Positions 1-64,000 of a stretch of 64,000 nt of DNA are shown here, one piece after another. This DNA comes from Halogeometricum sp. S1BR25-6 (GTDB taxonomy: Archaea; Halobacteriota; Halobacteria; Halobacteriales; Haloferacaceae): assembly GCF_031624495.1 (NCBI RefSeq), contig NZ_JAMQOP010000002.1:496001-560000 (forward strand). The letters are read 5' to 3'. Numbering within the stretch: position 1 is the first letter of the stretch; each line of letters begins with the position of its first letter. The notes beneath the pieces were generated by a model. That model did no database searches and was not told where the DNA came from. It saw only the letters and a program-made list of their open reading frames with translations. The translations under genes were made by a program, and so were the position numbers.

Positions 1-68
1 TACTGGCGAGACACTGACTTTTCGCGCCGAGACGAGACTCGACGCTCGAAGCGTGAGATTCGGAGAAG

Positions 69-139
69 TGCGCTGGCTGGGATTTGAACCCAGGTTGTGA
101 CCATGGCAAGGTCACGTGATACCACTACACTACCAGCGC
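69..139 (-). tRNA. tRNA-Gly (anticodon GCC)
   Basis: Read on the minus strand, a 7-bp acceptor stem starting GCGCUGG pairs with its complement at the 3' end and leaves an A discriminator at 69. The anticodon arm has a 5-bp stem closing the loop UUGCCAU, so the anticodon is GCC. The T loop reads GGGUUCAAAUCCC. No intron is visible. CCA is not encoded, as is usual in archaea. Confidence 0.96.
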
Positions 140-154
140 CCGTCGCGGCGTGCG

Positions 155-172
155 ACTACAATAAATCGTAAC
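155..172 (-). promoter_or_regulatory. Probable promoter of tRNA-Gly
   Basis: The minus strand carries an AT-rich box (CGATTTATTGTAG) centred about 25 bases before the mature tRNA 5' end at 139. This is the normal archaeal TATA-box distance. It stands out in GC-rich DNA. Confidence 0.55.
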
Positions 173-342
173 GCGAGGTCGATTGATAAGGCTTGCGAAA
201 CGCCGTAAATCGAGCGATGGCGTGGGGGGAACACCCACGGGCGGGTCGGCGTGGCGGACGGGTCGACGACGCTGACTGTCCGATTAGAAATCCCTAACCA
301 CGACGGGTCAACCGCTATCCTCGCGAGCGGCGTGGGTGAAGT

Positions 343-714
343 ATGAACTTAGAGACCCGAATCCGCGAACTGCACCGAGACGGCGACGACGGCGCGGTGA
401 AACAACTGATTCGCGCCGCCATCAGTTGCGGCAACGGGGCCGAGTACCGAGTAGCGAACGACCGAGTGCACGTCTCGCACTCGGCGTACACCGGGAGCCA
501 CGACATCGTGCGGGGACCCGGCTCCTTCGGACAGGTGCGAGTGGTGGCCCGCGGGACGTACCGCTTCACGGGCGGAGACGAGTCCCTAGACGTCGAACTC
601 GACGCGGTGAACTCGAAGGCGGTGCAGTTCGGTCGGGCGCACATCGACGGGACGAACGCGGGCGGCGACGTCCGGGAGGCCGGCCGGGAGGACCGCCCGG
701 CGACGGCGCCGTAA
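343..714 (+). CDS. Small conserved-type protein of unknown function
   Basis: The ORF encodes 123 residues starting MNLETRIREL. I do not recognise the family. The middle part is rich in alternating hydrophobic and polar residues (RVHVSHSAY, VRVVARGTYRF), which suggests a small beta-sheet domain. The last 20 residues are Gly/Arg/Asp-rich and probably disordered. The ATG at 343 lies about 27 bases after a TATA-like ctatcc, which fits a leaderless transcript. The gene stands alone, ahead of the SPOUT methylase on the same strand. It is kept because its codon use matches its neighbours and the overlapping frames look like shadows. Confidence 0.72.
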   Translation: MNLETRIRELHRDGDDGAVKQLIRAAISCGNGAEYRVANDRVHVSHSAYTGSHDIVRGPGSFGQVRVVARGTYRFTGGDESLDVELDAVNSKAVQFGRAHIDGTNAGGDVREAGREDRPATAP

Positions 715-884
715 ACGGACCGACGGTGTACCGCTCGCGGTGACGAACCGCACGGACGTTCGGCCGCGAAACCCCCGTCCTCGCGGGTGTCACGCCCTCA
801 CAACGTCGGCTACGAGTCGCTACCCTTTTAGGGAGGCATCCGGTACAAGCGATACAGTCTAGACGTGACGACGAAGGGACCGGT

Positions 885-1721
885 ATGACACTGAGCGTAC
901 TCGTGCCGTCTTCCGTCGTCCGAGAAGCCGAGGACAAACGCGAGGCCACTCGCAAACTCGGTTACGTCGCCCGCGCGGCGACGGTGTTTCGGGCGGACCG
1001 GCTCGTCGTCTTCCCCGACCGGGAAGGCGAGAACCGGTGGGGAGGCGAGTTCGTCGAGACGGTGTTGCGATACGCCGCTACGCCCCCTTACCTCCGAAAG
1101 GAGGTGTGGGGTCACCGCGACGAACTGCAGTACGTCGGTGTCTTACCGCCCCTCCTCGTCTCGTCTACGACCGGCTCCGAATCGAACGGTTCGGGGTCGT
1201 TACAACAGGGAATCGTGACCGAGGTCGGACCTGAAGGTCGCGTTCGGGTCAATTGCGGACTGCAACACCCGGTCTCCCTCTATGCTCCGTCGGATACGGA
1301 GTTGAAAGAGGGGGAGCGCGTCGCCATCAGGATCTCTTCGCGAGAACCGGTCCGTGCGCGGATCGTGGACGAGCCCGTTCCGGGGTTCTCCATCGCCCGC
1401 ACGGACCTCGAGGAAGCCATCGGCCGCTCCGACGCGGGCGTCACTATCGCGACGTCCCGGTACGGAGAGTCGCTGACGGTCCCGAGGCTGGCGGAACTCA
1501 CCCCCCGTATCGAGCGGGAGGGAGCCACCGTCGCCTTCGGGTCGCCCGGCCGCGGGCTTCCGGACATCCTCGGCGTGGACGCCGAGGAAGTCACAGTCGA
1601 ACCCTCCGACGGTCCGGGGTTCGACCTCTGGCTCAATACGATTCCGCGACAGGGCAGCGAGGTGGTGCGAACCGAGGAAGCGATGTTCGCCTCCCTCGCG
1701 TCCCTGACACTCACGGAGTGA
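885..1721 (+). CDS. SPOUT-family RNA methyltransferase (COG2106, MTH1-like)
   Basis: The protein has 278 residues. It opens with the typical LSVLVPSSVVREAEDKREAT strand-helix and the segment TPPYLRK that mark the COG2106/MTH1 branch of SPOUT (alpha/beta knot) methylases. A central beta-rich insertion around residues 95-165 (VTEVGPEGRVRVNCG) looks like an OB-type RNA-binding domain. The C-terminus carries AFGSPGRGLPDIL and the LNTIPRQGSEVVRTEEA segment, which in this family forms the knot and SAM pocket. The stop is 4 bases before the uL3 start, so the gene is probably the first of the ribosomal operon. Modification of rRNA or tRNA is inferred from the family; the target base is not visible. 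Confidence 0.86.
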   Translation: MTLSVLVPSSVVREAEDKREATRKLGYVARAATVFRADRLVVFPDREGENRWGGEFVETVLRYAATPPYLRKEVWGHRDELQYVGVLPPLLVSSTTGSESNGSGSLQQGIVTEVGPEGRVRVNCGLQHPVSLYAPSDTELKEGERVAIRISSREPVRARIVDEPVPGFSIARTDLEEAIGRSDAGVTIATSRYGESLTVPRLAELTPRIEREGATVAFGSPGRGLPDILGVDAEEVTVEPSDGPGFDLWLNTIPRQGSEVVRTEEAMFASLASLTLTE

Positions 1722-1725
1722 ACAC

Positions 1726-2742
1726 ATGCCACAACCAAGCAGACCACGTAAGGGTTCGATGGGTTACGGCCCACGCACGCGTGCGGCCAAGGAGGTCCCA
1801 CGCATCAAGTCGTGGCCCGACGACGACGGGTCACCGGCGCTGCAAGGGTTCGCCGGCTACAAGGCCGGAATGACCCAAGTGATGATGGTCAACGACGAGT
1901 CCAACTCCCCCCGCGAAGGGATGGAGGAGGCCGTCCCCGTGACCGTCGTCGAGACGCCGCCGATGCGCGCCGTCGCCCTTCGAGCCTACGAAGACACGCC
2001 GTACGGTACCAAGCCCCTGACCGAAGTGTGGGCGTCGGAGTTCGACGAGAACCTCGACCGCGCCCTCGACCTCCCGTCGGAGGACACGTTCGACGACGAC
2101 GCCGACGACCTGCGCTCCGCGCTCGAAGCAGGCGAGGTCGACGACGTCCGCGTCATCACCCACACCGTCCCGGCAGGGATGAAGAACATCCCCAAGAAGA
2201 AACCCGACATCATGGAGACGCGCGTCGGCGGCGGTTCGCTCGACGAGCGTGTCGACTTCGCCCTCGACCTCGTCGGAGAGGGCGGCGAGCACGCGATGTC
2301 GGACGTCTTCCGCGCCGGCGAGTACATGGACGTCGCCGGCGTCACGAAGGGGAAAGGCACGCAGGGCCCCGTCAAGCGATGGGGCGTCCAGAAGCGGAAG
2401 GGTAAGCACGCCCGTCAGGGCTGGCGGCGCCGCATCGGTAACCTCGGCCCGTGGAACCCCTCCCGCGTCCGTTCGACCGTTCCGCAACTCGGTCAGACGG
2501 GCTACCACCAGCGGACCGAACTCAACAAGCGCCTCGTCGACATCGGCGACGGCGACGAGGCCTCGGTCGACGGCGGCTACGTCGGCTACGGCGAGGTCGA
2601 CGGTCCGCACGCGCTCGTGAAGGGGTCCCTCCCGGGTCCCGACAAGCGCCTCCTGCGGTTCCGCCCGGCCATCCGGCCGAACGACCAACCGCGCCTCGAC
2701 CCCGAGGTGCGCTTCGTCTCCACCGCATCGAACCAGGGATAA
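1726..2742 (+). CDS. rpl3: 50S ribosomal protein uL3
   Basis: The protein has 338 residues, the usual archaeal/eukaryotic length. Diagnostic segments are GFAGYKAGMTQV near the N-terminus and the basic finger KGKHARQGWRRRIGNLGPWN, which reaches toward the peptidyl-transferase centre in known ribosome structures. A haloarchaeal acidic insert lies around residues 105-140. It is the first ribosomal gene of the cluster and is followed after 3 bases by uL4. Confidence 0.98.
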   Translation: MPQPSRPRKGSMGYGPRTRAAKEVPRIKSWPDDDGSPALQGFAGYKAGMTQVMMVNDESNSPREGMEEAVPVTVVETPPMRAVALRAYEDTPYGTKPLTEVWASEFDENLDRALDLPSEDTFDDDADDLRSALEAGEVDDVRVITHTVPAGMKNIPKKKPDIMETRVGGGSLDERVDFALDLVGEGGEHAMSDVFRAGEYMDVAGVTKGKGTQGPVKRWGVQKRKGKHARQGWRRRIGNLGPWNPSRVRSTVPQLGQTGYHQRTELNKRLVDIGDGDEASVDGGYVGYGEVDGPHALVKGSLPGPDKRLLRFRPAIRPNDQPRLDPEVRFVSTASNQG

Positions 2743-2745
2743 CTC

Positions 2746-3492
2746 ATGCAGGCAACAATCCGAGACCTGAACGGCGACGACGCCGGCACGCTGGACCTCC
2801 CCGAGGTCTTCGAGACGGCCTACCGGCCGGACCTCATCAAGCGCGCCGTCCTCGCCGCGCAGGCAAACCGAAAACAGGCGTACGGAGCCGACCCCTTCGC
2901 GGGGATGCGCACCCCGGCCGAATCGCTGGGTAGCGGTCGCGGCATGTCTCACGACCCCCGTGAGAACGGCCGCGCCCGCCGCGTCCCCCACGCCGTCAGC
3001 GGTCGCAAGGCGCACCCGCCGAAGGCGTCGAAAGAGCAGGGCAAGAACATCAACGACAAGGAGCGAAAGCTCGCCGTCCGTTCGGCGCTCGCCGCCACGA
3101 CGGACCCCGAACTGGTCGCCGAACGCGGCCACCGCTTCGAGGAGGATCTCGAACTGCCGCTCGTCGTCTCCGACGACTTCGAGGACCTCGTGAAGACCAA
3201 AGAGGTCGTCTCGCTGCTCGAAACGCTCGGCGTCTACGCCGACGTCGAGCACTCCGACGAGAACAAGCGGGTCCGCGCCGGACAGGGGAAGGCCCGCGGT
3301 CGCAAGTACACGCGACCCAAGTCCATCCTCTTCGTGACGAGTTCGGAGCCGTCGAAAGCGGCTCGGAACCTCGCCGGCGTCGACGTCGCCACCGCGGCGA
3401 ACGTCGGTGCCGAGGAACTCGCGCCCGGCACGCACGCCGGTCGCCTCACGGTGTTCACCGAGAGCGCAATCGAGGAGGTGGCCGACCGATGA
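2746..3492 (+). CDS. rpl4: 50S ribosomal protein uL4
   Basis: The protein has 248 residues. The extended loop that lines the exit tunnel is visible from about residue 60 (GSGRGMSHDPRENGRARRVP). The C-terminal half is the archaeal Rossmann-like core, including KARGRKYTRPKSILFVTS. The stop overlaps the uL23 start as ATGA, which suggests coupled translation. Confidence 0.98.
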   Translation: MQATIRDLNGDDAGTLDLPEVFETAYRPDLIKRAVLAAQANRKQAYGADPFAGMRTPAESLGSGRGMSHDPRENGRARRVPHAVSGRKAHPPKASKEQGKNINDKERKLAVRSALAATTDPELVAERGHRFEEDLELPLVVSDDFEDLVKTKEVVSLLETLGVYADVEHSDENKRVRAGQGKARGRKYTRPKSILFVTSSEPSKAARNLAGVDVATAANVGAEELAPGTHAGRLTVFTESAIEEVADR

Positions 3493-3740
3493 GCGTCGTT
3501 CGCCACCCGCTCGTGACCGAGAAGGCGATGAACGAGATGGACTTCGACAACAAGCTCCAGTTCCTCGTCGACCTCGACGCGGCGAAGCCCGAGATAGTCG
3601 AGGAGCTCGAATCGCGCTACGAGGTGTCCATCGAGAAGGTCAACACACAGGTGACGCCGAAGGGCACCAAGAAAGCAACCGTCCGACTCTCCGAGGACGA
3701 CGACGCGCAGGAAGTCGCGTCGCGAATTGGGGTGTTCTAA
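3489..3740 (+). CDS. rpl23: 50S ribosomal protein uL23
   Basis: The protein has 83 residues and starts MSVVRHPLVTEKAMNEM, the typical archaeal uL23 start. The C-terminus has VNTQVTPKGTKKATVRL. In ribosome structures this protein sits at the tunnel exit and contacts SRP and the Sec translocon. It overlaps the uL4 stop by 4 bases; uL2 starts 3 bases after its own stop. Confidence 0.98.
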   Translation: MSVVRHPLVTEKAMNEMDFDNKLQFLVDLDAAKPEIVEELESRYEVSIEKVNTQVTPKGTKKATVRLSEDDDAQEVASRIGVF

Positions 3741-3742
3741 CA

Positions 3743-4468
3743 ATGGGACGACGAATTCAAGGCCAGCGTCGCGGACGCGGCTCGCCCACCTTCCGGGCGC
3801 CGTCGCACCGCTACAAGGCCGAACTCTCGCACAAGAACGCACAGGACGAGACGATCTCCGGCACCATCGTCGACATCGAGCACGACCCGGCGCGCAGCGC
3901 GCCCGTCGCGGCCGTCGAGTTCGACGACGACGACCAGCGACTCGTCCTCGCACCCGAGGGCGTCGCGGTCGGCGACACGATTCAGGTCGGCGTCTCCGCG
4001 GAGATCAAACCCGGGAACACGCTCCCGCTCGCCGAAATCCCGGAAGGGGTTCCGGTGTGTAACGTGGAGCGACAGGTCGGCGACGGCGGCAAGTTCGCCC
4101 GCGCGTCGGGCACCAGCGCCCAACTGCTGACCCACGACCGGCGCGTCGCCGTCGTGAAGCTCCCGTCCGGCGAGGTCAAGCGCCTCAACCCGCAGTGCCG
4201 CGCCACCATCGGCGTGGTCGCCGGCGGCGGTCGGACGGAGAAGCCGTTCGTGAAGGCCGGGAACAAACACCACAAGATGAAGGCGCGAGGCATCAAGTGG
4301 CCGCGCGTGCGCGGTGTCGCCATGAACGCGGTAGACCACCCGTTCGGCGGCGGCGGCCGCCAGCACCCCGGCCGCCCGAAGTCCGTCTCGCGCAACGCGC
4401 CGCCGGGGCGCAAGGTCGGCGACATCGCCTCCAAGCGCACCGGCCGCGGCGGTAAGGGAGGCAACTGA
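3743..4468 (+). CDS. rpl2: 50S ribosomal protein uL2
   Basis: The protein has 241 residues from the ATG at 3743 ([13 protein letters not shown]). The frame is open upstream, but that part overlaps uL23 and is not used. The C-terminal region with the conserved [14 protein letters not shown] loop, whose His lies near the peptidyl-transferase centre, is intact. It is followed by the basic tail of this family. uS19 begins 3 bases downstream. Confidence 0.98.
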
Positions 4469-4470
4469 AC

Positions 4471-4896
4471 ATGAGCTCGGAATACCGAACCGGCCGTCAG
4501 GGTGAGACGTTCACCTACCGCGGCCACACGCTCGAAGAGCTCCAGGAGATGGAGCTCGACGAGGTCGTCGAACTGCTCCCCGCACGCGTGCGGCGAAGCA
4601 TCAACAGAGGGCTGACGCTCCAGAAGGAGAAGCTCCTCGACGAGGTCCGCGAAGCGGACCCCGAGGAGACGGCCAACTCGCCCATCCGGACGCACCTCCG
4701 CGACATGCCCATCCTGCCGGTGTTCGTCGACAAGACGTTCGCCGTCTACAACGGGCAGTCGTTCGAGCGCGTCCGCGTGCAACCCGAGATGATCGGACAC
4801 TACCTCGGCGAGTTCCAGTTGACCCGAAACTCGGTCGAACACGGTCAGGCCGGCATCGGTGCGACCCGGTCCTCGAAGTTCGTGCCGCTCAAATAA
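4471..4896 (+). CDS. rps19: 30S ribosomal protein uS19
   Basis: The protein has 141 residues. The family signature [19 protein letters not shown] is followed by [12 protein letters not shown] at the C-terminus. The N-terminal 60 residues are the archaeal extension. The coding sequence contains a perfect 7-bp hairpin with a GAA loop at 4644-4660, discussed under rejected items. Confidence 0.98.
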
Positions 4897-4899
4897 CCC

Positions 4900-5361
4900 A
4901 TGGGAATCAACTACAGCGTCGAGGCCGACCCGGACGTCACCGCCAAGGGGATGCTCCGTGACCGGCCCATCAGCCTGAAGCACAGCAAGGCCATCTCGCG
5001 CGAGATAAAGGGCATGACCGTCGAGGACGCCGAAGACTACCTCGACGCCGTCATCGAGGGAGACCGCTCGGTCCCGTTCCGCCAGCACAACACCGGCGTC
5101 GGACACCGCTCCGACATCGACGGCTGGGACGCGGGCCGCTACCCCGAGAAGGCGTCGAAGGCGTTCCTCGAACTCCTACAGAACGTCGCAGCCAACGCCG
5201 ACGAGGACGGCTTCGACGGTCGCTCGATGGAGATCATGCACGTCGCCGCGCACAAGGTCGGAGAACGACCCGGTCGTAAACCCCGCGCGTTCGGGAGTGC
5301 AGACCCATTCAACACCACACTCTGTGACGTCGAACTCATCATCGAGGAGGTCGAGGAGTAA
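4900..5361 (+). CDS. rpl22: 50S ribosomal protein uL22
   Basis: The protein has 153 residues beginning MGINYSVEADPD. The archaeal signature region RQHNTGVGHRSDIDGWDAGR lies at about residues 63-82. The C-terminal beta hairpin includes GERPGRKPRAFG. Its TAA stop shares one base with the uS3 ATG (TAATG). Confidence 0.98.
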   Translation: MGINYSVEADPDVTAKGMLRDRPISLKHSKAISREIKGMTVEDAEDYLDAVIEGDRSVPFRQHNTGVGHRSDIDGWDAGRYPEKASKAFLELLQNVAANADEDGFDGRSMEIMHVAAHKVGERPGRKPRAFGSADPFNTTLCDVELIIEEVEE

Positions 5362-6398
5362 TGGCTGACGAACACCAGTTCATCGAGAACGGGCTCCAGC
5401 GCTCGCAGATAGACGAGTTCTTCGCGGACGAACTCGGTCGCGCGGGCTACGGCGGCATGGACGTCGCCAAGACGCCGATGGGCACGCAGATCGTCCTGAA
5501 GGCGGAGAAGCCCGGGATGGTCATCGGCAAGGGCGGGAAGAACATCCGCAAGGTGACCAAGGAACTCGAGAACCGCTTCGACCTCGACGACCCCCAGATC
5601 GACGTGCAGGAGGTCGACGAACCCGACCTCAACGCGCGCATCGTTGCGGACCGTCTGGCGAACGCGCTCGAACGCGGCTGGTACTTCCGCAAGGCGGGCC
5701 ACACGACCATCGACCGCATCATGGACGCCGGCGCCCTCGGCGCCGAAATCGTCCTCGCGGGGAAGGTCACGGGCGCCCGCTCGCGCGTCGAGAAGTTCAA
5801 CCGCGGCTACATCAAGCACAACGGCGAACCCGCCCAGTCCATCGTCGACGAGGGACAGGGCGTCGCCGTGATGAAGCTCGGTACCATCGGCGTGAACGTC
5901 AAAATCATCCCGCCGGGAGCCAAGCTTCCCGACGACTTCGAGATCGAAGAGGACGCCGACCCCGAAGCGGTCGAGCAGACCGTCGAGTCCGAGGGCGTCG
6001 AGGAACTCCTCGAGGACGAACCCGAGGAGGTTCCCGACGTCGCAGAGGACGACGAGGACGTCGACGTCCCCGACGAGGAACCCACGGAGGTCATCGACGA
6101 GGAGATCGTCGAAGAGGTCGTCGAGGAGTCCGGCGACGTGGCCTCGCGCTCCGAGAGCGCGGAGCCCGCTCCGGAAGAAGAGCCCGTCGGCACCGGCGAC
6201 GTCGAGGACGAGGACGTCTCGCCGGACGACGACGAGGCCGACGCCAGCGAGGCCGAACTCGACGAGGAGGTCGAGGCGGAAGCCGAGGACCTCGTCGCCG
6301 AGATGGAGGAGGCCGACGAGGACGAAGAGGACACGGAAGCCGAGTCCGACGCGGACGCCGACGAGGCCGACGCCGACGACGAAGAAACGGAGGAGTAA
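5361..6398 (+). CDS. rps3: 30S ribosomal protein uS3 with a long acidic tail
   Basis: The core is typical: a KH domain with the GKGG loop at residues 56-59 and the C-terminal S3 domain ending near IIPPGAKLPDD (about residue 190). The remaining roughly 150 residues are almost only Asp, Glu, Val, Ala and Ser. Haloarchaeal uS3 often has an acidic tail, but at 345 residues this one is longer than the roughly 300 I know from Haloarcula. The tail is probably disordered. uS3 sits at the mRNA entry side of the small subunit. Confidence 0.97.
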   Translation: MADEHQFIENGLQRSQIDEFFADELGRAGYGGMDVAKTPMGTQIVLKAEKPGMVIGKGGKNIRKVTKELENRFDLDDPQIDVQEVDEPDLNARIVADRLANALERGWYFRKAGHTTIDRIMDAGALGAEIVLAGKVTGARSRVEKFNRGYIKHNGEPAQSIVDEGQGVAVMKLGTIGVNVKIIPPGAKLPDDFEIEEDADPEAVEQTVESEGVEELLEDEPEEVPDVAEDDEDVDVPDEEPTEVIDEEIVEEVVEESGDVASRSESAEPAPEEEPVGTGDVEDEDVSPDDDEADASEAELDEEVEAEAEDLVAEMEEADEDEEDTEAESDADADEADADDEETEE

Positions 6399-6401
6399 TA
6401 C

Positions 6402-6614
6402 ATGGCAATCCTCTACCCCGAAGAGATTCGCGACATGACGCCCGCCGAGCGTGACGCAGAACTCGAGGAACTCGAGACGGAACTGCTCAACGCGAAGGCC
6501 GTGCAGGCCGCGGGCGGCGCGCCGGAGAACCCCGGTCGCGTCGGCGAACTGAAGCGGACCATCGCCCGGATCAAGACGATTCAGGGCGAAGAAGGCGACC
6601 TCGACGACGAATAA
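6402..6614 (+). CDS. rpl29: 50S ribosomal protein uL29
   Basis: The protein has 70 residues forming two predicted helices, with the family pattern [18 protein letters not shown] and [17 protein letters not shown]. It starts 3 bases after uS3. It binds at the tunnel exit beside uL23. Confidence 0.97.
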
Positions 6615-6622
6615 CGGAACCC

Positions 6623-7081
6623 ATGGCACTGACACCCGAGACCCTCACGCGACACGAACTCAACGGCCTCCGAGTGGAGGTCGTCGACGCCGCCAACCCC
6701 GACCTCGTCGGGATAGCTGGCCGTGTCGTCGTCGAGACGATGCAGACGCTCCACGTCGACGTCGACGCCTCCGAGTCGGAGGCGTCCGACGACGGGGAGA
6801 CTCGGGTGCTGCAGGTGCCGAAGCAGGGCGCGACCCTGCAGTTCGAGATTCCGTCGCGGGACGACGCTCCCGCATCCGCACGCGAGCGCACAGATGAAGC
6901 CGCCGACGCCGAGAAGGCGTCGGGGACCGCGTCCAAACTTCGGTCGGAAACTGCCGGCAGATTCGAAGCCGGTCAGTCTGGTCGTTGCCAGGGCGCGGCC
7001 TACGTTACGGTGGATGGCGCACGTCTGCTCTCACGACCCGCCTTGCGAACAGAGAAGGCAGGTGACACAACATGGCGATAG
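6623..7081 (+). CDS. rnp1: RNase P protein component 1 (Rpp29/Pop4 family)
   Basis: The protein has 152 residues. The N-terminal Sm-like fold begins [20 protein letters not shown] and includes [16 protein letters not shown]. RNase P removes tRNA 5' leaders, and this subunit supports its catalytic RNA. The position between uL29 and uS17 is conserved in archaea. An Asp/Ser/Glu-rich insert around residues 48-60 is encoded by a 23-bp palindrome at 6764-6786. The gene overlaps the uS17 start by 10 bases. Confidence 0.93.
6764..6786. repeat. Perfect 11-bp inverted repeat inside rnp1
   Basis: GACGCCTCCGA, one G, then the exact reverse complement. It encodes an Asp/Ser/Glu-rich loop of Rnp1. A second dyad (CCGACGCC, 5-base loop, GGCGTCGG) lies at 6903-6923 in the same gene. 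Confidence 0.85.
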
Positions 7082-7398
7082 GACTGAACGTAGAAGAACC
7101 GGAGGAGACCTGCTCCGACGAGAACTGCCCGTTCCACGGCTCCCTTGCCGTTCGCGGACAGACGCTCGAAGGAACAGTCGCCTCCACAGACATGGACAAA
7201 ACCGTCGTTGTGGAACGCGAATACGACGTTCGCGTCCCCAAGTACGACCGCTACATGAAGCGGCGTAGTCGCATCCCGGCCCACGCACCCCCGTGCGTGG
7301 ACCTCGCCGAGGGCGACACGGTACGTATCGCAGAGACCCGACCGCTGTCGAAGACGAAGGCGCACGTCGTCGTCGAGACGCTCGGAGGTGAGGAGTGA
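7072..7398 (+). CDS. rps17: 30S ribosomal protein uS17
   Basis: The protein has 108 residues. The archaeal N-terminal segment [16 protein letters not shown] is followed by the OB fold ([18 protein letters not shown]). The ATG at 7072 lies inside the end of rnp1. The stop overlaps the uL14 start as TGATG. Confidence 0.97.
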
Positions 7399-7796
7399 TG
7401 GAGGCGCTGAAGGCCGACGTCACGAAGGGCCTCGCACGAGGCTCGCTCATCACGTGTGCCGACAACACCGGCGCGCGTCAGCTGAAAGTTATCAGCGTGA
7501 AGGGCTACTCAGGAACCAAGAACCGACACCCGAAGGCGGGCATCGGCGACCAGGTCACCGTCTCGGTGACCAAAGGGACGCCGGAGATGCGCCGTCAGGT
7601 GCTCCAGGCCGTCATCGTTCGCCAGCGGAAATCGATCCGCCGGCCGAACGGGACGCGCGTGAAGTTCGAGGACAACGCCGCCGTCATCATCGACGAGATG
7701 GAAGAGCCTCGTGGGACCGAGATCAAGGGTCCCGTCGCGCGTGAGGTCGCCGAGCGCTTCGGGAGCATCGCCTCCACGGCGACGATGATAGTCTGA
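7398..7796 (+). CDS. rpl14: 50S ribosomal protein uL14
   Basis: The protein has 132 residues from the ATG at 7398; a GTG one codon earlier would also be in frame, but the ATG gives the usual haloarchaeal length. Signatures are [20 protein letters not shown] and [19 protein letters not shown]. It contacts uL24 and the small subunit. Confidence 0.97.
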
Positions 7797-7809
7797 CGGA
7801 GAACCGCAC

Positions 7810-8187
7810 ATGACCAAACAACCACGCAAACAGCGAAACGAGACGCAGAACGCGCCGCTCCACGAGCGACAGAAGCAGGTCCGCGCGACGCTGTCCGGCG
7901 ACCTGCGCGACGAGTACGGCCGCCGGAACGTGCGCGTCAACGCCGGCGACACGGTCGAAGTGCTCCGCGGCGACGCCGCGGGCACCGAGGCCGAAGTCGC
8001 TCGCGTCGACCTCACGGACGCGGTCGTCTACGTCGAGGACGTCACGGTCGCGAAGGCCGACGGCGAGGAAGTGCCTCGCCCCCTCGACGCCAGCAACGTC
8101 CGCGTCGTCGAACTCGACCTCGAGGACGAGCGTCGCGAGGAGCGTCTCCAATCTGATACGGACTCGGACTCGGAGGACAACGAATGA
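7810..8187 (+). CDS. rpl24: 50S ribosomal protein uL24
   Basis: The protein has 125 residues. The KOW motif is visible at [20 protein letters not shown]. The C-terminus is an acidic haloarchaeal tail ([10 protein letters not shown]). The last four bases overlap the eS4 start (ATGA). Confidence 0.97.
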
Positions 8188-8975
8188 CGAAGCACCAGAA
8201 GCGACTCTCGGCACCGAACTCGTGGCCGATAGAACGCAAAGAGGAGACGTTCACGGTCAAGGCCGACGCCGGTCCGCACGGGAAGGCGGGGGTTCCCCTG
8301 CTCATCCTGCTGCGGGACGTGCTCGGCTACGCGGACTCGAAGAAGGAGGCGCGCTACGCGCTCAACCAGGACACCGTGCTCGTCAACGGGGACGCAATCT
8401 CCGACGAGGCCCGTCCCATCGGGATGTTCGACATCCTCGCGTTCACGGAGCGAGAAGAGTACTTCCGCGTCTTCCCCGACGAGGGCGGACGCCTCGCGCT
8501 CACGCCCATCGACGCCGAGTCGGCTGACAGCCGCCTCGGAAAGATCGCGGGCAAACAGAGCGTCACGGGCGGCGCCACGCAGCTCACGCTGCACGACGGG
8601 TCGAACGTCCGCGTCGAGGCCGACGAGGACCCCGACCAGTACCACTCGAAGGACTCGCTCGTCGTCGACAACGAGACGAAGGAGATCGTTGCGCACTTCC
8701 CGTACGAGGAGGGCGCGCTGGTCACCGCCGTCGACGGCACGCACGCCGGCGAGATCGGCGAGATCACCGAGATCACCGTCACGCCCGGCAGCGGGAACAA
8801 CTCCGTCACCGTCGAGACCGACGAGTACACGTTCGAGACGGTCGAACAGTACGTCGTCGTCATCGACGAGAACTTCACGGGCGACGCCGACGACGAGTCG
8901 GCGGTCGAGACCGGAGGTGCCGACGACGGGTCGGCAGCAGGTCAGACGGAGTCCGACGGAGGTGACGACGAATGA
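8184..8975 (+). CDS. rps4e: 30S ribosomal protein eS4
   Basis: The protein has 263 residues. The N-terminus [19 protein letters not shown] is typical. An S4 RNA-binding segment ([19 protein letters not shown]) and a C-terminal KOW-like part ([12 protein letters not shown]) follow. A final acidic tail of about 30 residues makes it somewhat longer than most homologues. It overlaps uL5 by 4 bases. Confidence 0.97.
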
Positions 8976-9517
8976 GCGAGAGTGAACCCGAGAGCGAGGG
9001 CGAGTTCCACGAGATGCGCGAGCCCAAAATCGAGAAGGTCGTCGTCCACATGGGCGTCGGCGAGGGCGGTCGCGAACTCGCGAACGCCGAGGACATCCTC
9101 GAAGAGATTACGGGCCAGCAGTCGGTCCAGACGCTCGCGACGCGCGCGGCGACGCAGTTCGGCGCGCGGAAGGGCGACCCTATCGGAACGAAGGTCACCC
9201 TCCGCGGCGACAACGCCGTCGAGTTCCTCGAGACGGCGCTGTCGCTCGCGACCATCTCGGAGCGACAGTTCGACGAGACCGGGAACTTCAGCTTCGGCGT
9301 CGAAGAGCACACCGCGTTCCCCTCTCAGGAGTACGACCCGCAGATCGGTATCTACGGGCTGGACGTGACGGTCAACCTCGTCCGCCCCGGCTACCGAGTG
9401 AAGAAGCGCGACAAGGCGTCGCGCAGCATCCCCTCGGCCCACCGCATGAGCGCCGAGGACGCCATCCCGTTCCTCGAATCGAACTTCGACGTGGACGTGG
9501 AGGCTACAGAAGAATGA
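8972..9517 (+). CDS. rpl5: 50S ribosomal protein uL5
   Basis: The protein has 181 residues with the archaeal signature [20 protein letters not shown] and a conserved [16 protein letters not shown] loop. It binds 5S rRNA and touches the P-site tRNA. The stop overlaps the uS14 ATG. Confidence 0.97.
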
Positions 9518-9690
9518 GCGAATCAGAGACCGAACAGACGGGCGAGCACGCGACACGGCGCACGGGACAGGAGAACGAGTGCCGTCGCTGCGGCCGCAAG
9601 CAGGGACTCGTCGGTAAGTACGACATCAACCTGTGCCGGCAGTGCTTCCGCGAGGTCGCCCGCGACATGGGATTCAAGAAGTACAGATAA
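9514..9690 (+). CDS. rps14: 30S ribosomal protein uS14 (zinc-binding type)
   Basis: This 58-residue ORF is below common length cut-offs but clear. It has two Cys pairs, ECRRCGRK and LCRQCFRE, which bind zinc in the C+ form of uS14. It ends in the usual GFKKYR. The ATG at 9514 overlaps the uL5 stop, and the stop is 2 bases before the uS8 ATG. The N-terminal 20 residues are polar and haloarchaeal. Confidence 0.97.
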
Positions 9691-9692
9691 CA

Positions 9693-10085
9693 ATGGCAGG
9701 AAACGACCCCCTCTCCAACGCTCTCGCCGGCGTGAACAACGCCGAGAGCGTCGGGCATCTGTCGCACGAGATACAGCCCGCCTCCAGCGTCATCGGCTCC
9801 GTCCTCGAGGTCTTCTACGACCGCGGGTACGTCGACGGCTTCGAGTTCGTCGACGACGGCAAGGCCGGAACGTTCGAGGTCGAACTGAACGGCGCTATCA
9901 ACGAATGTGGTGTCGTCAAGCCCCGCTACTCCGCGGGTGCCGACGAGTTCGAGAAGTGGGAGAAGCGATATCTCCCCGCCCGCGACTACGGGACGCTCAT
10001 CGTCACGACGAGCCACGGCGTCATGAGCCACTACGACGCCCGCGAACAGGGCATCGGTGGCCAAGTAATCGCCTACGTGTACTGA
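9693..10085 (+). CDS. rps8: 30S ribosomal protein uS8
   Basis: The protein has 130 residues from the ATG at 9693 (MAGNDPLSNALAGVNNAE). The frame extends upstream, but only through uS14. The C-terminal signature GTLIVTTSHGVMSHYDAREQ is intact. It binds the central domain of 16S rRNA. Confidence 0.97.
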   Translation: MAGNDPLSNALAGVNNAESVGHLSHEIQPASSVIGSVLEVFYDRGYVDGFEFVDDGKAGTFEVELNGAINECGVVKPRYSAGADEFEKWEKRYLPARDYGTLIVTTSHGVMSHYDAREQGIGGQVIAYVY

Positions 10086-10089
10086 GACA

Positions 10090-10626
10090 ATGAACCGAGT
10101 AGAAATCGAAATTCCGGACGACGTCTCGGCCGAGATCAAGAATCTCGACCTCACCATCGAAGGCCCCAACGGGAGCGTCACGAAGACGCTCTGGTACCCC
10201 GCCGTCAGCGTGACGGTGGAGGACGGTCACATCGTCATCGAGTCCAACGACGACAAGGCGAAGACGAACGCGACCGTCGGCACCTTCGAGAGCCACGTGG
10301 AGAACATGCTCTACGGCGTCACCGATGGATGGGAGTACAAGATGGAAATCTACTACGCCCACTTCCCGATGCAGGTGAACGTGCAGGGCGACGAGGTCGA
10401 AATCGAGAACTTCCTCGGCGAGAAAGCGCCGCGGCACGCGAAGGTCCGCGGCGACACGCAAGTACAGGTCGACGGCGAAGAAGTGGTCCTGACCGGCCCC
10501 AACAAGGAGGACGTCGGGCAGACCGCCGCCGATATCGAACAGCTCACCCGCGTGAACGACAAGGACACGCGCGTCTTCCAGGACGGCGTGTACATCACGC
10601 AGAAACCGGAGAAGGAGACGGTCTAA
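10090..10626 (+). CDS. rpl6: 50S ribosomal protein uL6
   Basis: The protein has 178 residues with two alpha/beta repeats. It shows the archaeal motifs LTIEGPNGSVTKTLWYP and VEIENFLGEKAPRHAKV. It lies near the factor-binding site of the large subunit. The stop abuts the eL32 ATG with no gap. Confidence 0.97.
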   Translation: MNRVEIEIPDDVSAEIKNLDLTIEGPNGSVTKTLWYPAVSVTVEDGHIVIESNDDKAKTNATVGTFESHVENMLYGVTDGWEYKMEIYYAHFPMQVNVQGDEVEIENFLGEKAPRHAKVRGDTQVQVDGEEVVLTGPNKEDVGQTAADIEQLTRVNDKDTRVFQDGVYITQKPEKETV

Positions 10627-11331
10627 ATGGCTGACGAAGAGATCCAAGAACTCGAAGACATCAGCGGCGTCGGTCCCTCGAAGGCCGAGGCGCTCCGCGA
10701 GGCCGGCTACGAGTCGGTCGAGGACGTGAAGGCCGCGAGCCAGTCCGAACTGGCCGAGGTCGACGGCGTCGGGAACGCGCTCGCCGCGCGTATCAAAGCC
10801 GACGTCGGCGGCCTCGAAGTCTCCGAAGACACCGAGGCGGAAGTCGAAGAGGAGACCGAGGAGCCGGAGAGCGAGGAAGCGGACGTGGAGACGGAACTCC
10901 AACCCCGCGGGCACGCGGACAAGACGCCCGACCTCGACTCGGACACCGCGGCTGCGCTCGCACAGAAGCACCGCGAGGGCAAGCCCGCCTTCCGGCGGCA
11001 GGACTACCACAAGAAGAAGCGGACGCCCGAATCGTGGCGGAAGCCCCGCGGCAACCTCTCGAAGCAGCGCCGCGGCGTCAAGGGCAAGGGGCCGAAAGTC
11101 GAGTCGGGCTACCGCTCGCCGAAGGCCGCCCGCGGTCTCCACCCGTCCGGCTTCGAGGAGGTTCACGTCCACAACGTGAACGACCTCGAAGGCGTCGACG
11201 GCGACACCGAGGCCGTCCGCATCGCCTCCTCCGTCGGCGCTCGCAAGCGCGAGCGCATCGAGGAGGAAGCCGAGGACCGACAGATTCGCGTCCTCAACCC
11301 CACCTACGTCGAAGTGGAGGTCGACGAATGA
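10627..11331 (+). CDS. rpl32e: 50S ribosomal protein eL32 with an N-terminal helix-hairpin-helix domain
   Basis: The protein has 234 residues. The first 60 form a helix-hairpin-helix unit ([19 protein letters not shown] and [15 protein letters not shown]). An acidic linker follows, and then the true eL32 core ([20 protein letters not shown] and [16 protein letters not shown]). Haloarchaeal eL32 is known to carry such an N-terminal extension. eL19 overlaps its stop by 4 bases. Confidence 0.97.
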
Positions 11332-11783
11332 CCGATCTGAAAGCCCAACGACGCATGGCCTCCGACGTCCTCGACGTCGGAAAGAGCCGCATCTGGTTCG
11401 ACCCGGAGGAACAGGCCGAAATCGCGGAAGCCATCACCCGAGAGGACATCCGCGAACTCGCCGACGAGGGAACGATTCGCATCAAGGATGCGAAGAGCAA
11501 CTCGAAGGGACGCGCCCGCGAACGCGCCGAGAAGCGTTCCTACGGTCACCGGAAGGGCCCCGGCTCCCGCAAAGGGAAGTCCGGCGGTCGGAAGAGCTCG
11601 AAGGACGAATGGATCAGCCGAATCCGCGCGCAGCGTCGTCGCCTGAAGGAGCTTCGCGACGACGGGCCGCTGACGCCGACGCAGTACCGCGAACTGTACA
11701 ACAAGGCGTCCGGCGGCGAGTTCGACAGCGTGGACAGGCTCGAAGCGTACGCACGAAACAACTACGACGTGGAGATAGAATAA
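11328..11783 (+). CDS. rpl19e: 50S ribosomal protein eL19
   Basis: The protein has 151 residues from the ATG at 11328, which overlaps the eL32 stop. It begins [18 protein letters not shown]. The basic stretch [20 protein letters not shown] and [16 protein letters not shown] are typical. Upstream in-frame sequence belongs to eL32 and is not part of the gene. Confidence 0.97.
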
Positions 11784-12337
11784 TGGCGACAGGACCACGC
11801 TACAAGGTGCCGATGCGACGTCGCCGGGAAGTCCGGACGGATTACCACCAGAGGTTGCGCCTGCTGAAATCGGGCAAACCCCGCCTCGTTGCTCGTCTGA
11901 GCAACAAGCACGTCAGGGCGCAGCTGGTTACCCCCGGACCGAACGGAGACGAAACGCACGCGGCCGCCTCCTCGGAGGACCTCGCGGAGTACGGCTGGGA
12001 AGCCCCCACGGGCAATCTCCCCAGCGCGTACCTCACGGGCTTCCTCGCGGGGACGCGGGCGCTGGAGGCCGGCCTCGAAGAGGCCGTCCTCGACATCGGC
12101 CTGAACACGGCGACGCCCGGAAACAAGGTGTTCGCGGTTCAGGAAGGAGCGATAGACGCTGGCCTCGAAATCCCGCACAACGAGTCGGTGCTCGCGGACT
12201 GGTCGCGTAACCGCGGCGAGCACATCGCCGAGTACGCAGAGCAGCTCGACGAGCCGCTGTACGGCGGCGATTTCGACGCCACGAACCTACCCGAGCACTT
12301 CGACGACGTGCTCGAACGACTTCAGGAGGACGCATGA
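11783..12337 (+). CDS. rpl18: 50S ribosomal protein uL18
   Basis: The protein has 184 residues from the ATG at 11783, sharing one base with the eL19 stop (TAATG). It begins [20 protein letters not shown], with the 5S rRNA-binding region [19 protein letters not shown]. The C-terminal half is the archaeal/eukaryotic extension. Confidence 0.97.
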
Positions 12338-12981
12338 GCCAACGCAACAGCAACGGCTGGGAGCCGCGAACGCGGCTCGGCCGCATGGTACAGGACGGCG
12401 ACGTCACCTCGATGCAGCAGGCGCTCGACACCGGACTTCCGCTCAAGGAGGCCGAAATCGTCGACCAGCTCCTGCCCGGACTCGAAGACGAGGTGCTCGA
12501 CATCAACATGGTTCAGCGCATGACCGACTCCGGTCGGCGCGTGAAGTTCCGTTGTGTCGTCGCCATCGGGAACCGCGACGGGTTCCTCGGCTACGCCGAG
12601 GCCCGAGACGACCAGGTCGGGTCGGCCATCCAGAAGGCCATCGACGTGGCGAAGCTGAACATCATCAAGGTCGACCGCGGCTCCGGTTCGTGGGAGGACT
12701 CCGCCGGCGGCGTGAACTCCCTCACCCGGAAGGCCGAGGGGAAGGCCGGCTCCGTGACGGTCGAGATCATGCCCGCACCGCAGGGCCTCGGCCTCGCGGC
12801 CGCAGAGACCGTTCGGAACATCCTCGAACTGGCCGGCGTGCAGGACGCCTGGACCCGCTCGAACGGGAACACGCGGACGACGGTCAACCTCGCGAAGGCG
12901 ACGTACAACGCGCTGAAGAACGCCTCGCAGTCGCGCACCCCGCGGCGCGCGCGAGAGAAGCAGCAGGAGGCTGGCAACTGA
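12334..12981 (+). CDS. rps5: 30S ribosomal protein uS5
   Basis: The protein has 215 residues. The N-terminal double-stranded RNA-binding fold contains [20 protein letters not shown], and the C-terminal domain contains [19 protein letters not shown]. It supports decoding accuracy at the mRNA entry site. It overlaps uL18 by 4 bases and uL30 by one. Confidence 0.97.
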
Positions 12982-13445
12982 TGCAAGCCATCGTGCAGCT
13001 TCGCGGCGACGTGAACATGAGCGAGGCCACCCACGACACGCTGAAGATGCTCAACATCCACAGCGTGAACCACTGCGCGTTCGTCCCCGAGACGGACACG
13101 TATCGCGGGATGATCACGAAGGTCAACGACTACGTCGCGCACGGCGAACCGAGCGCCGACGTGGTCGAGACGCTCCTGCGGACGCGCGCCGAACCCGCGG
13201 AGGGTTCCGAGACGGTCGACGACGACTGGATCGCAGAGCACACCGACTACGACGACGTCTCCGCACTCGCGGAGGCCGTCGTCGACGAGGAGACGACGCT
13301 GCGCGAGCAGGGTCTCTCCCCCGTGCTTCGCCTGCACCCGCCGCGCGGCGGTCACAAGGGCCAAAAGCACGTCACCAAAGAGGGCGGTCAGCTCGGACAA
13401 CACGAGACCGAGCAGATCGACGAACTCCTGGAGGATATGCGATGA
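12981..13445 (+). CDS. rpl30: 50S ribosomal protein uL30
   Basis: The protein has 154 residues from the ATG at 12981 ([20 protein letters not shown]). It is of the longer archaeal type, with the C-terminal RLHPPRGGHKGQKHVTKEGG segment. Upstream in-frame codons lie within uS5. It overlaps uL15 by 4 bases. Confidence 0.97.
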   Translation: MQAIVQLRGDVNMSEATHDTLKMLNIHSVNHCAFVPETDTYRGMITKVNDYVAHGEPSADVVETLLRTRAEPAEGSETVDDDWIAEHTDYDDVSALAEAVVDEETTLREQGLSPVLRLHPPRGGHKGQKHVTKEGGQLGQHETEQIDELLEDMR

Positions 13446-13939
13446 CCTCGAAGAAACGACGACAGCGCGGTTCTCGCACGCACGGCGGCGGCACACACAA
13501 GAACCGGCGCGGCGCCGGCAACCGCGGCGGACGCGGCCGCGCGGGACGCGCCAAACACGAGTTCCACAACTACGAACCGCTCGGGAAACACGGCTTCGAC
13601 CGACCCGAGAAGGCGAAAGACACCGTCGTCGAGGTAAAGGTGCAGAAACTCGACGAGGACGCGGCGCTTCTCGCGGCCGACGACGTGGCCGAGAAGGACG
13701 GCGACGCCTATCGCGTCGACGCTCGCGACGTGGCCGAGGACGGCTACGACGCCGACGTCGTGAAAGTGCTCGGCGGCGGGCAGGTCCGACAGGAACTGCA
13801 CGTCGTCGCCGACGCATTCACCGCGGGCGCCGTCGAACTCATCGAGGAAGCCGGCGGCAGCGCCGAACTCTCCGAGCGCGGGGAGGAGGCGCAATCCGAA
13901 GAAGATAACTCGGACGAGGAAGAAAGCTCCGAAGAGTAA
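13442..13939 (+). CDS. rpl15: 50S ribosomal protein uL15
   Basis: The protein has 165 residues. It starts MTSKKRRQRGSRTHGGGTHK, a basic Gly-rich tail that threads into 23S rRNA, and ends with a haloarchaeal acidic tail (SEEDNSDEEESSEE). secY follows after 3 bases. The L15-SecY pairing is conserved in archaea and bacteria. Confidence 0.97.
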   Translation: MTSKKRRQRGSRTHGGGTHKNRRGAGNRGGRGRAGRAKHEFHNYEPLGKHGFDRPEKAKDTVVEVKVQKLDEDAALLAADDVAEKDGDAYRVDARDVAEDGYDADVVKVLGGGQVRQELHVVADAFTAGAVELIEEAGGSAELSERGEEAQSEEDNSDEEESSEE

Positions 13940-13942
13940 CAT

Positions 13943-15409
13943 ATGGGATGGAAGGAGGCCGCCGAACCGGTGCTGACGCGGATGCCTGCAGTCGCCCGTC
14001 CGGAAGGGCACGTTCCGTTCCGCCGAAAACTCGGCTGGACGGCGGGCATCCTCGTGATGTATTTCTTCTTGACGAACGTGACGATGTTCGGTCTGCAGAC
14101 GCAGACCGCCGGGGGGGACTTCTACGGGCAGTTCCGTAGCATCCTCGCCGGGTCGCAGGGGTCGATACTCCAGTTGGGTATCGGTCCCATCGTCACGGCG
14201 AGCATCGTTCTGCAACTGCTCGGCGGCGCCGACCTGCTCGGCTTGGACACCGACGACCCCCGGGACCAGATCCTCTATCAGGGGCTTCAGAAGCTGCTGG
14301 TGGTCGTGATGATCTGTCTCACCGGACTGCCGATGGTGCTCGCGGGTGGCTACTTACCCGCGAGCCAGCAGGTCGCGCAGTCGCTCGGCGTCGGCCTCGG
14401 CGGCGTGAAGGCGATCATCTTCGCGCAGATGTTCGTCGGCGGCATCCTCATCCTGTTCATGGACGAGATCGTGAGCAAGTGGGGCGTCGGATCCGGTGTC
14501 GGGCTGTTCATCATCGCGGGCGTCAGCCAGCAGCTCGTCGCCGGGCTGTTCAGCTGGGAGGCCCTCGGTGGCGCCTCGGGGCTGTTCCCGACGTGGATCG
14601 GCATCCTCACCGGCGCCGTCGACATCGGCTCGCCGCTCTCGCCGGGCGGACTGTCCGACATCTTCCTCGGACAGGGCCAACTGCTCGCGCTGCTCACGAC
14701 GCTGTTCATCTTCGGCATCGTCGTGTACGCCGAGAGCGTCCGGGTCGAGATTCCGCTGTCGCACGCCCGCGTGAAGGGCGCCCGCGGCCGCTTCCCGGTG
14801 AAGCTCATCTACGCGAGCGTCCTGCCGATGATCCTCGTGCGCGCCCTGCAGGCCAACATCCAGTTCCTCGGGCAGATCCTGAACAACTGGACCGGTCTGC
14901 CGGCGTGGGCGGGCACCTACAGTCAGGGACAGGTCACCGGCGGCCTGTTCTACTACCTCGCACCCATCCAATCGCGCGGCGACTGGATGTGGTTCCTCGG
15001 GCTGACCTCCCAAGAACCCGCGCAGATCCTCCTGCGCGTCCTCATCGACCTGACGTTCATGGTCGTCGGTGGCGCCATCTTCGCCATCTTCTGGGTCGAG
15101 ACGACCGGGATGGGCCCCGAGTCCACCGCACAGCAGATTCAGAACTCCGGGATGCAGATTCCCGGCTTCCGGCGCAACCCGCAGGTGATCGAGAAGGTGA
15201 TGGAGCGGTACATCCCGCAGGTCACCGTCATCGGCGGCGCCTTAGTCGGACTGCTCGCGGTCATGGCGAACATGCTCGGCACCATCGGATCGGTCTCCGG
15301 AACGGGACTGCTGCTGACGGTCTCCATCACGTACAAACTGTACGAGGAGATCGCAGAGGAGCAGTTGATGGAGATGCACCCGATGATGCGCAACATGTTC
15401 GGCGGCTAA
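13943..15409 (+). CDS. secY: Preprotein translocase subunit SecY
   Basis: The protein has 488 residues with about ten hydrophobic membrane spans. It shows the archaeal Sec61-alpha pattern, such as GIGPIVTASIVLQLLGG in TM2, the loop VEIPLSHARVKGARGRFPVK and LYEEIAEEQLMEMHPMMRNM at the C-terminus. It forms the protein-conducting channel with SecE and Sec61-beta, which are not in this window. It ends the ribosomal operon. A T7 run and GC-rich DNA follow. Confidence 0.97.
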   Translation: MGWKEAAEPVLTRMPAVARPEGHVPFRRKLGWTAGILVMYFFLTNVTMFGLQTQTAGGDFYGQFRSILAGSQGSILQLGIGPIVTASIVLQLLGGADLLGLDTDDPRDQILYQGLQKLLVVVMICLTGLPMVLAGGYLPASQQVAQSLGVGLGGVKAIIFAQMFVGGILILFMDEIVSKWGVGSGVGLFIIAGVSQQLVAGLFSWEALGGASGLFPTWIGILTGAVDIGSPLSPGGLSDIFLGQGQLLALLTTLFIFGIVVYAESVRVEIPLSHARVKGARGRFPVKLIYASVLPMILVRALQANIQFLGQILNNWTGLPAWAGTYSQGQVTGGLFYYLAPIQSRGDWMWFLGLTSQEPAQILLRVLIDLTFMVVGGAIFAIFWVETTGMGPESTAQQIQNSGMQIPGFRRNPQVIEKVMERYIPQVTVIGGALVGLLAVMANMLGTIGSVSGTGLLLTVSITYKLYEEIAEEQLMEMHPMMRNMFGG

Positions 15410-15431
15410 GCGCGGCCACCCCGCGTGCGGA

Positions 15432-15438
15432 TTTTTTT
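15432..15438 (+). terminator. Likely transcription terminator after secY
   Basis: A run of seven T residues starts 22 bases after the secY stop and follows the GC-rich gcgcggccaccccgcgtgcgg. Oligo-T tracts end transcription in archaea. It is one of the longest T runs in the window. Confidence 0.6.
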
Positions 15439-15562
15439 GACGCTCCGTTCGGAGAGCGGCGGCACCGTCTGTCGCTTCGGTTTCGCTCTCGCCTCCGTTC
15501 GGCGTTCGCAGCGGAGAGCGGCCGCCCGAAGCTATTTCGGACGCTCGTGGTTTGTTCACGCT

Positions 15563-17479
15563 ATGCAAGCCGATTTTAAGCCGCTCGAACACTACGGGGT
15601 GATCGGCAACCTTGAGACGTGCGCGCTCGTCGGCCGGGACGGCGCCGTTGACTGGTGCTGTCTGCCGCACGTCTACTCGCCGAGCGTGTTCGCCGCGATA
15701 CTCGACCCGGACGTAGGGGGGCGATTCGCCGTCGCCCCCGCCGGGGAGTTCGAGTCCGAGCAGGCGTACCTCTCGCGGACGAACGTCCTGCAGACGACGT
15801 TCGAGACGGCGTCGGGGACGATGACCGTGACCGACTTCATGCCGGTCGTGGAGGCGAACAACGAGGAACAACCGGACGTGCGCGGGCTCTACCGAAAGGT
15901 GACCTGCACCGAGGGCTCCGTGGAGGTGGCCGTCGAGTTCGACCCGCAGTTCGACTACGGGCGCGCCGACACCTCGGTGGACGCGGTGACGGACGGCGTG
16001 ACCGCGACGGGTGACGACGGGCATCTGTACCTCTCGACGCCGACGCCGTTGAACGCCGAAGATGGCACGGCCCGGGCGACGTACCGCCTCGACGCGCACG
16101 ACACGCAGTGGTACGTTCTCCAGTACGACATGGACTCGCCGACGGACGCCGAGGACTGCGAGCGACTGTTGGAGGAGACCGCACAGTACTGGCGGGAGTG
16201 GGCGCACTCCTGCGTCGAGTCGGAGTGTCTGTTCGGCGGCCGGGCGCACGAGTACGTCGTCCGTTCGGAACTCGTGCTCAAACTGCTCAACTACCGCGAG
16301 ACGGGAGCGCTGGTCGCGGCGCCGACCACGTCGCTGCCGGAGAACGTCGGCGGGGTGCGTAACTGGGACTACCGCTACTCGTGGATTCGCGACGGGGGAA
16401 TCACGGTCCGCGCGCTGACGAACCTCGGCCACGTCGAGGAGGCGGCCGACTACGTGCACCGCTTCCTGAAGCTGAGCCTCAGGGGGGATTCGGCGGAGGT
16501 TCGGCCGCTGTACGGCGTCGAGGGCGATGGCGAGTTAGAAGAGGAGGAACTGGGCCACCTCCGCGGCTACCGCGACTCCAGACCGGTGCGCATCGGCAAC
16601 GAGGCGGCCGAGCAACAACAACTCGACGTGTACGGCGACCTGGTGCTCGCGATGTACCAGCGGTTCTGGAGCGACGGACAGAACGTGACCGACGAGGACT
16701 GGAAGGCGCTCTGCGACATCGCCGACTACGTCTGCGAACACTGGGACGACGAGGGAGCGGGCATCTGGGAACTGCGCGGGGAGCCCAGACACCTCGTCTA
16801 CTCGAAGGTGATGTGCTGGGTGGCGCTCGACCGGAGCATCCGACTCGCCGACCGAACGGGACGGGAGGGACCCGTCGACCGCTGGCAGGAGTACCGCGAA
16901 GAGATAAAAGAGACCGTCTTAGAGCGGGGGTTCGACGAGGACCTGAACAGCTTCACGCAGTCGTTCGAGGGCGACGAACTGGACGCTTCCAGCCTCCTCA
17001 TCGTACTCTCGGGCATCCTCCCGTTCGACGACGAGCGCATCGTCGGCACCGTCGACGCCGTGCGCGAGCATCTGACCACCGACGACGGCCTCGTCTTCCG
17101 CTACGAGGACGACGGCCTTCCCGGCGAAGAGGGGGCATTCGTGTTCTGTTCGTTCTGGCTGGTCGACGCCCTCGTCGCCACCGACCGGGTCGAGGAGGCG
17201 TGGGACGTCTTCGAGAGCGTCCTCGAACACGCGAGTCCGCTCGGGTTGTTCGCCGAGGAGATAAACCCCGACTCGGGCAGACAGATAGGCAATTTCCCGC
17301 AGGGCTTCAGCCACATCGGACTGATCAACAGCGCGCTGTACCTCCGCGAGGCCGAGTACGGATGGGCGACGGTCGGTCCGCTGGGGCAGGCGACGCTGAT
17401 TCAGGAGCGAGAGGCGGAGCGAGGGAAGGACAGAGACGGAGGCGTGACGGCCGAGGCGCCGCGGCACGACGAGGCCTGA
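15563..17479 (+). CDS. Glycoside hydrolase family 15 protein (glucoamylase-like)
   Basis: The protein has 638 residues from the ATG at 15563 (MQADFKPLEHYGVIGNLETC). The N-terminal beta-sandwich is followed by an (alpha/alpha)6 barrel. The barrel has GGVRNWDYRYSWIRDG at about residue 263, the probable general acid Glu402 in GIWELRGEPRH, and the probable base Glu near 565 in LFAEEINPDSG, followed by GNFPQGFSHIGLINSA. All are GH15 hallmarks. Members hydrolyse alpha-glucosidic bonds from chain ends (glucoamylase, glucodextranase) or trehalose; which applies cannot be told here. No signal peptide is seen, so the enzyme is likely cytoplasmic. Up to 46 upstream residues are in frame but unlikely. 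Confidence 0.9.
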   Translation: MQADFKPLEHYGVIGNLETCALVGRDGAVDWCCLPHVYSPSVFAAILDPDVGGRFAVAPAGEFESEQAYLSRTNVLQTTFETASGTMTVTDFMPVVEANNEEQPDVRGLYRKVTCTEGSVEVAVEFDPQFDYGRADTSVDAVTDGVTATGDDGHLYLSTPTPLNAEDGTARATYRLDAHDTQWYVLQYDMDSPTDAEDCERLLEETAQYWREWAHSCVESECLFGGRAHEYVVRSELVLKLLNYRETGALVAAPTTSLPENVGGVRNWDYRYSWIRDGGITVRALTNLGHVEEAADYVHRFLKLSLRGDSAEVRPLYGVEGDGELEEEELGHLRGYRDSRPVRIGNEAAEQQQLDVYGDLVLAMYQRFWSDGQNVTDEDWKALCDIADYVCEHWDDEGAGIWELRGEPRHLVYSKVMCWVALDRSIRLADRTGREGPVDRWQEYREEIKETVLERGFDEDLNSFTQSFEGDELDASSLLIVLSGILPFDDERIVGTVDAVREHLTTDDGLVFRYEDDGLPGEEGAFVFCSFWLVDALVATDRVEEAWDVFESVLEHASPLGLFAEEINPDSGRQIGNFPQGFSHIGLINSALYLREAEYGWATVGPLGQATLIQEREAERGKDRDGGVTAEAPRHDEA

Positions 17480-17604
17480 GTCGGGGTCGAATCCCGCTCG
17501 CGGTGTCCGGCTTCACTCACGCGTCGACGCGAACCCTCGAACTCCATCGGCGTCGTCGATGTCCCTTTGTCGCCGGAGTGGGTATCGTTCACCTCGTCGA
17601 CCAG

Positions 17605-17622
17605 GATATCAAGATTGATATC
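17605..17622. repeat. Perfect inverted repeat in the gap after the GH15 gene
   Basis: GATATCA, the spacer agat, then TGATATC. The arms are AT-rich in GC-rich DNA and lie about ten bases before the TATA-like aatttatc. It resembles an operator, but no gene clearly starts beside it. Confidence 0.6.
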
Positions 17623-17860
17623 TGAGCGGAAGAATTTATCAGCCCGTCTCCCCCAAGTGATACTGTCGGCGCGCGGCGCGGTCTTCCGAAAGCCGCCGGC
17701 GGGTCGACGTGTGCGGGTCGTTCGACGCGACGCGCGTACACATTCATCAGTAATCCAATTCGCCGCTGTCGGCCGCGCCGGCGGGCCGTCGCTCGCGCGA
17801 CCGCTCCCCCCGGCGGGGCTCTCTCGAAGGGCCTCGTCGGCGCTCGGTCGACCCGAAACG

Positions 17861-17956
17861 GGACTGCCTACCCCCCGCACCGGGTCGCCGCGGCCGTCCG
17901 GGACTGCCTACCCCCCGCACCGGGTCGCCGCGGCCGTCCAGGACTGCCTACCCCTC
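17861..17956. repeat. 40-bp tandem repeat, two full copies and a partial third
   Basis: Copies start at 17861 and 17901 with ggactgcctacccccc and differ only at the last base. A third, partial copy starts at 17941 and diverges after about 15 bases (ggactgcctacccct). The unit contains no clear ORF and lies between two plus-strand genes. The near identity points to recent duplication. Confidence 0.9.
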
Positions 17957-18212
17957 GGACGGGCGCACCGAGTCGCCGAACCGACCGACATCACGCGCGT
18001 GCGGCGGTCCATCCCGACGGACCGCCCCGGGTGCGGCGGCGATTGGTCTCTCCTTCGACACCCACATCTCAGATACGTCTCGCGACAAGCGTTTAGACGG
18101 TCGCCGCGGTAATGGTCTGTATGTCCGACGCGACCAGGTGCGCGCAGCGTCGTCCCCGAAGCAACAGCGCCGGCGTCCTCCCGACGCCGACGCGCCGGTC
18201 GGGGGTGCCCGC

Positions 18213-19214
18213 GTGACCCGACCCTCCGGCAGGGGCGAGTGGAAGCAGGCCAAGTACGTCGACCGGGAGGGTGACGGCTACCGGACCGACGGGCGCGACG
18301 CCGAGAAACCCTCGCGGGAGTCGTTCTCGAAGGTGACGATGGGCTTCGAGAGCGGCGGCGAACGCTGCTCGGGGTGGCTCTACCGCCCCGACCGACCCGC
18401 CGACCCGCCGGTCGTCGTCATGGCCGGCGGCCTCGCGGGCGAGCGCTCGTTCGGCCTGCCCGCCTACGCCGAGCGACTCGCGGAGGCGGGGTACGCCGTC
18501 TTCCTGTTCGACTACCGCAACCACGGCGACAGCGACGGCGACCCGCGGAACCTCGTCTCGCCGTCGCGCCAGCGGACCGACTGGGAGGCGGCCGTCGAGA
18601 GCGTCCGGGGTCGGGACGGCCTCGACGACACCCGCCTCGTCCTCTGGGGCGCCGACTTGGGCGGCGGGCACGCCCTCGACGTGGCCGCGGATGACCCGCG
18701 CGTGCGCGCCGTCGTCGCGCAGACGCCGGTGCTCTCGGGCCGGTCGTTCCTCTCGACGCGGGGCCTCGGCTTCGTCGCGAAATCGGTGCTGTCGGGGGTT
18801 CGCGACCGACTCCAGTCGCTTCTCACCGACCCGCACACCGTCCCCGTCGCCGGCGACCCCGAGGAGTTCGCCCTCGTCTCGACGGCCGGCGCGCGCCGGG
18901 GCTACCTCGACACCGTCCCCTCTGATAGCGACTGGGACAACGAGACGCCCGCCCGGTCGCTTCTCAATCTCGTCCGCTTCTCGGCCGGCGACGACCTAGA
19001 GAGTGTCGCCTGTCCCGTTCTCGTCGTCGGCGGGACGCGCGACGACGTGGTGCCCGTCGGGGGCGTCGAGTCCGCGGCGGACTCGCTGTCGGACGCGACG
19101 TTCCTCCGCCTGCCGACCGGCCACTTCGACGTCTACGAGGGTAGCGGTCTGGAGTCGGTCGTCGGCCACGGCCTCGCGTTCCTCGACGCTGAAGTCGACG
19201 ACGCCGACCACTAG
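18213..19214 (+). CDS. Alpha/beta hydrolase with Asp at the nucleophile position
   Basis: The protein has 333 residues from the GTG at 18213. An in-frame GTG at 18138 would add 25 residues of poor composition. The fold is clear: VVVMAGGLAGERSFGLPAYA near the oxyanion region and AGYAVFLFDYRNHGDSDG. The nucleophile elbow reads LWGADLGGGHAL, with Asp148 where related YcjY/FrsA-like hydrolases have Ser. The acid (CPVLVVGGTRDDVVPV, Asp277/278) and His304 (LPTGHFDVYEG) are present. Asp nucleophiles occur in haloalkane dehalogenases and epoxide hydrolases, but overall similarity here is to esterase-like proteins. The substrate is unknown. It is probably cytoplasmic. Confidence 0.82.
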   Translation: MTRPSGRGEWKQAKYVDREGDGYRTDGRDAEKPSRESFSKVTMGFESGGERCSGWLYRPDRPADPPVVVMAGGLAGERSFGLPAYAERLAEAGYAVFLFDYRNHGDSDGDPRNLVSPSRQRTDWEAAVESVRGRDGLDDTRLVLWGADLGGGHALDVAADDPRVRAVVAQTPVLSGRSFLSTRGLGFVAKSVLSGVRDRLQSLLTDPHTVPVAGDPEEFALVSTAGARRGYLDTVPSDSDWDNETPARSLLNLVRFSAGDDLESVACPVLVVGGTRDDVVPVGGVESAADSLSDATFLRLPTGHFDVYEGSGLESVVGHGLAFLDAEVDDADH

Positions 19215-19279
19215 CCGAGTATCAAACGGGAGATTCGGCAGGGTACCGTTATTCGTCTCCGGCTCTCCGTTGTGATATC

Positions 19280-19369
19280 ATGCACTGTCCGACCGGTCGC
19301 GCGTGTAGGGCCGCCGTCACCGTACTGTTGATTCTCTCGGTCGCCGCGTCGATGGAGGGGTCCGCGTAG
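19280..19369 (+). CDS. Possible 29-residue hydrophobic small protein
   Basis: The ORF starts MHCPTGRACR and continues into a hydrophobic stretch AAVTVLLILSVAAS. A TATA-like ttatt at 19249-19253 is 27-31 bases before the ATG, the spacing of a leaderless haloarchaeal promoter. It lies about 100 bases before the TIGR00300 gene on the same strand. It could be a small membrane protein, a leader ORF, or chance. Confidence 0.3.
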   Translation: MHCPTGRACRAAVTVLLILSVAASMEGSA

Positions 19370-19472
19370 GCCGCTGTCTTTCGGAGGGTTCGATTCGCGA
19401 CCGCCGAACCCTGTCAACCCCCGTCGGGACGCGTGCGTGACCTTCTTAGGACGGCACTGCGCACATCCGACG

Positions 19473-20765
19473 ATGACCGCCACGCGAACCGTCGAGTTGG
19501 AGGGGCACATCATCGACTCCGGGATGATGCAGCGGGCGTTCGGACTCGTGATGGACCTCGGCGGCGACTTCGAGGTCGAGGAGTTCGTCGTCGGCAAGCA
19601 CAAGGACAAGACGTCGCACTGCCGGATGGCCGTCTCGGCCGGTCCGGACGAGGACGACGCCGAGTTACAGGAGATTCTGCACGAACTGCACCAGATCGGC
19701 GCGAACCTCATCGATCCGGTGGACGCCCGCGTCGTCCCCGCTCCGGCCGACCAAGTCGTCCCGCACGGCTTCTACTCGACGACGAACCACCCCACGCGCG
19801 TCCGCTACGAGAGCGAGTGGATCGACGTCGAGAACATCGAGATGGACTGCGCGATAGTGGTCGAGGACGACGGCGACGACGTCCGCGCGTACACGAAGGT
19901 GCTGAACGCCATCGAGGAGGGTGACCTCGTCGTGACCGACGAGGCGGGCGTCCGCGTCGACCCGCCCGAACGCCCCCGCGACGCCTCCGGCCCGTTCGGG
20001 TTCATGCAGGGCGGCGTCTCCTCGGAGCGACCCTCCGAGTCGCTCATCAAACAGGTCGCGGAGGCTCTCGAAGAGACGAAACGGGAGGGGGGGAACGTGC
20101 TCGTCGTCGCCGGCCCGGCCCTCATCCACGCCGGCGCGGCCGAGGACTTAGCCCGCCTCGTCCGCGAGGGCTACGTCGACATGATATCCGCGGGCAACGG
20201 CTTCGCCACCCACGACATCGAACGCGGTCTGTACGGCACCTCGCTCGGGATGGATATGGAGACGATGGAGCACCCGCGGAAGGGGCACAAACACCATATC
20301 TACACCATCAGCGAGGTCATCCGCGCGGGCGGCATCGAGGAGGCCGTCGAAGAGGGCCTCATCGGCAGCGGAATCATGTACGAGTGCGTGCAGAACGACG
20401 TACCGTACGTCCTCGCCGGGTCCATCCGCGACGACGGCCCCCTTCCGGACACCATCACCGACGCGGTGGAGGCGCAGAACGCCATCCGCGAACAGGCCCA
20501 CGAGGCCGACATGGTGTTGATGCTCTCGACCCTCCTGCACTCGGTGGCCGTCGGCAACTGCCTCCCCTCGACGACGCGCGTCGTCTGCGTCGACATCAAC
20601 CCCGCGACGGTGACGCAGTTGCTCGACCGCGGGAGTTCACAGGCCATCGGCATGGTGACCGACATCGGGACGTTCGTGCCGACGCTGGCCGACGAGGTGC
20701 TGACCGGCGACAGTTCGGTCACGGACGGCGGCGAGGACGCCGAGGAGGACGCGGCGGACGACTGA
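19473..20765 (+). CDS. TIGR00300 family protein, probable archaeal ornithine cyclodeaminase
   Basis: The protein has 430 residues from the ATG at 19473 (MTATRTVELEGHIIDSGMM); 12 more upstream codons are open but unlikely. The first 100 residues are the LOR/SDH conserved region (GGDFEVEEFVVGKHKDKTSH). The C-terminal two thirds contain LVVAGPALIHAGAAEDLARL, MISAGNGFATHDIE and VCVDINPATVTQLLDRG, consistent with an NAD-binding fold. A methanogen member has been characterised as an ornithine cyclodeaminase that makes proline and ammonia; that function is inferred here by family. No proline or arginine genes are adjacent. Confidence 0.83.
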   Translation: MTATRTVELEGHIIDSGMMQRAFGLVMDLGGDFEVEEFVVGKHKDKTSHCRMAVSAGPDEDDAELQEILHELHQIGANLIDPVDARVVPAPADQVVPHGFYSTTNHPTRVRYESEWIDVENIEMDCAIVVEDDGDDVRAYTKVLNAIEEGDLVVTDEAGVRVDPPERPRDASGPFGFMQGGVSSERPSESLIKQVAEALEETKREGGNVLVVAGPALIHAGAAEDLARLVREGYVDMISAGNGFATHDIERGLYGTSLGMDMETMEHPRKGHKHHIYTISEVIRAGGIEEAVEEGLIGSGIMYECVQNDVPYVLAGSIRDDGPLPDTITDAVEAQNAIREQAHEADMVLMLSTLLHSVAVGNCLPSTTRVVCVDINPATVTQLLDRGSSQAIGMVTDIGTFVPTLADEVLTGDSSVTDGGEDAEEDAADD

Positions 20766-20768
20766 ACC

Positions 20769-21173
20769 TCACTCCATCCGTTCGAGCGGAACGACCGACA
20801 TCGGTCGGTTCGAGTTGAGGAGAATCTTCTGCGCCGTGCTGCCGAAGACGACTTTCGCCGTCGGGTTGCGCTTGCGGACGCCGAGGAGAATCTCGTCGGC
20901 GTCGACCTCCTCGGCGTAGTCGAGGACGTCCGTGGCGGCGTCGTTGCCGCGGACGAACTGGCGGGTCTCCACCTCGGCGAACCCGCCGAGACGGGACGCG
21001 ACGACGTTGAGGGCGTCTTCGCCGTCGCGCGCGTCCTCGCCCGACGTCTCGTCGCCGCCGGGCAGGGAGTTCACCGCGTGGACGGTGTCGCCGTCGTCGA
21101 GGCGGGAGAGCAGGTAATCGCAGAGGGCGGCGCTCGTGTCGACGTGGTTCGTCGCCAGCACGTACGTTGTCAT
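20769..21173 (-). CDS. Universal stress protein (UspA family)
   Basis: The protein has 134 residues from the ATG at 21173 (MTTYVLATNHVDTSAALCDY). The C-terminal ATP-binding pattern of the Usp fold is seen as LGVRKRNPTAKVVFGSTAQK followed by NRPMSVVPLE. The same frame stays open to 22403, but that part is antisense to the next gene. It is convergent with the TIGR00300 gene and only 3 bases from it. Ligand and role are unknown. Confidence 0.87.
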   Translation of the reverse strand: MTTYVLATNHVDTSAALCDYLLSRLDDGDTVHAVNSLPGGDETSGEDARDGEDALNVVASRLGGFAEVETRQFVRGNDAATDVLDYAEEVDADEILLGVRKRNPTAKVVFGSTAQKILLNSNRPMSVVPLERME

Positions 21174-21284
21174 ACCCCACGATTCGCGTCGTGTGACAAA
21201 AATCCGCCGCCCCCGGTGCGCGGACGGTCGATTCGACCCCGCCCGAACACAAAGCCTATACCGAACAGTTCTATCTGCTGACGT

Positions 21285-22307
21285 ATGAACCGAGACGCCG
21301 CCCTCGCGACGGCCGCCGTCGGAGTCGTCGCCGTCGCCCTCCTCGCGGTCCTCGCCGTTCCCGGGGTGCTCGCCGACCCCGCCGAGGAGGTGACCCGACC
21401 CGGACCGGTCGACGTGACGGAGATGAACATCGGCTACGACGACGCCGCGGTCCGCGGCGAGACGGTGACGCTCGGCGTGGAGACGCGCATGCGTCACCGC
21501 GGCGACCCGACGCCGAACGTGACGCTTCTCGTCCGCGCCGTCGACGCCGACTCCGGACTCGTGGCGACGACGGAGACGGTCGACGTCGGAACGCTCGAAG
21601 ACGACGGCGAAACGGCCGTCGGGACGAACCTCACGGTCGAACGCGAAGGGGGCTACCGCATCGAGGCGGTCCTGTTCCGCGACGACGAACGCGTCGACGA
21701 GGCGTCGAAGACGGTCCGCGGGTTGGAGGCGCTGACGCCGGCGTACGCGCGGACGACCGTCGCGTTCAGCGACCGCGAGGCGCTCCCGCCCCTCTCCTTT
21801 TCGGTCGCGGAGGGCGGCGGAAACCGGACGACGCTGGACCTCGCGGCGTCGCTGACGAACGCGGGGGATTCCCCCTCCGAGGACCTCGCGGTGACGTTCG
21901 TCCTGCGGCAGGCGGACTCGAACGTCGTCGCCGCGCGGACGACGAGCGACGTGGGGGCGATTCGACCGGGGCGGACCACCACGACGACGGCGTCGGCGAC
22001 GGTGCCGGCGGGCTACAACTACTACCTCGACGCCGTGCTGACGAAGGACGGCGTCGTCGTCGACACCGCCCGCGCGGCGGCGAACCTCGACCCGACGAGG
22101 CGCATCGCCGTGAACGAGACCGAAGAGGAAGTAGAGTTCCGCGTCGAGGACTTCGAGTCCGGCGGCGCGGAAGGGGGTCGGTCGACGGAGATGCCGGAGG
22201 CGACGGCGGCGGGCGAGACGGACGGCGGCGCGGCCGGGTTCGGCGTCGGCGTCGCCGCCGTCGCCCTCCTCGCGGCGGCGCTTCTCGCGCGGAGGCGAGA
22301 ACGATGA
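21285..22307 (+). CDS. Secreted surface protein with PGF-CTERM-like tail
   Basis: The protein has 340 residues. An N-terminal hydrophobic segment (AAVGVVAVALLAVLAVPGVL) acts as signal peptide or anchor. Two or more beta-rich repeats follow (VTLGVETRMRHRGDPTPNV and LDLAASLTNAGDSPSEDLAV), resembling DUF7490-type surface domains. The C-terminus AAGFGVGVAAVALLAAALL followed by ARRRER is the tripartite sorting signal of archaeosortase A substrates, but reads AGF where PGF is usual. A Thr/Ala/Gly/Glu linker precedes it. It probably sits outside the membrane. The next gene overlaps its stop by 4 bases. Confidence 0.83.
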   Translation: MNRDAALATAAVGVVAVALLAVLAVPGVLADPAEEVTRPGPVDVTEMNIGYDDAAVRGETVTLGVETRMRHRGDPTPNVTLLVRAVDADSGLVATTETVDVGTLEDDGETAVGTNLTVEREGGYRIEAVLFRDDERVDEASKTVRGLEALTPAYARTTVAFSDREALPPLSFSVAEGGGNRTTLDLAASLTNAGDSPSEDLAVTFVLRQADSNVVAARTTSDVGAIRPGRTTTTTASATVPAGYNYYLDAVLTKDGVVVDTARAAANLDPTRRIAVNETEEEVEFRVEDFESGGAEGGRSTEMPEATAAGETDGGAAGFGVGVAAVALLAAALLARRRER

Positions 22308-22669
22308 CCGACCGAGCGGGGGCGGACAGAGAGAGGAACGATGCGGCGGACGCAGACGGAGACACGACCATGCCAACCGATTCGACGACCGAGACGGGAG
22401 CACCGACGCGGGAACCGAGCGACGACGAGGGGAGCGCCGTCGACAGACTGCGAACGACGCTGAATTACGCCGTCCTCGGCGGACTGCTGCTCCTGGCGGC
22501 GATTTCGGCGGTGCAGTTGTACCTCGCCGTCGGGCGGACCATCTCCACGTTCGTCGTCTACGAGTACCGCGCGCCGCTGATGGTCGCGTTCAACCTCGCC
22601 GTCCTGTTGCTCGCCGCGCTCGGAATCTCGCTGCAACTGCGCCGCCTATCGGGGTCCGAGGAGGAGTGA
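22304..22669 (+). CDS. Small membrane protein, two predicted spans
   Basis: The protein has 121 residues. A polar acidic N-terminus of about 50 residues is followed by two hydrophobic segments (LNYAVLGGLLLLAAISAVQL and LMVAFNLAVLLLAALGISL). The ATGA overlap with the upstream surface-protein gene suggests that the two are co-translated and may work together. I do not recognise the family. An internal ATG near 22370 would shorten the N-terminus. Confidence 0.75.
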   Translation: MTDRAGADRERNDAADADGDTTMPTDSTTETGAPTREPSDDEGSAVDRLRTTLNYAVLGGLLLLAAISAVQLYLAVGRTISTFVVYEYRAPLMVAFNLAVLLLAALGISLQLRRLSGSEEE

Positions 22670-22673
22670 GCGG

Positions 22674-23495
22674 TCAGACGACGAACAGCCACGCGAGGAA
22701 CACCGCCAGACCGCCGAGGAAGGTGCTGGCGACGGCGTGGAGACGGAGTTCGTCGAGGAGGTCGTGGGCGTCACCCTCCACCGAGAGGTGTTCGTGTATC
22801 TCGCTGCCTATCTCACAGCGGGGGAGGAAGTCCATCGCGACGTGGAGAAAGACGCCCGCGGCGAAGCCGAAGACGACGCCGCGGAACGGCGCCGACCCCG
22901 GCAGGACGACGACGCTGGCGAGGATGGCCGCGATTCCGAGCGCCGACGCCGGGAGCAGGAGCGCCGAGACGGCGCGCCGCTTCGAGGCGAGGCGGCGCGC
23001 GGCGGCGTACCCCGCCGGTCCCTTGTGCGAGACGATAGCGAGGCCGAGCGTCGGACCGAGGTTCGGCATGTTCCCGTAGACGATACCGATGATGAGGCCC
23101 GCCGAGAAGGCGTGCGCGGCGAGTTCCGCGACGGTCCGGTCGACGGGTAACTCCATGTGCGCGAGTCGGTGGCCGACGGTGTGGGAGCCGAACCCGGCCA
23201 GCAGACCCGCCGCGATGCCGAACCCGCCGTACTGCGGGTGGTGGCCGATGGCCTGCGGCACCAAGAAGACGGCCGCGCTGGTCACCATCGCGCCGCTGGC
23301 GAGACCGTAGCCCCACACGAGGGCGTTCGCCCCCTCGTCGCGATGTCGGGCGCCGAGGGGAGCGGCGAGCGCCATCGCCGCGAACGCCACCCAGGTTATC
23401 CCGAGCAGTTTCCACGCGCCGGCGCTGGCCGCGTACACCGAGAGCGCGACGAAGACGGCGGTAGCGCCGACGCCGACGCGAGAGATTCGGGACAC
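22674..23495 (-). CDS. ZIP-family divalent metal transporter
   Basis: The protein has 273 residues from the GTG at 23495 (reads VSRISRVGVGATAVF). About eight hydrophobic spans are present. The paired ZIP motifs appear as AAHAFSAGLIIGI (TM4) and AIVSHKGPAGYAAARRL (TM5), with the metal-coordinating His residues kept. It probably moves zinc or a similar cation across the membrane. An in-frame GTG at 23531 would add 12 residues, but it would place a perfect-looking operator inside the gene. I prefer 23495 because both dyads then lie just upstream of the start. Confidence 0.83.
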   Translation of the reverse strand: MSRISRVGVGATAVFVALSVYAASAGAWKLLGITWVAFAAMALAAPLGARHRDEGANALVWGYGLASGAMVTSAAVFLVPQAIGHHPQYGGFGIAAGLLAGFGSHTVGHRLAHMELPVDRTVAELAAHAFSAGLIIGIVYGNMPNLGPTLGLAIVSHKGPAGYAAARRLASKRRAVSALLLPASALGIAAILASVVVLPGSAPFRGVVFGFAAGVFLHVAMDFLPRCEIGSEIHEHLSVEGDAHDLLDELRLHAVASTFLGGLAVFLAWLFVV

Positions 23496-23498
23496 GCT

Positions 23499-23561
23499 GT
23501 TAACTCTCGAACCGAGGTTAATATGACCCACGATGTTAACTCCATAGACGAAGTTAATAAC
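23499..23561 (-). promoter_or_regulatory. Two dyads upstream of the ZIP transporter, probable metal-regulator operator
   Basis: The first dyad (23499-23522) reads GTTAACTC, 7 bases, GAGGTTAAT; the second (23535-23561) reads GTTAACTCC, about 9 bases, GAAGTTAATAAC. All four half-sites are variants of TTAACTYC. Both lie directly upstream of the proposed ZIP start, and one may span the TATA element. A DtxR/MntR-like or ArsR-like repressor is a reasonable guess. Confidence 0.65.
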
Positions 23562-23612
23562 AATGTCGGTCGGACGCCGCTCGGTGTCGACCGAGAAACT
23601 GAGGCCGAAGCC

Positions 23613-24314
23613 TCAGCGCGTCGCGTCCTTCCACGCGCGCAGGTCGAGGCGGGCGCCGTCGAGGTCAGAACGGTCGAGTGCGGCGGCCCAGACGAACATC
23701 GGCGCGACGTCCGCGGGGTCGCGACCCGCCCCGCCGGAGAGGTCCGTCGCCACGAGTCCGGGGTCGACGATGCCGACGGCCGGGTCAGCGTCGGCCGCGA
23801 ACTGCCGGGCGAGACCCTCGACGGCCGCCTTGGAGACGGCGTAGGCGCCCATTCCGGGTTTCGCGTCTGCGGCGATAGACCCGGAGGGGACGAGGACGCG
23901 CGCGTCGTCGCTCGCGTGGGGGAGGAACTCCCGAACCGACGCGAACACGCCGCGGACGTTCGTGCGGAGGGTATCGTCGAACCGGGTGTAGGACTCCTCG
24001 CCCATCGGCGCCTCGCCCGGCGCCGCGTGGTTCACCGCGGCGTTGGCGACGAGGACCGCGATTCCGTCCGCGCCGGCGCCGCGCGCGGCCGTCTCCATCA
24101 GTCGTTCCACGTCGAACTCGTCGCGCACGTCGGCGCGGACGGCCTCGACGGACCCCGCCGCGCCCTCGGCGTCCGCGACGACGCCCGAGAGCGACCCCTC
24201 GTCGCGGGCGCAGGCGACGACGCGCGCCCCTTCGGCGGCGAACGCCGCCGCGAGGGCCGCCCCGATTCCGCGACTCGCGCCCGTGAGTACGACCGTCCGA
24301 CCGTCTACGTCCAT
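23613..24314 (-). CDS. Short-chain dehydrogenase/reductase
   Basis: The protein has 233 residues from the ATG at 24314 (MDVDGRTVVLTGASRGIGAA). The nucleotide motif TGASRGIG is at residues 9-16. ANAAVN follows in the position of NNAG. The catalytic Ser (VPSGSIAAD) and YAVSK are present, so the enzyme should be active with NAD(P). The substrate is unknown. It is divergent from crtD, but a link to carotenoids cannot be claimed. Confidence 0.9.
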   Translation of the reverse strand: MDVDGRTVVLTGASRGIGAALAAAFAAEGARVVACARDEGSLSGVVADAEGAAGSVEAVRADVRDEFDVERLMETAARGAGADGIAVLVANAAVNHAAPGEAPMGEESYTRFDDTLRTNVRGVFASVREFLPHASDDARVLVPSGSIAADAKPGMGAYAVSKAAVEGLARQFAADADPAVGIVDPGLVATDLSGGAGRDPADVAPMFVWAAALDRSDLDGARLDLRAWKDATR

Positions 24315-24418
24315 GCCTCCCGTGAGGACGCACACACCGTAAGCGCTCCGTCGGCGGAACCCGGGGGCCGTTCCGCCACAGTCAGTCGATTTATGCGTTC
24401 TACGTCCTAAGGTCGGCT

Positions 24419-25918
24419 ATGAAATCTGTCTCGGATCTCTCCGCGGTCGAGGGGTCGTCCGTGGTCGTCGTCGGCGGCGGATTCGGCGGCCTCTCGACGG
24501 CGTGCTACCTCGCCGACGCCGGCGCCGACGTGACCCTCCTCGAGAAGAACGAACAGTTGGGCGGGCGGGCGAGTCGCCTCGAACGGGACGGGTTCCGCTT
24601 CGACATGGGGCCCTCGTGGTATCTCATGCCCGACGTGTTCGAGGACTTCTTCGGCCACTTCGACCGCACGCCCTCGGATTACTACGGGCTGACGCGACTG
24701 GACCCCCACTACCGCATCTTCTTCAAGGACGGCGACAGCGTCGACATGGTGTCGGACCTCGAAGCGAACAAGGAGACGTTCGAGTCGTACGAACCCGGCG
24801 CGGGCGAGCAGTTCGAGAAGTACCTGGAGAAATCCGAGAAGAACTACGAGGTGGGGATGGAGCACTTCGTCTACACCGACCGGACCGAACTCTCCGATTT
24901 CGCCACCTGGGACGTGATGAAGAACGCGCGCGGCCTCTCGCTCGTCGGGTCGATGCAGGACCACGTCGAGCGCTACTTCTCGCACCCGAAACTCCAGCAG
25001 ATCATGCAGTACACCCTCGTCTTCCTCGGGGGCGCGCCGAACAACACTCCGGCGCTGTACAACCTCATGAGCCACGTCGATTTCAACATGGGCGTCTACT
25101 ACCCCGACGGCGGACTCGGCGGCGTCGTCGACGGCATGGCCGAACTCGGCAAGGAACTCGGCGTCGACTTCCGCGTGAACGCCCCGGCGACGGAGATTCG
25201 CGGCCGCGAGGGCGGGTTCGTCGTCCGCACCGAGGGCGGGGAGTTCTACTCCGACTACGTCGTCAGCGACGCCGACTACCGACACACGGAGATGGACCTC
25301 CTGCCCGAGGGCAAGCGGCAGTACGACGAGGACTACTGGGACACCCGGACGTACGCCCCCTCCGCCTACTTACTCTACCTCGGCGTCGAGGGCGACGTGC
25401 CGAACCTCGAACACCACACGCTCGTCCTCCCGACGGACTGGAACGACCACTTCGAGAAGATATTCGACGACCCGGCGTGGCCCGACGACCCCGCCTACTA
25501 CCTCTGCGTCCCCTCGAAGACGGACGACGACGTCGCCCCCGAGGGACACTCGAACCTGTTCGCTCTCGTGCCCATCGCCGCCGGACTCGACGACACGCCG
25601 GAGCGGAGAGAAGAGTATCGAAACCTCGTACTGGACGACATCGCGGAGCACACCGACGAGGACCTGCGCGACCGCATCGTCTTCGAGGAGTCCTTCTGCG
25701 TGAGCGACTTCGCCGAGCGCTACAACAGCACGCGCGGGACGGCGCTGGGCCTCGCGCACACGCTCAGGCAGACGGCGCTCCTGCGCCCGCCGCACCACTC
25801 CGAGGAGGTTCCCGGCCTCTACTTCACGGGGTCGTTCACCACGCCCGGCATCGGCGTCCCGATGTGTCTCATCAGCGGACGTCTGACGGCCGAAGAGATG
25901 GCCGAACGGGTCGCGTGA
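24419..25918 (+). CDS. crtD: Carotenoid 3,4-desaturase / phytoene desaturase family
   Basis: The protein has 499 residues of the CrtI family. The FAD motif VVVVGGGFGGLS is at residues 15-26, with the substrate-side GGRASRLERDGFRFDMGPSW. The C-terminal LYFTGSFTTPGIGVPMCLIS is the family signature. In Haloarcula japonica, a gene at the head of crtD-lyeJ-cruF desaturates C50 intermediates of bacterioruberin; the same order here supports that role. The stop overlaps the GTG start of lyeJ (GTGA). A general phytoene desaturase role cannot be excluded. Confidence 0.88.
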   Translation: MKSVSDLSAVEGSSVVVVGGGFGGLSTACYLADAGADVTLLEKNEQLGGRASRLERDGFRFDMGPSWYLMPDVFEDFFGHFDRTPSDYYGLTRLDPHYRIFFKDGDSVDMVSDLEANKETFESYEPGAGEQFEKYLEKSEKNYEVGMEHFVYTDRTELSDFATWDVMKNARGLSLVGSMQDHVERYFSHPKLQQIMQYTLVFLGGAPNNTPALYNLMSHVDFNMGVYYPDGGLGGVVDGMAELGKELGVDFRVNAPATEIRGREGGFVVRTEGGEFYSDYVVSDADYRHTEMDLLPEGKRQYDEDYWDTRTYAPSAYLLYLGVEGDVPNLEHHTLVLPTDWNDHFEKIFDDPAWPDDPAYYLCVPSKTDDDVAPEGHSNLFALVPIAAGLDDTPERREEYRNLVLDDIAEHTDEDLRDRIVFEESFCVSDFAERYNSTRGTALGLAHTLRQTALLRPPHHSEEVPGLYFTGSFTTPGIGVPMCLISGRLTAEEMAERVA

Positions 25919-26775
25919 CGCGCGCCGCGTCCGCCCGCGGCCGACTCTCCTATCTCTTCACGCTGTCGCGGCCGCGCTTTTGGCTCTACCTCGCCGGCCC
26001 CGTCCTCGTCGGCGCCGCCTTCGCCGCCGACGTCGTGAGCGACCTGTACGCCCTACCCACCCTCGTCCTCGCGGGCTACTTCCTCCTGCCGGCGAACGTG
26101 CTCGTCTACGGCGTCAACGACGCGTTCGACGCCGACGTCGACGAACGAAACCCGAAGAAAGACGAGAAGGAGGCGCGCTGGCGGGGGAATGGGGACGCCG
26201 TCGTCACCGCCGTCGTCGTCGCCTCGGGACTCCTCGGCGTCGTCGCGTTCGCCGTCACCCCGACGCTCGCGTGGCCGTACCTCGCGGGCTTTTTCTTCCT
26301 CGGCATCGAGTACAGCGCCCCTCCTCTGCGATTCAAAACAACGCCGCTTCTCGACTCCGTCTCGAACGGGCTGTACGTCATGCCCGGCGCGGCGGCGTTC
26401 GCCGCCGTCGCGGGCCGTCACCCGCCCGCGGCCGCCGTCGTCGGCGCGTGGCTGTGGACGATGGGGATGCACACGTTCTCGGCGATTCCCGACATCGAAC
26501 CGGACCGCGAGGCGGGCATCCGCACGACGGCGACGCTCCTTGGCGAGCGCCGCACGTACGCCTACTGCGCGCTGTGTTGGCTCGCCGCCGCGGCCGGGTT
26601 CGCCCTCGTCGACCCGCGCCTCGGCGCCGTGCTGTTCGCCTATCCCGTGGCCGTCTTCGCCGTCGTCCGCTCGAACGTCGACGTCGAACGCGCCTACTGG
26701 TGGTATCCGGCCCTGAACACGCTCGTCGGCACGGCCCTCACGGTGGGAGCACTCTGGAGGCTGGTGCATGGCTGA
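25915..26775 (+). CDS. lyeJ: Lycopene elongase/hydratase (UbiA prenyltransferase)
   Basis: The protein has 286 residues from the GTG at 25915. It has the two Asp-rich motifs of UbiA enzymes: NDAFDADVD at residues 68-76 and DIEPDREAG at about 193. Seven to nine membrane spans are predicted. The family member in this gene order adds C5 units to lycopene in C50 carotenoid synthesis. The long open frame upstream is a shadow of crtD. It overlaps crtD by 4 bases and cruF by 8, so the three genes are one operon. Confidence 0.9.
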   Translation: MTRAASARGRLSYLFTLSRPRFWLYLAGPVLVGAAFAADVVSDLYALPTLVLAGYFLLPANVLVYGVNDAFDADVDERNPKKDEKEARWRGNGDAVVTAVVVASGLLGVVAFAVTPTLAWPYLAGFFFLGIEYSAPPLRFKTTPLLDSVSNGLYVMPGAAAFAAVAGRHPPAAAVVGAWLWTMGMHTFSAIPDIEPDREAGIRTTATLLGERRTYAYCALCWLAAAAGFALVDPRLGAVLFAYPVAVFAVVRSNVDVERAYWWYPALNTLVGTALTVGALWRLVHG

Positions 26776-27637
26776 GTCGAACTTCTCCGTTCAGGAACGA
26801 CTCCCGACCACGCGCGAGGAGTGGGAGCGGCGGCTAGACCGACTTGTCCGGGAGAACCGCTTCACCATCTCGGTGTTCTTCCCGCTGAACGGCCTCGTCC
26901 TCCTCCTCGCCAGCGCCGAGGGCTGGTTCGACGGGACGCTCCTCGCCCCGTTGGCGTTCAACGGCCTGTTCATCCTGTTCGGGACGATGGTGATGCGCTC
27001 GCCGCTGGTCGTCGGCGTCCTGCCGCGGACGACGCGGCGGGCGGCGACGGGCGTCGGCCTGCTGACGCTGTACGCCTACGCCATCGAGTACACCGGCGTC
27101 CACACCGGCTTTCCCTACGGAAGCTTCTCGTACGGCGTCGACCTCGGACCGACCGTCGGGGGCGTTCCGCTCGGCCTCCCGGTGTTCTTCGTCCCCCTCG
27201 TGATGAACGCCTACCTGCTCTGCGTCCTCCTGCTCGGCGACAGAGCCGAGAACGCGGCCGTCCGCCTCGCGACCGTCGTCGCCGCCGTGCTGGCGATGGA
27301 CGTGGTGCTGGACCCCGGCGCCGTGGCCCTCGGCTTCTGGGCGTACGACCCCGCCGGCCCGTTCTACGGCGTCCCGTGGTCGAACTACGCGGGGTGGGTT
27401 GTGAGCGCCGCTGTCGCCGTCGCCCTCCTCGATTGGGGGTACGACCGCGACGCCCTCCTCGCCCGCCTCGACGACTGCGAGTTCATGCTGGACGACCTCG
27501 TCTCGTTCGTCATCCTCTGGGGCGGAATCAACGCCTGGTTCGGCAACTGGATACCCGTTGCCGTGGCGGCGCTGTTCGGCGTCGGTCTGCTGAAGACCGA
27601 GCGGTTCGACTCGCGGGTGCTTCGGATTCGCCGGTGA
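26768..27637 (+). CDS. cruF: Bisanhydrobacterioruberin hydratase (CruF)
   Basis: The protein has 289 residues with about seven membrane spans. It has the CruF/DUF422 pattern: YAIEYTGVHTGFPYGSFSYG and VVLDPGAVALGFWAYD, with PFYGVPWSNYAGW. In Haloarcula, CruF hydrates the ends of the C50 chain to give bacterioruberin, the red membrane pigment. It is the last gene of the operon and is convergent with crtB, 33 bases away. Confidence 0.9.
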   Translation: MAESNFSVQERLPTTREEWERRLDRLVRENRFTISVFFPLNGLVLLLASAEGWFDGTLLAPLAFNGLFILFGTMVMRSPLVVGVLPRTTRRAATGVGLLTLYAYAIEYTGVHTGFPYGSFSYGVDLGPTVGGVPLGLPVFFVPLVMNAYLLCVLLLGDRAENAAVRLATVVAAVLAMDVVLDPGAVALGFWAYDPAGPFYGVPWSNYAGWVVSAAVAVALLDWGYDRDALLARLDDCEFMLDDLVSFVILWGGINAWFGNWIPVAVAALFGVGLLKTERFDSRVLRIRR

Positions 27638-27670
27638 GGGAGAGAGACGGGGCGAGCGGCCGGAGACGAG

Positions 27671-28681
27671 CTATTCGCCGCGGGTGAAACTGCGGACCCA
27701 ACTCGACAGGCGACCGACGGTGCGTCCGGTGGGGACGCGTCGGACGCCCGGATGCTCGTGGTGGGAGGTGTCCTCCTCGGGGTACGGGACGACGCTCACC
27801 TTCCGGAACACCGTCTCGGGGTCCTTCTCGACGGCCCAGTACGCCCGCGTCTTCGCCAACAGGAGGAGTTTACGCGAGGTGGACAGCGACGGCGTCGCCG
27901 ACAGTACGTCGTAGTTCCGGCGGCGAATCGCGCGGTGGTGGTCGGCGTACAGCACCGCCGACAGGAGCACGGCGAACTGACAATCGGAGGGGAGATACTG
28001 GATGCCGCGCACGCCCTCGCGGTAGAGCGCCTCCGTCCGGCGCATCTCCGCGCGCATCGCGTTCCGAAAGCTCTCGTCGGTACGGAACGAGCGCAGTTGC
28101 TCGGCGGTGACGCCGTGTTCGCGCAGGGTCTCCTGCGGGAGATACACCCGGTCGCGTTCGACGATGTCCTCGCGCACGTCGCGCAGGAAGTTCGACATCT
28201 GGAACGCCTCGCCGAGCGCCGTCGCGTGCGGGAGCGCCTTCTCGGCGTCCGGCGAGCGCATGATGGCCGTCATCATCCGGCCGACGGCGGCGGCCGACCC
28301 GTCCATGTACGCCTCCAGTTCCTCGTACGTCTCGTACTCGCCCTTGTCGATGTCCGCGAGCATCGCGTCGACGAAGATGTTCACGTCTTCCTCGGCGATG
28401 CCGTGCTCTTCTCGGAGTTCGGCGAACGCCGAGAGCACAGGGTCGTCCGTCTCGCGTTCGCCCAGCGCCTCCGCGCGGAGGTGCTCTAACTGCTCGCGTT
28501 GGACCGCTGGTTCGGCGGTGTCCTCGGCGTCGACGACTTCGTCCGCGACGCGGAAAAACGCGTAGAGCACGTACGTCGCGTGTCGGACCCGGCGGGGCAG
28601 CACCCTCGTCGCGAGGTGGAAGGTTTTGCCGGTCTGTCGCTGGATCGCCTTGCTACGTTGGACCTGCTCCTGTCTTACCAT
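27671..28681 (-). CDS. crtB: Phytoene synthase
   Basis: The protein has 336 residues of the squalene/phytoene synthase family. The first Asp-rich motif DEVVDAED is at residues 47-54, and the second (NFLRDVRED) at about 164-172. Both bind Mg-diphosphate. The enzyme joins two geranylgeranyl diphosphates to phytoene, the first step of the pathway served by the neighbouring crtD-lyeJ-cruF operon. It is transcribed toward that operon. Confidence 0.93.
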   Translation of the reverse strand: MVRQEQVQRSKAIQRQTGKTFHLATRVLPRRVRHATYVLYAFFRVADEVVDAEDTAEPAVQREQLEHLRAEALGERETDDPVLSAFAELREEHGIAEEDVNIFVDAMLADIDKGEYETYEELEAYMDGSAAAVGRMMTAIMRSPDAEKALPHATALGEAFQMSNFLRDVREDIVERDRVYLPQETLREHGVTAEQLRSFRTDESFRNAMRAEMRRTEALYREGVRGIQYLPSDCQFAVLLSAVLYADHHRAIRRRNYDVLSATPSLSTSRKLLLLAKTRAYWAVEKDPETVFRKVSVVPYPEEDTSHHEHPGVRRVPTGRTVGRLSSWVRSFTRGE

Positions 28682-28895
28682 TGTGAGAGATTCAGTGGCG
28701 GCACACTTCGGGCGGTGACGACGCGACCACGCATCTACTTGATGACTATAGTGCTCGCACCGACATAATCGTTCGTCCCGAAACTTTAACCCAGCACAGT
28801 CCTACACCGTGGTTTCGCCGGCGAAATCGACTGACTGCGGACCGGTCCCGAGCGGTGTCGCCGCGGAAGTGCCGCCCGAGGCATCTGTCAGGTGT
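28682..28895. other. Upstream region of crtB, no gene seen
   Basis: These 214 bases lie between crtB and the small zinc-finger gene. AT-rich spots on the minus strand near 28745-28765 (ctatagtcatcaag and cgattatgtc) are possible crtB promoter elements. No convincing ORF was found. Confidence 0.4.
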
Positions 28896-29045
28896 TTACC
28901 AGAAGGTGTCGCTGCAGTCGTAGACGACGCCGTGCCGGGGGCAGACGTACTTGCAGTGGCGGCGATGCATCGGTTCCTCGCACAGCGGACAGGGCCGGCC
29001 GCCTCGCGTCTCGCTCACAGGTCGAGATGGAACCCCGAGCGCCAT
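28896..29045 (-). CDS. Small CPxCG-related zinc-finger protein
   Basis: This 49-residue ORF is too short for usual cut-offs. It contains PCPLCEEP, then HCKYVCPRHG and YDCSDTFW, giving a zinc-ribbon-like set of Cys and His residues. Haloarchaea encode many such small zinc-finger proteins; this one resembles the family named after Haloferax HVO_2523, an identification from memory. The ATG at 29045 is the only sensible start. Its role is unknown. It is on the same strand as the ribonucleotide reductase gene, 184 bases after it. Confidence 0.82.
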   Translation of the reverse strand: MALGVPSRPVSETRGGRPCPLCEEPMHRRHCKYVCPRHGVVYDCSDTFW

Positions 29046-29229
29046 CACTGTTTCTCGACGGCGTCGGACCGCCGGGTGCGGACGGGATTCGACGCGGCGT
29101 CCGGACGATGTTTATGCCGGTCCCGACGGCGACGGAGAGGACCGACGACGTCCGAACGAATCGCGTAAAAGTCGAGTTCCGAACGAAGTCGGCGGGTCGG
29201 GCTACGGAGCCCGTTCTTCGAGAGTCAGT

Positions 29230-32200
29230 TCAGCACTCCGACCAGCCGCAGGACTCGCACGTCTTGCAGCCTTCGGAGTAGTACAGCGTCATGTTCCCAC
29301 AGTCGGGACACTCGGGACTTTCGCCCGCCGCCAGCAGGTCGTCGACGGCGCCCTCTGCGTTCGAGGACGCGGTATCGGCGTCGGTGCCGGCGCTGACGTC
29401 GATGTCTACGTTCGGGTCGTCGGCGACCGTCGCCCCTCCGTCCGGTTCGGGCGCGTCGACGCTGTCCCCGGTCGCCTCTTCGGAGAGTTCCGTCAGGCTC
29501 TGCTGCTGCGGGTAGCCCTTGTCTATCTCGCCGTCGAGGTAGCGGCGCATCGCCGTGCCGATGGCATCCGGGATGCTGTTTATCTGCTCGCCTTTGTCCC
29601 AGGCGACCTTCGGGCTGCGGATGCCCTGCAGTTCGCTCGCTATCTCGGCGGGGTCGACGCCCGAGCGGAGCGCCGTCGAGATGGTCTTGGCCAGCGCCTC
29701 GGTGAACGAGGCGGTGAAGCCGCCGGAGTTGCCGATGTTGGCGAACAGCTCGAACGGGTCGCCCGTCTCGGGGTCCTCGTTGATGTTGACGTACAGTTTC
29801 CCGTAGCCGGTGTCGATGCGCTGGGTGACGCCGTGGAGCACGTCCGGCCGCGGGCGCTTCTTCCCGAGGTTGCGCTCGCCGTCGGCCGCCGCCAGCAGCC
29901 GCTCGACTTCGCCGTCAAGCGCCGCTCGGACGTCCTCGTTGTCGAGGAAGCCCTGCAGGCCGCCGAACACCTCCTCCATCTGGTCGACCAGCGTCTCCGC
30001 CGCCTCGCCCTCGTCGGCGAAGTCGGCGTTCTTCGCGCGCGTCGTCAGCACCTGCTTCGAGCGCGTCCCGTCGCGGTAGACGGTGACGCCCTTCCCGCCG
30101 TTGTCGTAGATGTAGCGGTACACCTCGTCCATGTCCTCCTTCGAGGCGGAGTTCGGGAAGTTGCAGGTCTTCGAGATGGCCGAGTCGACGCCCGTCTGAC
30201 AGGCCGTCTGAACCGCCGCGTGGTCCTTGCCCGAGAGGTCGGAGGTGACGACGAACAGTTCGCCGATGGCATCCGGAACGGTGTCGAGTCCCTCGACGCC
30301 GTCGAACTCGTTGTTCGACATCTGTTCTTGGGCCTCGCGTTTGACCGCGTCGACGTCAACGTCGTTCTCCTCCAAGACGCGGAGGAAGTAGTCGTCGAAC
30401 TCGACGAGCATCTCGTCGCCCTGCACGTCGTCGGAGACGTTCTTGTAGTAGGCGACGTTGTAGATGGGTTCACAACCGCCCGTCGTGTTGCCGATCATCG
30501 ACGTCGTTCCGGTCGGCGCGATGGTCGTCGTGTTGTGGTTGCGGACGGGGAAGCCGTCGGTCCACTCGTCGGCGTCCAGTCCGGTGTGGTGCTCGAACCA
30601 CTCGCGGTACTCCGTCGGGTCGGCGAACTTGGAGTCGCCCCAGTCCTCGAAGGAGCCGCGCTGTTCGGCGAGTTCGTGGCTAGCCCACTTCGACTGATGG
30701 TTGATGTGGGTCATCAGCTTCCCGGCGACTTCGTTGCCCTCGTCGCTGCCGTAGCGGATGCCCAGTTGGATGTACAACTGCGCGAGTCCCATCACGCCGA
30801 GGCCGATTTTCCGCATCTGACGGACCTTCTCCTCTATCTTCTCGACGGGGAAGTCCGACATCGTGACGACGTTTTCGAGGAAGCGCGTCCCCTCGGCGAT
30901 GCGGTGGTCGAACGCGTCCCAGTCGATGGCCTCCTCGAGGAAGGCGTCGACGGCCGCCTCGGTGTCGGCGTACTCGTCGCCGTGCTCGTCGTGCCAGACG
31001 CGCCAGTCGGGGGCGTCCGTCGCCGCGAGCGTCGAGAGGTTGATGTGCCCGAGGTTGCAGGCCTCGTACTCCTCTAACGGCTGCTCGCCGCAGGGGTTCG
31101 TCGCGAGGATGCGGTGTTCGGGGTGTTTCTCAACGTCGAAGGAGTGCTCTTTGTTCACCCGTTCGAGGTAGATGACGCCCGGTTCGCCGTTCTCGTAGGC
31201 GCCGTCGACCATCTGGTCCCACAGCTTTTGTGCGGGGACCGAGAGCACCTCGCCGACTTCGACGTGCTCGCCGAGACCGAACATGTCGTATATCTCCTTG
31301 GTCTCGGGCGTGGCGACGTGCGGTTCCTCGGTGCGCGGGTTGGTGAACGTGAACTCCTCGTCCGCGTAGAGCGCCTCCATGAAGTCGTCGGTGACGCCGA
31401 CGGAGATGTTGAAGTTCGAGAGGTGGCCCTCGACGGCGTTGCGGAGGTGTTTGGGAACTTTCCCCTCCTCGTCGATGAGTTCGCGGGCCTCTTCGAGGGC
31501 GTCCGCGAAGGAGTTGTGCGTGAAGTCGTCGGGGTCGTTCAGACGCAGCGAGTGGGCCAGGGAGACGTCCTTGTTCTTCGAGTGGATGAACTGGATGACG
31601 TCCGGGTGCGAGACGCGCATGACCCCCATCTGCGCGCCGCGGCGCGCGCCGCCCTGCGCGATGGTCTCACACATCTGGTCGTACGTCCGCATGAACGTGA
31701 TGGGACCGGAGGCGATTCCGCCGGTGGAGCCGACGGCGTCGCCGTAGGGGCGGAGGCGCCAGAAGGCGTAGCCCATCCCGCCGCCGGACTGGAACACCTC
31801 GGCGGCCTCCTTGGCCGTCTGGTGGATGTCGGTGATGTCGTCCTCGGGCGAGTCGACGAAGCAGGCCGAGAGCTGTTGGAGTTCGTCGCCGGCGTTCATC
31901 AGCGTCGGCGAGTTCGGCATGAAGGAGAGCGACTCCATCATCTCTTGGAACGTCTCGCGCTTCTCCTCGACGACGTCCCGAACCTCCCCGGGGAGTTCGG
32001 GGACGATGGTGTCGTAGGCGAACTTGTTGACGTTGTACACCGACAGCGTCGCCTCCGCGTCGTCACCAGAAGCGTCCGCTTCTGGCTGGCTCACGGGAGC
32101 TTCGCTCCCGTGAACGTCCTCCGTGGTGACCCCCTTTCCGAACACCTCGGCGGCGAGTTCGTCGCGCCGCGGGTGGCCGGGTTTCAGTTGGTCGGGCGTG

Positions 32201-32445
32201 ACCGTTATCTCCTCGTCTCGGCGTTCGGCCTCGTAGACGGCCTCGGCAAGCGAGATGTTCTTCGCCACGCGGGCGAACAGTTCCTCCTGCGTCTCCGTCA
32301 GGTCGCCGTTGGCGTCCTTGCGCAGGTACCGCGCCGGCAGAATGTTGTTGTAGGCGTTCGAGGTGAGTCGCTCCGCCAGCGTCTCCCCCTCGGTACGCTT
32401 GATGGGCAGGACGAGTTCGTCCGCCGATAAGTCCGCGCCGCTCAT
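29230..32445 (-). CDS. nrdJ: Adenosylcobalamin-dependent ribonucleotide reductase (class II)
   Basis: The protein has 1071 residues. The N-terminal part matches class II reductases (FMPNSPTLMNAGDELQQLSA then CFVDSP). The active-site region ILATNPCGEQPLEEYEACNL and the later MIGNTTGGCEPIYNVAYY are intact. The C-terminus ends in a zinc-ribbon/redox Cys cluster (CPDCGNMTLYYSEGCKTC). It reduces ribonucleoside di- or triphosphates to deoxynucleotides with a B12-derived radical. A loop around residues 111-126 is encoded by two adjacent hairpins (32066-32113). A 23-codon ORF ends directly before its ATG. It is transcribed alone or with the small zinc-finger gene. Confidence 0.95.
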   Translation of the reverse strand: MSGADLSADELVLPIKRTEGETLAERLTSNAYNNILPARYLRKDANGDLTETQEELFARVAKNISLAEAVYEAERRDEEITVTPDQLKPGHPRRDELAAEVFGKGVTTEDVHGSEAPVSQPEADASGDDAEATLSVYNVNKFAYDTIVPELPGEVRDVVEEKRETFQEMMESLSFMPNSPTLMNAGDELQQLSACFVDSPEDDITDIHQTAKEAAEVFQSGGGMGYAFWRLRPYGDAVGSTGGIASGPITFMRTYDQMCETIAQGGARRGAQMGVMRVSHPDVIQFIHSKNKDVSLAHSLRLNDPDDFTHNSFADALEEARELIDEEGKVPKHLRNAVEGHLSNFNISVGVTDDFMEALYADEEFTFTNPRTEEPHVATPETKEIYDMFGLGEHVEVGEVLSVPAQKLWDQMVDGAYENGEPGVIYLERVNKEHSFDVEKHPEHRILATNPCGEQPLEEYEACNLGHINLSTLAATDAPDWRVWHDEHGDEYADTEAAVDAFLEEAIDWDAFDHRIAEGTRFLENVVTMSDFPVEKIEEKVRQMRKIGLGVMGLAQLYIQLGIRYGSDEGNEVAGKLMTHINHQSKWASHELAEQRGSFEDWGDSKFADPTEYREWFEHHTGLDADEWTDGFPVRNHNTTTIAPTGTTSMIGNTTGGCEPIYNVAYYKNVSDDVQGDEMLVEFDDYFLRVLEENDVDVDAVKREAQEQMSNNEFDGVEGLDTVPDAIGELFVVTSDLSGKDHAAVQTACQTGVDSAISKTCNFPNSASKEDMDEVYRYIYDNGGKGVTVYRDGTRSKQVLTTRAKNADFADEGEAAETLVDQMEEVFGGLQGFLDNEDVRAALDGEVERLLAAADGERNLGKKRPRPDVLHGVTQRIDTGYGKLYVNINEDPETGDPFELFANIGNSGGFTASFTEALAKTISTALRSGVDPAEIASELQGIRSPKVAWDKGEQINSIPDAIGTAMRRYLDGEIDKGYPQQQSLTELSEEATGDSVDAPEPDGGATVADDPNVDIDVSAGTDADTASSNAEGAVDDLLAAGESPECPDCGNMTLYYSEGCKTCESCGWSEC
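32066..32113. repeat. Two adjacent perfect hairpins inside nrdJ
   Basis: The first hairpin has 9-bp arms CCAGAAGCG / CGCTTCTGG with a 2-base loop (32066-32085). Five bases later the second has 10-bp arms TCACGGGAGC / GCTCCCGTGA around ttc (32091-32113). On the coding strand the second loop reads GCGAAGC. The segment encodes a Gly/Ser/Glu/Pro-rich loop and keeps the frame. Confidence 0.92.
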
Positions 32446-32517
32446 CTACTGTTCCTCCCGCCCAGCGTCCCCGCACCGGGCGATTTCGAGTCGGATAGCG
32501 TGCTCAGTTCCAGGCAT
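32446..32517 (-). CDS. Possible 23-residue ORF ending exactly at the nrdJ start
   Basis: The ORF starts MPGTEHAIRLEIARCG and ends GREEQ. Its TAG stop touches the nrdJ ATG with no spacer. The sequence gggaggaacag before that junction is a good ribosome-binding site for nrdJ. A TTAA element at 32551-32554 lies 34-37 bases before the small ATG, so a short leader or leaderless start is possible. Termination-reinitiation coupling with nrdJ is an inference. Confidence 0.4.
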   Translation of the reverse strand: MPGTEHAIRLEIARCGDAGREEQ

Positions 32518-33002
32518 AGTAACGATGGCTTGTGAGTACGGGTGCGTCCGTTAAGGCTTCGGTATCGGTGACTCACGTTCGAACTGTCAGATTCGATACC
32601 TACCGCCGACCCCACACCCCCCTAGGTCGGACGGCGTCGATATCGACTACGTGCCGTCCCTCAATAACCGTGGTTGAAGCGCGGTGAAAGTGATACTTTC
32701 CACCACCCAATCGGCCGACAGAGTGCCGTTGTGCAGACGAACCAAAGGGGGGTCGAAGGAGGCTGATTCGAGGGGCCGCCGACCACCCACGGCAGCGAGT
32801 CCGAGTATTTGAACGCGACGCACCCTCCGGGCTCGAGAGAACTACCAGAAGCAATATGGTTTCGAAACCGACGGTCCGCGAGCCCTCTCACGCCGCGTTT
32901 CGAGGTCGAGATGCGGGTCCCGCTTGGGGGCGAGACCGTCCGGGGCCGTCGGGAGGATTTCTATCCCACAAGGTTATACTCTGCGAGGTTGATAGTTCAC
33001 GT
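32518..33002. other. Divergent intergenic region between nrdJ and a small membrane-protein gene
   Basis: The 485 bases hold the nrdJ promoter area on the left and the promoter of the gene at 33003 on the right. Possible short ORFs here have shadow-like composition. No RNA gene or repeat was recognised. Confidence 0.5.
32974..32978 (+). promoter_or_regulatory. TATA box of the 33003 gene
   Basis: The sequence aggttatact contains TTATA 25-29 bases before the ATG at 33003. This spacing matches leaderless haloarchaeal promoters and decided the start chosen for that gene. Confidence 0.65.
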
Positions 33003-33230
33003 ATGCACTTCGCACTCGGCAGCGCTCTGGGGGCGCTGCTCACCCTCCCGATGCAACTCGGCGGACTGCTGGAAACGCAACTCGGACAGGCGTTCGTCGC
33101 CGTCGTCGCCCTGGCCGTCGTCGTCGTCGTCGGCCGCATCGTCCTCAACATCGCGTGGCGCCTCGTGACCATCGCGGCCCTCGTCATCGGCGTGTTGCTG
33201 CTGCTCTCCTTTTTCGGTATGGGCATCTGA
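33003..33230 (+). CDS. Small membrane protein (75 residues)
   Basis: The protein starts MHFALGSALGALLTLPMQLG. Two strongly hydrophobic segments follow (FVAVVALAVVVVVGRIVL and LVTIAALVIGVLLLLSFFGM). The open frame reaches upstream to 32856, but a TATA box 25-29 bases ahead of 33003 supports this start. I do not recognise a family. It may be a single- or double-span helper protein. Confidence 0.7.
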   Translation: MHFALGSALGALLTLPMQLGGLLETQLGQAFVAVVALAVVVVVGRIVLNIAWRLVTIAALVIGVLLLLSFFGMGI

Positions 33231-33379
33231 GGCGGCCTCGGCAGGAGTCGGGCCGCCGGAGACTCCCGTTCCTCGTTCGACGCGAGCGGCGGCGGCAGGA
33301 CTAACTGAAGGCGGCGGTGGACCGATGGGTCGGTTTCGTTCGACGCTCGGTAGAAGAGAGCGGTGTGACGCGCGAGAAC

Positions 33380-33934
33380 TCAGGCGGCGACCGCGGAATC
33401 GTCGTCGTCCGCCTGCCACCAGATGACGCCCGCGAGCGCCAGACCGCTGAGGAACAGCCCCCAGTTGACGACCGGGTCGTTGTAGTAGAACACGTCGACG
33501 GTGACGATTTTGGTCTCGACGAACGGCCAGAACGGTTCGACCTGCGGGGCGATGTCCGGCGCGGACAGCATGTCGGCGAACAGGTGGCTGAGACCGCCGA
33601 CGAACACCGCGCCGATGGCGTAGACGTACGAACTGCCCGCGGGCGGGACGAGGTAGTCGCCGTCGAACCGCGGAACGACCCACTTCGCCAGGATGGCGCC
33701 GATGACTATCGAGGCGGCGGCGACGAAGACGATGGTGTGGACGACGCCGTGGTGGTTGACCGTCTGGAACGCCTTCGACAGCCAGAGATCGATGTCGGGT
33801 AGCAGCGAGAACGGCGCGCCGAGGGCGACGAACCCGAGCGCCGTCTTCCCGTCGTAGGCGAGCCAGCTTACGATGGCGAGCCAGATCAGTCCCATTCCGA
33901 GGTGTCCGATGATGTCGACCATGGTGACGTACAT
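33380..33934 (-). CDS. Membrane-bound metal-dependent hydrolase-like protein (YdjM/LexA-binding family)
   Basis: The protein has 184 residues from the ATG at 33934; an ATG four codons later (33922) is also possible. Histidines typical of the PF04307 family occur in MVDIIGHLGMG, LPDIDLW, TVNHHGVVHTIVF and GGLSHLFADML. Four or five membrane spans are predicted. Members are annotated as membrane metal-dependent hydrolases without a well-defined substrate. Its downstream end faces away from the trp genes. Confidence 0.8.
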   Translation of the reverse strand: MYVTMVDIIGHLGMGLIWLAIVSWLAYDGKTALGFVALGAPFSLLPDIDLWLSKAFQTVNHHGVVHTIVFVAAASIVIGAILAKWVVPRFDGDYLVPPAGSSYVYAIGAVFVGGLSHLFADMLSAPDIAPQVEPFWPFVETKIVTVDVFYYNDPVVNWGLFLSGLALAGVIWWQADDDDSAVAA

Positions 33935-34021
33935 ACGAGTCAAAAAGTTGTATCTGGTGGCCCTTCGAGAGACGGACGCCCGGGGTCGGGCGAGAGGAGA
34001 CCGGACGCGTCGCCGTCGCAC

Positions 34022-34714
34022 TCAGGCGACGACGCGTTCGTCTCCGACGACGGTCGCTAGGAAGTTCCGCATCACGTCGTGGCCGACGCCCGTCAGCACC
34101 GACTCGGGGTGGAACTGCACCGCCTCGATGGGGAACTCGCGGTGGCGCACCCCCATCACGAGTTCCGTCCCATCGTCGGACTCGCTTTCGCCGGCCCCGT
34201 GGACCGTCGTGGCCGACACCTCGAAGCAGTCGGGCACTTCGGTGGCGACCAGCGAGTGGTAGCGGCCGGCCTGGAACCCTTGTTCTAACCCTCGAAACAC
34301 GCCGCGGCCGTCGTGGTCGACCGGAGAGGCCTTGCCGTGGACGGGGTCGGGGGCGTGGCCGACGCTGCCGCCGTAGGCGTACACCGCGGCTTCGAGGCCG
34401 AGACACACCCCGAGCGTCGGGACGGACTCGGAGAGCGTCGTCAGCACCTCGTTCGTCACGCCGACGTCGCGGTCGTTCTTCGGGTGTCCCGGACCCGGAC
34501 TGACGACGAGGGCGTCCGGATCGAGACCGCGAATCTCGTCGAGCGACGCCGTGTTCTTTCGGACGAGCACCTCCACCGGCTCACCGGACGACGTCCGGTT
34601 GCTCGACGGGCTTCGCCCGTCGGTGTCGCCGTCCACCCGCTGTTCGGAGAGATACTCCACGAGGTTGTACGTGAACGAGTCGAAGTTGTCGACGACGACG
34701 ACGCGGAGGCTCAT
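34022..34714 (-). CDS. trpG: Anthranilate synthase, glutamine amidotransferase subunit
   Basis: The protein has 230 residues from the ATG at 34714, which overlaps the trpE stop. It is a class I glutamine amidotransferase: VVVDNFDSFTYNLVEYL at the N-terminus, the catalytic Cys in TLGVCLGLEA and His in EAVQFHPES. The common GHQ after the Cys is GLE here. It feeds ammonia to TrpE. A 15-20 residue insert around residues 26-43 is encoded by paired hairpins at 34583-34622. Confidence 0.94.
   Translation of the reverse strand: MSLRVVVVDNFDSFTYNLVEYLSEQRVDGDTDGRSPSSNRTSSGEPVEVLVRKNTASLDEIRGLDPDALVVSPGPGHPKNDRDVGVTNEVLTTLSESVPTLGVCLGLEAAVYAYGGSVGHAPDPVHGKASPVDHDGRGVFRGLEQGFQAGRYHSLVATEVPDCFEVSATTVHGAGESESDDGTELVMGVRHREFPIEAVQFHPESVLTGVGHDVMRNFLATVVGDERVVA
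34583..34622. repeat. Two adjacent perfect hairpins inside trpG
   Basis: The first has 7-bp arms ACCGGAC / GTCCGGT around gac (34583-34599). Four bases later the second has 8-bp arms CGACGGGC / GCCCGTCG around ttc (34604-34622). The layout matches the pair in nrdJ, with the same GCGAAGC core on the coding strand. Confidence 0.9.
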
Positions 34715-36360
34715 CGGCGGGCCTCCTCGGGGGCGGCCTCCGAATCGTCTTCGCCGCCGGTACCGTCCGCGGGCGTCCGCTCGATTCGCTCGACGGCGGC
34801 GAGGACGCCGCCCATCTTCTGCTCCGTCTCCTCGTACTCGGCGGCCGGGTCGCTGTCGGCAACGAGGCCGGCGCCCGCGCGGACCGAGATGGTGTCCTCC
34901 TCTCCCGAGCGGTCGACCGTCGCGGTGCGGATGACGATGGCGAAGTCGGCGTCGCCGGACCACGAGTAGTAGCCGACGCCGCCGCCGTACATTCCTCTAG
35001 GAGTGAGTTCCAACTCGTCAATTATCTCCATCGCGCGCACCTTCGGCGCGCCGGTGAGCGTCCCGGCGGGGAACGTCGCGCGCGTCGCGTCGAACGAATC
35101 CTTGCCGGCCGCGAGCGTTCCCGTCACCGTGGACTCGATGTGCTGGACGTGGCTGTACTTCAGGACGTTCATGAACTCCTCGACGCGGACGCTGCCCGCC
35201 TCGCTCACCCGGCGGACGTCGTTGCGCGCGAGGTCGACGAGCATCGTGTGCTCGGCGCGTTCCTTCCCGTCGGCGAGCATCTCGCCCGCGAGGCGGCGGT
35301 CTTCGACGGGACTCGTCCCGCGTTCGCAGGTGCCCGCGATGGGGTTCGAGACGACCCGGTCGCCGTGGACGGAGACGAGCGTCTCCGGACTCGCACCGAC
35401 GATGTGCCGGTCGTCGTGGCGGAGCAGGTACATGTACGGCGAGGGGTTCACGGTCCGGAGCGCCTCGTACAGACCCATCGGGTCCACCGCCCCGCGGAGT
35501 TCGCGGACGCGGGAGATGACGCCCTGGTAGATGTCGCCGTCGAGGACGCGCTCTTTCGTCTCGCGGACGGCCGCCTCGTACTCGTCTCTGGGGCCGGCCG
35601 TCTCGCCCGTGCGGACGAAGCCGCCGGTGTCGGGGGCCTCCGCCGCTCGCAGGGTCGCGACGACGTCTCGGGCCTCCGCGAGCAGTTCGTCGTACACCTC
35701 GCCCGCGTCGTCGTCCGGGCCGACGACGGGCGTGCAGACGAGCGTCGCCGTCCCTTCGGCGTGGTCGAACGACAGGGTGCGCGTCGTGAGGACGAACTCC
35801 GCGTCCGGGGTGTCCGTCTCGGGACGGTCGACGCCCACCTCTTCGAGCCAGAGGTCGTAGACGGCCTCGTAGGCGAGGAAGCCGACCAGACCACCGCGCA
35901 GGCGCTGTCGGTCGTCGTCCGGGAAGCCGACGCGCGGGAGGTCCGGGAGCGCCCCGCGGAGTCGGTCCAGCACGTCGCCGTCGCCGGGGTCGAGATAGCG
36001 TGCGGCGCGGCCGCCGAGCGACTTGACCGAAGTGCCGTCGGGGCCGACGGTGACGACGGCCTCGGGGTCGTAGCCGACGAACGAGTAGCGGGCGTGTCGG
36101 TCCGCCGTCGCGTGGTCCGGCGCGAACGCGCCGTCGGGGTCGCTGGAGGCGGTCTTCTCGGCGCTCTCTAAGAGAAAGCCGTAGTCGCTGCGGTCCGCGA
36201 GCGCCGCGTACGCCGTCATCGGCGTCGTCGCCGGCAGGTCGGCGGTGACGTGCGCGACGACCGGACGCTCCTCGTCGTCGAGGAGCGAGACGAACTCCGC
36301 GCGCGAGAGCGACAGCGAGGCGTCGACGTCAGCGTCGGCGACCCCGTCCGCGCGCGTCAC
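34711..36360 (-). CDS. trpE: Anthranilate synthase component I
   Basis: The protein has 549 residues from the GTG at 36360, which overlaps the trpF stop (GTGA). The chorismate-binding core is clear: GDIYQGVISRVRELRG, NPSPYMYLLRHDDRHIVGAS, PIAGTCERG, and the C-terminal PAGTLTGAPKVRAMEIIDEL then YGGGVGYYSW. It makes anthranilate from chorismate with TrpG. The open frame continuing upstream is a shadow of trpF. Confidence 0.95.
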   Translation of the reverse strand: MTRADGVADADVDASLSLSRAEFVSLLDDEERPVVAHVTADLPATTPMTAYAALADRSDYGFLLESAEKTASSDPDGAFAPDHATADRHARYSFVGYDPEAVVTVGPDGTSVKSLGGRAARYLDPGDGDVLDRLRGALPDLPRVGFPDDDRQRLRGGLVGFLAYEAVYDLWLEEVGVDRPETDTPDAEFVLTTRTLSFDHAEGTATLVCTPVVGPDDDAGEVYDELLAEARDVVATLRAAEAPDTGGFVRTGETAGPRDEYEAAVRETKERVLDGDIYQGVISRVRELRGAVDPMGLYEALRTVNPSPYMYLLRHDDRHIVGASPETLVSVHGDRVVSNPIAGTCERGTSPVEDRRLAGEMLADGKERAEHTMLVDLARNDVRRVSEAGSVRVEEFMNVLKYSHVQHIESTVTGTLAAGKDSFDATRATFPAGTLTGAPKVRAMEIIDELELTPRGMYGGGVGYYSWSGDADFAIVIRTATVDRSGEEDTISVRAGAGLVADSDPAAEYEETEQKMGGVLAAVERIERTPADGTGGEDDSEAAPEEARR

Positions 36361-37016
36361 GTCCGCACCTCCGCGGCGTCGGCGGCCGCGGCCTTGGCGT
36401 TCTCGACGAACGCCCGCACGGCGTCGGGGTCCTTCACGCCGCCCTCGGACTCGACGCCACTGGCCACATCGACGGCGTAGGGGTCGACCGTCTCGATGGC
36501 CTCTGCGACGTTGTCGGGCGTCAATCCACCCGCGAGAATCACCGGCGCGTCGAGCGTCGAAGCCACTTTGGCCGTCTGCTGCCAGTCGTGCGTCTCGCCG
36601 GTGCCGCCCGCGCCCTCCTCGCTCACGGAGTCGACGACGACGCCGTCGACGGCCGCGTCGATGGCGCGGGCTCGCTGCGGTTCCTCGGCGTCGACGACGG
36701 CGACGACGCAGGCGTCCACCGCGGCGCGGACGGCGCGGTACTCTTCGGCATCGAACTCGCCGTGAATCTGGAGTACGTCGGGTTTCACTCGGTTGCCGAC
36801 GTCGATGGCCTCGCTGGGCGTCTCCGGCATGGTGACGTGCGTGGCCGAGAGGAACGGCGAGGCGGTGGCGGCGAGTTCGGCCGCCCGGACGAGCGACAGT
36901 TCGCGCGGCGTGTCCACGGGGACGCCGGCGATGAAGCCGACGGCGTCCGCGCCCGCCTCCTCGACGACGCGCAGGTCCTCCTCGCGCGTGACGCCGCAAA
37001 TCTTCACCCGGACCAT
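36357..37016 (-). CDS. trpF: Phosphoribosylanthranilate isomerase
   Basis: The protein has 219 residues, a single TIM barrel. The N-terminal catalytic Cys is in MVRVKICGVTREED. The C-terminal phosphate-binding part reads PVILAGGLTPDNVAEAI and VDVASGVESEGGVKD. It isomerises phosphoribosylanthranilate in tryptophan synthesis. It lies 1 base after trpD and overlaps trpE. Confidence 0.95.
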   Translation of the reverse strand: MVRVKICGVTREEDLRVVEEAGADAVGFIAGVPVDTPRELSLVRAAELAATASPFLSATHVTMPETPSEAIDVGNRVKPDVLQIHGEFDAEEYRAVRAAVDACVVAVVDAEEPQRARAIDAAVDGVVVDSVSEEGAGGTGETHDWQQTAKVASTLDAPVILAGGLTPDNVAEAIETVDPYAVDVASGVESEGGVKDPDAVRAFVENAKAAAADAAEVRT

Positions 37017-37017
37017 C

Positions 37018-38052
37018 TCAGACCTCCGCCGACTCCGCGTCGGGAGCCTCCTCGGTACCGCAGAGGGCCGCGAACGTCTCGGCGGCCGCCCCGGAGTCGA
37101 TGGCCTCGGCGGCGCGTTCGACGCCAGCCTCGATGCTGTCTGTGAGTCCCGCGACGTATATCGCCGCCCCGGCGTTGGCGAGGATGATGTCCCGCTTCGG
37201 TCCCGTTACGTCGCCGGTGACGATGCCGCGGAGGTCCTTGGCGTTCTCCTGCGGCGTGCCGCCCGCCACTTCCGAGACGGGCGCCGGGTCGAGACCGATG
37301 TCCTCCGGGGAGAGCGTGTACTCCTTGATCTCCTCCCCTCTGACTTCGGCGACGAGCGTCTCATCGTGGAGCGCGATTTCGTCCATGCCGGAGCCGTGGA
37401 CGACGAGGGCGCGTTCGACGGACATCTTCGTCAGCGCGCGGGCGAGCACCGGAACGAGGTCCGGGTCGTAGACGCCGACGACCTGCGCTTGCGCGCCCGC
37501 GGGGTTCGTCAGAGGTCCGAGCACGTTGAAGACCGTCCGCATGCCGAGTTCCTTCCGCGGGCCGATGACGGCCTTCATCGCGGGGTGGAATACCGTCGCG
37601 AGCATGAAGCCGATGCCGTCACGGTCGATTGCGGCCTCGACGGCCGCTGGTTCGGCCTCCACGTCGGCGCCGGCGACTTCGAGCACGTCGGCGCTCCCCG
37701 ACGAGGAGGACACCGAGTAGTTGCCGTGTTTGGCGACGGCCGCGCCCGCCCCGGCGGCGACGATGGCGCTGGTCGTCGAGACGTTGATGGTGTCGTAGTC
37801 GTCGCCGCCGGTGCCGCAGGTGTCCACCAGCGGCGTCCGCTCCGGCGAGATGGTTCGCGCGGCGTCACGCATCCCCTGCGCGAACCCCGCTATCTCCGCC
37901 TCCGTCTCGCCCTTCGCCCGTAGCGCGGCCAGCAGCGCGCCGATTTGCGCGTCCGTCGCGCCCTCGAAGACGGCGCTGGCGGCCTCGCGGGCCTCTTCCT
38001 GCGTCAGGTCCGTTCCCTCCGTCGCGCGTTCGATGTATGTTTGAAGCGTCAT
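37018..38052 (-). CDS. trpD: Anthranilate phosphoribosyltransferase
   Basis: The protein has 344 residues. The PRPP-binding loop LVDTCGTGGDDYDTINVST and the KHGNYSVSSSSGSADVLE segment are diagnostic. It transfers phosphoribose to anthranilate. It is the first gene of trpD-trpF-trpE-trpG. trpC, trpB and trpA are not in the window and must be elsewhere. Confidence 0.95.
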   Translation of the reverse strand: MTLQTYIERATEGTDLTQEEAREAASAVFEGATDAQIGALLAALRAKGETEAEIAGFAQGMRDAARTISPERTPLVDTCGTGGDDYDTINVSTTSAIVAAGAGAAVAKHGNYSVSSSSGSADVLEVAGADVEAEPAAVEAAIDRDGIGFMLATVFHPAMKAVIGPRKELGMRTVFNVLGPLTNPAGAQAQVVGVYDPDLVPVLARALTKMSVERALVVHGSGMDEIALHDETLVAEVRGEEIKEYTLSPEDIGLDPAPVSEVAGGTPQENAKDLRGIVTGDVTGPKRDIILANAGAAIYVAGLTDSIEAGVERAAEAIDSGAAAETFAALCGTEEAPDAESAEV

Positions 38053-38065
38053 TGTGAGACACCGA

Positions 38066-38101
38066 TGTACGTGTTCGGGTTATGATGTACAAATAAGTAC
38101 A
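38066..38101 (-). promoter_or_regulatory. Candidate promoter/operator of trpDFEG
   Basis: The dyad TGTACAAATAAGTACA at 38086-38101 surrounds an AT-rich box (ACTTATTTG on the coding strand) that would serve as TATA, about 40 bases before trpD. A third TGTAC is at 38066-38070. TGTACA is the box recognised by the tryptophan regulator TrpY in Methanothermobacter, so similar regulation is possible. Confidence 0.6.
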
Positions 38102-38288
38102 CCAGCATAAGGCTGTCGGGGCGGGACTGGAGCGACGGGAGGGCCGACGTTCGATGAGTCCCGAAAGCGCGTCGCGTCCCCGCGCCGTCCCTCGGAATCG
38201 AGCGACTCCGCTCCGATTCGCAACCCTTAATTGTATCCCCGGAAAACGAGGTAATGCGCTCAGACGGGCGCACTGCACGCAGCACACC

Positions 38289-38363
38289 GGGTTGGTGGTC
38301 TAGTCTGGTTATGACACCTCCTTGACATGGAGGAGGCCGGCAGTTCAAATCTGCCCCAACCCA
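38289..38363 (+). tRNA. tRNA-Val (anticodon GAC)
   Basis: A 7-bp acceptor stem GGGUUGG pairs with CCAACCC at 38356-38362, with discriminator A. The anticodon stem CCUCC/GGAGG encloses UUGACAU, giving GAC. The T arm reads GGCAGUUCAAAUCUGCC. A possible promoter box cccttaattg is near 38224. A T4 run at 38369-38372 follows. Confidence 0.96.
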
Positions 38364-38702
38364 CTCACTTTTCCAAGCGAACTACACGGTGAACATCCCG
38401 TGTGTTCGCCACTCGCAAGCCGGATACGTTAGTTCCGCAGAGTAGCTTCGAACCGACGGACACCGTGAGCGATGCGAGTGAGGCTCACAACCCGCCCTCC
38501 CTACTCTGATCCCTCGCAACGACGAGCGGAGCCGTCGACTCCGCAGTCGTCTCGACGCTGTTCGGTACGAGTCTTCGACTGGGCGCACGCGTCGCTTACA
38601 GTTCGCGCCGAGAGACAGCGCCGACGCGATTCGGCGAATCGCTCCGACTACCAGAAGAAAGCACGTCGGCGCGGGTTCGCTCGCTTTCTGAGGTAAGCCC
38701 GG
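38364..38702. other. Structured intergenic region, possible non-coding RNA
   Basis: This 339-base stretch has no convincing ORF; the 74- and 68-residue frames are Arg/Ser-rich. It contains four hairpins. The strongest is 38377-38409, where GCGAAC plus ACACGG pair with CCGTGT plus GTTCGC, with one bulged T. The others are GTGAGC/GCTCAC at 38465-38488, GCGGAG/CTCCGC at 38526-38544 and AGAAAGC/GCTTTCT at 38656-38689. It is either a structured RNA, a remnant of a repeat element, or a set of terminators. Confidence 0.45.
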
Positions 38703-40136
38703 CTATCCGAGGAAACCCGCGTTTCCGTTCCCGTTCCCGTTCGTGTTTCCGTTTCCGTTTGCTTCACCGTTCGGCGGTGAGCCGCCCCCGTCGGACTCGT
38801 TCGAGGCCGCCTCGTCGGCGTTGTCGTTCGGTTCCGGACCGTCCTCGTCGTCGCCGAGACCGAGGGCGGTTTCGACGAGTCCGCCCTCGTCACCGTCCTT
38901 CGCCGGGGGCGCCGCTTCGGCGTTCGGTTCGCTGTCTTCGGTCGCCTCCTCCGTCGCCGTCGGTTCATCAGTCGGCGCTTCGGTCGCTGTGGCAGTTTCC
39001 GTCTCGGTGCTGGTCTCCGTCCGAGTCGGGGTCGCGGATTCGGTCGGCGTGGCTGTCGGCTCGTCGGTTGGCGTGGCTGTCGGTTCGTCGGTTGGCGTGG
39101 CTGTCGGTTCGCCGGTCGGCGTGGCTGTCGGCTCGTCGGTTGGCGTGGCTGTCGGCTCGTCGGTTGGCGTGGCTGTCGGCTCGTCGGTCGGCGTGGCTGT
39201 CGGCTCGTCGGTCGATTCAGCCGTTTCCGTCTCGCGACGCGTCTCGGTCTGCGTCGGGTTCTGCGCTCGGTCCGCGTCGCCGGCTATCGCCGCCGCAGTC
39301 GTCAGCAGCGCCGACAGAGCGCCGTCGTCTCCTTCGGTCTCCGTCGGCGCGTCGGTATCGGTCGGTGCCTCGGTCTCCGTTTCGCCGTTCTCGTCGTCGG
39401 CGTTCGGTTCGTCCGAGTCCGAATTCGAGTTCGAGTCCGCGTTCGGTTCGTCTTCGTTCTCGTCGGCGTTCTCCGGTGCGTCCGTTTCGGTGTCGGTTTC
39501 GGCAGCCGTGTCGGTTGCCGTCTCGGATTCCGCGTCCGCATCGGCGTTCGGGTCGTCCTCGTCGTCGGACTCCGCGTCGACCGCGGCCGAGGCGTTCGCG
39601 CCCGCGTCGGTGGGCGTCTCGGTCTCCGTGTCGGTCACGGTATCGGTCGCCGTGTCCGTATCGGTCGCGGTATCGGTTGCCGTGTCCGTGTCGGTATTCG
39701 ATTCGTCCGAGTCGTCCGAGTCGTCGTCCGCATTCTCGGAATCGTCGGAGTCGGCGTTCGCGCCGTCGGAGCTATCGTCCGAGTCCGAGTCCGAGTTCGA
39801 GTCCGAATCCGAATCGGCGTTCGGCTCGTTCGAGTCGCTCGAATCCGACTCCGCGTTCGGTTCGTCAGAGTCCGAATTCGAATTCGAGTTCGAGTCCGCG
39901 TTCGGTTCGTTTTCGTCCGCGTCGGCGTTCGGCGGCGCGTCCGTCGGGGTGGCCATGTCGGTCGAATCGCCGCCGTCGTCGGTGGTCGCGTCAGGCGAGA
40001 CGCTGGACCCGTCCGGGGTCTGCGCGCTCTCTACCTCCGACACGATTTCGCCGGACGGTGACTCCGACGGGCCCACGCCGATACAGCCGGTCGTGACGAA
40101 GATGAGTACGACTCCGAGTACTATCAGCCGGGACAT
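38703..40136 (-). CDS. Low-complexity acidic lipoprotein
   Basis: The protein has 477 residues. The N-terminus MSRLIVLGVVLIFVTTGCIG is a lipoprotein signal with the lipobox TTGC, so it should be exported and lipid-anchored. The rest is low-complexity: EPNAD/EPNAE units separated by Ser/Asp/Asn runs, Thr-Asp and Thr-Glu runs, seven TATPTDEP-type repeats, and a C-terminal Asn/Gly run ending NAGFLG. It looks like an extended, negatively charged surface stalk. Despite the repeats, the frame stays intact over 1.4 kb, which argues for a real gene. No binding or catalytic domain is visible. Confidence 0.75.
   Translation of the reverse strand: MSRLIVLGVVLIFVTTGCIGVGPSESPSGEIVSEVESAQTPDGSSVSPDATTDDGGDSTDMATPTDAPPNADADENEPNADSNSNSNSDSDEPNAESDSSDSNEPNADSDSDSNSDSDSDDSSDGANADSDDSENADDDSDDSDESNTDTDTATDTATDTDTATDTVTDTETETPTDAGANASAAVDAESDDEDDPNADADAESETATDTAAETDTETDAPENADENEDEPNADSNSNSDSDEPNADDENGETETEAPTDTDAPTETEGDDGALSALLTTAAAIAGDADRAQNPTQTETRRETETAESTDEPTATPTDEPTATPTDEPTATPTDEPTATPTGEPTATPTDEPTATPTDEPTATPTESATPTRTETSTETETATATEAPTDEPTATEEATEDSEPNAEAAPPAKDGDEGGLVETALGLGDDEDGPEPNDNADEAASNESDGGGSPPNGEANGNGNTNGNGNGNAGFLG
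39045..39212. repeat. 24-bp tandem repeat inside the lipoprotein gene
   Basis: About seven copies of gtggctgtcggctcgtcggt plus four bases encode TATPTDEP units on the minus strand. Copies differ at few positions, mostly c/t and g/t changes. Because the unit is a multiple of three, loss or gain of copies would keep the frame. Confidence 0.9.
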
Positions 40137-40252
40137 TCTGTGTTGAACGCACTCCGCCGCGGAACAAATAATCCAATTAAATATTCCGTGAAATAATAGA
40201 CGCTAGACCTGACTTTTCGCCGTCACGAGGCGGACGTGGCCCCAATCGTCGC

Positions 40253-40570
40253 TCAGACGAGAGGTTCGAGTTCCTCGATGCGGTCGCCGGGAGCGACGAC
40301 TTCGTCGGCGTAATCGTAGCTGACGACGTCGGCGGCGGCCAGCCTCGGGATGTCGGTGTGTCCGAGAGCGACGCGAACGTTGCGATGGGCGTCCGCGGAC
40401 GACCCCTGTGTCGACTCCTCGCGCGCGTCGTCGACGACTTCCTCGACGACCCGGGAGAGCGGTTGGGCGCCGTCCGCGATGAGCGTGCGGATGAGGCTCC
40501 GTCGGCGCTCGTTCGACGCGAACTCGTACGCCTCGTCTTTCGAGAGCGTGGCCGGGTCGTAGCTGTCCAT
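40253..40570 (-). CDS. Winged-helix-type regulator (DUF7344-like)
   Basis: The protein has 105 residues. It begins MDSYDPATLSKDEAYEFASN. NERRRSLIRTLIADG is the pattern of many haloarchaeal winged-helix proteins. A second segment (VRVALGHTDIPRLAAADVVS then YDY) fits the recognition helix and wing. It probably binds DNA. No target is obvious; it lies between the lipoprotein gene and a small membrane-protein gene on the same strand. Confidence 0.75.
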   Translation of the reverse strand: MDSYDPATLSKDEAYEFASNERRRSLIRTLIADGAQPLSRVVEEVVDDAREESTQGSSADAHRNVRVALGHTDIPRLAAADVVSYDYADEVVAPGDRIEELEPLV

Positions 40571-40653
40571 ACTCTATCTTACGGTCCCGGACGGGTATTA
40601 GTTTCTCTTCTAAAAAATTCGTAATTTACTCCGTTCCGGGTCAACCGTTCGCG

Positions 40654-40902
40654 CTACGCGTCCGAACCGAGGAGTTCCGCCACGCGCGGTCGGAACTGGT
40701 CGGTCGCGAGCAGGTACGCGAAGCCGAAGGCGACGGCGCCCATCACGGCCGCCCACGCGCCGAGTCCGAGTTGCCCGCCCTCGACCATCGACAGCGCGAA
40801 TCGCTCGGCGTAGATGCCGACACCCGACAGCAGGACGGTTCCGATGCCGAACAACAGTACCTCGACGAGTTCAGGAACCAACGCGAGTAGTCCGTTTGCC
40901 AT
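40654..40902 (-). CDS. Small membrane protein (82 residues)
   Basis: The protein starts MANGLLALVPELVEVLLFGI at 40902. Two hydrophobic segments are visible (VEVLLFGIGTVLLSGVGIYA and LGAWAAVMGAVAFGFAYLLA). The open frame upstream to 41064 has a poor composition and is not included. The family is not recognised. Confidence 0.7.
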   Translation of the reverse strand: MANGLLALVPELVEVLLFGIGTVLLSGVGIYAERFALSMVEGGQLGLGAWAAVMGAVAFGFAYLLATDQFRPRVAELLGSDA

Positions 40903-41085
40903 ACCGGTGAAGATGCACCGTCCGTTGAGTCCTTTTCGGTCCGGTCGGTCCGGGTCAGAAGCGCGTGTACTGACGTCCAAGACCACGTACGCGCCGCGAA
41001 TACCCATTTGGTCCGGGCGGCAGCGTGCGACGCCTGTCGACCGGGAACCAGCGCGAACCTTCAAGACCGGGGGAGGAGTACGTTA

Positions 41086-42249
41086 ATGATGGAGGTTACT
41101 CGGACTATGGATATTGCTGATATTGCCACTCCCGATTTCGTCGAGGTTGATGCAAACAAACGGCTGGGTAAAGTCCGGTCCATCTTCGAGCGCGAGAACT
41201 CTCGCGGCATCGTCGTGACCGAGGACGGGGACTACGCCGGCGTTATCGGCGAGAAACAGCTCGTCCGGTCCCGCATGGAGGACGATACCAAGGCGTCGGC
41301 CGTGATGAAGTCCGCGCCCCGTATCGACCGCCACGAAGACATCCGAGAGGCCGCCCGGATGCTCGTCGAGGGGGACACCCGAATCGCACCCGTCTACGAG
41401 GGCGAGAAACTGTACGGCATCATCACGGGGAACGACATCCTCGAAGCGGTGCTTGAGAACCTCGACGCCATCACCGTCGACGACATCCTGACCGAAGACG
41501 TCGTCACCATCGGCGAGAAGTCTCACGTCGGACAGGCCATCAATCTCCTGCGCGAGAACGGCGTCTCGCGGCTGCCCGTCATCGACGACGACGGAAAGCT
41601 CGCCGGCGTGCTGACCACGCACGACATCATCGAGTTCTCGGTGCGCAACACCGACCGACAGGGTCGCGGCGACCGCCGCGGCGACATCGACCGGATGCTC
41701 GACCTACCCGTCTACGACCTGATGTCCTCTCCCGTCATCGCCGCCTCGCCCGGCGAAACGGTTCGGGAGGCCGTCGAGCGGATGTTCGAGAACGACATCG
41801 AGGGACTGGTCGTGACGCCGACCGAGAGCGACAGCGAGGTGCTCGGCATCGTCACGAAGACGGACGTGCTCCGCGCCCTGACGTTCACCGAGGAGGAGCG
41901 CATGGACGTACAGATCACCAACATCGGTCTCCTGGAGACGCTCACCCGCGACGAGGTGGTCGACTCCATCACGAAGGTGGTCGACAAGTACCAGCAGATG
42001 CAGGTGCACCACGCGCACGTGCGCTTCCACGAGCACAAGGAGAAGCTCCGCGGAACGCCCCTCATCCAGTCGCAGGTGCGCCTCCGCACCAGCCACGGAC
42101 AGGTGGCCGGCAGCGGCGAGGGCTACGGCTCCGAACACGCCTTCCACGTCGCGCTGGACAAACTCGAACGCAACGTGCTCGAACTGAAGGGCGTCAACGC
42201 CGACGAGAAGTACCAGGGACAGGTCATGCGGAAGCTCGGCGACCTGTAA
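41086..42249 (+). CDS. Four CBS domains fused to an HPF/S30AE-like domain
   Basis: The protein has 387 residues from the ATG at 41086, preceded by a strong gggaggag ribosome-binding site; an ATG at 41107 is also possible. Four CBS motifs cover residues 8-285 (for example SRGIVVTEDGDYAGVI, TRIAPVYEGEKLYGIITGND, GVSRLPVIDDDGKLAGVLTT and GLVVTPTESDSEVLGIVTKT). The last 100 residues (YQQMQVHHAHVRFHEHKEK, GSGEGYGSEHAFHVALDKLE) resemble the S30AE ribosome-hibernation fold. CBS domains usually bind adenine nucleotides, so an energy-sensing ribosome-binding role is a reasonable inference. Confidence 0.85.
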   Translation: MMEVTRTMDIADIATPDFVEVDANKRLGKVRSIFERENSRGIVVTEDGDYAGVIGEKQLVRSRMEDDTKASAVMKSAPRIDRHEDIREAARMLVEGDTRIAPVYEGEKLYGIITGNDILEAVLENLDAITVDDILTEDVVTIGEKSHVGQAINLLRENGVSRLPVIDDDGKLAGVLTTHDIIEFSVRNTDRQGRGDRRGDIDRMLDLPVYDLMSSPVIAASPGETVREAVERMFENDIEGLVVTPTESDSEVLGIVTKTDVLRALTFTEEERMDVQITNIGLLETLTRDEVVDSITKVVDKYQQMQVHHAHVRFHEHKEKLRGTPLIQSQVRLRTSHGQVAGSGEGYGSEHAFHVALDKLERNVLELKGVNADEKYQGQVMRKLGDL

Positions 42250-42344
42250 TCGGACCCGCCTCGACGGAACTCGACCACATTTTCTCCCCGGTCCGACTCG
42301 CCAGCGACGGCCTCGAAACGCGACCCCTCCCGAACCGCCGCCGC

Positions 42345-43442
42345 TCAGTCCGACCCGGCCTCGAGGGGTGCGTCGTCGCGCACCGCGTCGGCGCGGGGCG
42401 CCTCCGTCCGCCACTCACAGCGGACGACCAACTCCTCGCCGTCGTCCGTGCGGGTGGTGTGCTCCGTCACCTCCACCGTCCTCTCGGGGCGCATCTCACG
42501 AACGTCCCCCTCGTCGTCGAGCGTCGACCGGGACGTCTCGTAGTGCCCCGTGGTTCGCGCTCTGAGTTCCTGCAGGTAGTCGTCAAACTCGTCGCGGGTC
42601 ATGGACTCCTCTCGCTCCGTCTCCCAACTGGTCGCGCCTGTTCCGACTCCGCCCGGCGTCCCGGTGGCGTAGCCGCCCACAACCGCGTTGATGACCGCGC
42701 CGAGGAGGAGAACGATGCCCGAGAAGTACAGCCACGTGACGACGACGATGACGCCGCCGAAGAAGCTCCCCGACCCGCCGCCTTTGAACGTGAGATAGAC
42801 CTGAAACAGCGCCTGCAGGGCGGCCCACCCGACCGCCGAGAAGACGACTCCGGGGAGCACGTTCCGCCAGTCGACGTCCGTATCCGGGAACTCGTAGTAC
42901 ATCGGCAGGAACGCGACGACGAGGCCGGCGACGAGTCCAACCGGGAGGAGGTAACCGACGAACGGAATCGCGTCGGCGAACCGGGCGAAGACGGAACTGG
43001 CCCCGACGATGGAGACGACGGCGACCACCAACGCGACGAGCACGACCACGCCGTCTTTGAGTTGGTCGACGAAGGAGTTCTCGCCGGTCGTCTCGTATAT
43101 CTCCGAGAACGCCGTGTCGAGTCCCCGGAATATCTTGAGCGTCCCCCAGAGCAGTGCGACGGTACCGACGAGCGACGCGCCGGCGACGGCCGACTCCCCG
43201 CGGAATATCTGCGCGACGATATCGGCGATGGGTCGGGGCAGAGACGTCCGCGCGAGGTCGACGATACGCGCTTCGAGGCCGCCGCCGACGACCGAGACGA
43301 CGAAGAGGAGGAGCAAAAGCATCGGCGCGAGCGAGACGAAGGCGTTGTAGGCGATGCCCGCCGCCATGAAGGTCACGTTCTTCTCCTTCGTCTCGGTGAG
43401 AATCCGCTTACCGGTCTCCGCGATGTGAGATGCGCTGGTCAC
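42345..43442 (-). CDS. YihY/BrkB-family membrane protein
   Basis: The protein has 365 residues from the GTG at 43442. Six hydrophobic spans are present with the family signatures TFMAAGIAYNAFVSLAPMLL, LLWGTLKIFRGLDTAFSEIY and LTFKGGGSGSFFGGVIVVV. A C-terminal polar tail of about 95 residues is haloarchaeal. The function of the family (UPF0761) is not established; it was once confused with RNase BN. Confidence 0.87.
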   Translation of the reverse strand: MTSASHIAETGKRILTETKEKNVTFMAAGIAYNAFVSLAPMLLLLLFVVSVVGGGLEARIVDLARTSLPRPIADIVAQIFRGESAVAGASLVGTVALLWGTLKIFRGLDTAFSEIYETTGENSFVDQLKDGVVVLVALVVAVVSIVGASSVFARFADAIPFVGYLLPVGLVAGLVVAFLPMYYEFPDTDVDWRNVLPGVVFSAVGWAALQALFQVYLTFKGGGSGSFFGGVIVVVTWLYFSGIVLLLGAVINAVVGGYATGTPGGVGTGATSWETEREESMTRDEFDDYLQELRARTTGHYETSRSTLDDEGDVREMRPERTVEVTEHTTRTDDGEELVVRCEWRTEAPRADAVRDDAPLEAGSD

Positions 43443-43540
43443 GAGTCGCCTTCAACCGTGGCCGCCGAGAAAGATACGGCCACGTATCTGTCAGGTGACG
43501 GGACGGGTGCCGGGCCGAACGGACGGCCTCCGAGCCGACG

Positions 43541-44239
43541 CTACAGGTCGGTCGCCGCGAGGCCGCCGTCGGTTATCTCGAACGTTGCCGTCTCGCCGGC
43601 CGCCTTCGCGCGGTGTTTCTCCAGCGTCGCGCGGCGGTTGCCGCCGCGGAAGCGGTCGATGCGGAGTACCGCACCGGTCCAGTGTTCGAGCGTGTGGCCG
43701 CCGAGCGCGCGGACGCGGTCGGTGTCGGGGTCGGAGAACACCTGATTCGTGATGACAACGGCGAGGTCGTGTTTCCGCGCCAAAGAGAGCAGATGCGTCA
43801 CCTGCCGGGCGACGCGGCGGAGCGACTCGCCGCCGTCGTCTTTGTCCATCGTGCGTTCGAGGCGGTAGAAGCCCGTCGCGCTGTCGAGGACGACGAGGTC
43901 CGCCCGCTCGGCGAACTCGCTGGCGTCGCGAACGGCCTCCTCCTGCTCGTCGAAGTCGTGCGCCTCCGAGACGATGAGCCGGGAGGTCACGTCCTCGATG
44001 GACTGGTCGGGGCCGGCGACGTGCTCGGCGAGTTGGCGGAAGCGGTCGACCGAGAGCCCCTCGGTGTCGATGTAGACGACGGTGCCGCCGGCGGCGGCGA
44101 CGCGGACCGCCGCCGACAGCGCGAGGTTCGTCTTCCCCGCCGCCGGCGGGCCGTACACCTGCGTGACGGTTCCGCGCTCGAACCCGCCCCCCAAGAGGTC
44201 GTCGAGCGACCGGCACCCGGTAGTGACTGGGTCGGACAC
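43541..44239 (-). CDS. radB: DNA repair and recombination protein RadB
   Basis: The protein has 232 residues from the GTG at 44239 (reads VSDPVTTGCRSLDDLLGGG). It is a short RecA-fold protein lacking the N-terminal domain of RadA. Walker A is GPPAAGKT at about residue 29, and Walker B is ADLVVLDS. RadB is an archaeal RadA paralogue that assists recombination. The open frame upstream is a shadow of the divergent gene. The two starts are 153 bases apart. Confidence 0.92.
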   Translation of the reverse strand: MSDPVTTGCRSLDDLLGGGFERGTVTQVYGPPAAGKTNLALSAAVRVAAAGGTVVYIDTEGLSVDRFRQLAEHVAGPDQSIEDVTSRLIVSEAHDFDEQEEAVRDASEFAERADLVVLDSATGFYRLERTMDKDDGGESLRRVARQVTHLLSLARKHDLAVVITNQVFSDPDTDRVRALGGHTLEHWTGAVLRIDRFRGGNRRATLEKHRAKAAGETATFEITDGGLAATDL

Positions 44240-44392
44240 GAGAGGAGGTGGGTCGCGTCCGCCGAAAAACCCCCCGGTCGCCGTCCCGCGTTCCGACGGC
44301 GACGGCCGGTCAGCGCGCCGCCCGCACGTTCCCGGCCGGCCGCCCGCCGCGGCGCGACACGCTTTACTCGGTTCCTCTCGAACGTCCGCGGC

Positions 44393-45253
44393 GTGATAGT
44401 CGTCGCCACCGCGGACTTCGAGTTCTACCACGACGTCGTCGGCGAACTCCGCGACCGAGGGGTCGCGTTCACGACGGTCGAACCCGGCGCCGAGTTGCCC
44501 GACGGGACGAGCGTGGTCGTGGTCGCCGAGACGGACGACACCGACCTGCCGGACGGCGGCAGCGGCGATAGCGACGGCGGTGGCGGCGACGCGGACGCGG
44601 ATGCGGACGTCGACGTGGTCGTCGCGCCGACGGACGAGGTCAGGCGCGCCGTCGAGGAGGCCGTCGCCCTCCTCCGCGGCGACGGCGGGCGGACGATAGT
44701 GGGCGTCGACCCCGGTACGCGACCCGGCATCGCCGTGCTCGCCGGGGACACCGTCGTCGCGGCGTTTCACGTCCCCCTCGCGGACGCGGTGGCGACGATT
44801 CGAGAGGAGGTGGCCGACAGTCCCGACGCCTTGGTCCGCGTCGGCGACGGCGCCCGCCTGCAGGGGGCGACCATCGTGAACGAACTGGAGGACGTGACCG
44901 TCGAACTCGTCGACGAGACGGGGACGACCCCCTACCTCGGTACCGGAACCCGCGGCATGGGCGACGTACTCGCGGCGGTGAACATCGCCCGGCGCCGCGG
45001 CGAAGCGGTGGACTCCCGGGACATCGAACCCACGCAAGGGGAACTCCAGCGCATCAAGGACCACTCGCGGCGCGTGAGCGAGGACAGCCGCACCATCGAC
45101 GAGGGACTCGCCCGGCGCGTCGCCGCCGGCGACCTGACCGTCAACGAGGCCTTGGCCGAGCACCGCGAGCGGAGCGGCGACGAGGGGGAACCCGCGGACG
45201 CGGAAAGCGGTGCGGACGCGGATACGACGGAAGACGCGGACGCCGACGGCTGA
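44393..45253 (+). CDS. Predicted RNase H-like (RuvC/YqgF-like) protein divergent from radB
   Basis: The protein has 286 residues from the GTG at 44393, placed 27-30 bases after a TTTA box (ctttact), so it is probably leaderless. The N-terminal 80 residues are an alpha/beta unit (VVATADFEFYHDVVGELRD) with a Gly/Asp-rich insert. The central domain begins GGRTIVGVDPGTRPGIAVLA, like the first strand of RuvC/RNase H folds. It goes on with [20 protein letters not shown] and RGMGDVLAAVNIARRRG. The C-terminal 30 residues are acidic. The family is not recognised by name; a nuclease or recombination role is inferred from fold and from the radB neighbour. Confidence 0.75.
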   Translation: MIVVATADFEFYHDVVGELRDRGVAFTTVEPGAELPDGTSVVVVAETDDTDLPDGGSGDSDGGGGDADADADVDVVVAPTDEVRRAVEEAVALLRGDGGRTIVGVDPGTRPGIAVLAGDTVVAAFHVPLADAVATIREEVADSPDALVRVGDGARLQGATIVNELEDVTVELVDETGTTPYLGTGTRGMGDVLAAVNIARRRGEAVDSRDIEPTQGELQRIKDHSRRVSEDSRTIDEGLARRVAAGDLTVNEALAEHRERSGDEGEPADAESGADADTTEDADADG

Positions 45254-45338
45254 ACGGTCGGACGCGCGACGCGTCGAAAGAAGAACGAGGGTGAGAGCGG
45301 GTCGGTCGTGGCGGACGGTGCTCGGCGTCGGGAACGGC

Positions 45339-45836
45339 TTACGCTTCGGACGGAATCTCGCCGTAGTCGTAGCCTTCGCCGAGTTTCGAGAGCTTCTCCA
45401 GGGCGTCCTGCTCCTCGCGGAGCGTCTCTTCGAGGGTGTCCGCCGCGTCCTCCATCCCGAGCTGGTCGGCCAGCGGGATGAGGTTGCCGTAGGACGCGAT
45501 TTCGTAGTGCTCGGACTTCTGACCGGCGGCGACGTTGTACCGCTCGAGCACCTTGTCGTCGGGGTTCTGCTCGGTGAACTCCTCGTGCTCTTCGATCATC
45601 GCGTCGACGACGCGGTCCTGCTTGCCCTCGGCCTCCTGACCGAGCGCCTCGAACACCTCTTCGAGGCGCTCGATGTGCGTCCGCGTCTCCTCTCGGTGCT
45701 CGGAGAACGCGCTCTGAATCTCCTCGTCCTCCGCGCCGCTCTCGAGTTCTTCGAGCGCGTTTTCGAGCTGTTGCTCGGTGTAGTATATCTTCTGCAGTCC
45801 ATCCACGAACAGGTCTTCGAGCGAGTCAGCGGACAT
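45339..45836 (-). CDS. Ferritin-like DUF892 (YciE/YciF-type) protein
   Basis: The protein has 165 residues from the ATG at 45836 (MSADSLEDLFVDGLQKIYYT); a start five codons earlier at 45851 is possible. The motifs DLFVDGLQKIYYTEQQLENA, EHREETRTHIERLEEVFEAL and SEHYEIASYGNLIPLADQLG are typical of DUF892 four-helix proteins. The Glu and His residues could bind a di-iron centre. It is thought to act in stress response, but the activity is not established. Confidence 0.88.
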   Translation of the reverse strand: MSADSLEDLFVDGLQKIYYTEQQLENALEELESGAEDEEIQSAFSEHREETRTHIERLEEVFEALGQEAEGKQDRVVDAMIEEHEEFTEQNPDDKVLERYNVAAGQKSEHYEIASYGNLIPLADQLGMEDAADTLEETLREEQDALEKLSKLGEGYDYGEIPSEA

Positions 45837-45959
45837 TGCATTCAGGAACAAGTTCCCGTATTCAATTACCGGACTGGTTGCATATTAATGTGGTTTAAAG
45901 GGGCGAGTCGAGATCCTGAGACGCCCGAAAAAGCGCGTGTGAGTACTCGAAGCGCGCGT

Positions 45960-47300
45960 TTAGTTGGGGAAGGAGACCGCGCTTTCGGCGCGCCGCATCA
46001 CCTCGCGGACGGGAAGGTCCGTCGCGTCGGCGACGGAGGCGGCGTCGTCGAACTCCGCGCTCCGGTCGTACGTCTCGCCCGTCGCGTCGGCGGCGACTTT
46101 CACCGCCACCCGGTAGGTCTCCTCGCCGATTTCGAGTTCCGCCGTCTCGAACGTCCGGTCGGCTATCCAGCGGTGGCCGGCGCCGTGTTCGCGGACGCCC
46201 AAGGTGCCGGTTTCGACGGCGAGGCGGTGCGCCACGCGTTCGGCGTCCTCGGGTTTGACCACGACCTTCACGAGGTGACCCGGCCGGGACTTCTTCATCG
46301 TCGCCGGGAGTACCGTCACGTCGCGCGCGCCGGCCTCGGTCAGCGTCGACTGGAGGCGTCCCAGCAGTTCGGGTGAGGCGTCGTCGAGGTTCGTCTCCAG
46401 GACGGTTATCTCGTCGCGGGAGAGGCGGCCCTCGCCGTCGCCGACGAGGGCGCGGAGGACGTTCGGGTGCTCGGGGAAGTCGTAGCCGCCGGCGCCGTAC
46501 CCCGAGTCGTCGATTCGGAGGGCGGGGAGCGTCTCGACGCCCTCGGCGACGTGCGCGAGTATCGCCGCGCCCGTCGGCGTCAGCAGTTCCGCCTCGACGG
46601 GACCGCCCTTCAGCGACCAGTCGGCGCGTTGTGCGATTTCGACCACCGCGGGCGTCGGGACGGGGTAGGTGCCGTGGGCCATCGATTGCTCGCCGCCGCC
46701 CGTCGCGAGGGGGGCGGTGACGACGCGGTCGACCCCGAGGTCCGCGAGGAGGAGGCAGGCGCCGACCACGTCCGCGATGGCGTCGTCCGCACCGACCTCG
46801 TGGAAGTGCGTCTCCGTCAGGTCGGTCCCGTGGACCGACGACTCCGCTTCGCCGAGTATCCGAAAGACGGCTTTGGCGTCGCGTTCGACCGACGGGGGGA
46901 GGTCCATCGACTCGACAATCTCGACGACTTCCGCGTACGCGCGGTGGGGACCGTGCCCCTCCGCGGGCGTCGCGTGGGCATCGCCGGCGTCGTGGTCGTG
47001 ACCGTGGGTGTGGTCGTGGTCGTGCCCGTGGGTATGGTCGTGGTCGTGCGTGTGGCCGTGGTCGTCGTTCGGCGACTCGGCGTCTTCCCCGTCGCCGTCC
47101 GCCCTGTCCTCGTCGTCCAACAGCACGCGAACGCGGGTCGCCGAGATACCGTTCTTCACCGCCGTCGACGTCTCGTAGCGGACGTCGAGAGCCTCTTCGA
47201 CGGGGGCGAGGGCGTCGCGGTCGGCACCCGCCGCGAGGAGGGCGGCGAGGATCATGTCGCCGCTGGCACCCATTCGCCCGTCGAACGCGAGTGTACGCAT
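45960..47300 (-). CDS. larC: Nickel pincer cofactor biosynthesis protein LarC
   Basis: The protein has 446 residues. The N-terminus MRTLAFDGRMGASGDMILAA and the segments HFHEVGADDAIADVVG, GTYPVPTPAVVEIAQRADW and ELLTPTGAAILAHV are LarC signatures. A His/Asp-rich stretch (residues about 80-120, repeats of HDHDHTHG) should bind nickel. LarC inserts nickel into the pincer nucleotide cofactor used by lactate racemase. In Lactobacillus, larC needs a frameshift; here it is one uninterrupted frame. No larA, larB or larE is in the window. Confidence 0.92.
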   Translation of the reverse strand: MRTLAFDGRMGASGDMILAALLAAGADRDALAPVEEALDVRYETSTAVKNGISATRVRVLLDDEDRADGDGEDAESPNDDHGHTHDHDHTHGHDHDHTHGHDHDAGDAHATPAEGHGPHRAYAEVVEIVESMDLPPSVERDAKAVFRILGEAESSVHGTDLTETHFHEVGADDAIADVVGACLLLADLGVDRVVTAPLATGGGEQSMAHGTYPVPTPAVVEIAQRADWSLKGGPVEAELLTPTGAAILAHVAEGVETLPALRIDDSGYGAGGYDFPEHPNVLRALVGDGEGRLSRDEITVLETNLDDASPELLGRLQSTLTEAGARDVTVLPATMKKSRPGHLVKVVVKPEDAERVAHRLAVETGTLGVREHGAGHRWIADRTFETAELEIGEETYRVAVKVAADATGETYDRSAEFDDAASVADATDLPVREVMRRAESAVSFPN

Positions 47301-47492
47301 ATTCGCGAGGAGGCGGTGGGACGTGAAAGTTCCACGGCATCGATGGACGCGGTCGGTAGGGATTTGTATGTTCCAGCCCGTAGTGTGCTACGGAGTGTCA
47401 CCCACAGCGAGGCGGGTGCAGAGCGTCCCATCTGGGGAAGGACTTAACCCGCACCGAAAACGAGAAATCAGACATATCCCCGCGATCAAATC

Positions 47493-49718
47493 ATGAACGA
47501 AGTGCAACTCGAAGTGGCGAAAGCGTACCCGAACGACTCGGGACGCGGTATCGCCCGTCTTGACCCGGACACGTTGCTTCATCTCAAACTCTCACCGGGC
47601 GACATCATCGAGATTGAGGGTGGTGAGACGACGGCAGCGAAGGTGTGGCGCGCAGACCGGCAGGACTGGAACACCGACACGGTCCGCATCGACGGCTTCA
47701 CTCGGCAGAACGCCGACGTGGGAATCGGCGAACGGGTGACCATCCGGAAGGCGGAGGCGACGAAGGCCGAGAAACTCGTCCTCGCGCCCCCCGAGGAGGC
47801 GAGCGTGCAGTTCGGCTCCGACGCCGCCGGAATGGTGAAACGGCAAATTCTCAAACGCCCCGTCGTCGAACGCGACATCGTCCCCGTGATGTCCTCGACG
47901 AACCATCCGTTCATGCGGTCGCCGGGCCAGGCGATTCCGCTCATCGCCGTCGAAACCGAACCCGAAGGCGTGTGCCTCGTCACCGAGGACACCGAGGTGG
48001 AACTCCGCGAGGAGCCCATCTCCGGGTTCGAGAAAACCGGCGGCGGAATCACCTACGAGGACATCGGCGGTTTACAGGGCGAGATTCAGCGGGTCCGGGA
48101 GATGGTCGAACTCCCAATGAAGCACCCGCAGATATTCAAGAAACTCGGCATTGAACCGCCGCAGGGGGTGCTGTTGCACGGCCCGCCGGGCACCGGGAAG
48201 ACGCTGCTCGCCAAGGCCGTCGCCAACGAGACGTCGGCGAGTTTCTTCTCCATCGCCGGCCCCGAGATCATCTCGAAGTACTACGGCGAGTCCGAACAGC
48301 AACTCAGGGAGATATTCGAGGACGCCAAAGAGGAGTCGCCCTCCATCATCTTCATCGACGAACTCGACTCCATCGCCCCGAAGCGCGAGGACGTGACCGG
48401 CGAGGTCGAACGCCGCGTCGTCGCGCAGTTGCTGACCATGATGGACGGTCTAGAGACCAGAGGGCAGGTCATCGTCATCGCGGCGACCAACCGCGTCGAC
48501 TCCGTCGACCCCGCCCTCCGCCGTCCGGGTCGGTTCGACCGCGAGATAGAGATCGGCGTCCCCGACGAAGGCGGCCGCAAGGAGATCCTGCAGATTCACA
48601 CCCGCGGGATGCCGCTCTCGGACGACGTCTCCCTGGACCACCTCGCCGACGAGACGCACGGCTTCGTCGGCGCCGACATCGAGTCGCTGACGAAGGAGGC
48701 GGCGATGAAGGCTCTCAGAAGGTACCTCCCCGAAATCGACTTGGACGAGGAGGATATCCCGCCGAGCCTCATCGACCGCATGATCGTCAAGCGCGACGAC
48801 TTCGAGGGCGCGCTGACGGAAGTGGAGCCCTCGGCGATGCGCGAGGTGCTCGTCGAACTGCCCAAGATATCGTGGGACGACGTCGGCGGTCTGGAGAGCC
48901 CGAAACAGCAGGTCAAAGAGAGCGTCGAGTGGCCCCTCACCTCTCGGGGGAAGTTCGAGCGCATGGGCATCGAACCGCCGAAAGGTGTCCTCCTGTACGG
49001 TCCACCGGGGACAGGGAAGACGCTCATGGCGAAGGCCGTCGCCAACGAGACGAACGCGAACTTCATCTCGGTGCGCGGCCCGCAACTGCTGTCGAAGTGG
49101 GTCGGGGAGTCGGAGAAGGCCATCCGCCAGACGTTCCGCAAGGCGCGGCAGGTCAGTCCGACCATCATCTTCTTCGACGAGTTGGACAGCCTCGCGCCCG
49201 CCCGCGGCAACGAGATGGGTAACAACGTCTCCGAACGGGTCGTCAACCAACTGCTGACCGAGTTGGACGGATTAGAGGAGAACGGCGACGTGATGGTCAT
49301 CGGGGCGACGAACCGTCCGGACATGATCGACCCGGCGCTCATCCGCTCGGGTCGGTTCGACCGTCTCGTGCTCATCGGCCAACCCGGCGAGGAGGGCCGC
49401 GAGCAGATTCTGAAGATCCACACGGATTCGAGTCCGCTCGCGCCCGACGTGAGCCTCCGCGAGATAGCCGAAATCACGGAGGGCTACGTCGGCTCGGACC
49501 TCGAATCCATCGGCCGCGAGGCGGCCATCGAGGCCCTCCGGGAGGACGACGACGCCCAAGAGATAGAGATGCGGCACTTCCGCAAGGCGATGGAGTCCGT
49601 CCGGCCGACCATCACGGAAGACCTGATGGACTACTACGAGCAGATGCAGGACCAGTTCAAAGGCGGCACCCGCGACCAACTCGACGACAGTCGCGGCGGA
49701 CGGATCGGGTTCCAGTAA
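47493..49718 (+). CDS. cdc48: CDC48-type AAA+ ATPase (VCP/p97-like)
   Basis: The protein has 741 residues. It has an N-terminal double-psi barrel ([19 protein letters not shown]), a second N-domain part, then two AAA modules. D1 has GPPGTGKT at about residue 229, IIFIDELDS, and a sensor and arginine-finger region with [17 protein letters not shown]2 has GPPGTGKT at about 501 and [19 protein letters not shown]. Archaeal CDC48 unfolds proteins, partly for the proteasome. The gene is monocistronic, divergent from larC. Confidence 0.95.
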
Positions 49719-49778
49719 CACCCTCCCGCCGTCGCTCTCCGTCTTCGCTACTGCGCTACGCCGACGACGTACGCCCGG

Positions 49779-50204
49779 CTATCGGGCGACCAAGACGACC
49801 CCGAGAACCGCGAACGCGATTCCGGCGAGTCTCGTCGCCGTCACTTTCTCTCCGAAGACGATCATGCCGATGATGGCCGCGACGACGAAGTACATCGCAC
49901 CGAGCGTGGAGACCGTCGTCGTCGACCCCGCGGAGAGGCCGACGTACATCGAAATGAGGCCGATACCAGTGAACAGACCGGCCACACCGGCGAGAAGCCC
50001 TCCTCTCGCGTTGATGGCGAACGACGCGTCCGAAACGATGACGAACCCGAGTGCGAGGAGTCCCGCGACGAGATAGGAGATTGCGGCGGCCGTTCTCGGG
50101 TCGATGGATTCCGAAGCGGCGTTGCCGAGGACGACCCAGATTCCCCACGTGACCATCGTAATCGAACCGAAGAAGACAGCCGAACCTATCTGTGGGAAAT
50201 CCAT
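49779..50204 (-). CDS. EamA/DMT-type transporter, single repeat
   Basis: The protein has 141 residues with five hydrophobic segments. The pattern PRTAAAISYLVAGLLALGFV, STLGAMYFVVAAIIGMIVFG and EKVTATRLAGIAFAVLGVVL is that of one EamA unit, half of the usual ten-span transporter. It may work as a dimer, like small multidrug-resistance proteins. Residues near the N-terminus (MVTWGIWVVLGNAAS) match. The substrate is unknown. Confidence 0.82.
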   Translation of the reverse strand: MDFPQIGSAVFFGSITMVTWGIWVVLGNAASESIDPRTAAAISYLVAGLLALGFVIVSDASFAINARGGLLAGVAGLFTGIGLISMYVGLSAGSTTTVSTLGAMYFVVAAIIGMIVFGEKVTATRLAGIAFAVLGVVLVAR

Positions 50205-50341
50205 TGGTATAGTTTCCGTATCGCCACTGAAAAACGTCGCCCTTCAGTAGCGGCGGTCGTTAAGTCGTCTCCGGTCGTCGAGCGGTCGCAGGGCGGAGAG
50301 TCCGAATCTGCGAGAAGCCGGCCGCGGAACGTCGGAGGCGA

Positions 50342-51019
50342 CTAGTACAGCAGTTCGTCGTCGTCCTCGGCCATGTACAGCGACCGAGCGGCGATGTTGA
50401 CCGCGTGGTCGCCGACGCGTTCGAGGTCGCGAATCGTCAGGAGGAGGCGGGAGATGTCGGTCATGTACGCTTCGGCGTCGAGGTCCGCCTCGCCGAAGGG
50501 GTCGGCCTCGATGAGGTCGCGGACGACCATCTCGCTGGCCGCCTCGCACATCGCGTCGACCTCGTCGTCGCGGTCCGCGACCGAGCGGCACAGTTCGGCG
50601 TCCTCCTCGGCGTACGCCTCCATCGCGGTCTCCAACATGTCCAGCGTCTCGTCGCCGATCTGCTGGATGTCGACCTCGGGGAACACGTCGCGGTCGGCCT
50701 CGGTGGCGTACCCCGCGAGGTTCGTCGCGAGGTCGCCGATGCGTTCGAGGTCGGTCGTGATCTTGAACGACGCCGCGATGAAGCGAAGGTCGGAGGCGAC
50801 CGGTTGCTGGAGGGCGATGAGGTTGATGCACTCCTGTTCGAGGTCGAGGTACATCCGGTTTATCTCGCTGTCGCCCTCGATGACCTGCTGTGCGAGTTCT
50901 TCGTCCTTCTGTTCGAGTGCGTCCAGACCCATGCGGAGGCGTTCCGCGACGAGTTCGCTCATGTAGAGCACGTCGTCGCGAAGCGACTCCAGGGAGTTCT
51001 GATACTCTTGACGGGGCAT
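50342..51019 (-). CDS. phoU: Phosphate signalling protein PhoU
   Basis: The protein has 225 residues from the ATG at 51019 (MPRQEYQNSLESLRDDVLYM); 14 earlier codons are open but would overlap the promoter. It has two PhoU helical repeats with metal-binding-type motifs (TDLERIGDLATNLAGY and RDLERVGDHAVNIAAR). PhoU controls Pst transport in response to phosphate. It follows pstB after a 107-base gap that has its own TATA and dyad, so it may be expressed both with pst and alone. Confidence 0.92.
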   Translation of the reverse strand: MPRQEYQNSLESLRDDVLYMSELVAERLRMGLDALEQKDEELAQQVIEGDSEINRMYLDLEQECINLIALQQPVASDLRFIAASFKITTDLERIGDLATNLAGYATEADRDVFPEVDIQQIGDETLDMLETAMEAYAEEDAELCRSVADRDDEVDAMCEAASEMVVRDLIEADPFGEADLDAEAYMTDISRLLLTIRDLERVGDHAVNIAARSLYMAEDDDELLY

Positions 51020-51049
51020 GAAACAATCAACGACGGGGGGAGTCATAAG

Positions 51050-51075
51050 TATTGTCGTCACAATAGACTATATAG
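51050..51075 (-). promoter_or_regulatory. Promoter and dyad upstream of phoU
   Basis: The perfect dyad TATTGTCGTCACAATA (51050-51065) lies beside a palindromic TATA element CTATATAG (51068-51075). On the coding strand the TATA comes first, the dyad next, then phoU about 30 bases later. The dyad thus occupies the transcription start area, as expected of a repressor site. Confidence 0.6.
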
Positions 51076-51126
51076 ATTTGGCTACGGAACCGAATCGGCG
51101 ACGGAACACGGGAGGCGAACGGAGAA

Positions 51127-52041
51127 CTACCCGAACTTACCCGTGATGTAGTCTTCCACGCGCTGGCTCTCGGGGTTCTCGAATATCTTGTCGGTGTCGT
51201 CGTACTCGACGAGGTAGCCGCCGGTGAGGAAGACGGCCGTCTGGTCGGAGATGCGAGCGGCCTGCTGCATGTTGTGCGTGACGACGACGACGGTGTAGTC
51301 CTCGGAGAGTTCGACGATGAGGTCCTCTATCTTCGAGGTGGCGACGGGGTCCAGCGCCGAGGCGGGTTCGTCCATCAGGATGACCTCGGGGTCGGTCGCC
51401 AGCGCGCGGGCGATGCAGAGACGCTGCTGTTGCCCGCCCGAGAGGCCGATGGCGTTGTCGTCGAGGCGGTCTTTCACCTCGTCCCACAGCGCCGCCTGCT
51501 TGAGCGACCGTTCGACCAGCGCCTCCTCCTTCTCGCCGTCGTCGCGGCCGGTGAGGCGCGCGAGCAGTCCGGTGTTGAGGTCGCCGTGCTTCCGGGGTCC
51601 GTACGAGATGTTCTTGCGGATCGACTTCGGGAACGGGTTCGGCGACTGGAACACCTGTCCGACGCGCTTTCGCAGTTCCACGAGGTCGACGCCGTCCTGG
51701 TAGATTTCGCGGCCGTCGAGCTTCACCGATCCGTCGACGTTGGCCGCCTTGATGCGGTCGTTCATCCGGTTGAGACACCGGAGGAACGTCGACTTCCCGC
51801 AACCGGACGGGCCGATGAGCGCCGTGACGCTCTTCTCGGGGATGTCCATCGAGATGTCGTGGAGCGCGTGGTCGTCGCCGTACCAAACGTTGAGGTCCTC
51901 GACGGTGAACTTCGGGTCGCCTTCGAACTGGTAGTCGACCCACTCCGATTTGAGCTCCTCGCTCGTCTCGCCGACGACCGTCGTCTGTTCGTTCTCGTTC
52001 GCTTCCTCGGCGTTCGGGTTCGCCTGTGTCGTGTTGCTCAT
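51127..52041 (-). CDS. pstB: Phosphate ABC transporter, ATP-binding protein
   Basis: The protein has 304 residues from the ATG at 52041, overlapping the pstA stop. Walker A is GPSGCGKST, the signature is LSGGQQQR and Walker B is [23 protein letters not shown] and [18 protein letters not shown] are typical of PstB. An acidic N-terminal extension of about 45 residues precedes the core. It powers phosphate import through PstC and PstA. Confidence 0.95.
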
Positions 52042-53678
52042 TGGTCTAGTTTCCGTCGGAAGTACATCCGCGAGCCGATGCCGACCGCGTAGAAGGACAG
52101 GACGACGAGGAGGAGGACGAGCGCCGTCCCCCACGCGAACGATTCGCGCTGTCCGACGCCCGCGGTGATTATCGCGTACAGCTGGTAGGGCAGCGCGCTC
52201 GTCGGCTGCAGCAGCGCGCTCGTGTCTATCAACTGCGCGTGGACGAAGGGGAAGTTCGAGACGAAGGAGAACTGCGGGGCGAGCACGTCCGTCGCCCGGG
52301 AGGGGAACGGGTCGCTCACCATCACAAGGAGGATGGGCGCCGTCTCGCCCGCGATGCGACCGATGCCGAGGATGACGCCCGTGATGACGCCCGGCATCGC
52401 CGCCGGCAGGACGACGCTCTTTATCGTCTCCCACTTGCCGACGCCGAGCGCGGCGCTGGCGTCGCGGTAGTCGTCGGGGACGCTCTTGAGCGCCTCCCGA
52501 CTCGTGATGACCACCAAGGGGAGCATCATGATGCCGAGCACCAGCATCCCCGAGAGCAGCGAGGTCGTGTTACCGAGCCGCGGGACGAGGAAGGCCAGCC
52601 CGAACAGCCCGTAGACGATGCTGGGCGTGCTCCACAGCCCGTTCGTCGATATTTCGACGAGTTGTGTGAACCGGCCGCGTTCGGCGTACTCGGTCAGGAA
52701 GATGGCGGCGCCGACGCCCAGCGGGATGGCGAAGGCGACGGCGCCGGCGACGACCCAGACGGTGCCGACGATTGCCGGGAAGATGCCGTTCACGTCGTTC
52801 ATCAGCGCGACGCCCTCCATGACGAACGGCCAGTAGAACCACACGAGCGGACCGTTGATGACGACGTACTCCTCGATAGGCGGGAAGTAGAACCACGTCA
52901 GCGGCTCCCAGAAGAGGCCGAACTGGATGCCGCGGGTCATCGGGGCGAACCCCCTGCTGACGACGTACGCGACGAGGACGACCAGCAGCGAGAGCATGCC
53001 GACGGCGTTGGCGCCGATGAGGAGGTACGCCCCCATCTGTCGCCCGCGGGTGCCGAAGCCGCCGTAGGCTTCGGCGCCGACCCACGCGACGAGGACGCCG
53101 ACGAACAGCGCGAGAACCGGGATGGCGAACGTTCCGGTGTACGTCGCCGACCCGGCTATCGGTTCCCACGTCCACGAGGGAGTGATGAGGCCGGCGAGGA
53201 ACGTCCCCCCGGTGAGCAGCGCGAGGCCGCCCGCGGGGAGCGTCACGCCGATGTCCTCGGGGGGGAAGACCGTCGCGGCCGCCACGCCGACGCCTCCGAG
53301 AAGGGCGAACAGCGGCCACAGTGTCGAAAAGCCGAGCGTCTGCGAGGCGACGAGCCCGGAGACGACGAGGCCGACGAGTCCGAAGACGACCATCGGGAGC
53401 GCCCCCGCGGTCACGTCAGGTTTCGTCTGGACGACGCCGGCCCGCGAAGCGACCCCGACGCCGAGGAGCGTGACGCCGACGGCGGCGAACCCGACGCCGA
53501 ACAGTTCGAAGACGGAGAGACCGACGACGGTGCTCGTCAGTCCGACGACGCCGAAGACGGTCAGGACGCCGGCGACGGCGAGGAGCAAAGAGACCACCGT
53601 GGCGGCGCCGGCGACGTACGCCAGCGCCGAGGAGTCCTCGTCGACGAGCGTGTTCGCGGTTTGGGTGTCGAGGCTCAT
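52038..53678 (-). CDS. pstA: Phosphate ABC transporter permease PstA, long form
   Basis: The protein has 546 residues. The C-terminal 300 residues are the ABC permease core, with [20 protein letters not shown] as the coupling (EAA) loop. The N-terminal 230 residues add about six membrane spans (for example [20 protein letters not shown] and [20 protein letters not shown]) that bacterial PstA lacks. Long PstA proteins are known in haloarchaea. The gene abuts pstC directly and overlaps pstB. Confidence 0.93.
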
Positions 53679-54734
53679 TTATTGTTCACCTCCGAGGCGG
53701 CGGCGCATCCGCGCCTCGACGAACTGCGACCCGATACTGAGCGCCAGCACGGTGATGAACAGCACGACCCCCGCGGCGAACAGCGCGCTGAGTTGCGTGC
53801 CGGTCGCGATGCCGTACTGGCTGGCGATGAGGCTAGTCAGCGTCTCCGTCCCTTCCCACACGTCGTACAGGGGGTCGGGGAACGCCTGCTGGTGGCCGAG
53901 GATGACCGTCGCGGCCATCGTTTCGCCGACGGCGCGGCCGACACCGAGGATGACCGCCGCGGAGATGCCGGAGAAGGCGGCGGGGAAGGTGACGCTCTTT
54001 ATCGTCTGCCAGTCGCTCGCGCCGAGGGCGAGCGACCCGTCTTTCATCGCGCCGGGGACGCTCGTTATCGCGTCCTCGGCGACGGAGACGACCGTCGGCA
54101 GCGCCATGACGCCGATCATGATGCCGGCGACCATGAGGCTACTGAAGTTAGAGAGCTGGAGTTCGTTGTAGAAGTACTCGGTCACGACGACCCAGCCGAG
54201 AAAGCCGTAGACGATAGAAGGGATACCGGCCAGCATCTCGACGGCCGGCTTGATTATCTCGCGCGCCCAGCCGGGCGCTATCTCGCTGATAAACAGCGCG
54301 CCCGCGACGCCGAGGGGGGCGGCGATAGCCATGGCGATGACCGTCGTCAGAATCGTCCCCCAGATCATCGGCGCCAGCGAGTAGGTGTTCGAGGCCCGCT
54401 CCCAGAGCGGTTGGTTCGTCTTCAGGAGGATATCGAGACCCATCGTCTCGAACGCCGGGACCGACCTGACGAAGAGATAGACGGTTATCAGGCCGAGGAT
54501 GACGATGGTCGACACCGTGGTAAAGAACATCAGCACCGCGGCCGTGTTCTCCTGGTAGGCGTACCAACCGTACGCGACGACGGCGACGAAGGCGACGAGC
54601 GGATAGATGGCGTACTGGGCCGCCACGAGGAAGGCGACGAGAACGGCCACCAGCGCCAGTCCGCTGGTCGCGCCGATGAGTCGCGTCCCGCGGTCTATCT
54701 CGTCGAACGCTTCGAATCGATTGCCGGTCGACAT
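53679..54734 (-). CDS. pstC: Phosphate ABC transporter permease PstC
   Basis: The protein has 351 residues with about seven or eight membrane spans. The coupling loop LGASDWQTIKSVTFPAAFSG and the span MLAGIPSIVYGFLGWVVVTE are PstC hallmarks. The start shares one base with the pstS stop (TGATG). It pairs with PstA to form the channel. Confidence 0.95.
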   Translation of the reverse strand: MSTGNRFEAFDEIDRGTRLIGATSGLALVAVLVAFLVAAQYAIYPLVAFVAVVAYGWYAYQENTAAVLMFFTTVSTIVILGLITVYLFVRSVPAFETMGLDILLKTNQPLWERASNTYSLAPMIWGTILTTVIAMAIAAPLGVAGALFISEIAPGWAREIIKPAVEMLAGIPSIVYGFLGWVVVTEYFYNELQLSNFSSLMVAGIMIGVMALPTVVSVAEDAITSVPGAMKDGSLALGASDWQTIKSVTFPAAFSGISAAVILGVGRAVGETMAATVILGHQQAFPDPLYDVWEGTETLTSLIASQYGIATGTQLSALFAAGVVLFITVLALSIGSQFVEARMRRRLGGEQ

Positions 54735-55831
54735 CAGGCCGTCTCCGGGAGCTTCTCCAGTTGGTTCTGGCGCCGCTCCTCGGTGAGTTTCGCGTAGCCG
54801 ACCGGTTCGACGAACGTCTGCTGTCCGAAGTCGGAGATGATCATCCGGAGGAACGCCGCCTCCATCTCCGAGGTGTCCTCGTAGGTGTAGCAGTGAAGGT
54901 CACGCGCGAGCGGGTAGCTCGGGTCCGAGAGATTCTTTCCCCGCTCGTACACCGTGCCGTCGACGTTGAGTGCGACGGCCGGCACCGAGTCGTCGACGAA
55001 CGCCAGCGCCATGTACGCGACGGCGTTGTTCGACTTCGAAACCGTCGTCTTCACTTGCTGATTCTGCCCCTTACGCACGTCGACACCGGGAATCTCCGCC
55101 TCCGGGTCGCCGAGGAAGTTCGCCCGGAAGGCGGTGTCGGTCCCCGACCCGACCGACCGGCCGATGGCCTGTATCTCCCGGGGTGGGCCCTCGTAGCGGT
55201 CTATCTGGGACCAGTTCGTTATCTCGCCTTTGTAGATACCGCGGACCTGCTCGGCGGTGAGTTGCGTCACGCCCGCCTCGTAGATTTCCTGGCTGACGAC
55301 GATGGGCTGGGCGTCGACGCCGACGACGTGGTTGATGAACTTGTTCAGTTCCTCCTCGGAAGCCTCGGGAAGTTCGGCGTCGACCGGCGCACTGGCGTTC
55401 CCAATGTCCAGCTGACCGTTTTTGAGCTTCTCCAGGCCGGTTCCCGAGTGACTCAGCCCGACGCTGACGGTGAACGGCACCGACGACCCCGACCCGGAGT
55501 CGAAGCCGTACAGACCGGCCCAGTAGTCCGCGAGATTCTGGTCGGTATCGATGTTGTACTCTTGCGGCCCCCAGTACTCTTCGTCGTCCGCGGGGGGGTT
55601 CGAGTTCCAGTACGACCCGGCCTTGTTGGCGATCGGGTACACGGTCGAGGAGCCGCCCGCCTTCAGCAGTTCCGTCGACCCGGACGAGCCACCGTCGCCG
55701 CTCCCGTCTGACCCCTCACCGCCTCCGGGAGGCGTCGCACTCGTGCTCACGCACCCCGCCGTCACCACGGAAGCCACGAGTCCGGCGCCACCGGCCAACA
55801 GCGAGCGTCGATGGACAGGATACTCAGACAT
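54734..55831 (-). CDS. pstS: Phosphate-binding lipoprotein PstS (operon copy)
   Basis: The protein has 365 residues. The N-terminus has a twin-arginine signal (HRRSLLAGGAGLVASVVTAG) ending in a lipobox Cys (AGC), so it is exported folded and lipid-anchored. The binding domain shows GGSSTVYPIANKAGSYWNS, GLSHSGTGLEKLKNGQLDI and IGRSVGSGTDTAFRANFLGD, which form the phosphate site. It is the first gene of pstS-pstC-pstA-pstB. A paralogue lies just upstream. Confidence 0.94.
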   Translation of the reverse strand: MSEYPVHRRSLLAGGAGLVASVVTAGCVSTSATPPGGGEGSDGSGDGGSSGSTELLKAGGSSTVYPIANKAGSYWNSNPPADDEEYWGPQEYNIDTDQNLADYWAGLYGFDSGSGSSVPFTVSVGLSHSGTGLEKLKNGQLDIGNASAPVDAELPEASEEELNKFINHVVGVDAQPIVVSQEIYEAGVTQLTAEQVRGIYKGEITNWSQIDRYEGPPREIQAIGRSVGSGTDTAFRANFLGDPEAEIPGVDVRKGQNQQVKTTVSKSNNAVAYMALAFVDDSVPAVALNVDGTVYERGKNLSDPSYPLARDLHCYTYEDTSEMEAAFLRMIISDFGQQTFVEPVGYAKLTEERRQNQLEKLPETA

Positions 55832-56047
55832 CGACCGTAGGTTTCCGATTCGGGAGTAAATACTCTACTATGATTTCTATATATCCGTACGTACGAGCGG
55901 TTCGCGAAAACGGCGGCGGAGTAGAGGGCTCGAGACACCGGCTAGCGGAGAGTCGGGGGACGGGGGTGTATCGCGGGGTACCCTCGGTCTCGAGTGATTC
56001 CCGAGACTATAGCGAGTGGGAAGTGGGTATATACCCCAGCTCGTTCA
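55832..56047 (-). promoter_or_regulatory. Promoter region of the pst operon
   Basis: A strong TATA (GGATATATAGAAAT on the coding strand, about 55873-55886) lies about 45 bases before pstS. Just upstream is the palindrome CGTACGTACG (55886-55895), and downstream GAGTAAATACTC (55854-55865). Either may bind a phosphate-responsive regulator. The rest up to 56047 is GC-rich without an ORF. Confidence 0.55.
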
Positions 56048-57196
56048 CTATTCAGTTTCCGGGAGATTCCCTTGTTCTTCCGACAACCGTTCGTCGGTGA
56101 GCGTCACGTAGTTGTTCGATTCGACGAACGTTTGCTGCCCGAAGTCGGAGAGAATCATCCGGAGGAACGCCGCCTCCTTCTTCGAGGTTCCCTCCCAGGT
56201 GTACGCGTGGAGGTCCCGGGAGAGGGGGTAGTCCTTGGCGCCGAGATTCTCGCCGTACGTGTAGGTAGTGCCGTCGATGGCGAGCGAGACGGGCGGGACG
56301 GACTGCTCGTCGACGAACGCCAGCGCGAGGTACGCGATAGCGTTGTTCGACTTCGACACCAACGTCTTGACCTGCTGGTTCTGCCCTTTCCGGACGTTGA
56401 CGCCGTTCATCGATGCCTCGGGGTCGCCGAGGACGTTTAGGCGGAACGACGTGTCGGTGCCGGACCCCACGGCGCGACCGACGGCCTGAATCTCCTTGTC
56501 CTCTCCGCTGTAGCCGTCGATTTCGGACCAGTTCGTGATCTCTCCCTGGTAGATGCCTCGGAGTTGCTCGATGGTGAGTTTCGTCACGCCCGCGTCGTAT
56601 ATCGCCTTGCTGACGACCACGGGTTGCGCGTCGACGGCGACGACGTGGTTCGTGAACGATTCGAGTTCGCTCTCCGAGGCCTCCGGGAACTCGGCGCTGA
56701 CCGGCGCACTGGAGTCGCCGATGTCGATCTGTCCCTGTTTGAGTTTCTCCAGACCGACCCCGCTGTGGCTGAGACCGATGCTGGTCGGGAACGGCGGCGA
56801 CCCATCCTCGCTCGCCTCGAAGCCGTACAGTCCGGCCCAGTAGTCCGCTAGATTCTGGTCGGTGTCGATGTCGTACTGTCCCGGTCCCCAGTACTCCTTG
56901 TCGTCGGCGGGCGGGTTCGAGTTCCAGTAGGACCCGGCGAGGTTCGTCACCGGATAGACCGTCGACGACCCGTCGGCCGTCAGCGGCGTCGACGTGTCGC
57001 CCGCGCTTCCACTGGACGACTGGGTCGACTGCTGCATCGACTGCTCGGTTCCCTCGCCGCCGGACGTAGCCGACGCCTGTTCGCCGCCCGTGCCGCCGCT
57101 GCACCCCGCAAGTCCGGCGAGCCCCGCCGCTCCGGAGGCAACCACGAATTTCCGCCTCGACACACCGTTCGACGCCTTCGATGGGTTCCGCGTCAT
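56048..57196 (-). CDS. pstS2: Second phosphate-binding lipoprotein PstS
   Basis: The protein has 382 residues from the ATG at 57196. A twin-arginine motif (SRRKFVVASGAAGLAGLAGC) ends in a lipobox Cys, followed by a Ser/Gly/Gln-rich linker of about 45 residues. The binding domain closely parallels the neighbouring PstS (SSTVYPVTNLAGSYWNSNP, GLSHSGVGLEKLKQGQIDI). The pair must come from a duplication. It has its own promoter and is divergent from the AbrB-PhoU regulator gene. A different affinity or expression condition is an inference. Confidence 0.92.
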   Translation of the reverse strand: MTRNPSKASNGVSRRKFVVASGAAGLAGLAGCSGGTGGEQASATSGGEGTEQSMQQSTQSSSGSAGDTSTPLTADGSSTVYPVTNLAGSYWNSNPPADDKEYWGPGQYDIDTDQNLADYWAGLYGFEASEDGSPPFPTSIGLSHSGVGLEKLKQGQIDIGDSSAPVSAEFPEASESELESFTNHVVAVDAQPVVVSKAIYDAGVTKLTIEQLRGIYQGEITNWSEIDGYSGEDKEIQAVGRAVGSGTDTSFRLNVLGDPEASMNGVNVRKGQNQQVKTLVSKSNNAIAYLALAFVDEQSVPPVSLAIDGTTYTYGENLGAKDYPLSRDLHAYTWEGTSKKEAAFLRMILSDFGQQTFVESNNYVTLTDERLSEEQGNLPETE

Positions 57197-57510
57197 CACT
57201 CGATTCGGGACCGCACACGACTATGTAATCTGCTATGAGATGTATATCTCCTGCTCCGCGTCTGTTGTTGTCACACTATACGGGGGTAACGATCCCAACT
57301 CCTCGGGACCGTTATGTTCGAATATGCGCCCCCTCAAACGGTTTAGATACCGGTTGTCGACCGAAGCGATGGCCGACCGAGAGGGTGGGAGAGACGTCGG
57401 TTCGAGTACGAGCGGGTGGTGGTGACGATGAAGCCACGGAGATTTCGGCTCGGTTCGGAGAAGTATATAGATACGAATAGATTTATGGTGTGGGTCCCGT
57501 ACCCTCGGAT
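57197..57510. promoter_or_regulatory. Divergent promoter region between pstS2 and the AbrB-PhoU gene
   Basis: The 314 bases separate two divergent starts. The dyad GAGATGTATATCTC (57237-57250) spans the likely pstS2 TATA box (ATATAC on the minus strand). On the plus side are two AT-rich boxes, agtatatag (57463-57470) and atttatgg (57481-57488), the second 24-30 bases before the regulator ATG. The dyad at the TATA suggests repression. No ORF is supported here. Confidence 0.55.
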
Positions 57511-58512
57511 ATGGTCGAGACGCGAAAGGTGCAGGTGACGGGAGGGTCGACGTACACTGTTTCGATTCCCAAGGGTTGGGCGACCGAGAACAGCGTCTCA
57601 GCGGGGACCGAAGTGGAGTTCTACCCCGAGGGCGACTCGCTGTTCTTGACGCCGCGCTCGGAGGACGAGCGGACGGAGGGAACGCTCGACATCGCCAACC
57701 TCGACGGCGACGAACTCATGCGCGCGGTGATGACGATGTACGTCAGCGGCTTCGACATCATCGCCTTGGAGAGCGGGCGCATCACCACCGAGCAGCGCCG
57801 GACAATCCGCGAGGCGACGCAGAGCCTCGTCGGCCTCGAAGTGCTCGAAGAGACCCGCGACCGGGTCGTCATCCGCGACCTGTTGGACTCCTCGGAACTG
57901 TCCATCCACAACGCCGTCACGCGGATGCGGCTCATCTCGATGTCGATGCTCGAAGACGCCATCGCCGCCATCGCCGAACTCGACGACGACATGGCCCGGG
58001 ACGTCATCCAACGCGACGACGACGTCGACCGCCTCTGGATGGTCGTCTCGCGCATCTTCCGCGCGACGCTCCGGACGCCGAAAGCCGCCGAAGAGTTGGG
58101 CCTCCCGCGCGAGGTGTGCTTCGACTACCAGTCCGCGGCCCGCCAACTCGAACGCATCGGCGACCACGCGACGAAGATAGCCCACCTGACGCTGAACTTC
58201 GAGGAACCGGTCCCGGAGAAGGTGGTTACCGCCCTCCAAGAACTGTACGTCGACGCGCGGAAGGTCGTCGACGACGGGATGGACGCCCTGTTCACCGACG
58301 ACCCCGACGAGGCCTCCCGGTTGGCCAACGAGGCCCGCGAAGCGGTCCAAGAGATAGACGAGAGCGCGCGCAAGATAGACGAACTGCTTCGCGACCTCGA
58401 CCCGGCGCGCGCGCAGTTGCTCGGTCTCATCGTCGACTCCGTCTCCCGGAGCGCCGACTACGGCGGCAACATCGCCGAGACGGCGCTCCAAAAGGCGGCG
58501 CCGACGCCCTAA
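57511..58512 (+). CDS. AbrB-PhoU fusion, phosphate uptake regulator
   Basis: The protein has 333 residues. The first 50 (MVETRKVQVTGGSTYTVSIP, then PKGWATENSVSAGTEVEFYP) are a SpoVT/AbrB swapped-hairpin DNA-binding domain. The rest is a PhoU-type helical domain, with DDDVDRLWMVVSRIF and RQLERIGDHATKIAHLTL in the two repeats. Such proteins are annotated as phosphate uptake regulators in haloarchaea. The divergent position next to pstS2 supports control of phosphate genes. The start follows a TATA at leaderless spacing. Confidence 0.9.
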   Translation: MVETRKVQVTGGSTYTVSIPKGWATENSVSAGTEVEFYPEGDSLFLTPRSEDERTEGTLDIANLDGDELMRAVMTMYVSGFDIIALESGRITTEQRRTIREATQSLVGLEVLEETRDRVVIRDLLDSSELSIHNAVTRMRLISMSMLEDAIAAIAELDDDMARDVIQRDDDVDRLWMVVSRIFRATLRTPKAAEELGLPREVCFDYQSAARQLERIGDHATKIAHLTLNFEEPVPEKVVTALQELYVDARKVVDDGMDALFTDDPDEASRLANEAREAVQEIDESARKIDELLRDLDPARAQLLGLIVDSVSRSADYGGNIAETALQKAAPTP

Positions 58513-58628
58513 CGGGGTCTCGACCGCTCCGTCTCCGTTCGACCTCGGCCGACCTACCCCGACCGATTCGATTCGACCCGAAGCGGCGGCGTCGCTCGAC
58601 GGAACGAGAAACGAAAGAGAATGCGAGT

Positions 58629-59006
58629 TTACTCCTCGTCGACGAGGACGGCGTTGACCTGCCCGTCCTGACCGGGGCGGGAGGTGACGCGGGCGCGACC
58701 TTCGCTGGTGTCGATGATGGCGCCCTTCGTGATGATGTTCCGGCGGATGTAGTTGACGTTCGAGGGGTTGTCGACGACGTTCTCGATGTCGGCCTCGCTG
58801 ACCTCGCCGCCGTCGGCGACCTGCGCGACGTTCGTCGAGAGCGCGCGGACCTTCTTCTTGCTGCCGCGGGAGTCGACGACGCGGAACCGGGGTTCGCCGA
58901 CGGTGGTCTCGGTGGGCTGACGGCCGAGTTGGTGTCGCTTCTTCTTGTGGGAGGGTTTGAGCCGCCCGCCGGTGCGCTTCCGCTTGGAGCGTCCTTGGTC
59001 CTTCAT
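58629..59006 (-). CDS. rps8e: 30S ribosomal protein eS8
   Basis: The protein has 125 residues. It begins MKDQGRSKRKRTGGRLKPSH and has the family segments RVVDSRGSKKKVRALSTNVA and NYIRRNIITKGAIIDTSEGR. It is a stand-alone ribosomal gene far from the main operon, as usual in archaea. Its start faces the DUF2240 gene, 162 bases away. Confidence 0.96.
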   Translation of the reverse strand: MKDQGRSKRKRTGGRLKPSHKKKRHQLGRQPTETTVGEPRFRVVDSRGSKKKVRALSTNVAQVADGGEVSEADIENVVDNPSNVNYIRRNIITKGAIIDTSEGRARVTSRPGQDGQVNAVLVDEE

Positions 59007-59168
59007 AGGGGAGGAAAATCCCGGTAGCTACTTGAATCGCTCGAATCGGGCCGCGAGGTGTGCGTGCGCGGCGCTCACCCCGGCGTCGGGGAGGCGTCGG
59101 GAGGTCGGTCGAGGACTCACGAGACGGAACCGAGAACTCCTTGTGCCGCGGCGCTCCGAAAAGAGAGT

Positions 59169-59609
59169 ATGAGCCTCGAGGTGGCGGTGGCGGTGCCGTT
59201 CAAACAGCGCGGAACCGACCGCCTGGGCGAGGGGGAGTTCGTCGTCGCCCTCTCCTTGGACCGCGATTGGTTCTCGCCCGACCAGGCGAAGCGCCTCATC
59301 GACGTCGCCGCGGGTCGCGGTCTGGTCGCGCGCGAGGACGGACAGGTCGTCGCCGCGTTCGACCCCGCCGGCGTCACCGTGCCGGAGGACTACGAACCCG
59401 ACCAGTCGATTCTGCGCGAGCAGTCGGCGTTCGAGCGGATGCTCGACGCCCTCGTCGCCGCCGGCCACGACAAACGGGAGGCCGTCGCGGGCGTCAACGA
59501 CCTCCAGCGACGACTCGGCGTCAGCGTGGAGGCGGCCGCCGCCCTCTACGCGAAGCGCCGCGGCGTCGACGTGGGCGACGCCGCGCGGGCGGCCCGCGAG
59601 GAGTTGTAA
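59169..59609 (+). CDS. DUF2240 family protein
   Basis: The protein has 146 residues from the ATG at 59169 (MSLEVAVAVPFKQRGTDRLG); longer upstream frames overlap the eS8 promoter. It contains two short helical segments (DWFSPDQAKRLIDVAAGRGL and FERMLDALVAAGHDKREAVA) and a winged-helix-like feel around GLVAREDGQVVAAFDP. DUF2240/COG3612 proteins are conserved in euryarchaea, and their function is unknown. It is transcribed toward the next two small genes. Confidence 0.82.
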   Translation: MSLEVAVAVPFKQRGTDRLGEGEFVVALSLDRDWFSPDQAKRLIDVAAGRGLVAREDGQVVAAFDPAGVTVPEDYEPDQSILREQSAFERMLDALVAAGHDKREAVAGVNDLQRRLGVSVEAAAALYAKRRGVDVGDAARAAREEL

Positions 59610-59673
59610 CCCGCGAGGCCGGGATTCCGTCCCGAACCGCGCGGTCTAAACGGCGGGGCGGGTAACGGCCGGC

Positions 59674-60045
59674 ATGGTCGAGGACCGACTCACCGACGGG
59701 AAACGAATCGCCCAACTCCTCGCCAGCGAGGTGACGGGCCACGAGCGGTCGCTCGCGTCGCTGTCCGTCGCGGACTCGGAGCGAGACGCGGAACCGACGG
59801 CGGACGGCGCGTTCGCCTACGCCGTCGACCGCGAGGCCGAACGCGTCGCCGAGGTGTACATCCACCCGGACCGCGCGCGCGTCGAGTTCCTCGCCGCTCC
59901 CGAGGCCGTCGCCGAGGCGGCCGAAACGGAGGGACTCCGCGTCCGCCCGAAGGCGGTCCGACCGCCGCGGACGCTCGTGTTCGTCGAAGACGGCGTGCAG
60001 GTGAAGCGCCTCCTCCCCGCGCTTCGCGCCGTCGCCGACGGCTGA
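59674..60045 (+). CDS. Conserved-type protein of unknown function
   Basis: The protein has 123 residues (MVEDRLTDGKRIAQLLASEV). It alternates strands and helices, for example FAYAVDREAERVAEVYIHPD, RARVEFLAAPEAVAEAAE and RPPRTLVFVEDGVQVKRLL. No catalytic motif is seen. It follows the DUF2240 gene after 64 bases on the same strand and may be cotranscribed. I do not recognise the family. Confidence 0.75.
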   Translation: MVEDRLTDGKRIAQLLASEVTGHERSLASLSVADSERDAEPTADGAFAYAVDREAERVAEVYIHPDRARVEFLAAPEAVAEAAETEGLRVRPKAVRPPRTLVFVEDGVQVKRLLPALRAVADG

Positions 60046-60131
60046 ATATATCCGAAGACTGTCGGATTAACCGGATTCTACCGACTTCGTAACAAAGCCC
60101 CGTCCGTGCCTCCTCCCGTCGGGGATTCACT

Positions 60132-60542
60132 ATGCCCCACACAGACGAAGATGCGGACTCACGGCGCGCACAGCGCGCGAACGACACGAAGCCGCAGGCG
60201 CAGGACGAACGGGCTCCGGACCGGTCCGGCGGGCAACCGCAGGAGGGGTCCGGAAATCAGGCCCAGCGGACCCAGCGGGTCGCGGACGAGCGACCGGCCG
60301 GCGAGCGGTCCGGGTCCGGACTCGGAGCGGTCTTCGCCGGCGCCGCGCTGCGCTGGGGAATCGGCATCGCCGGGTTCGTGCTGTTCCTGTTCGCCCTCGG
60401 ACAGGCCGTCGGTCTCGACCTGCTCGGACTGTTCGCCGAGGCGCTCAGTTCGCAGACGGGCCGGTGGCTGGCCGTGGCGGTGTTCGGGCTGTTCCTCGTC
60501 GGCGTGGCCCGCCGCGGCGTCGCGAGAGCGTTCCGTGCGTAG
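60132..60542 (+). CDS. Membrane protein with disordered N-terminus
   Basis: The protein has 136 residues. The first 65 are polar and rich in Gln, Arg, Asp and Gly. Two hydrophobic spans follow (WGIGIAGFVLFLFALGQAVG and WLAVAVFGLFLVGVARRGVA). The family is not recognised. It is convergent with the HAD hydrolase gene, 41 bases away. Confidence 0.72.
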   Translation: MPHTDEDADSRRAQRANDTKPQAQDERAPDRSGGQPQEGSGNQAQRTQRVADERPAGERSGSGLGAVFAGAALRWGIGIAGFVLFLFALGQAVGLDLLGLFAEALSSQTGRWLAVAVFGLFLVGVARRGVARAFRA

Positions 60543-60583
60543 CGTTCGAGGCACGCGTCTCGTCTTTTTATTGGCGAACGTAC

Positions 60584-61270
60584 TCAGAGACCGTCGAGGA
60601 CCGCCGGCAGTCGGTCGGTCAGTTCGTCGCGCTCGATGTGCGCCGCCGCGTGCGAGTCGGGGTCCGGGCCGCCTTCGAAGATGACCTGAATCGGAACGAG
60701 GCCGGCCCCCCTCGCCCCGCCGATGTCGGCGTTCACGTCGTCGCCGACGTACGCGGTCTCGCCCGCCTCGCTGCCCAGCGCGTCCAGTAACGCCTCGAAG
60801 GCTGCCGCGTTCGGTTTGCCGGCGGCGAGTTCGCCGGTCACGAGCGCCGCGTCGAAGGCGTCCTCCCAGCCGAGGGTGGCGAGTTTGTCGCGCTGGGCGA
60901 CCCGCGGCCCGTTGGTGAGCAGGCCGACGGGGTAGCGCTCGCGCAGGTCCGCGAGGAACGCCTCCGCGCCGTCGACGGGGACGAGGGCGTCGGCGATGTG
61001 CTCGCGGTAGGACGCGGCGACGGCGTCGGGGTCGGCGTCCGAGTCGCGCGCGCGCAGCAGCGTCTCGAAGATGGGTGCTCGCGTCTCCCCCGTCAGGTGC
61101 TCGCTGTGTGCGTCGAGGTACGCGTCCCTGGAGAGCGGCGGCGCGCCCGCGGCGGTCGCGGCGTCGCGTAGAATCATCTCTCGGTCTCGCGTCGGTATCG
61201 CGAGAGTGTAGTCGAGGTCGAACCCGACCGCCCGGATAGTCACGCTCGTCGGTACGGGGTCGAGCACCAT
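60584..61270 (-). CDS. HAD-superfamily hydrolase
   Basis: The protein has 228 residues from the ATG at 61270 (MVLDPVPTSVTIRAVGF); a GTG eight codons on is an alternative. The HAD motifs are present: I FDLDYTLA, II LLTNG, III around GELAAGKPNAAAF, and IV YVGDDVNADIGGA. The cap insert suggests a phosphoglycolate-phosphatase-like or haloacid dehalogenase-like enzyme. The substrate is unknown. It is divergent from nurA. Confidence 0.88.
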   Translation of the reverse strand: MVLDPVPTSVTIRAVGFDLDYTLAIPTRDREMILRDAATAAGAPPLSRDAYLDAHSEHLTGETRAPIFETLLRARDSDADPDAVAASYREHIADALVPVDGAEAFLADLRERYPVGLLTNGPRVAQRDKLATLGWEDAFDAALVTGELAAGKPNAAAFEALLDALGSEAGETAYVGDDVNADIGGARGAGLVPIQVIFEGGPDPDSHAAAHIERDELTDRLPAVLDGL

Positions 61271-61394
61271 GACCGTTCGCGTTCGCGTTCGTGTAACGCC
61301 GGCCACCGAAGAGGCGAACGCGAACGGGCGAGAACCCGGCGGCGACCCGGCGACGACGCGGGGGTTTTTCTTCGCGCGCGCCGAGAAGTGGTTC

Positions 61395-62651
61395 ATGACG
61401 CTCGACCCCGTCCACGTGGACGGAATCGCGGACCTCGCGACTTATCTCGCCCGGAACGTCGACGACGACGAGCACGTCGACCTCGCGCGCACCGTCTGGG
61501 AGGAGTATCTGGACCCCCTCTACGGCCCCGACGGCGGCGCGGTGCTCGAACCGCTCGGGCGGAAGCGCCTCCGCGCCGCCGACGTCGACGACGTCGCCCT
61601 CACCGAGTCGCCGTTCGAGACGGTCCACGGCCTCGACTCGGGGACGATCAACCCGACGACGTTCAAGAACGGCATCGTCCTCGACGTGGCGCAGGCCGCG
61701 ATGGCCGCTGTCCCCTCCAACCTCGACCTGCACCGACACCGGAGCATCGTGGCGACGACGCACACGAACGACGCGACGTCCGCGTTCGACCAACCGTGGC
61801 GAAAGCGCGACGAGGGGTACTGTCGCTGGCGAATCATTCAGGCCCCGCGGGTGAGCCGGTTTGCGGAGGGCGTCGTCCACGCCCTCTCGCTGTACCTCGC
61901 TGAGAGCACGCACGCCCTCGAACACGCCGACGAGGTCGAGGACCTCCTCGTCCTCGACGGACCGCTCTACCCGAAGGAACTGCTGAACTGGCGGGGACGG
62001 GACGGCGAACTCAGCGACCTCTCCCGGGAGGCCAAACCCAAGCAGGTGGTCGAGAACTACCTCCGCCTGGTCGAGCGGTTCGTCAAACGGGACGTGCCGC
62101 TCTGCGGGTTCGTGAAGAACCCCGCGTCGAAACATCTCGTGAACGCCGTGCGAGAGAGGGGGATGGAGGCACCGTGGACCGACGACACCGCCTTCTTCAC
62201 CCGACTGCTCGAACGCCGCGCCGTCGGCAACCGGGGCACCGAGGGGCGGGAGACGGGCGAACTGACGTTCACCAACTGGTTCGTCTCGCGGGGCGGATGC
62301 GACCGCACGTTCGCCGCCGGCGGGGACGCGTTCGGACTGGAGCGGAACCTCGACGCCGACCTGTACGAGGTGGCGTTCTTCGTCATCTACGACCCGCGGA
62401 CGGACGTGCTCTACCGCGTCGAAGCGCCCGTCGCGTTCGCGCGCGACGAGGACGTGCGCCGCCGCCTCACGACGCAGATGCTGGCGGGCGTCGCCGCGAA
62501 CCGCGGGCCGCCGGACGCCGTCGCCAAGGCGGACGAACTGGCGCGGATCAGCGCGCGCGAGAAGGTGGCGCTCAGACGGAAACTGGAGGAGAACCTCGAC
62601 TCCGACGCGGTGCGGCAGTACGACGACCTGCGGTGGGCGCCCGGGGAGTGA
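61395..62651 (+). CDS. nurA: DNA double-strand-break repair nuclease NurA
   Basis: The protein has 418 residues from the ATG at 61395 (MTLDPVHVDGIADLATYLAR); 42 upstream codons are open but overlap the divergent HAD gene. The NurA domain has VHGLDSGTINPTTFKNGIVL near residue 80, with the Asp that is likely part of the metal site. The central LDGPLYPKELLNW and KRDVPLCGFVKNP follow. The C-terminal part has ADLYEVAFFVIYDPRTDVLY. NurA resects DNA ends together with the HerA helicase encoded just downstream. Confidence 0.87.
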   Translation: MTLDPVHVDGIADLATYLARNVDDDEHVDLARTVWEEYLDPLYGPDGGAVLEPLGRKRLRAADVDDVALTESPFETVHGLDSGTINPTTFKNGIVLDVAQAAMAAVPSNLDLHRHRSIVATTHTNDATSAFDQPWRKRDEGYCRWRIIQAPRVSRFAEGVVHALSLYLAESTHALEHADEVEDLLVLDGPLYPKELLNWRGRDGELSDLSREAKPKQVVENYLRLVERFVKRDVPLCGFVKNPASKHLVNAVRERGMEAPWTDDTAFFTRLLERRAVGNRGTEGRETGELTFTNWFVSRGGCDRTFAAGGDAFGLERNLDADLYEVAFFVIYDPRTDVLYRVEAPVAFARDEDVRRRLTTQMLAGVAANRGPPDAVAKADELARISAREKVALRRKLEENLDSDAVRQYDDLRWAPGE

Positions 62652-62687
62652 CGGGGCGACGGGAGCGGACCGAACGGGTCCCCGTGG

Positions 62688-63029
62688 TCAGGCCGCGCCG
62701 GGTTCGCTCTTGACGACTTCGATGCGCACGTCGTCGGCGGCGACGCCGACGCGTGCGAACTGCGTCCTGACGTGCTCTTTGGCCGCCGCGAGGGCTTGGT
62801 CGCGCGTGTCGAACCCCCGGGGCATCGGCGAGTCGAACGCGACGTTGATGGTCCGACCGTCTATCGTCGTCTCCGACCCGCCGCTCTCGACCTCGTAGAA
62901 CTCGTCGCAGACCCAGACGTACGGCGCGTCCTCGTCGGGCGCCCCCTTGTACGACGGCGCGTCCTCGCCGCGCTCGAATATCGTGCCCGTGAGGGTCGTG
63001 CCGCCGCCGTGACCGCGAACCAGAAGCAT
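62688..63029 (-). CDS. Conserved-type protein between nurA and herA, function unknown
   Basis: The protein has 113 residues from the ATG at 63029 (MLLVRGHGGGTTLTGTIFER); 18 earlier codons are open but would reach into the herA promoter. It contains VWVCDEFYEVESGGSETTID and a helix TRDQALAAAKEHVRTQFARV. It lies opposite to and between the two repair genes. I do not recognise the family, and no catalytic motif is evident. Confidence 0.77.
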   Translation of the reverse strand: MLLVRGHGGGTTLTGTIFERGEDAPSYKGAPDEDAPYVWVCDEFYEVESGGSETTIDGRTINVAFDSPMPRGFDTRDQALAAAKEHVRTQFARVGVAADDVRIEVVKSEPGAA

Positions 63030-63088
63030 ATCCTTGCGATACGACCCCGGGCGTGAAAAGACGCGCGGGAGGTTCGGAGCCACGGGTC

Positions 63089-63095
63089 TTTTTAA
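63089..63095 (+). promoter_or_regulatory. TATA box of herA
   Basis: TTTTTAA 25-31 bases before the ATG at 63120 gives the spacing of a leaderless promoter. It shows that herA has its own promoter instead of relying on nurA. Confidence 0.65.
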
Positions 63096-63119
63096 CCACA
63101 GCCTACCGTGTCGGAGAAC

Positions 63120-64000
63120 ATGTCCGACCTCGGCGACTTCACCGACTTCGAGTCCGGGTCCGACCGTGACTCGTCGTCACAGACGGCTGACGCGTCCGAC
63201 GCCGAACGGGGGGAGAACGGGGAATCCGAGGGCGCGGCGGCCGCGTCCGCGGACGCCGGGTCCGACGCGGCGGACGGGGGGGTCGCCTTCGAGCGGTTCG
63301 ACGTGGCGCCCGCGGGCGAGGACCGCGGCATCGGCGCCGTCTCGGTTTCGCAGGGGCTCCGCGTCGCCGAGGACGGCGACGACACCGCCCTCCGCGCGTT
63401 CGTCACGACGGGCAACCGCGACGACGTGCGCCTCGGCAAGTACCTCCTCGTCCCCTACCCCGACGACGAACTGCTGTTCTGCCGCATCACCGCCCTGGAG
63501 TACGCCCAGGAGTTCCGAACCGACGACGCCACGGAGATTCACGCCCGGCGCGCGATGCGCCGACAGGAGTTCGAAGAGCGCGACTACAAGTTCGTGGCGT
63601 CGCTGGACCCCGTGGCGGTCCTCTTCGAACAAGGGGACGAACTCAAGCGCCGGATGGTCGACCGAGTCCCGAAACCGGGCGCCGTCGTCGCCGAGGCGAC
63701 GGACCCCGAACAGATCAAGACGGGACTGAAGATTCCGGCCGAGGGAGTCTTCTTGGGTCACCTCTCGGTCGGCGGCGAGAAGGTGCGAACGGCGGCGGAA
63801 CCGCCGACCATCGACTACCGCCTCAAGGACGACTACGCCGACGGCGACCCTCTCGTCTTCCGACACACCCTCGTCGCCGGCGGCACCGGGTCGGGGAAGA
63901 CGCACGCCTCGAAGAACCTTCTCCGGCAACTGCTCGATTCGGACCGGACCTACGAGATGGACGACGGGCGCGACGCTCAGATGGCTGTTGTGCAGTTCGA
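63120..64000 (+). CDS. herA: HerA-type DNA helicase/ATPase (partial, runs off the window)
   Basis: The reading frame starts at the ATG at 63120 and stays open to the end of the window (293 codons). The first 60 residues are a polar acidic extension (MSDLGDFTDFESGSDRD). Then comes a HAS-barrel-type domain (GIGAVSVSQGLRVAEDG, LGKYLLVPYPDDELLFCRI). The Walker A motif HTLVAGGTGSGKTHASKNLL begins the ATPase core. With nurA 0.5 kb upstream, this is the HerA partner that moves along DNA during end resection. The C-terminal Walker B and sensor motifs lie beyond the window. Confidence 0.88.
   Translation, partial: MSDLGDFTDFESGSDRDSSSQTADASDAERGENGESEGAAAASADAGSDAADGGVAFERFDVAPAGEDRGIGAVSVSQGLRVAEDGDDTALRAFVTTGNRDDVRLGKYLLVPYPDDELLFCRITALEYAQEFRTDDATEIHARRAMRRQEFEERDYKFVASLDPVAVLFEQGDELKRRMVDRVPKPGAVVAEATDPEQIKTGLKIPAEGVFLGHLSVGGEKVRTAAEPPTIDYRLKDDYADGDPLVFRHTLVAGGTGSGKTHASKNLLRQLLDSDRTYEMDDGRDAQMAVVQF

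Follow-up and report, generated by a model that had tools for sequence, protein, structure and literature searches.

TGTACA is the TRP-box consensus of Methanothermobacter TrpY. In that organism TrpY represses trpEGCFBAD as well as its own gene, acting via TRP boxes between trpY and trpE (PMC6737238). The T. kodakarensis homologue TK1227 is 42% identical to Methanothermobacter TrpY and does not control trp, so family membership is no guarantee of the role; the haloarchaeal branch of TrpY was left unexamined in that study (PMC6737238). In Halobacterium, lack of aromatic amino acids induces all seven trp genes, in both operons, and LrpA2 was put forward as a regulator (PMC4162585); both trp operons of Haloarcula hispanica depend on TrmB, have no TrmB site and led to the proposal of an additional factor (PMC10817205). 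In the non-subscription literature searched, no description of a haloarchaeal TRP-box operator was found.

The window analysed here, a 64,000-nucleotide stretch of the genome of Halogeometricum sp. S1BR25-6, contains a trpDFEG operon with an array of TGTAC-like boxes in its promoter. The features are listed below, with box positions counted from the start of box 1 and conservation taken from an alignment of 81 haloarchaeal trpD promoters.

37018–38052, minus strand: trpD (anthranilate phosphoribosyltransferase), first gene of trpDFEG; open reading frame 72–87% identical to haloarchaeal relatives
36357–37016, minus strand: trpF, from open reading frame and sequence
34711–36400, minus strand: trpE, start approximate, from the open reading frame at 34711–36999
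34022–34714, minus strand: trpG, start approximate, from open reading frame and sequence
38106–38119, minus strand: CGACAGCCTTATG, probable BRE and TATA elements for trpD, located before the array; TT invariant and CGACA near-invariant
38097–38101, minus strand: box 1, TGTAC, array position 0; T in 80/81, G in 81/81 and C in 79/81 promoters
38086–38091, minus strand: box 2, TGTACA, position +10; G, C and last A invariant (81/81)
38077–38081, minus strand: degenerate third position, +20, here AACCC, consensus AAnnC; C at +24 invariant (81/81)
38066–38071, minus strand: box 4, CGTACA, position +30; C and last A invariant (81/81)
38060–38063, minus strand: GGTG, probable Shine-Dalgarno element before trpD, conserved after the last box; kept at +38 to +41 in 75–78 of 81 promoters

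A tRNA-Val (GAC) gene lies divergent to trpD at 38289–38364 on the plus strand, and a motif resembling a tRNA gene end, GGTTTCGAATC, occurs in the trpD upstream region of several other haloarchaea. Upstream of the promoter region, 38703–40136 on the minus strand holds a long, low-complexity, secreted-type open reading frame with repeated PTDEPTAT and Ser/Asp-rich stretches. A sigma-70 promoter scan was set aside as not meaningful for archaea.

On the minus strand, the sequence upstream of trpD (ATG at 38052) reads CGACAGCCTTATGCTGG TGTACTTATT TGTACATCAT AACCCGAACA CGTACATCGG TGTCTCACAATG, which is a TATA element followed by TGTAC, TGTAC, AACCC and CGTAC at exact 10-bp steps. An earlier note on this DNA had described a perfect TGTAC-N6-GTACA dyad before trpD and a third TGTAC 15 bases downstream of it; both are present, the dyad as TGTACAAATAAGTACA at 38086–38101 and the third box at 38066–38070, and they belong to an array larger than that note described, with four positions in 10-bp phase over 38066–38101. 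Its further claim, that the dyad encloses the TATA box, fails: the alignment places an invariant TT just upstream of box 1, so that the likely TATA/BRE (38106–38119) lies outside the dyad, and part of the dyad spacer is variable among the 81 promoters.

Single TGTAC boxes are common in the window (98 in positions 1–64000, nearly three times the 35 expected from dinucleotide shuffles) and lie mostly outside the trpD promoter, so only the arrangement of boxes is informative. The dyad, with spacers of 4–8 allowed, occurs once in the window, where dinucleotide shuffles give an expectation of 0.02, and nine dyads of this type occur in the whole genome, seven of the other eight inside probable coding frames. 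A search of the source genome with a pattern allowing three mismatches returned mostly chance matches. The common two-box core of trpD recurs letter for letter as TGTACGAATTTGTAC in the same genome at G000:C1:856241-856258 (locus L302, from 3742), between PadR-like and inorganic-pyrophosphatase-like genes; this site may be chance.

The 81 promoters (80 haloarchaeal trpD loci and the window, anchored on the array) share the array and not its flanks, with core array positions reaching 2 bits and columns 18–34 bp upstream of box 1 mostly at or below 0.5 bits. All 81 have C at +14, +24 and +34, and 79 of 81 have it at +4, which gives a 10-bp rhythm; A never varies at +15 and +35. Immediately before box 1 stand a near-invariant CGACA, the invariant TT and then a near-invariant A and A/T, and together these are likely the TATA/BRE of the trpD promoter. 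Two GTAC in 10-bp phase were found in 58 of the 81 promoters, against 0.8% of background 100-bp windows. Conservation in related species, on which the earlier reading depended, extends to a Halorubrum-like genus (so assigned by sequence) of the same family: perfect TGTACA-N4-TGTACA was present in 29 of 29 genomes, as a single copy in 26, and all 29 loci examined were at trpD, while the reversed pattern gave no match in 28 of the 29 genomes. By these comparisons the trpD-promoter boxes are real and look functional.

The same reading called for boxes before trpCBA, and a three-box array is indeed found there, in the same 10-bp phase as at trpD. In the source genome, the sequence upstream of trpC (C1:959249) reads GCAAGCCTTA TGTGCAGATG AGTACGTTAG TGTACACTG ATG; haloarchaeal trpC promoters carry CTTATGTACA, then a weaker box (+10) and, immediately ahead of the ATG, TGTACA (+20). 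The array scored p ≤ 0.01 against shuffles in 28 of the 29 haloarchaeal genomes scored (three more loci were not scorable), and in two or three of the 28 (for example G237 and G233) it is degenerate, the best triple being off the usual register.

At trpD, at trpC and in a non-haloarchaeal set (genomes of the same phylum as the haloarchaea), two-, three- and four-box scores peaked at a phase of 10 and were at background at 9 and 11; four-box means at phase 10 were 19.4, 20.5 and 16.2, respectively, against 12.7–13.6 at phases 9 and 11. Within the non-haloarchaeal set the array was clear at the trpE or trpC promoters of loci L221, L231, L241, L340, L342, L343, L346, L347, L357, L359, L363 and L365, weaker in L235, and absent at others, among them some in which trpE does not come first. 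None of the loci inspected in Archaeoglobus-like genomes had a box before trpC.

Another part of the genome encodes a TrpY-like protein, as the earlier note had envisaged. An ACT-domain search of the source genome and its translated matches led to a 167-aa protein at C1:60955-61443, which matches the curated NCBIfam model TrpY_fam (NF053754) over its full length (positions 1–163 of 163; E 1.8e-72; 242.7 bits, cut-off 180) and carries a C-terminal ACT domain (ACT_7, 27.2 bits, cut-off 27), a combination that places it in the TrpY family. A PDB search found no clear relative of this protein, and PF10826 (DUF2551), considered as a guess for the family, was dropped because none of the haloarchaea listed has it. 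Its gene (G000:C1:60955-61443) is unlinked to the trp genes, trpC being at C1:959249 and trpDFEG on C2. No box array precedes trpY in the source genome and generally none was found upstream of trpY where examined, so there is no sign of the autoregulation that Methanothermobacter shows. No regulator gene recurrently adjoined trpD in the 80 haloarchaeal loci, and a trpE search aimed at Methanobacteria, which reached a family with the order trpC-trpD-trpE-trpG, found no trpY adjoining trpE. In one genome (L321, G007:C5 at about 110.8 kb) a TrpY-family gene is divergent from trpC, like the Methanothermobacter trpY-trpE arrangement, with no TGTACA boxes between; in a methanogen-like genome (L221, 1001–1375) a gene for a small winged-helix-like protein, with no family match over cut-off, lies directly upstream of trpC.

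Of 66 genomes surveyed in the phylum, 59 have a TrpY_fam match over the cut-off, one copy each; the three haloarchaeal genomes that lack one are incomplete (76–86%). G010 and G020 have neither a TrpY-family protein over cut-off nor a trpE array; as TrpY is nearly universal in the phylum, its co-occurrence with the array has little power. Lineages that bear the array have conserved DRRVVD(A/S)T as the putative recognition helix; it is altered to DRKVVV in the Archaeoglobus-like genomes, whose inspected loci had no box before trpC, and this speaks for the TrpY reading. Counting against that reading, several TrpY-bearing genomes had no array at the trpE promoter examined.

The observations are the conserved and phased boxes, the array at trpC, and a TrpY-family protein encoded in the genome, with its domain composition. 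From these we infer that this protein binds the boxes, that tryptophan is its effector and that repression would proceed as follows. TrpY, with an N-terminal region containing a putative helix-turn-helix and a C-terminal ACT domain, would sit on three or four TGTACA-like boxes whose exact 10-bp spacing puts them on one face of the DNA, and its binding would most likely be cooperative and aided by tryptophan. Both arrays coincide with basal promoter elements. The trpD array begins immediately after the TATA element and spans the predicted start site, where the complex would block loading of TFB and RNA polymerase; at trpCBA box 1 lies over the TATA box (CTTATG), where TBP would be kept off. Under tryptophan shortage the complex would be released and both operons transcribed. 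We put the probability that the box array is the operator of a tryptophan-responsive, TrpY-family repressor at roughly 0.78; the narrower link, that a TrpY-family protein reads the trp boxes, is drawn from sequence and seems to us quite probable. The earlier note had left the choice between a related regulator and a convergent solution. We favour the former, with TrpY as the candidate, since the same phased boxes occur at trp promoters of other lineages bearing the TrpY family, and the conservation, the trpC array and the genome-encoded TrpY agree with it.

Another regulator may read the array instead, for example an Lrp/AsnC protein (LrpA2/Trh1): LrpA2 rises 14.9-fold without aromatic amino acids in Halobacterium, where it is a proposed regulator (PMC4162585), and the source genome has ten Lrp/AsnC matches. 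The Lrp-gene upstream regions examined, however, contained no array and a single TGTACA in one case. TGTACA is, to our knowledge, a TrpY box and not a known Lrp motif, and the TrpY family suits both box and phylogeny, so we consider an Lrp/AsnC reader unlikely. We give slightly less credence to a bound factor that activates, or to TrpY acting with a further factor that relays a TrmB/glucose signal. Such schemes would accommodate the TrmB dependence of the Haloarcula hispanica trp operons, which lack TrmB sites (PMC10817205), and have a parallel in the TK0271 protein, an activator of aromatic amino acid genes in Thermococcus (PMC6737238), but the array lies downstream of or over TATA and over the predicted start site, where binding usually represses.

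That the conserved sequence acts on RNA, through a leader, attenuation or translation control, is very improbable. The last box and the conserved GGTG element do fall inside the trpD leader, but boxes 1 and 2 are upstream of the predicted trpD start site, the leader fold is nothing unusual (z −0.21), the trpC array stops a few bases from the ATG at most and the strict 10-bp phase points to DNA. Chance or promoter composition, for which the frequency of TGTAC in the window might speak, is contradicted by the shuffle and phase controls and by the gap between trpD promoters and background windows in phased GTAC pairs (58/81 against 0.8%), and we regard it as negligible.

Haloarchaeal trp regulation was observed earlier without an identified factor (PMC4162585; PMC10817205), and TrpY with its array is very probably, as judged from sequence comparison, the missing tryptophan switch. 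The result offers a concrete operator, a concrete candidate for the protein that reads it and at least two operons as the regulon, all of which could be tested in Haloferax volcanii. It is also relevant to the tools for selection and induction with tryptophan that are used in Haloferax. It suggests that TrpY control extends well beyond Methanothermobacter. More tentatively, and at somewhat less than even odds, the TrpY family and the 10-bp-phased TGTACA array may constitute an ancient, phylum-wide tryptophan switch, common to haloarchaea and methanogens, in which tryptophan drives assembly of the repressor on one face of the promoter; we found no description of this one-face phased geometry for archaeal repressors.

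Among known systems, T. kodakarensis likewise has a TrpY homologue, TK1227, in another euryarchaeon; it differs in that TK1227 has no control over trp, and TK0271 (Tar) activates those genes instead (PMC6737238). Another likeness is to trpY-trpEGCFBAD of Methanothermobacter thermautotrophicus, which shares TGTACA boxes at trp promoters over basal elements and a genome-encoded TrpY-family protein (PMC6737238). Unlike that system, the source genome keeps trpY away from the trp genes and without a box array of its own, lacks the autoregulated divergent trpY-trpE pair with shared boxes, an accessory trait that does not define the operator, and carries the site at two separate operons. A possible further difference is the strict 10-bp array of three to four positions, to which binding is predicted here. 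The proposed haloarchaeal switch would resemble the bacterial TrpR repressor in giving tryptophan-dependent repression at an operator, TrpR differing from the TrpY system in both protein architecture and operator.
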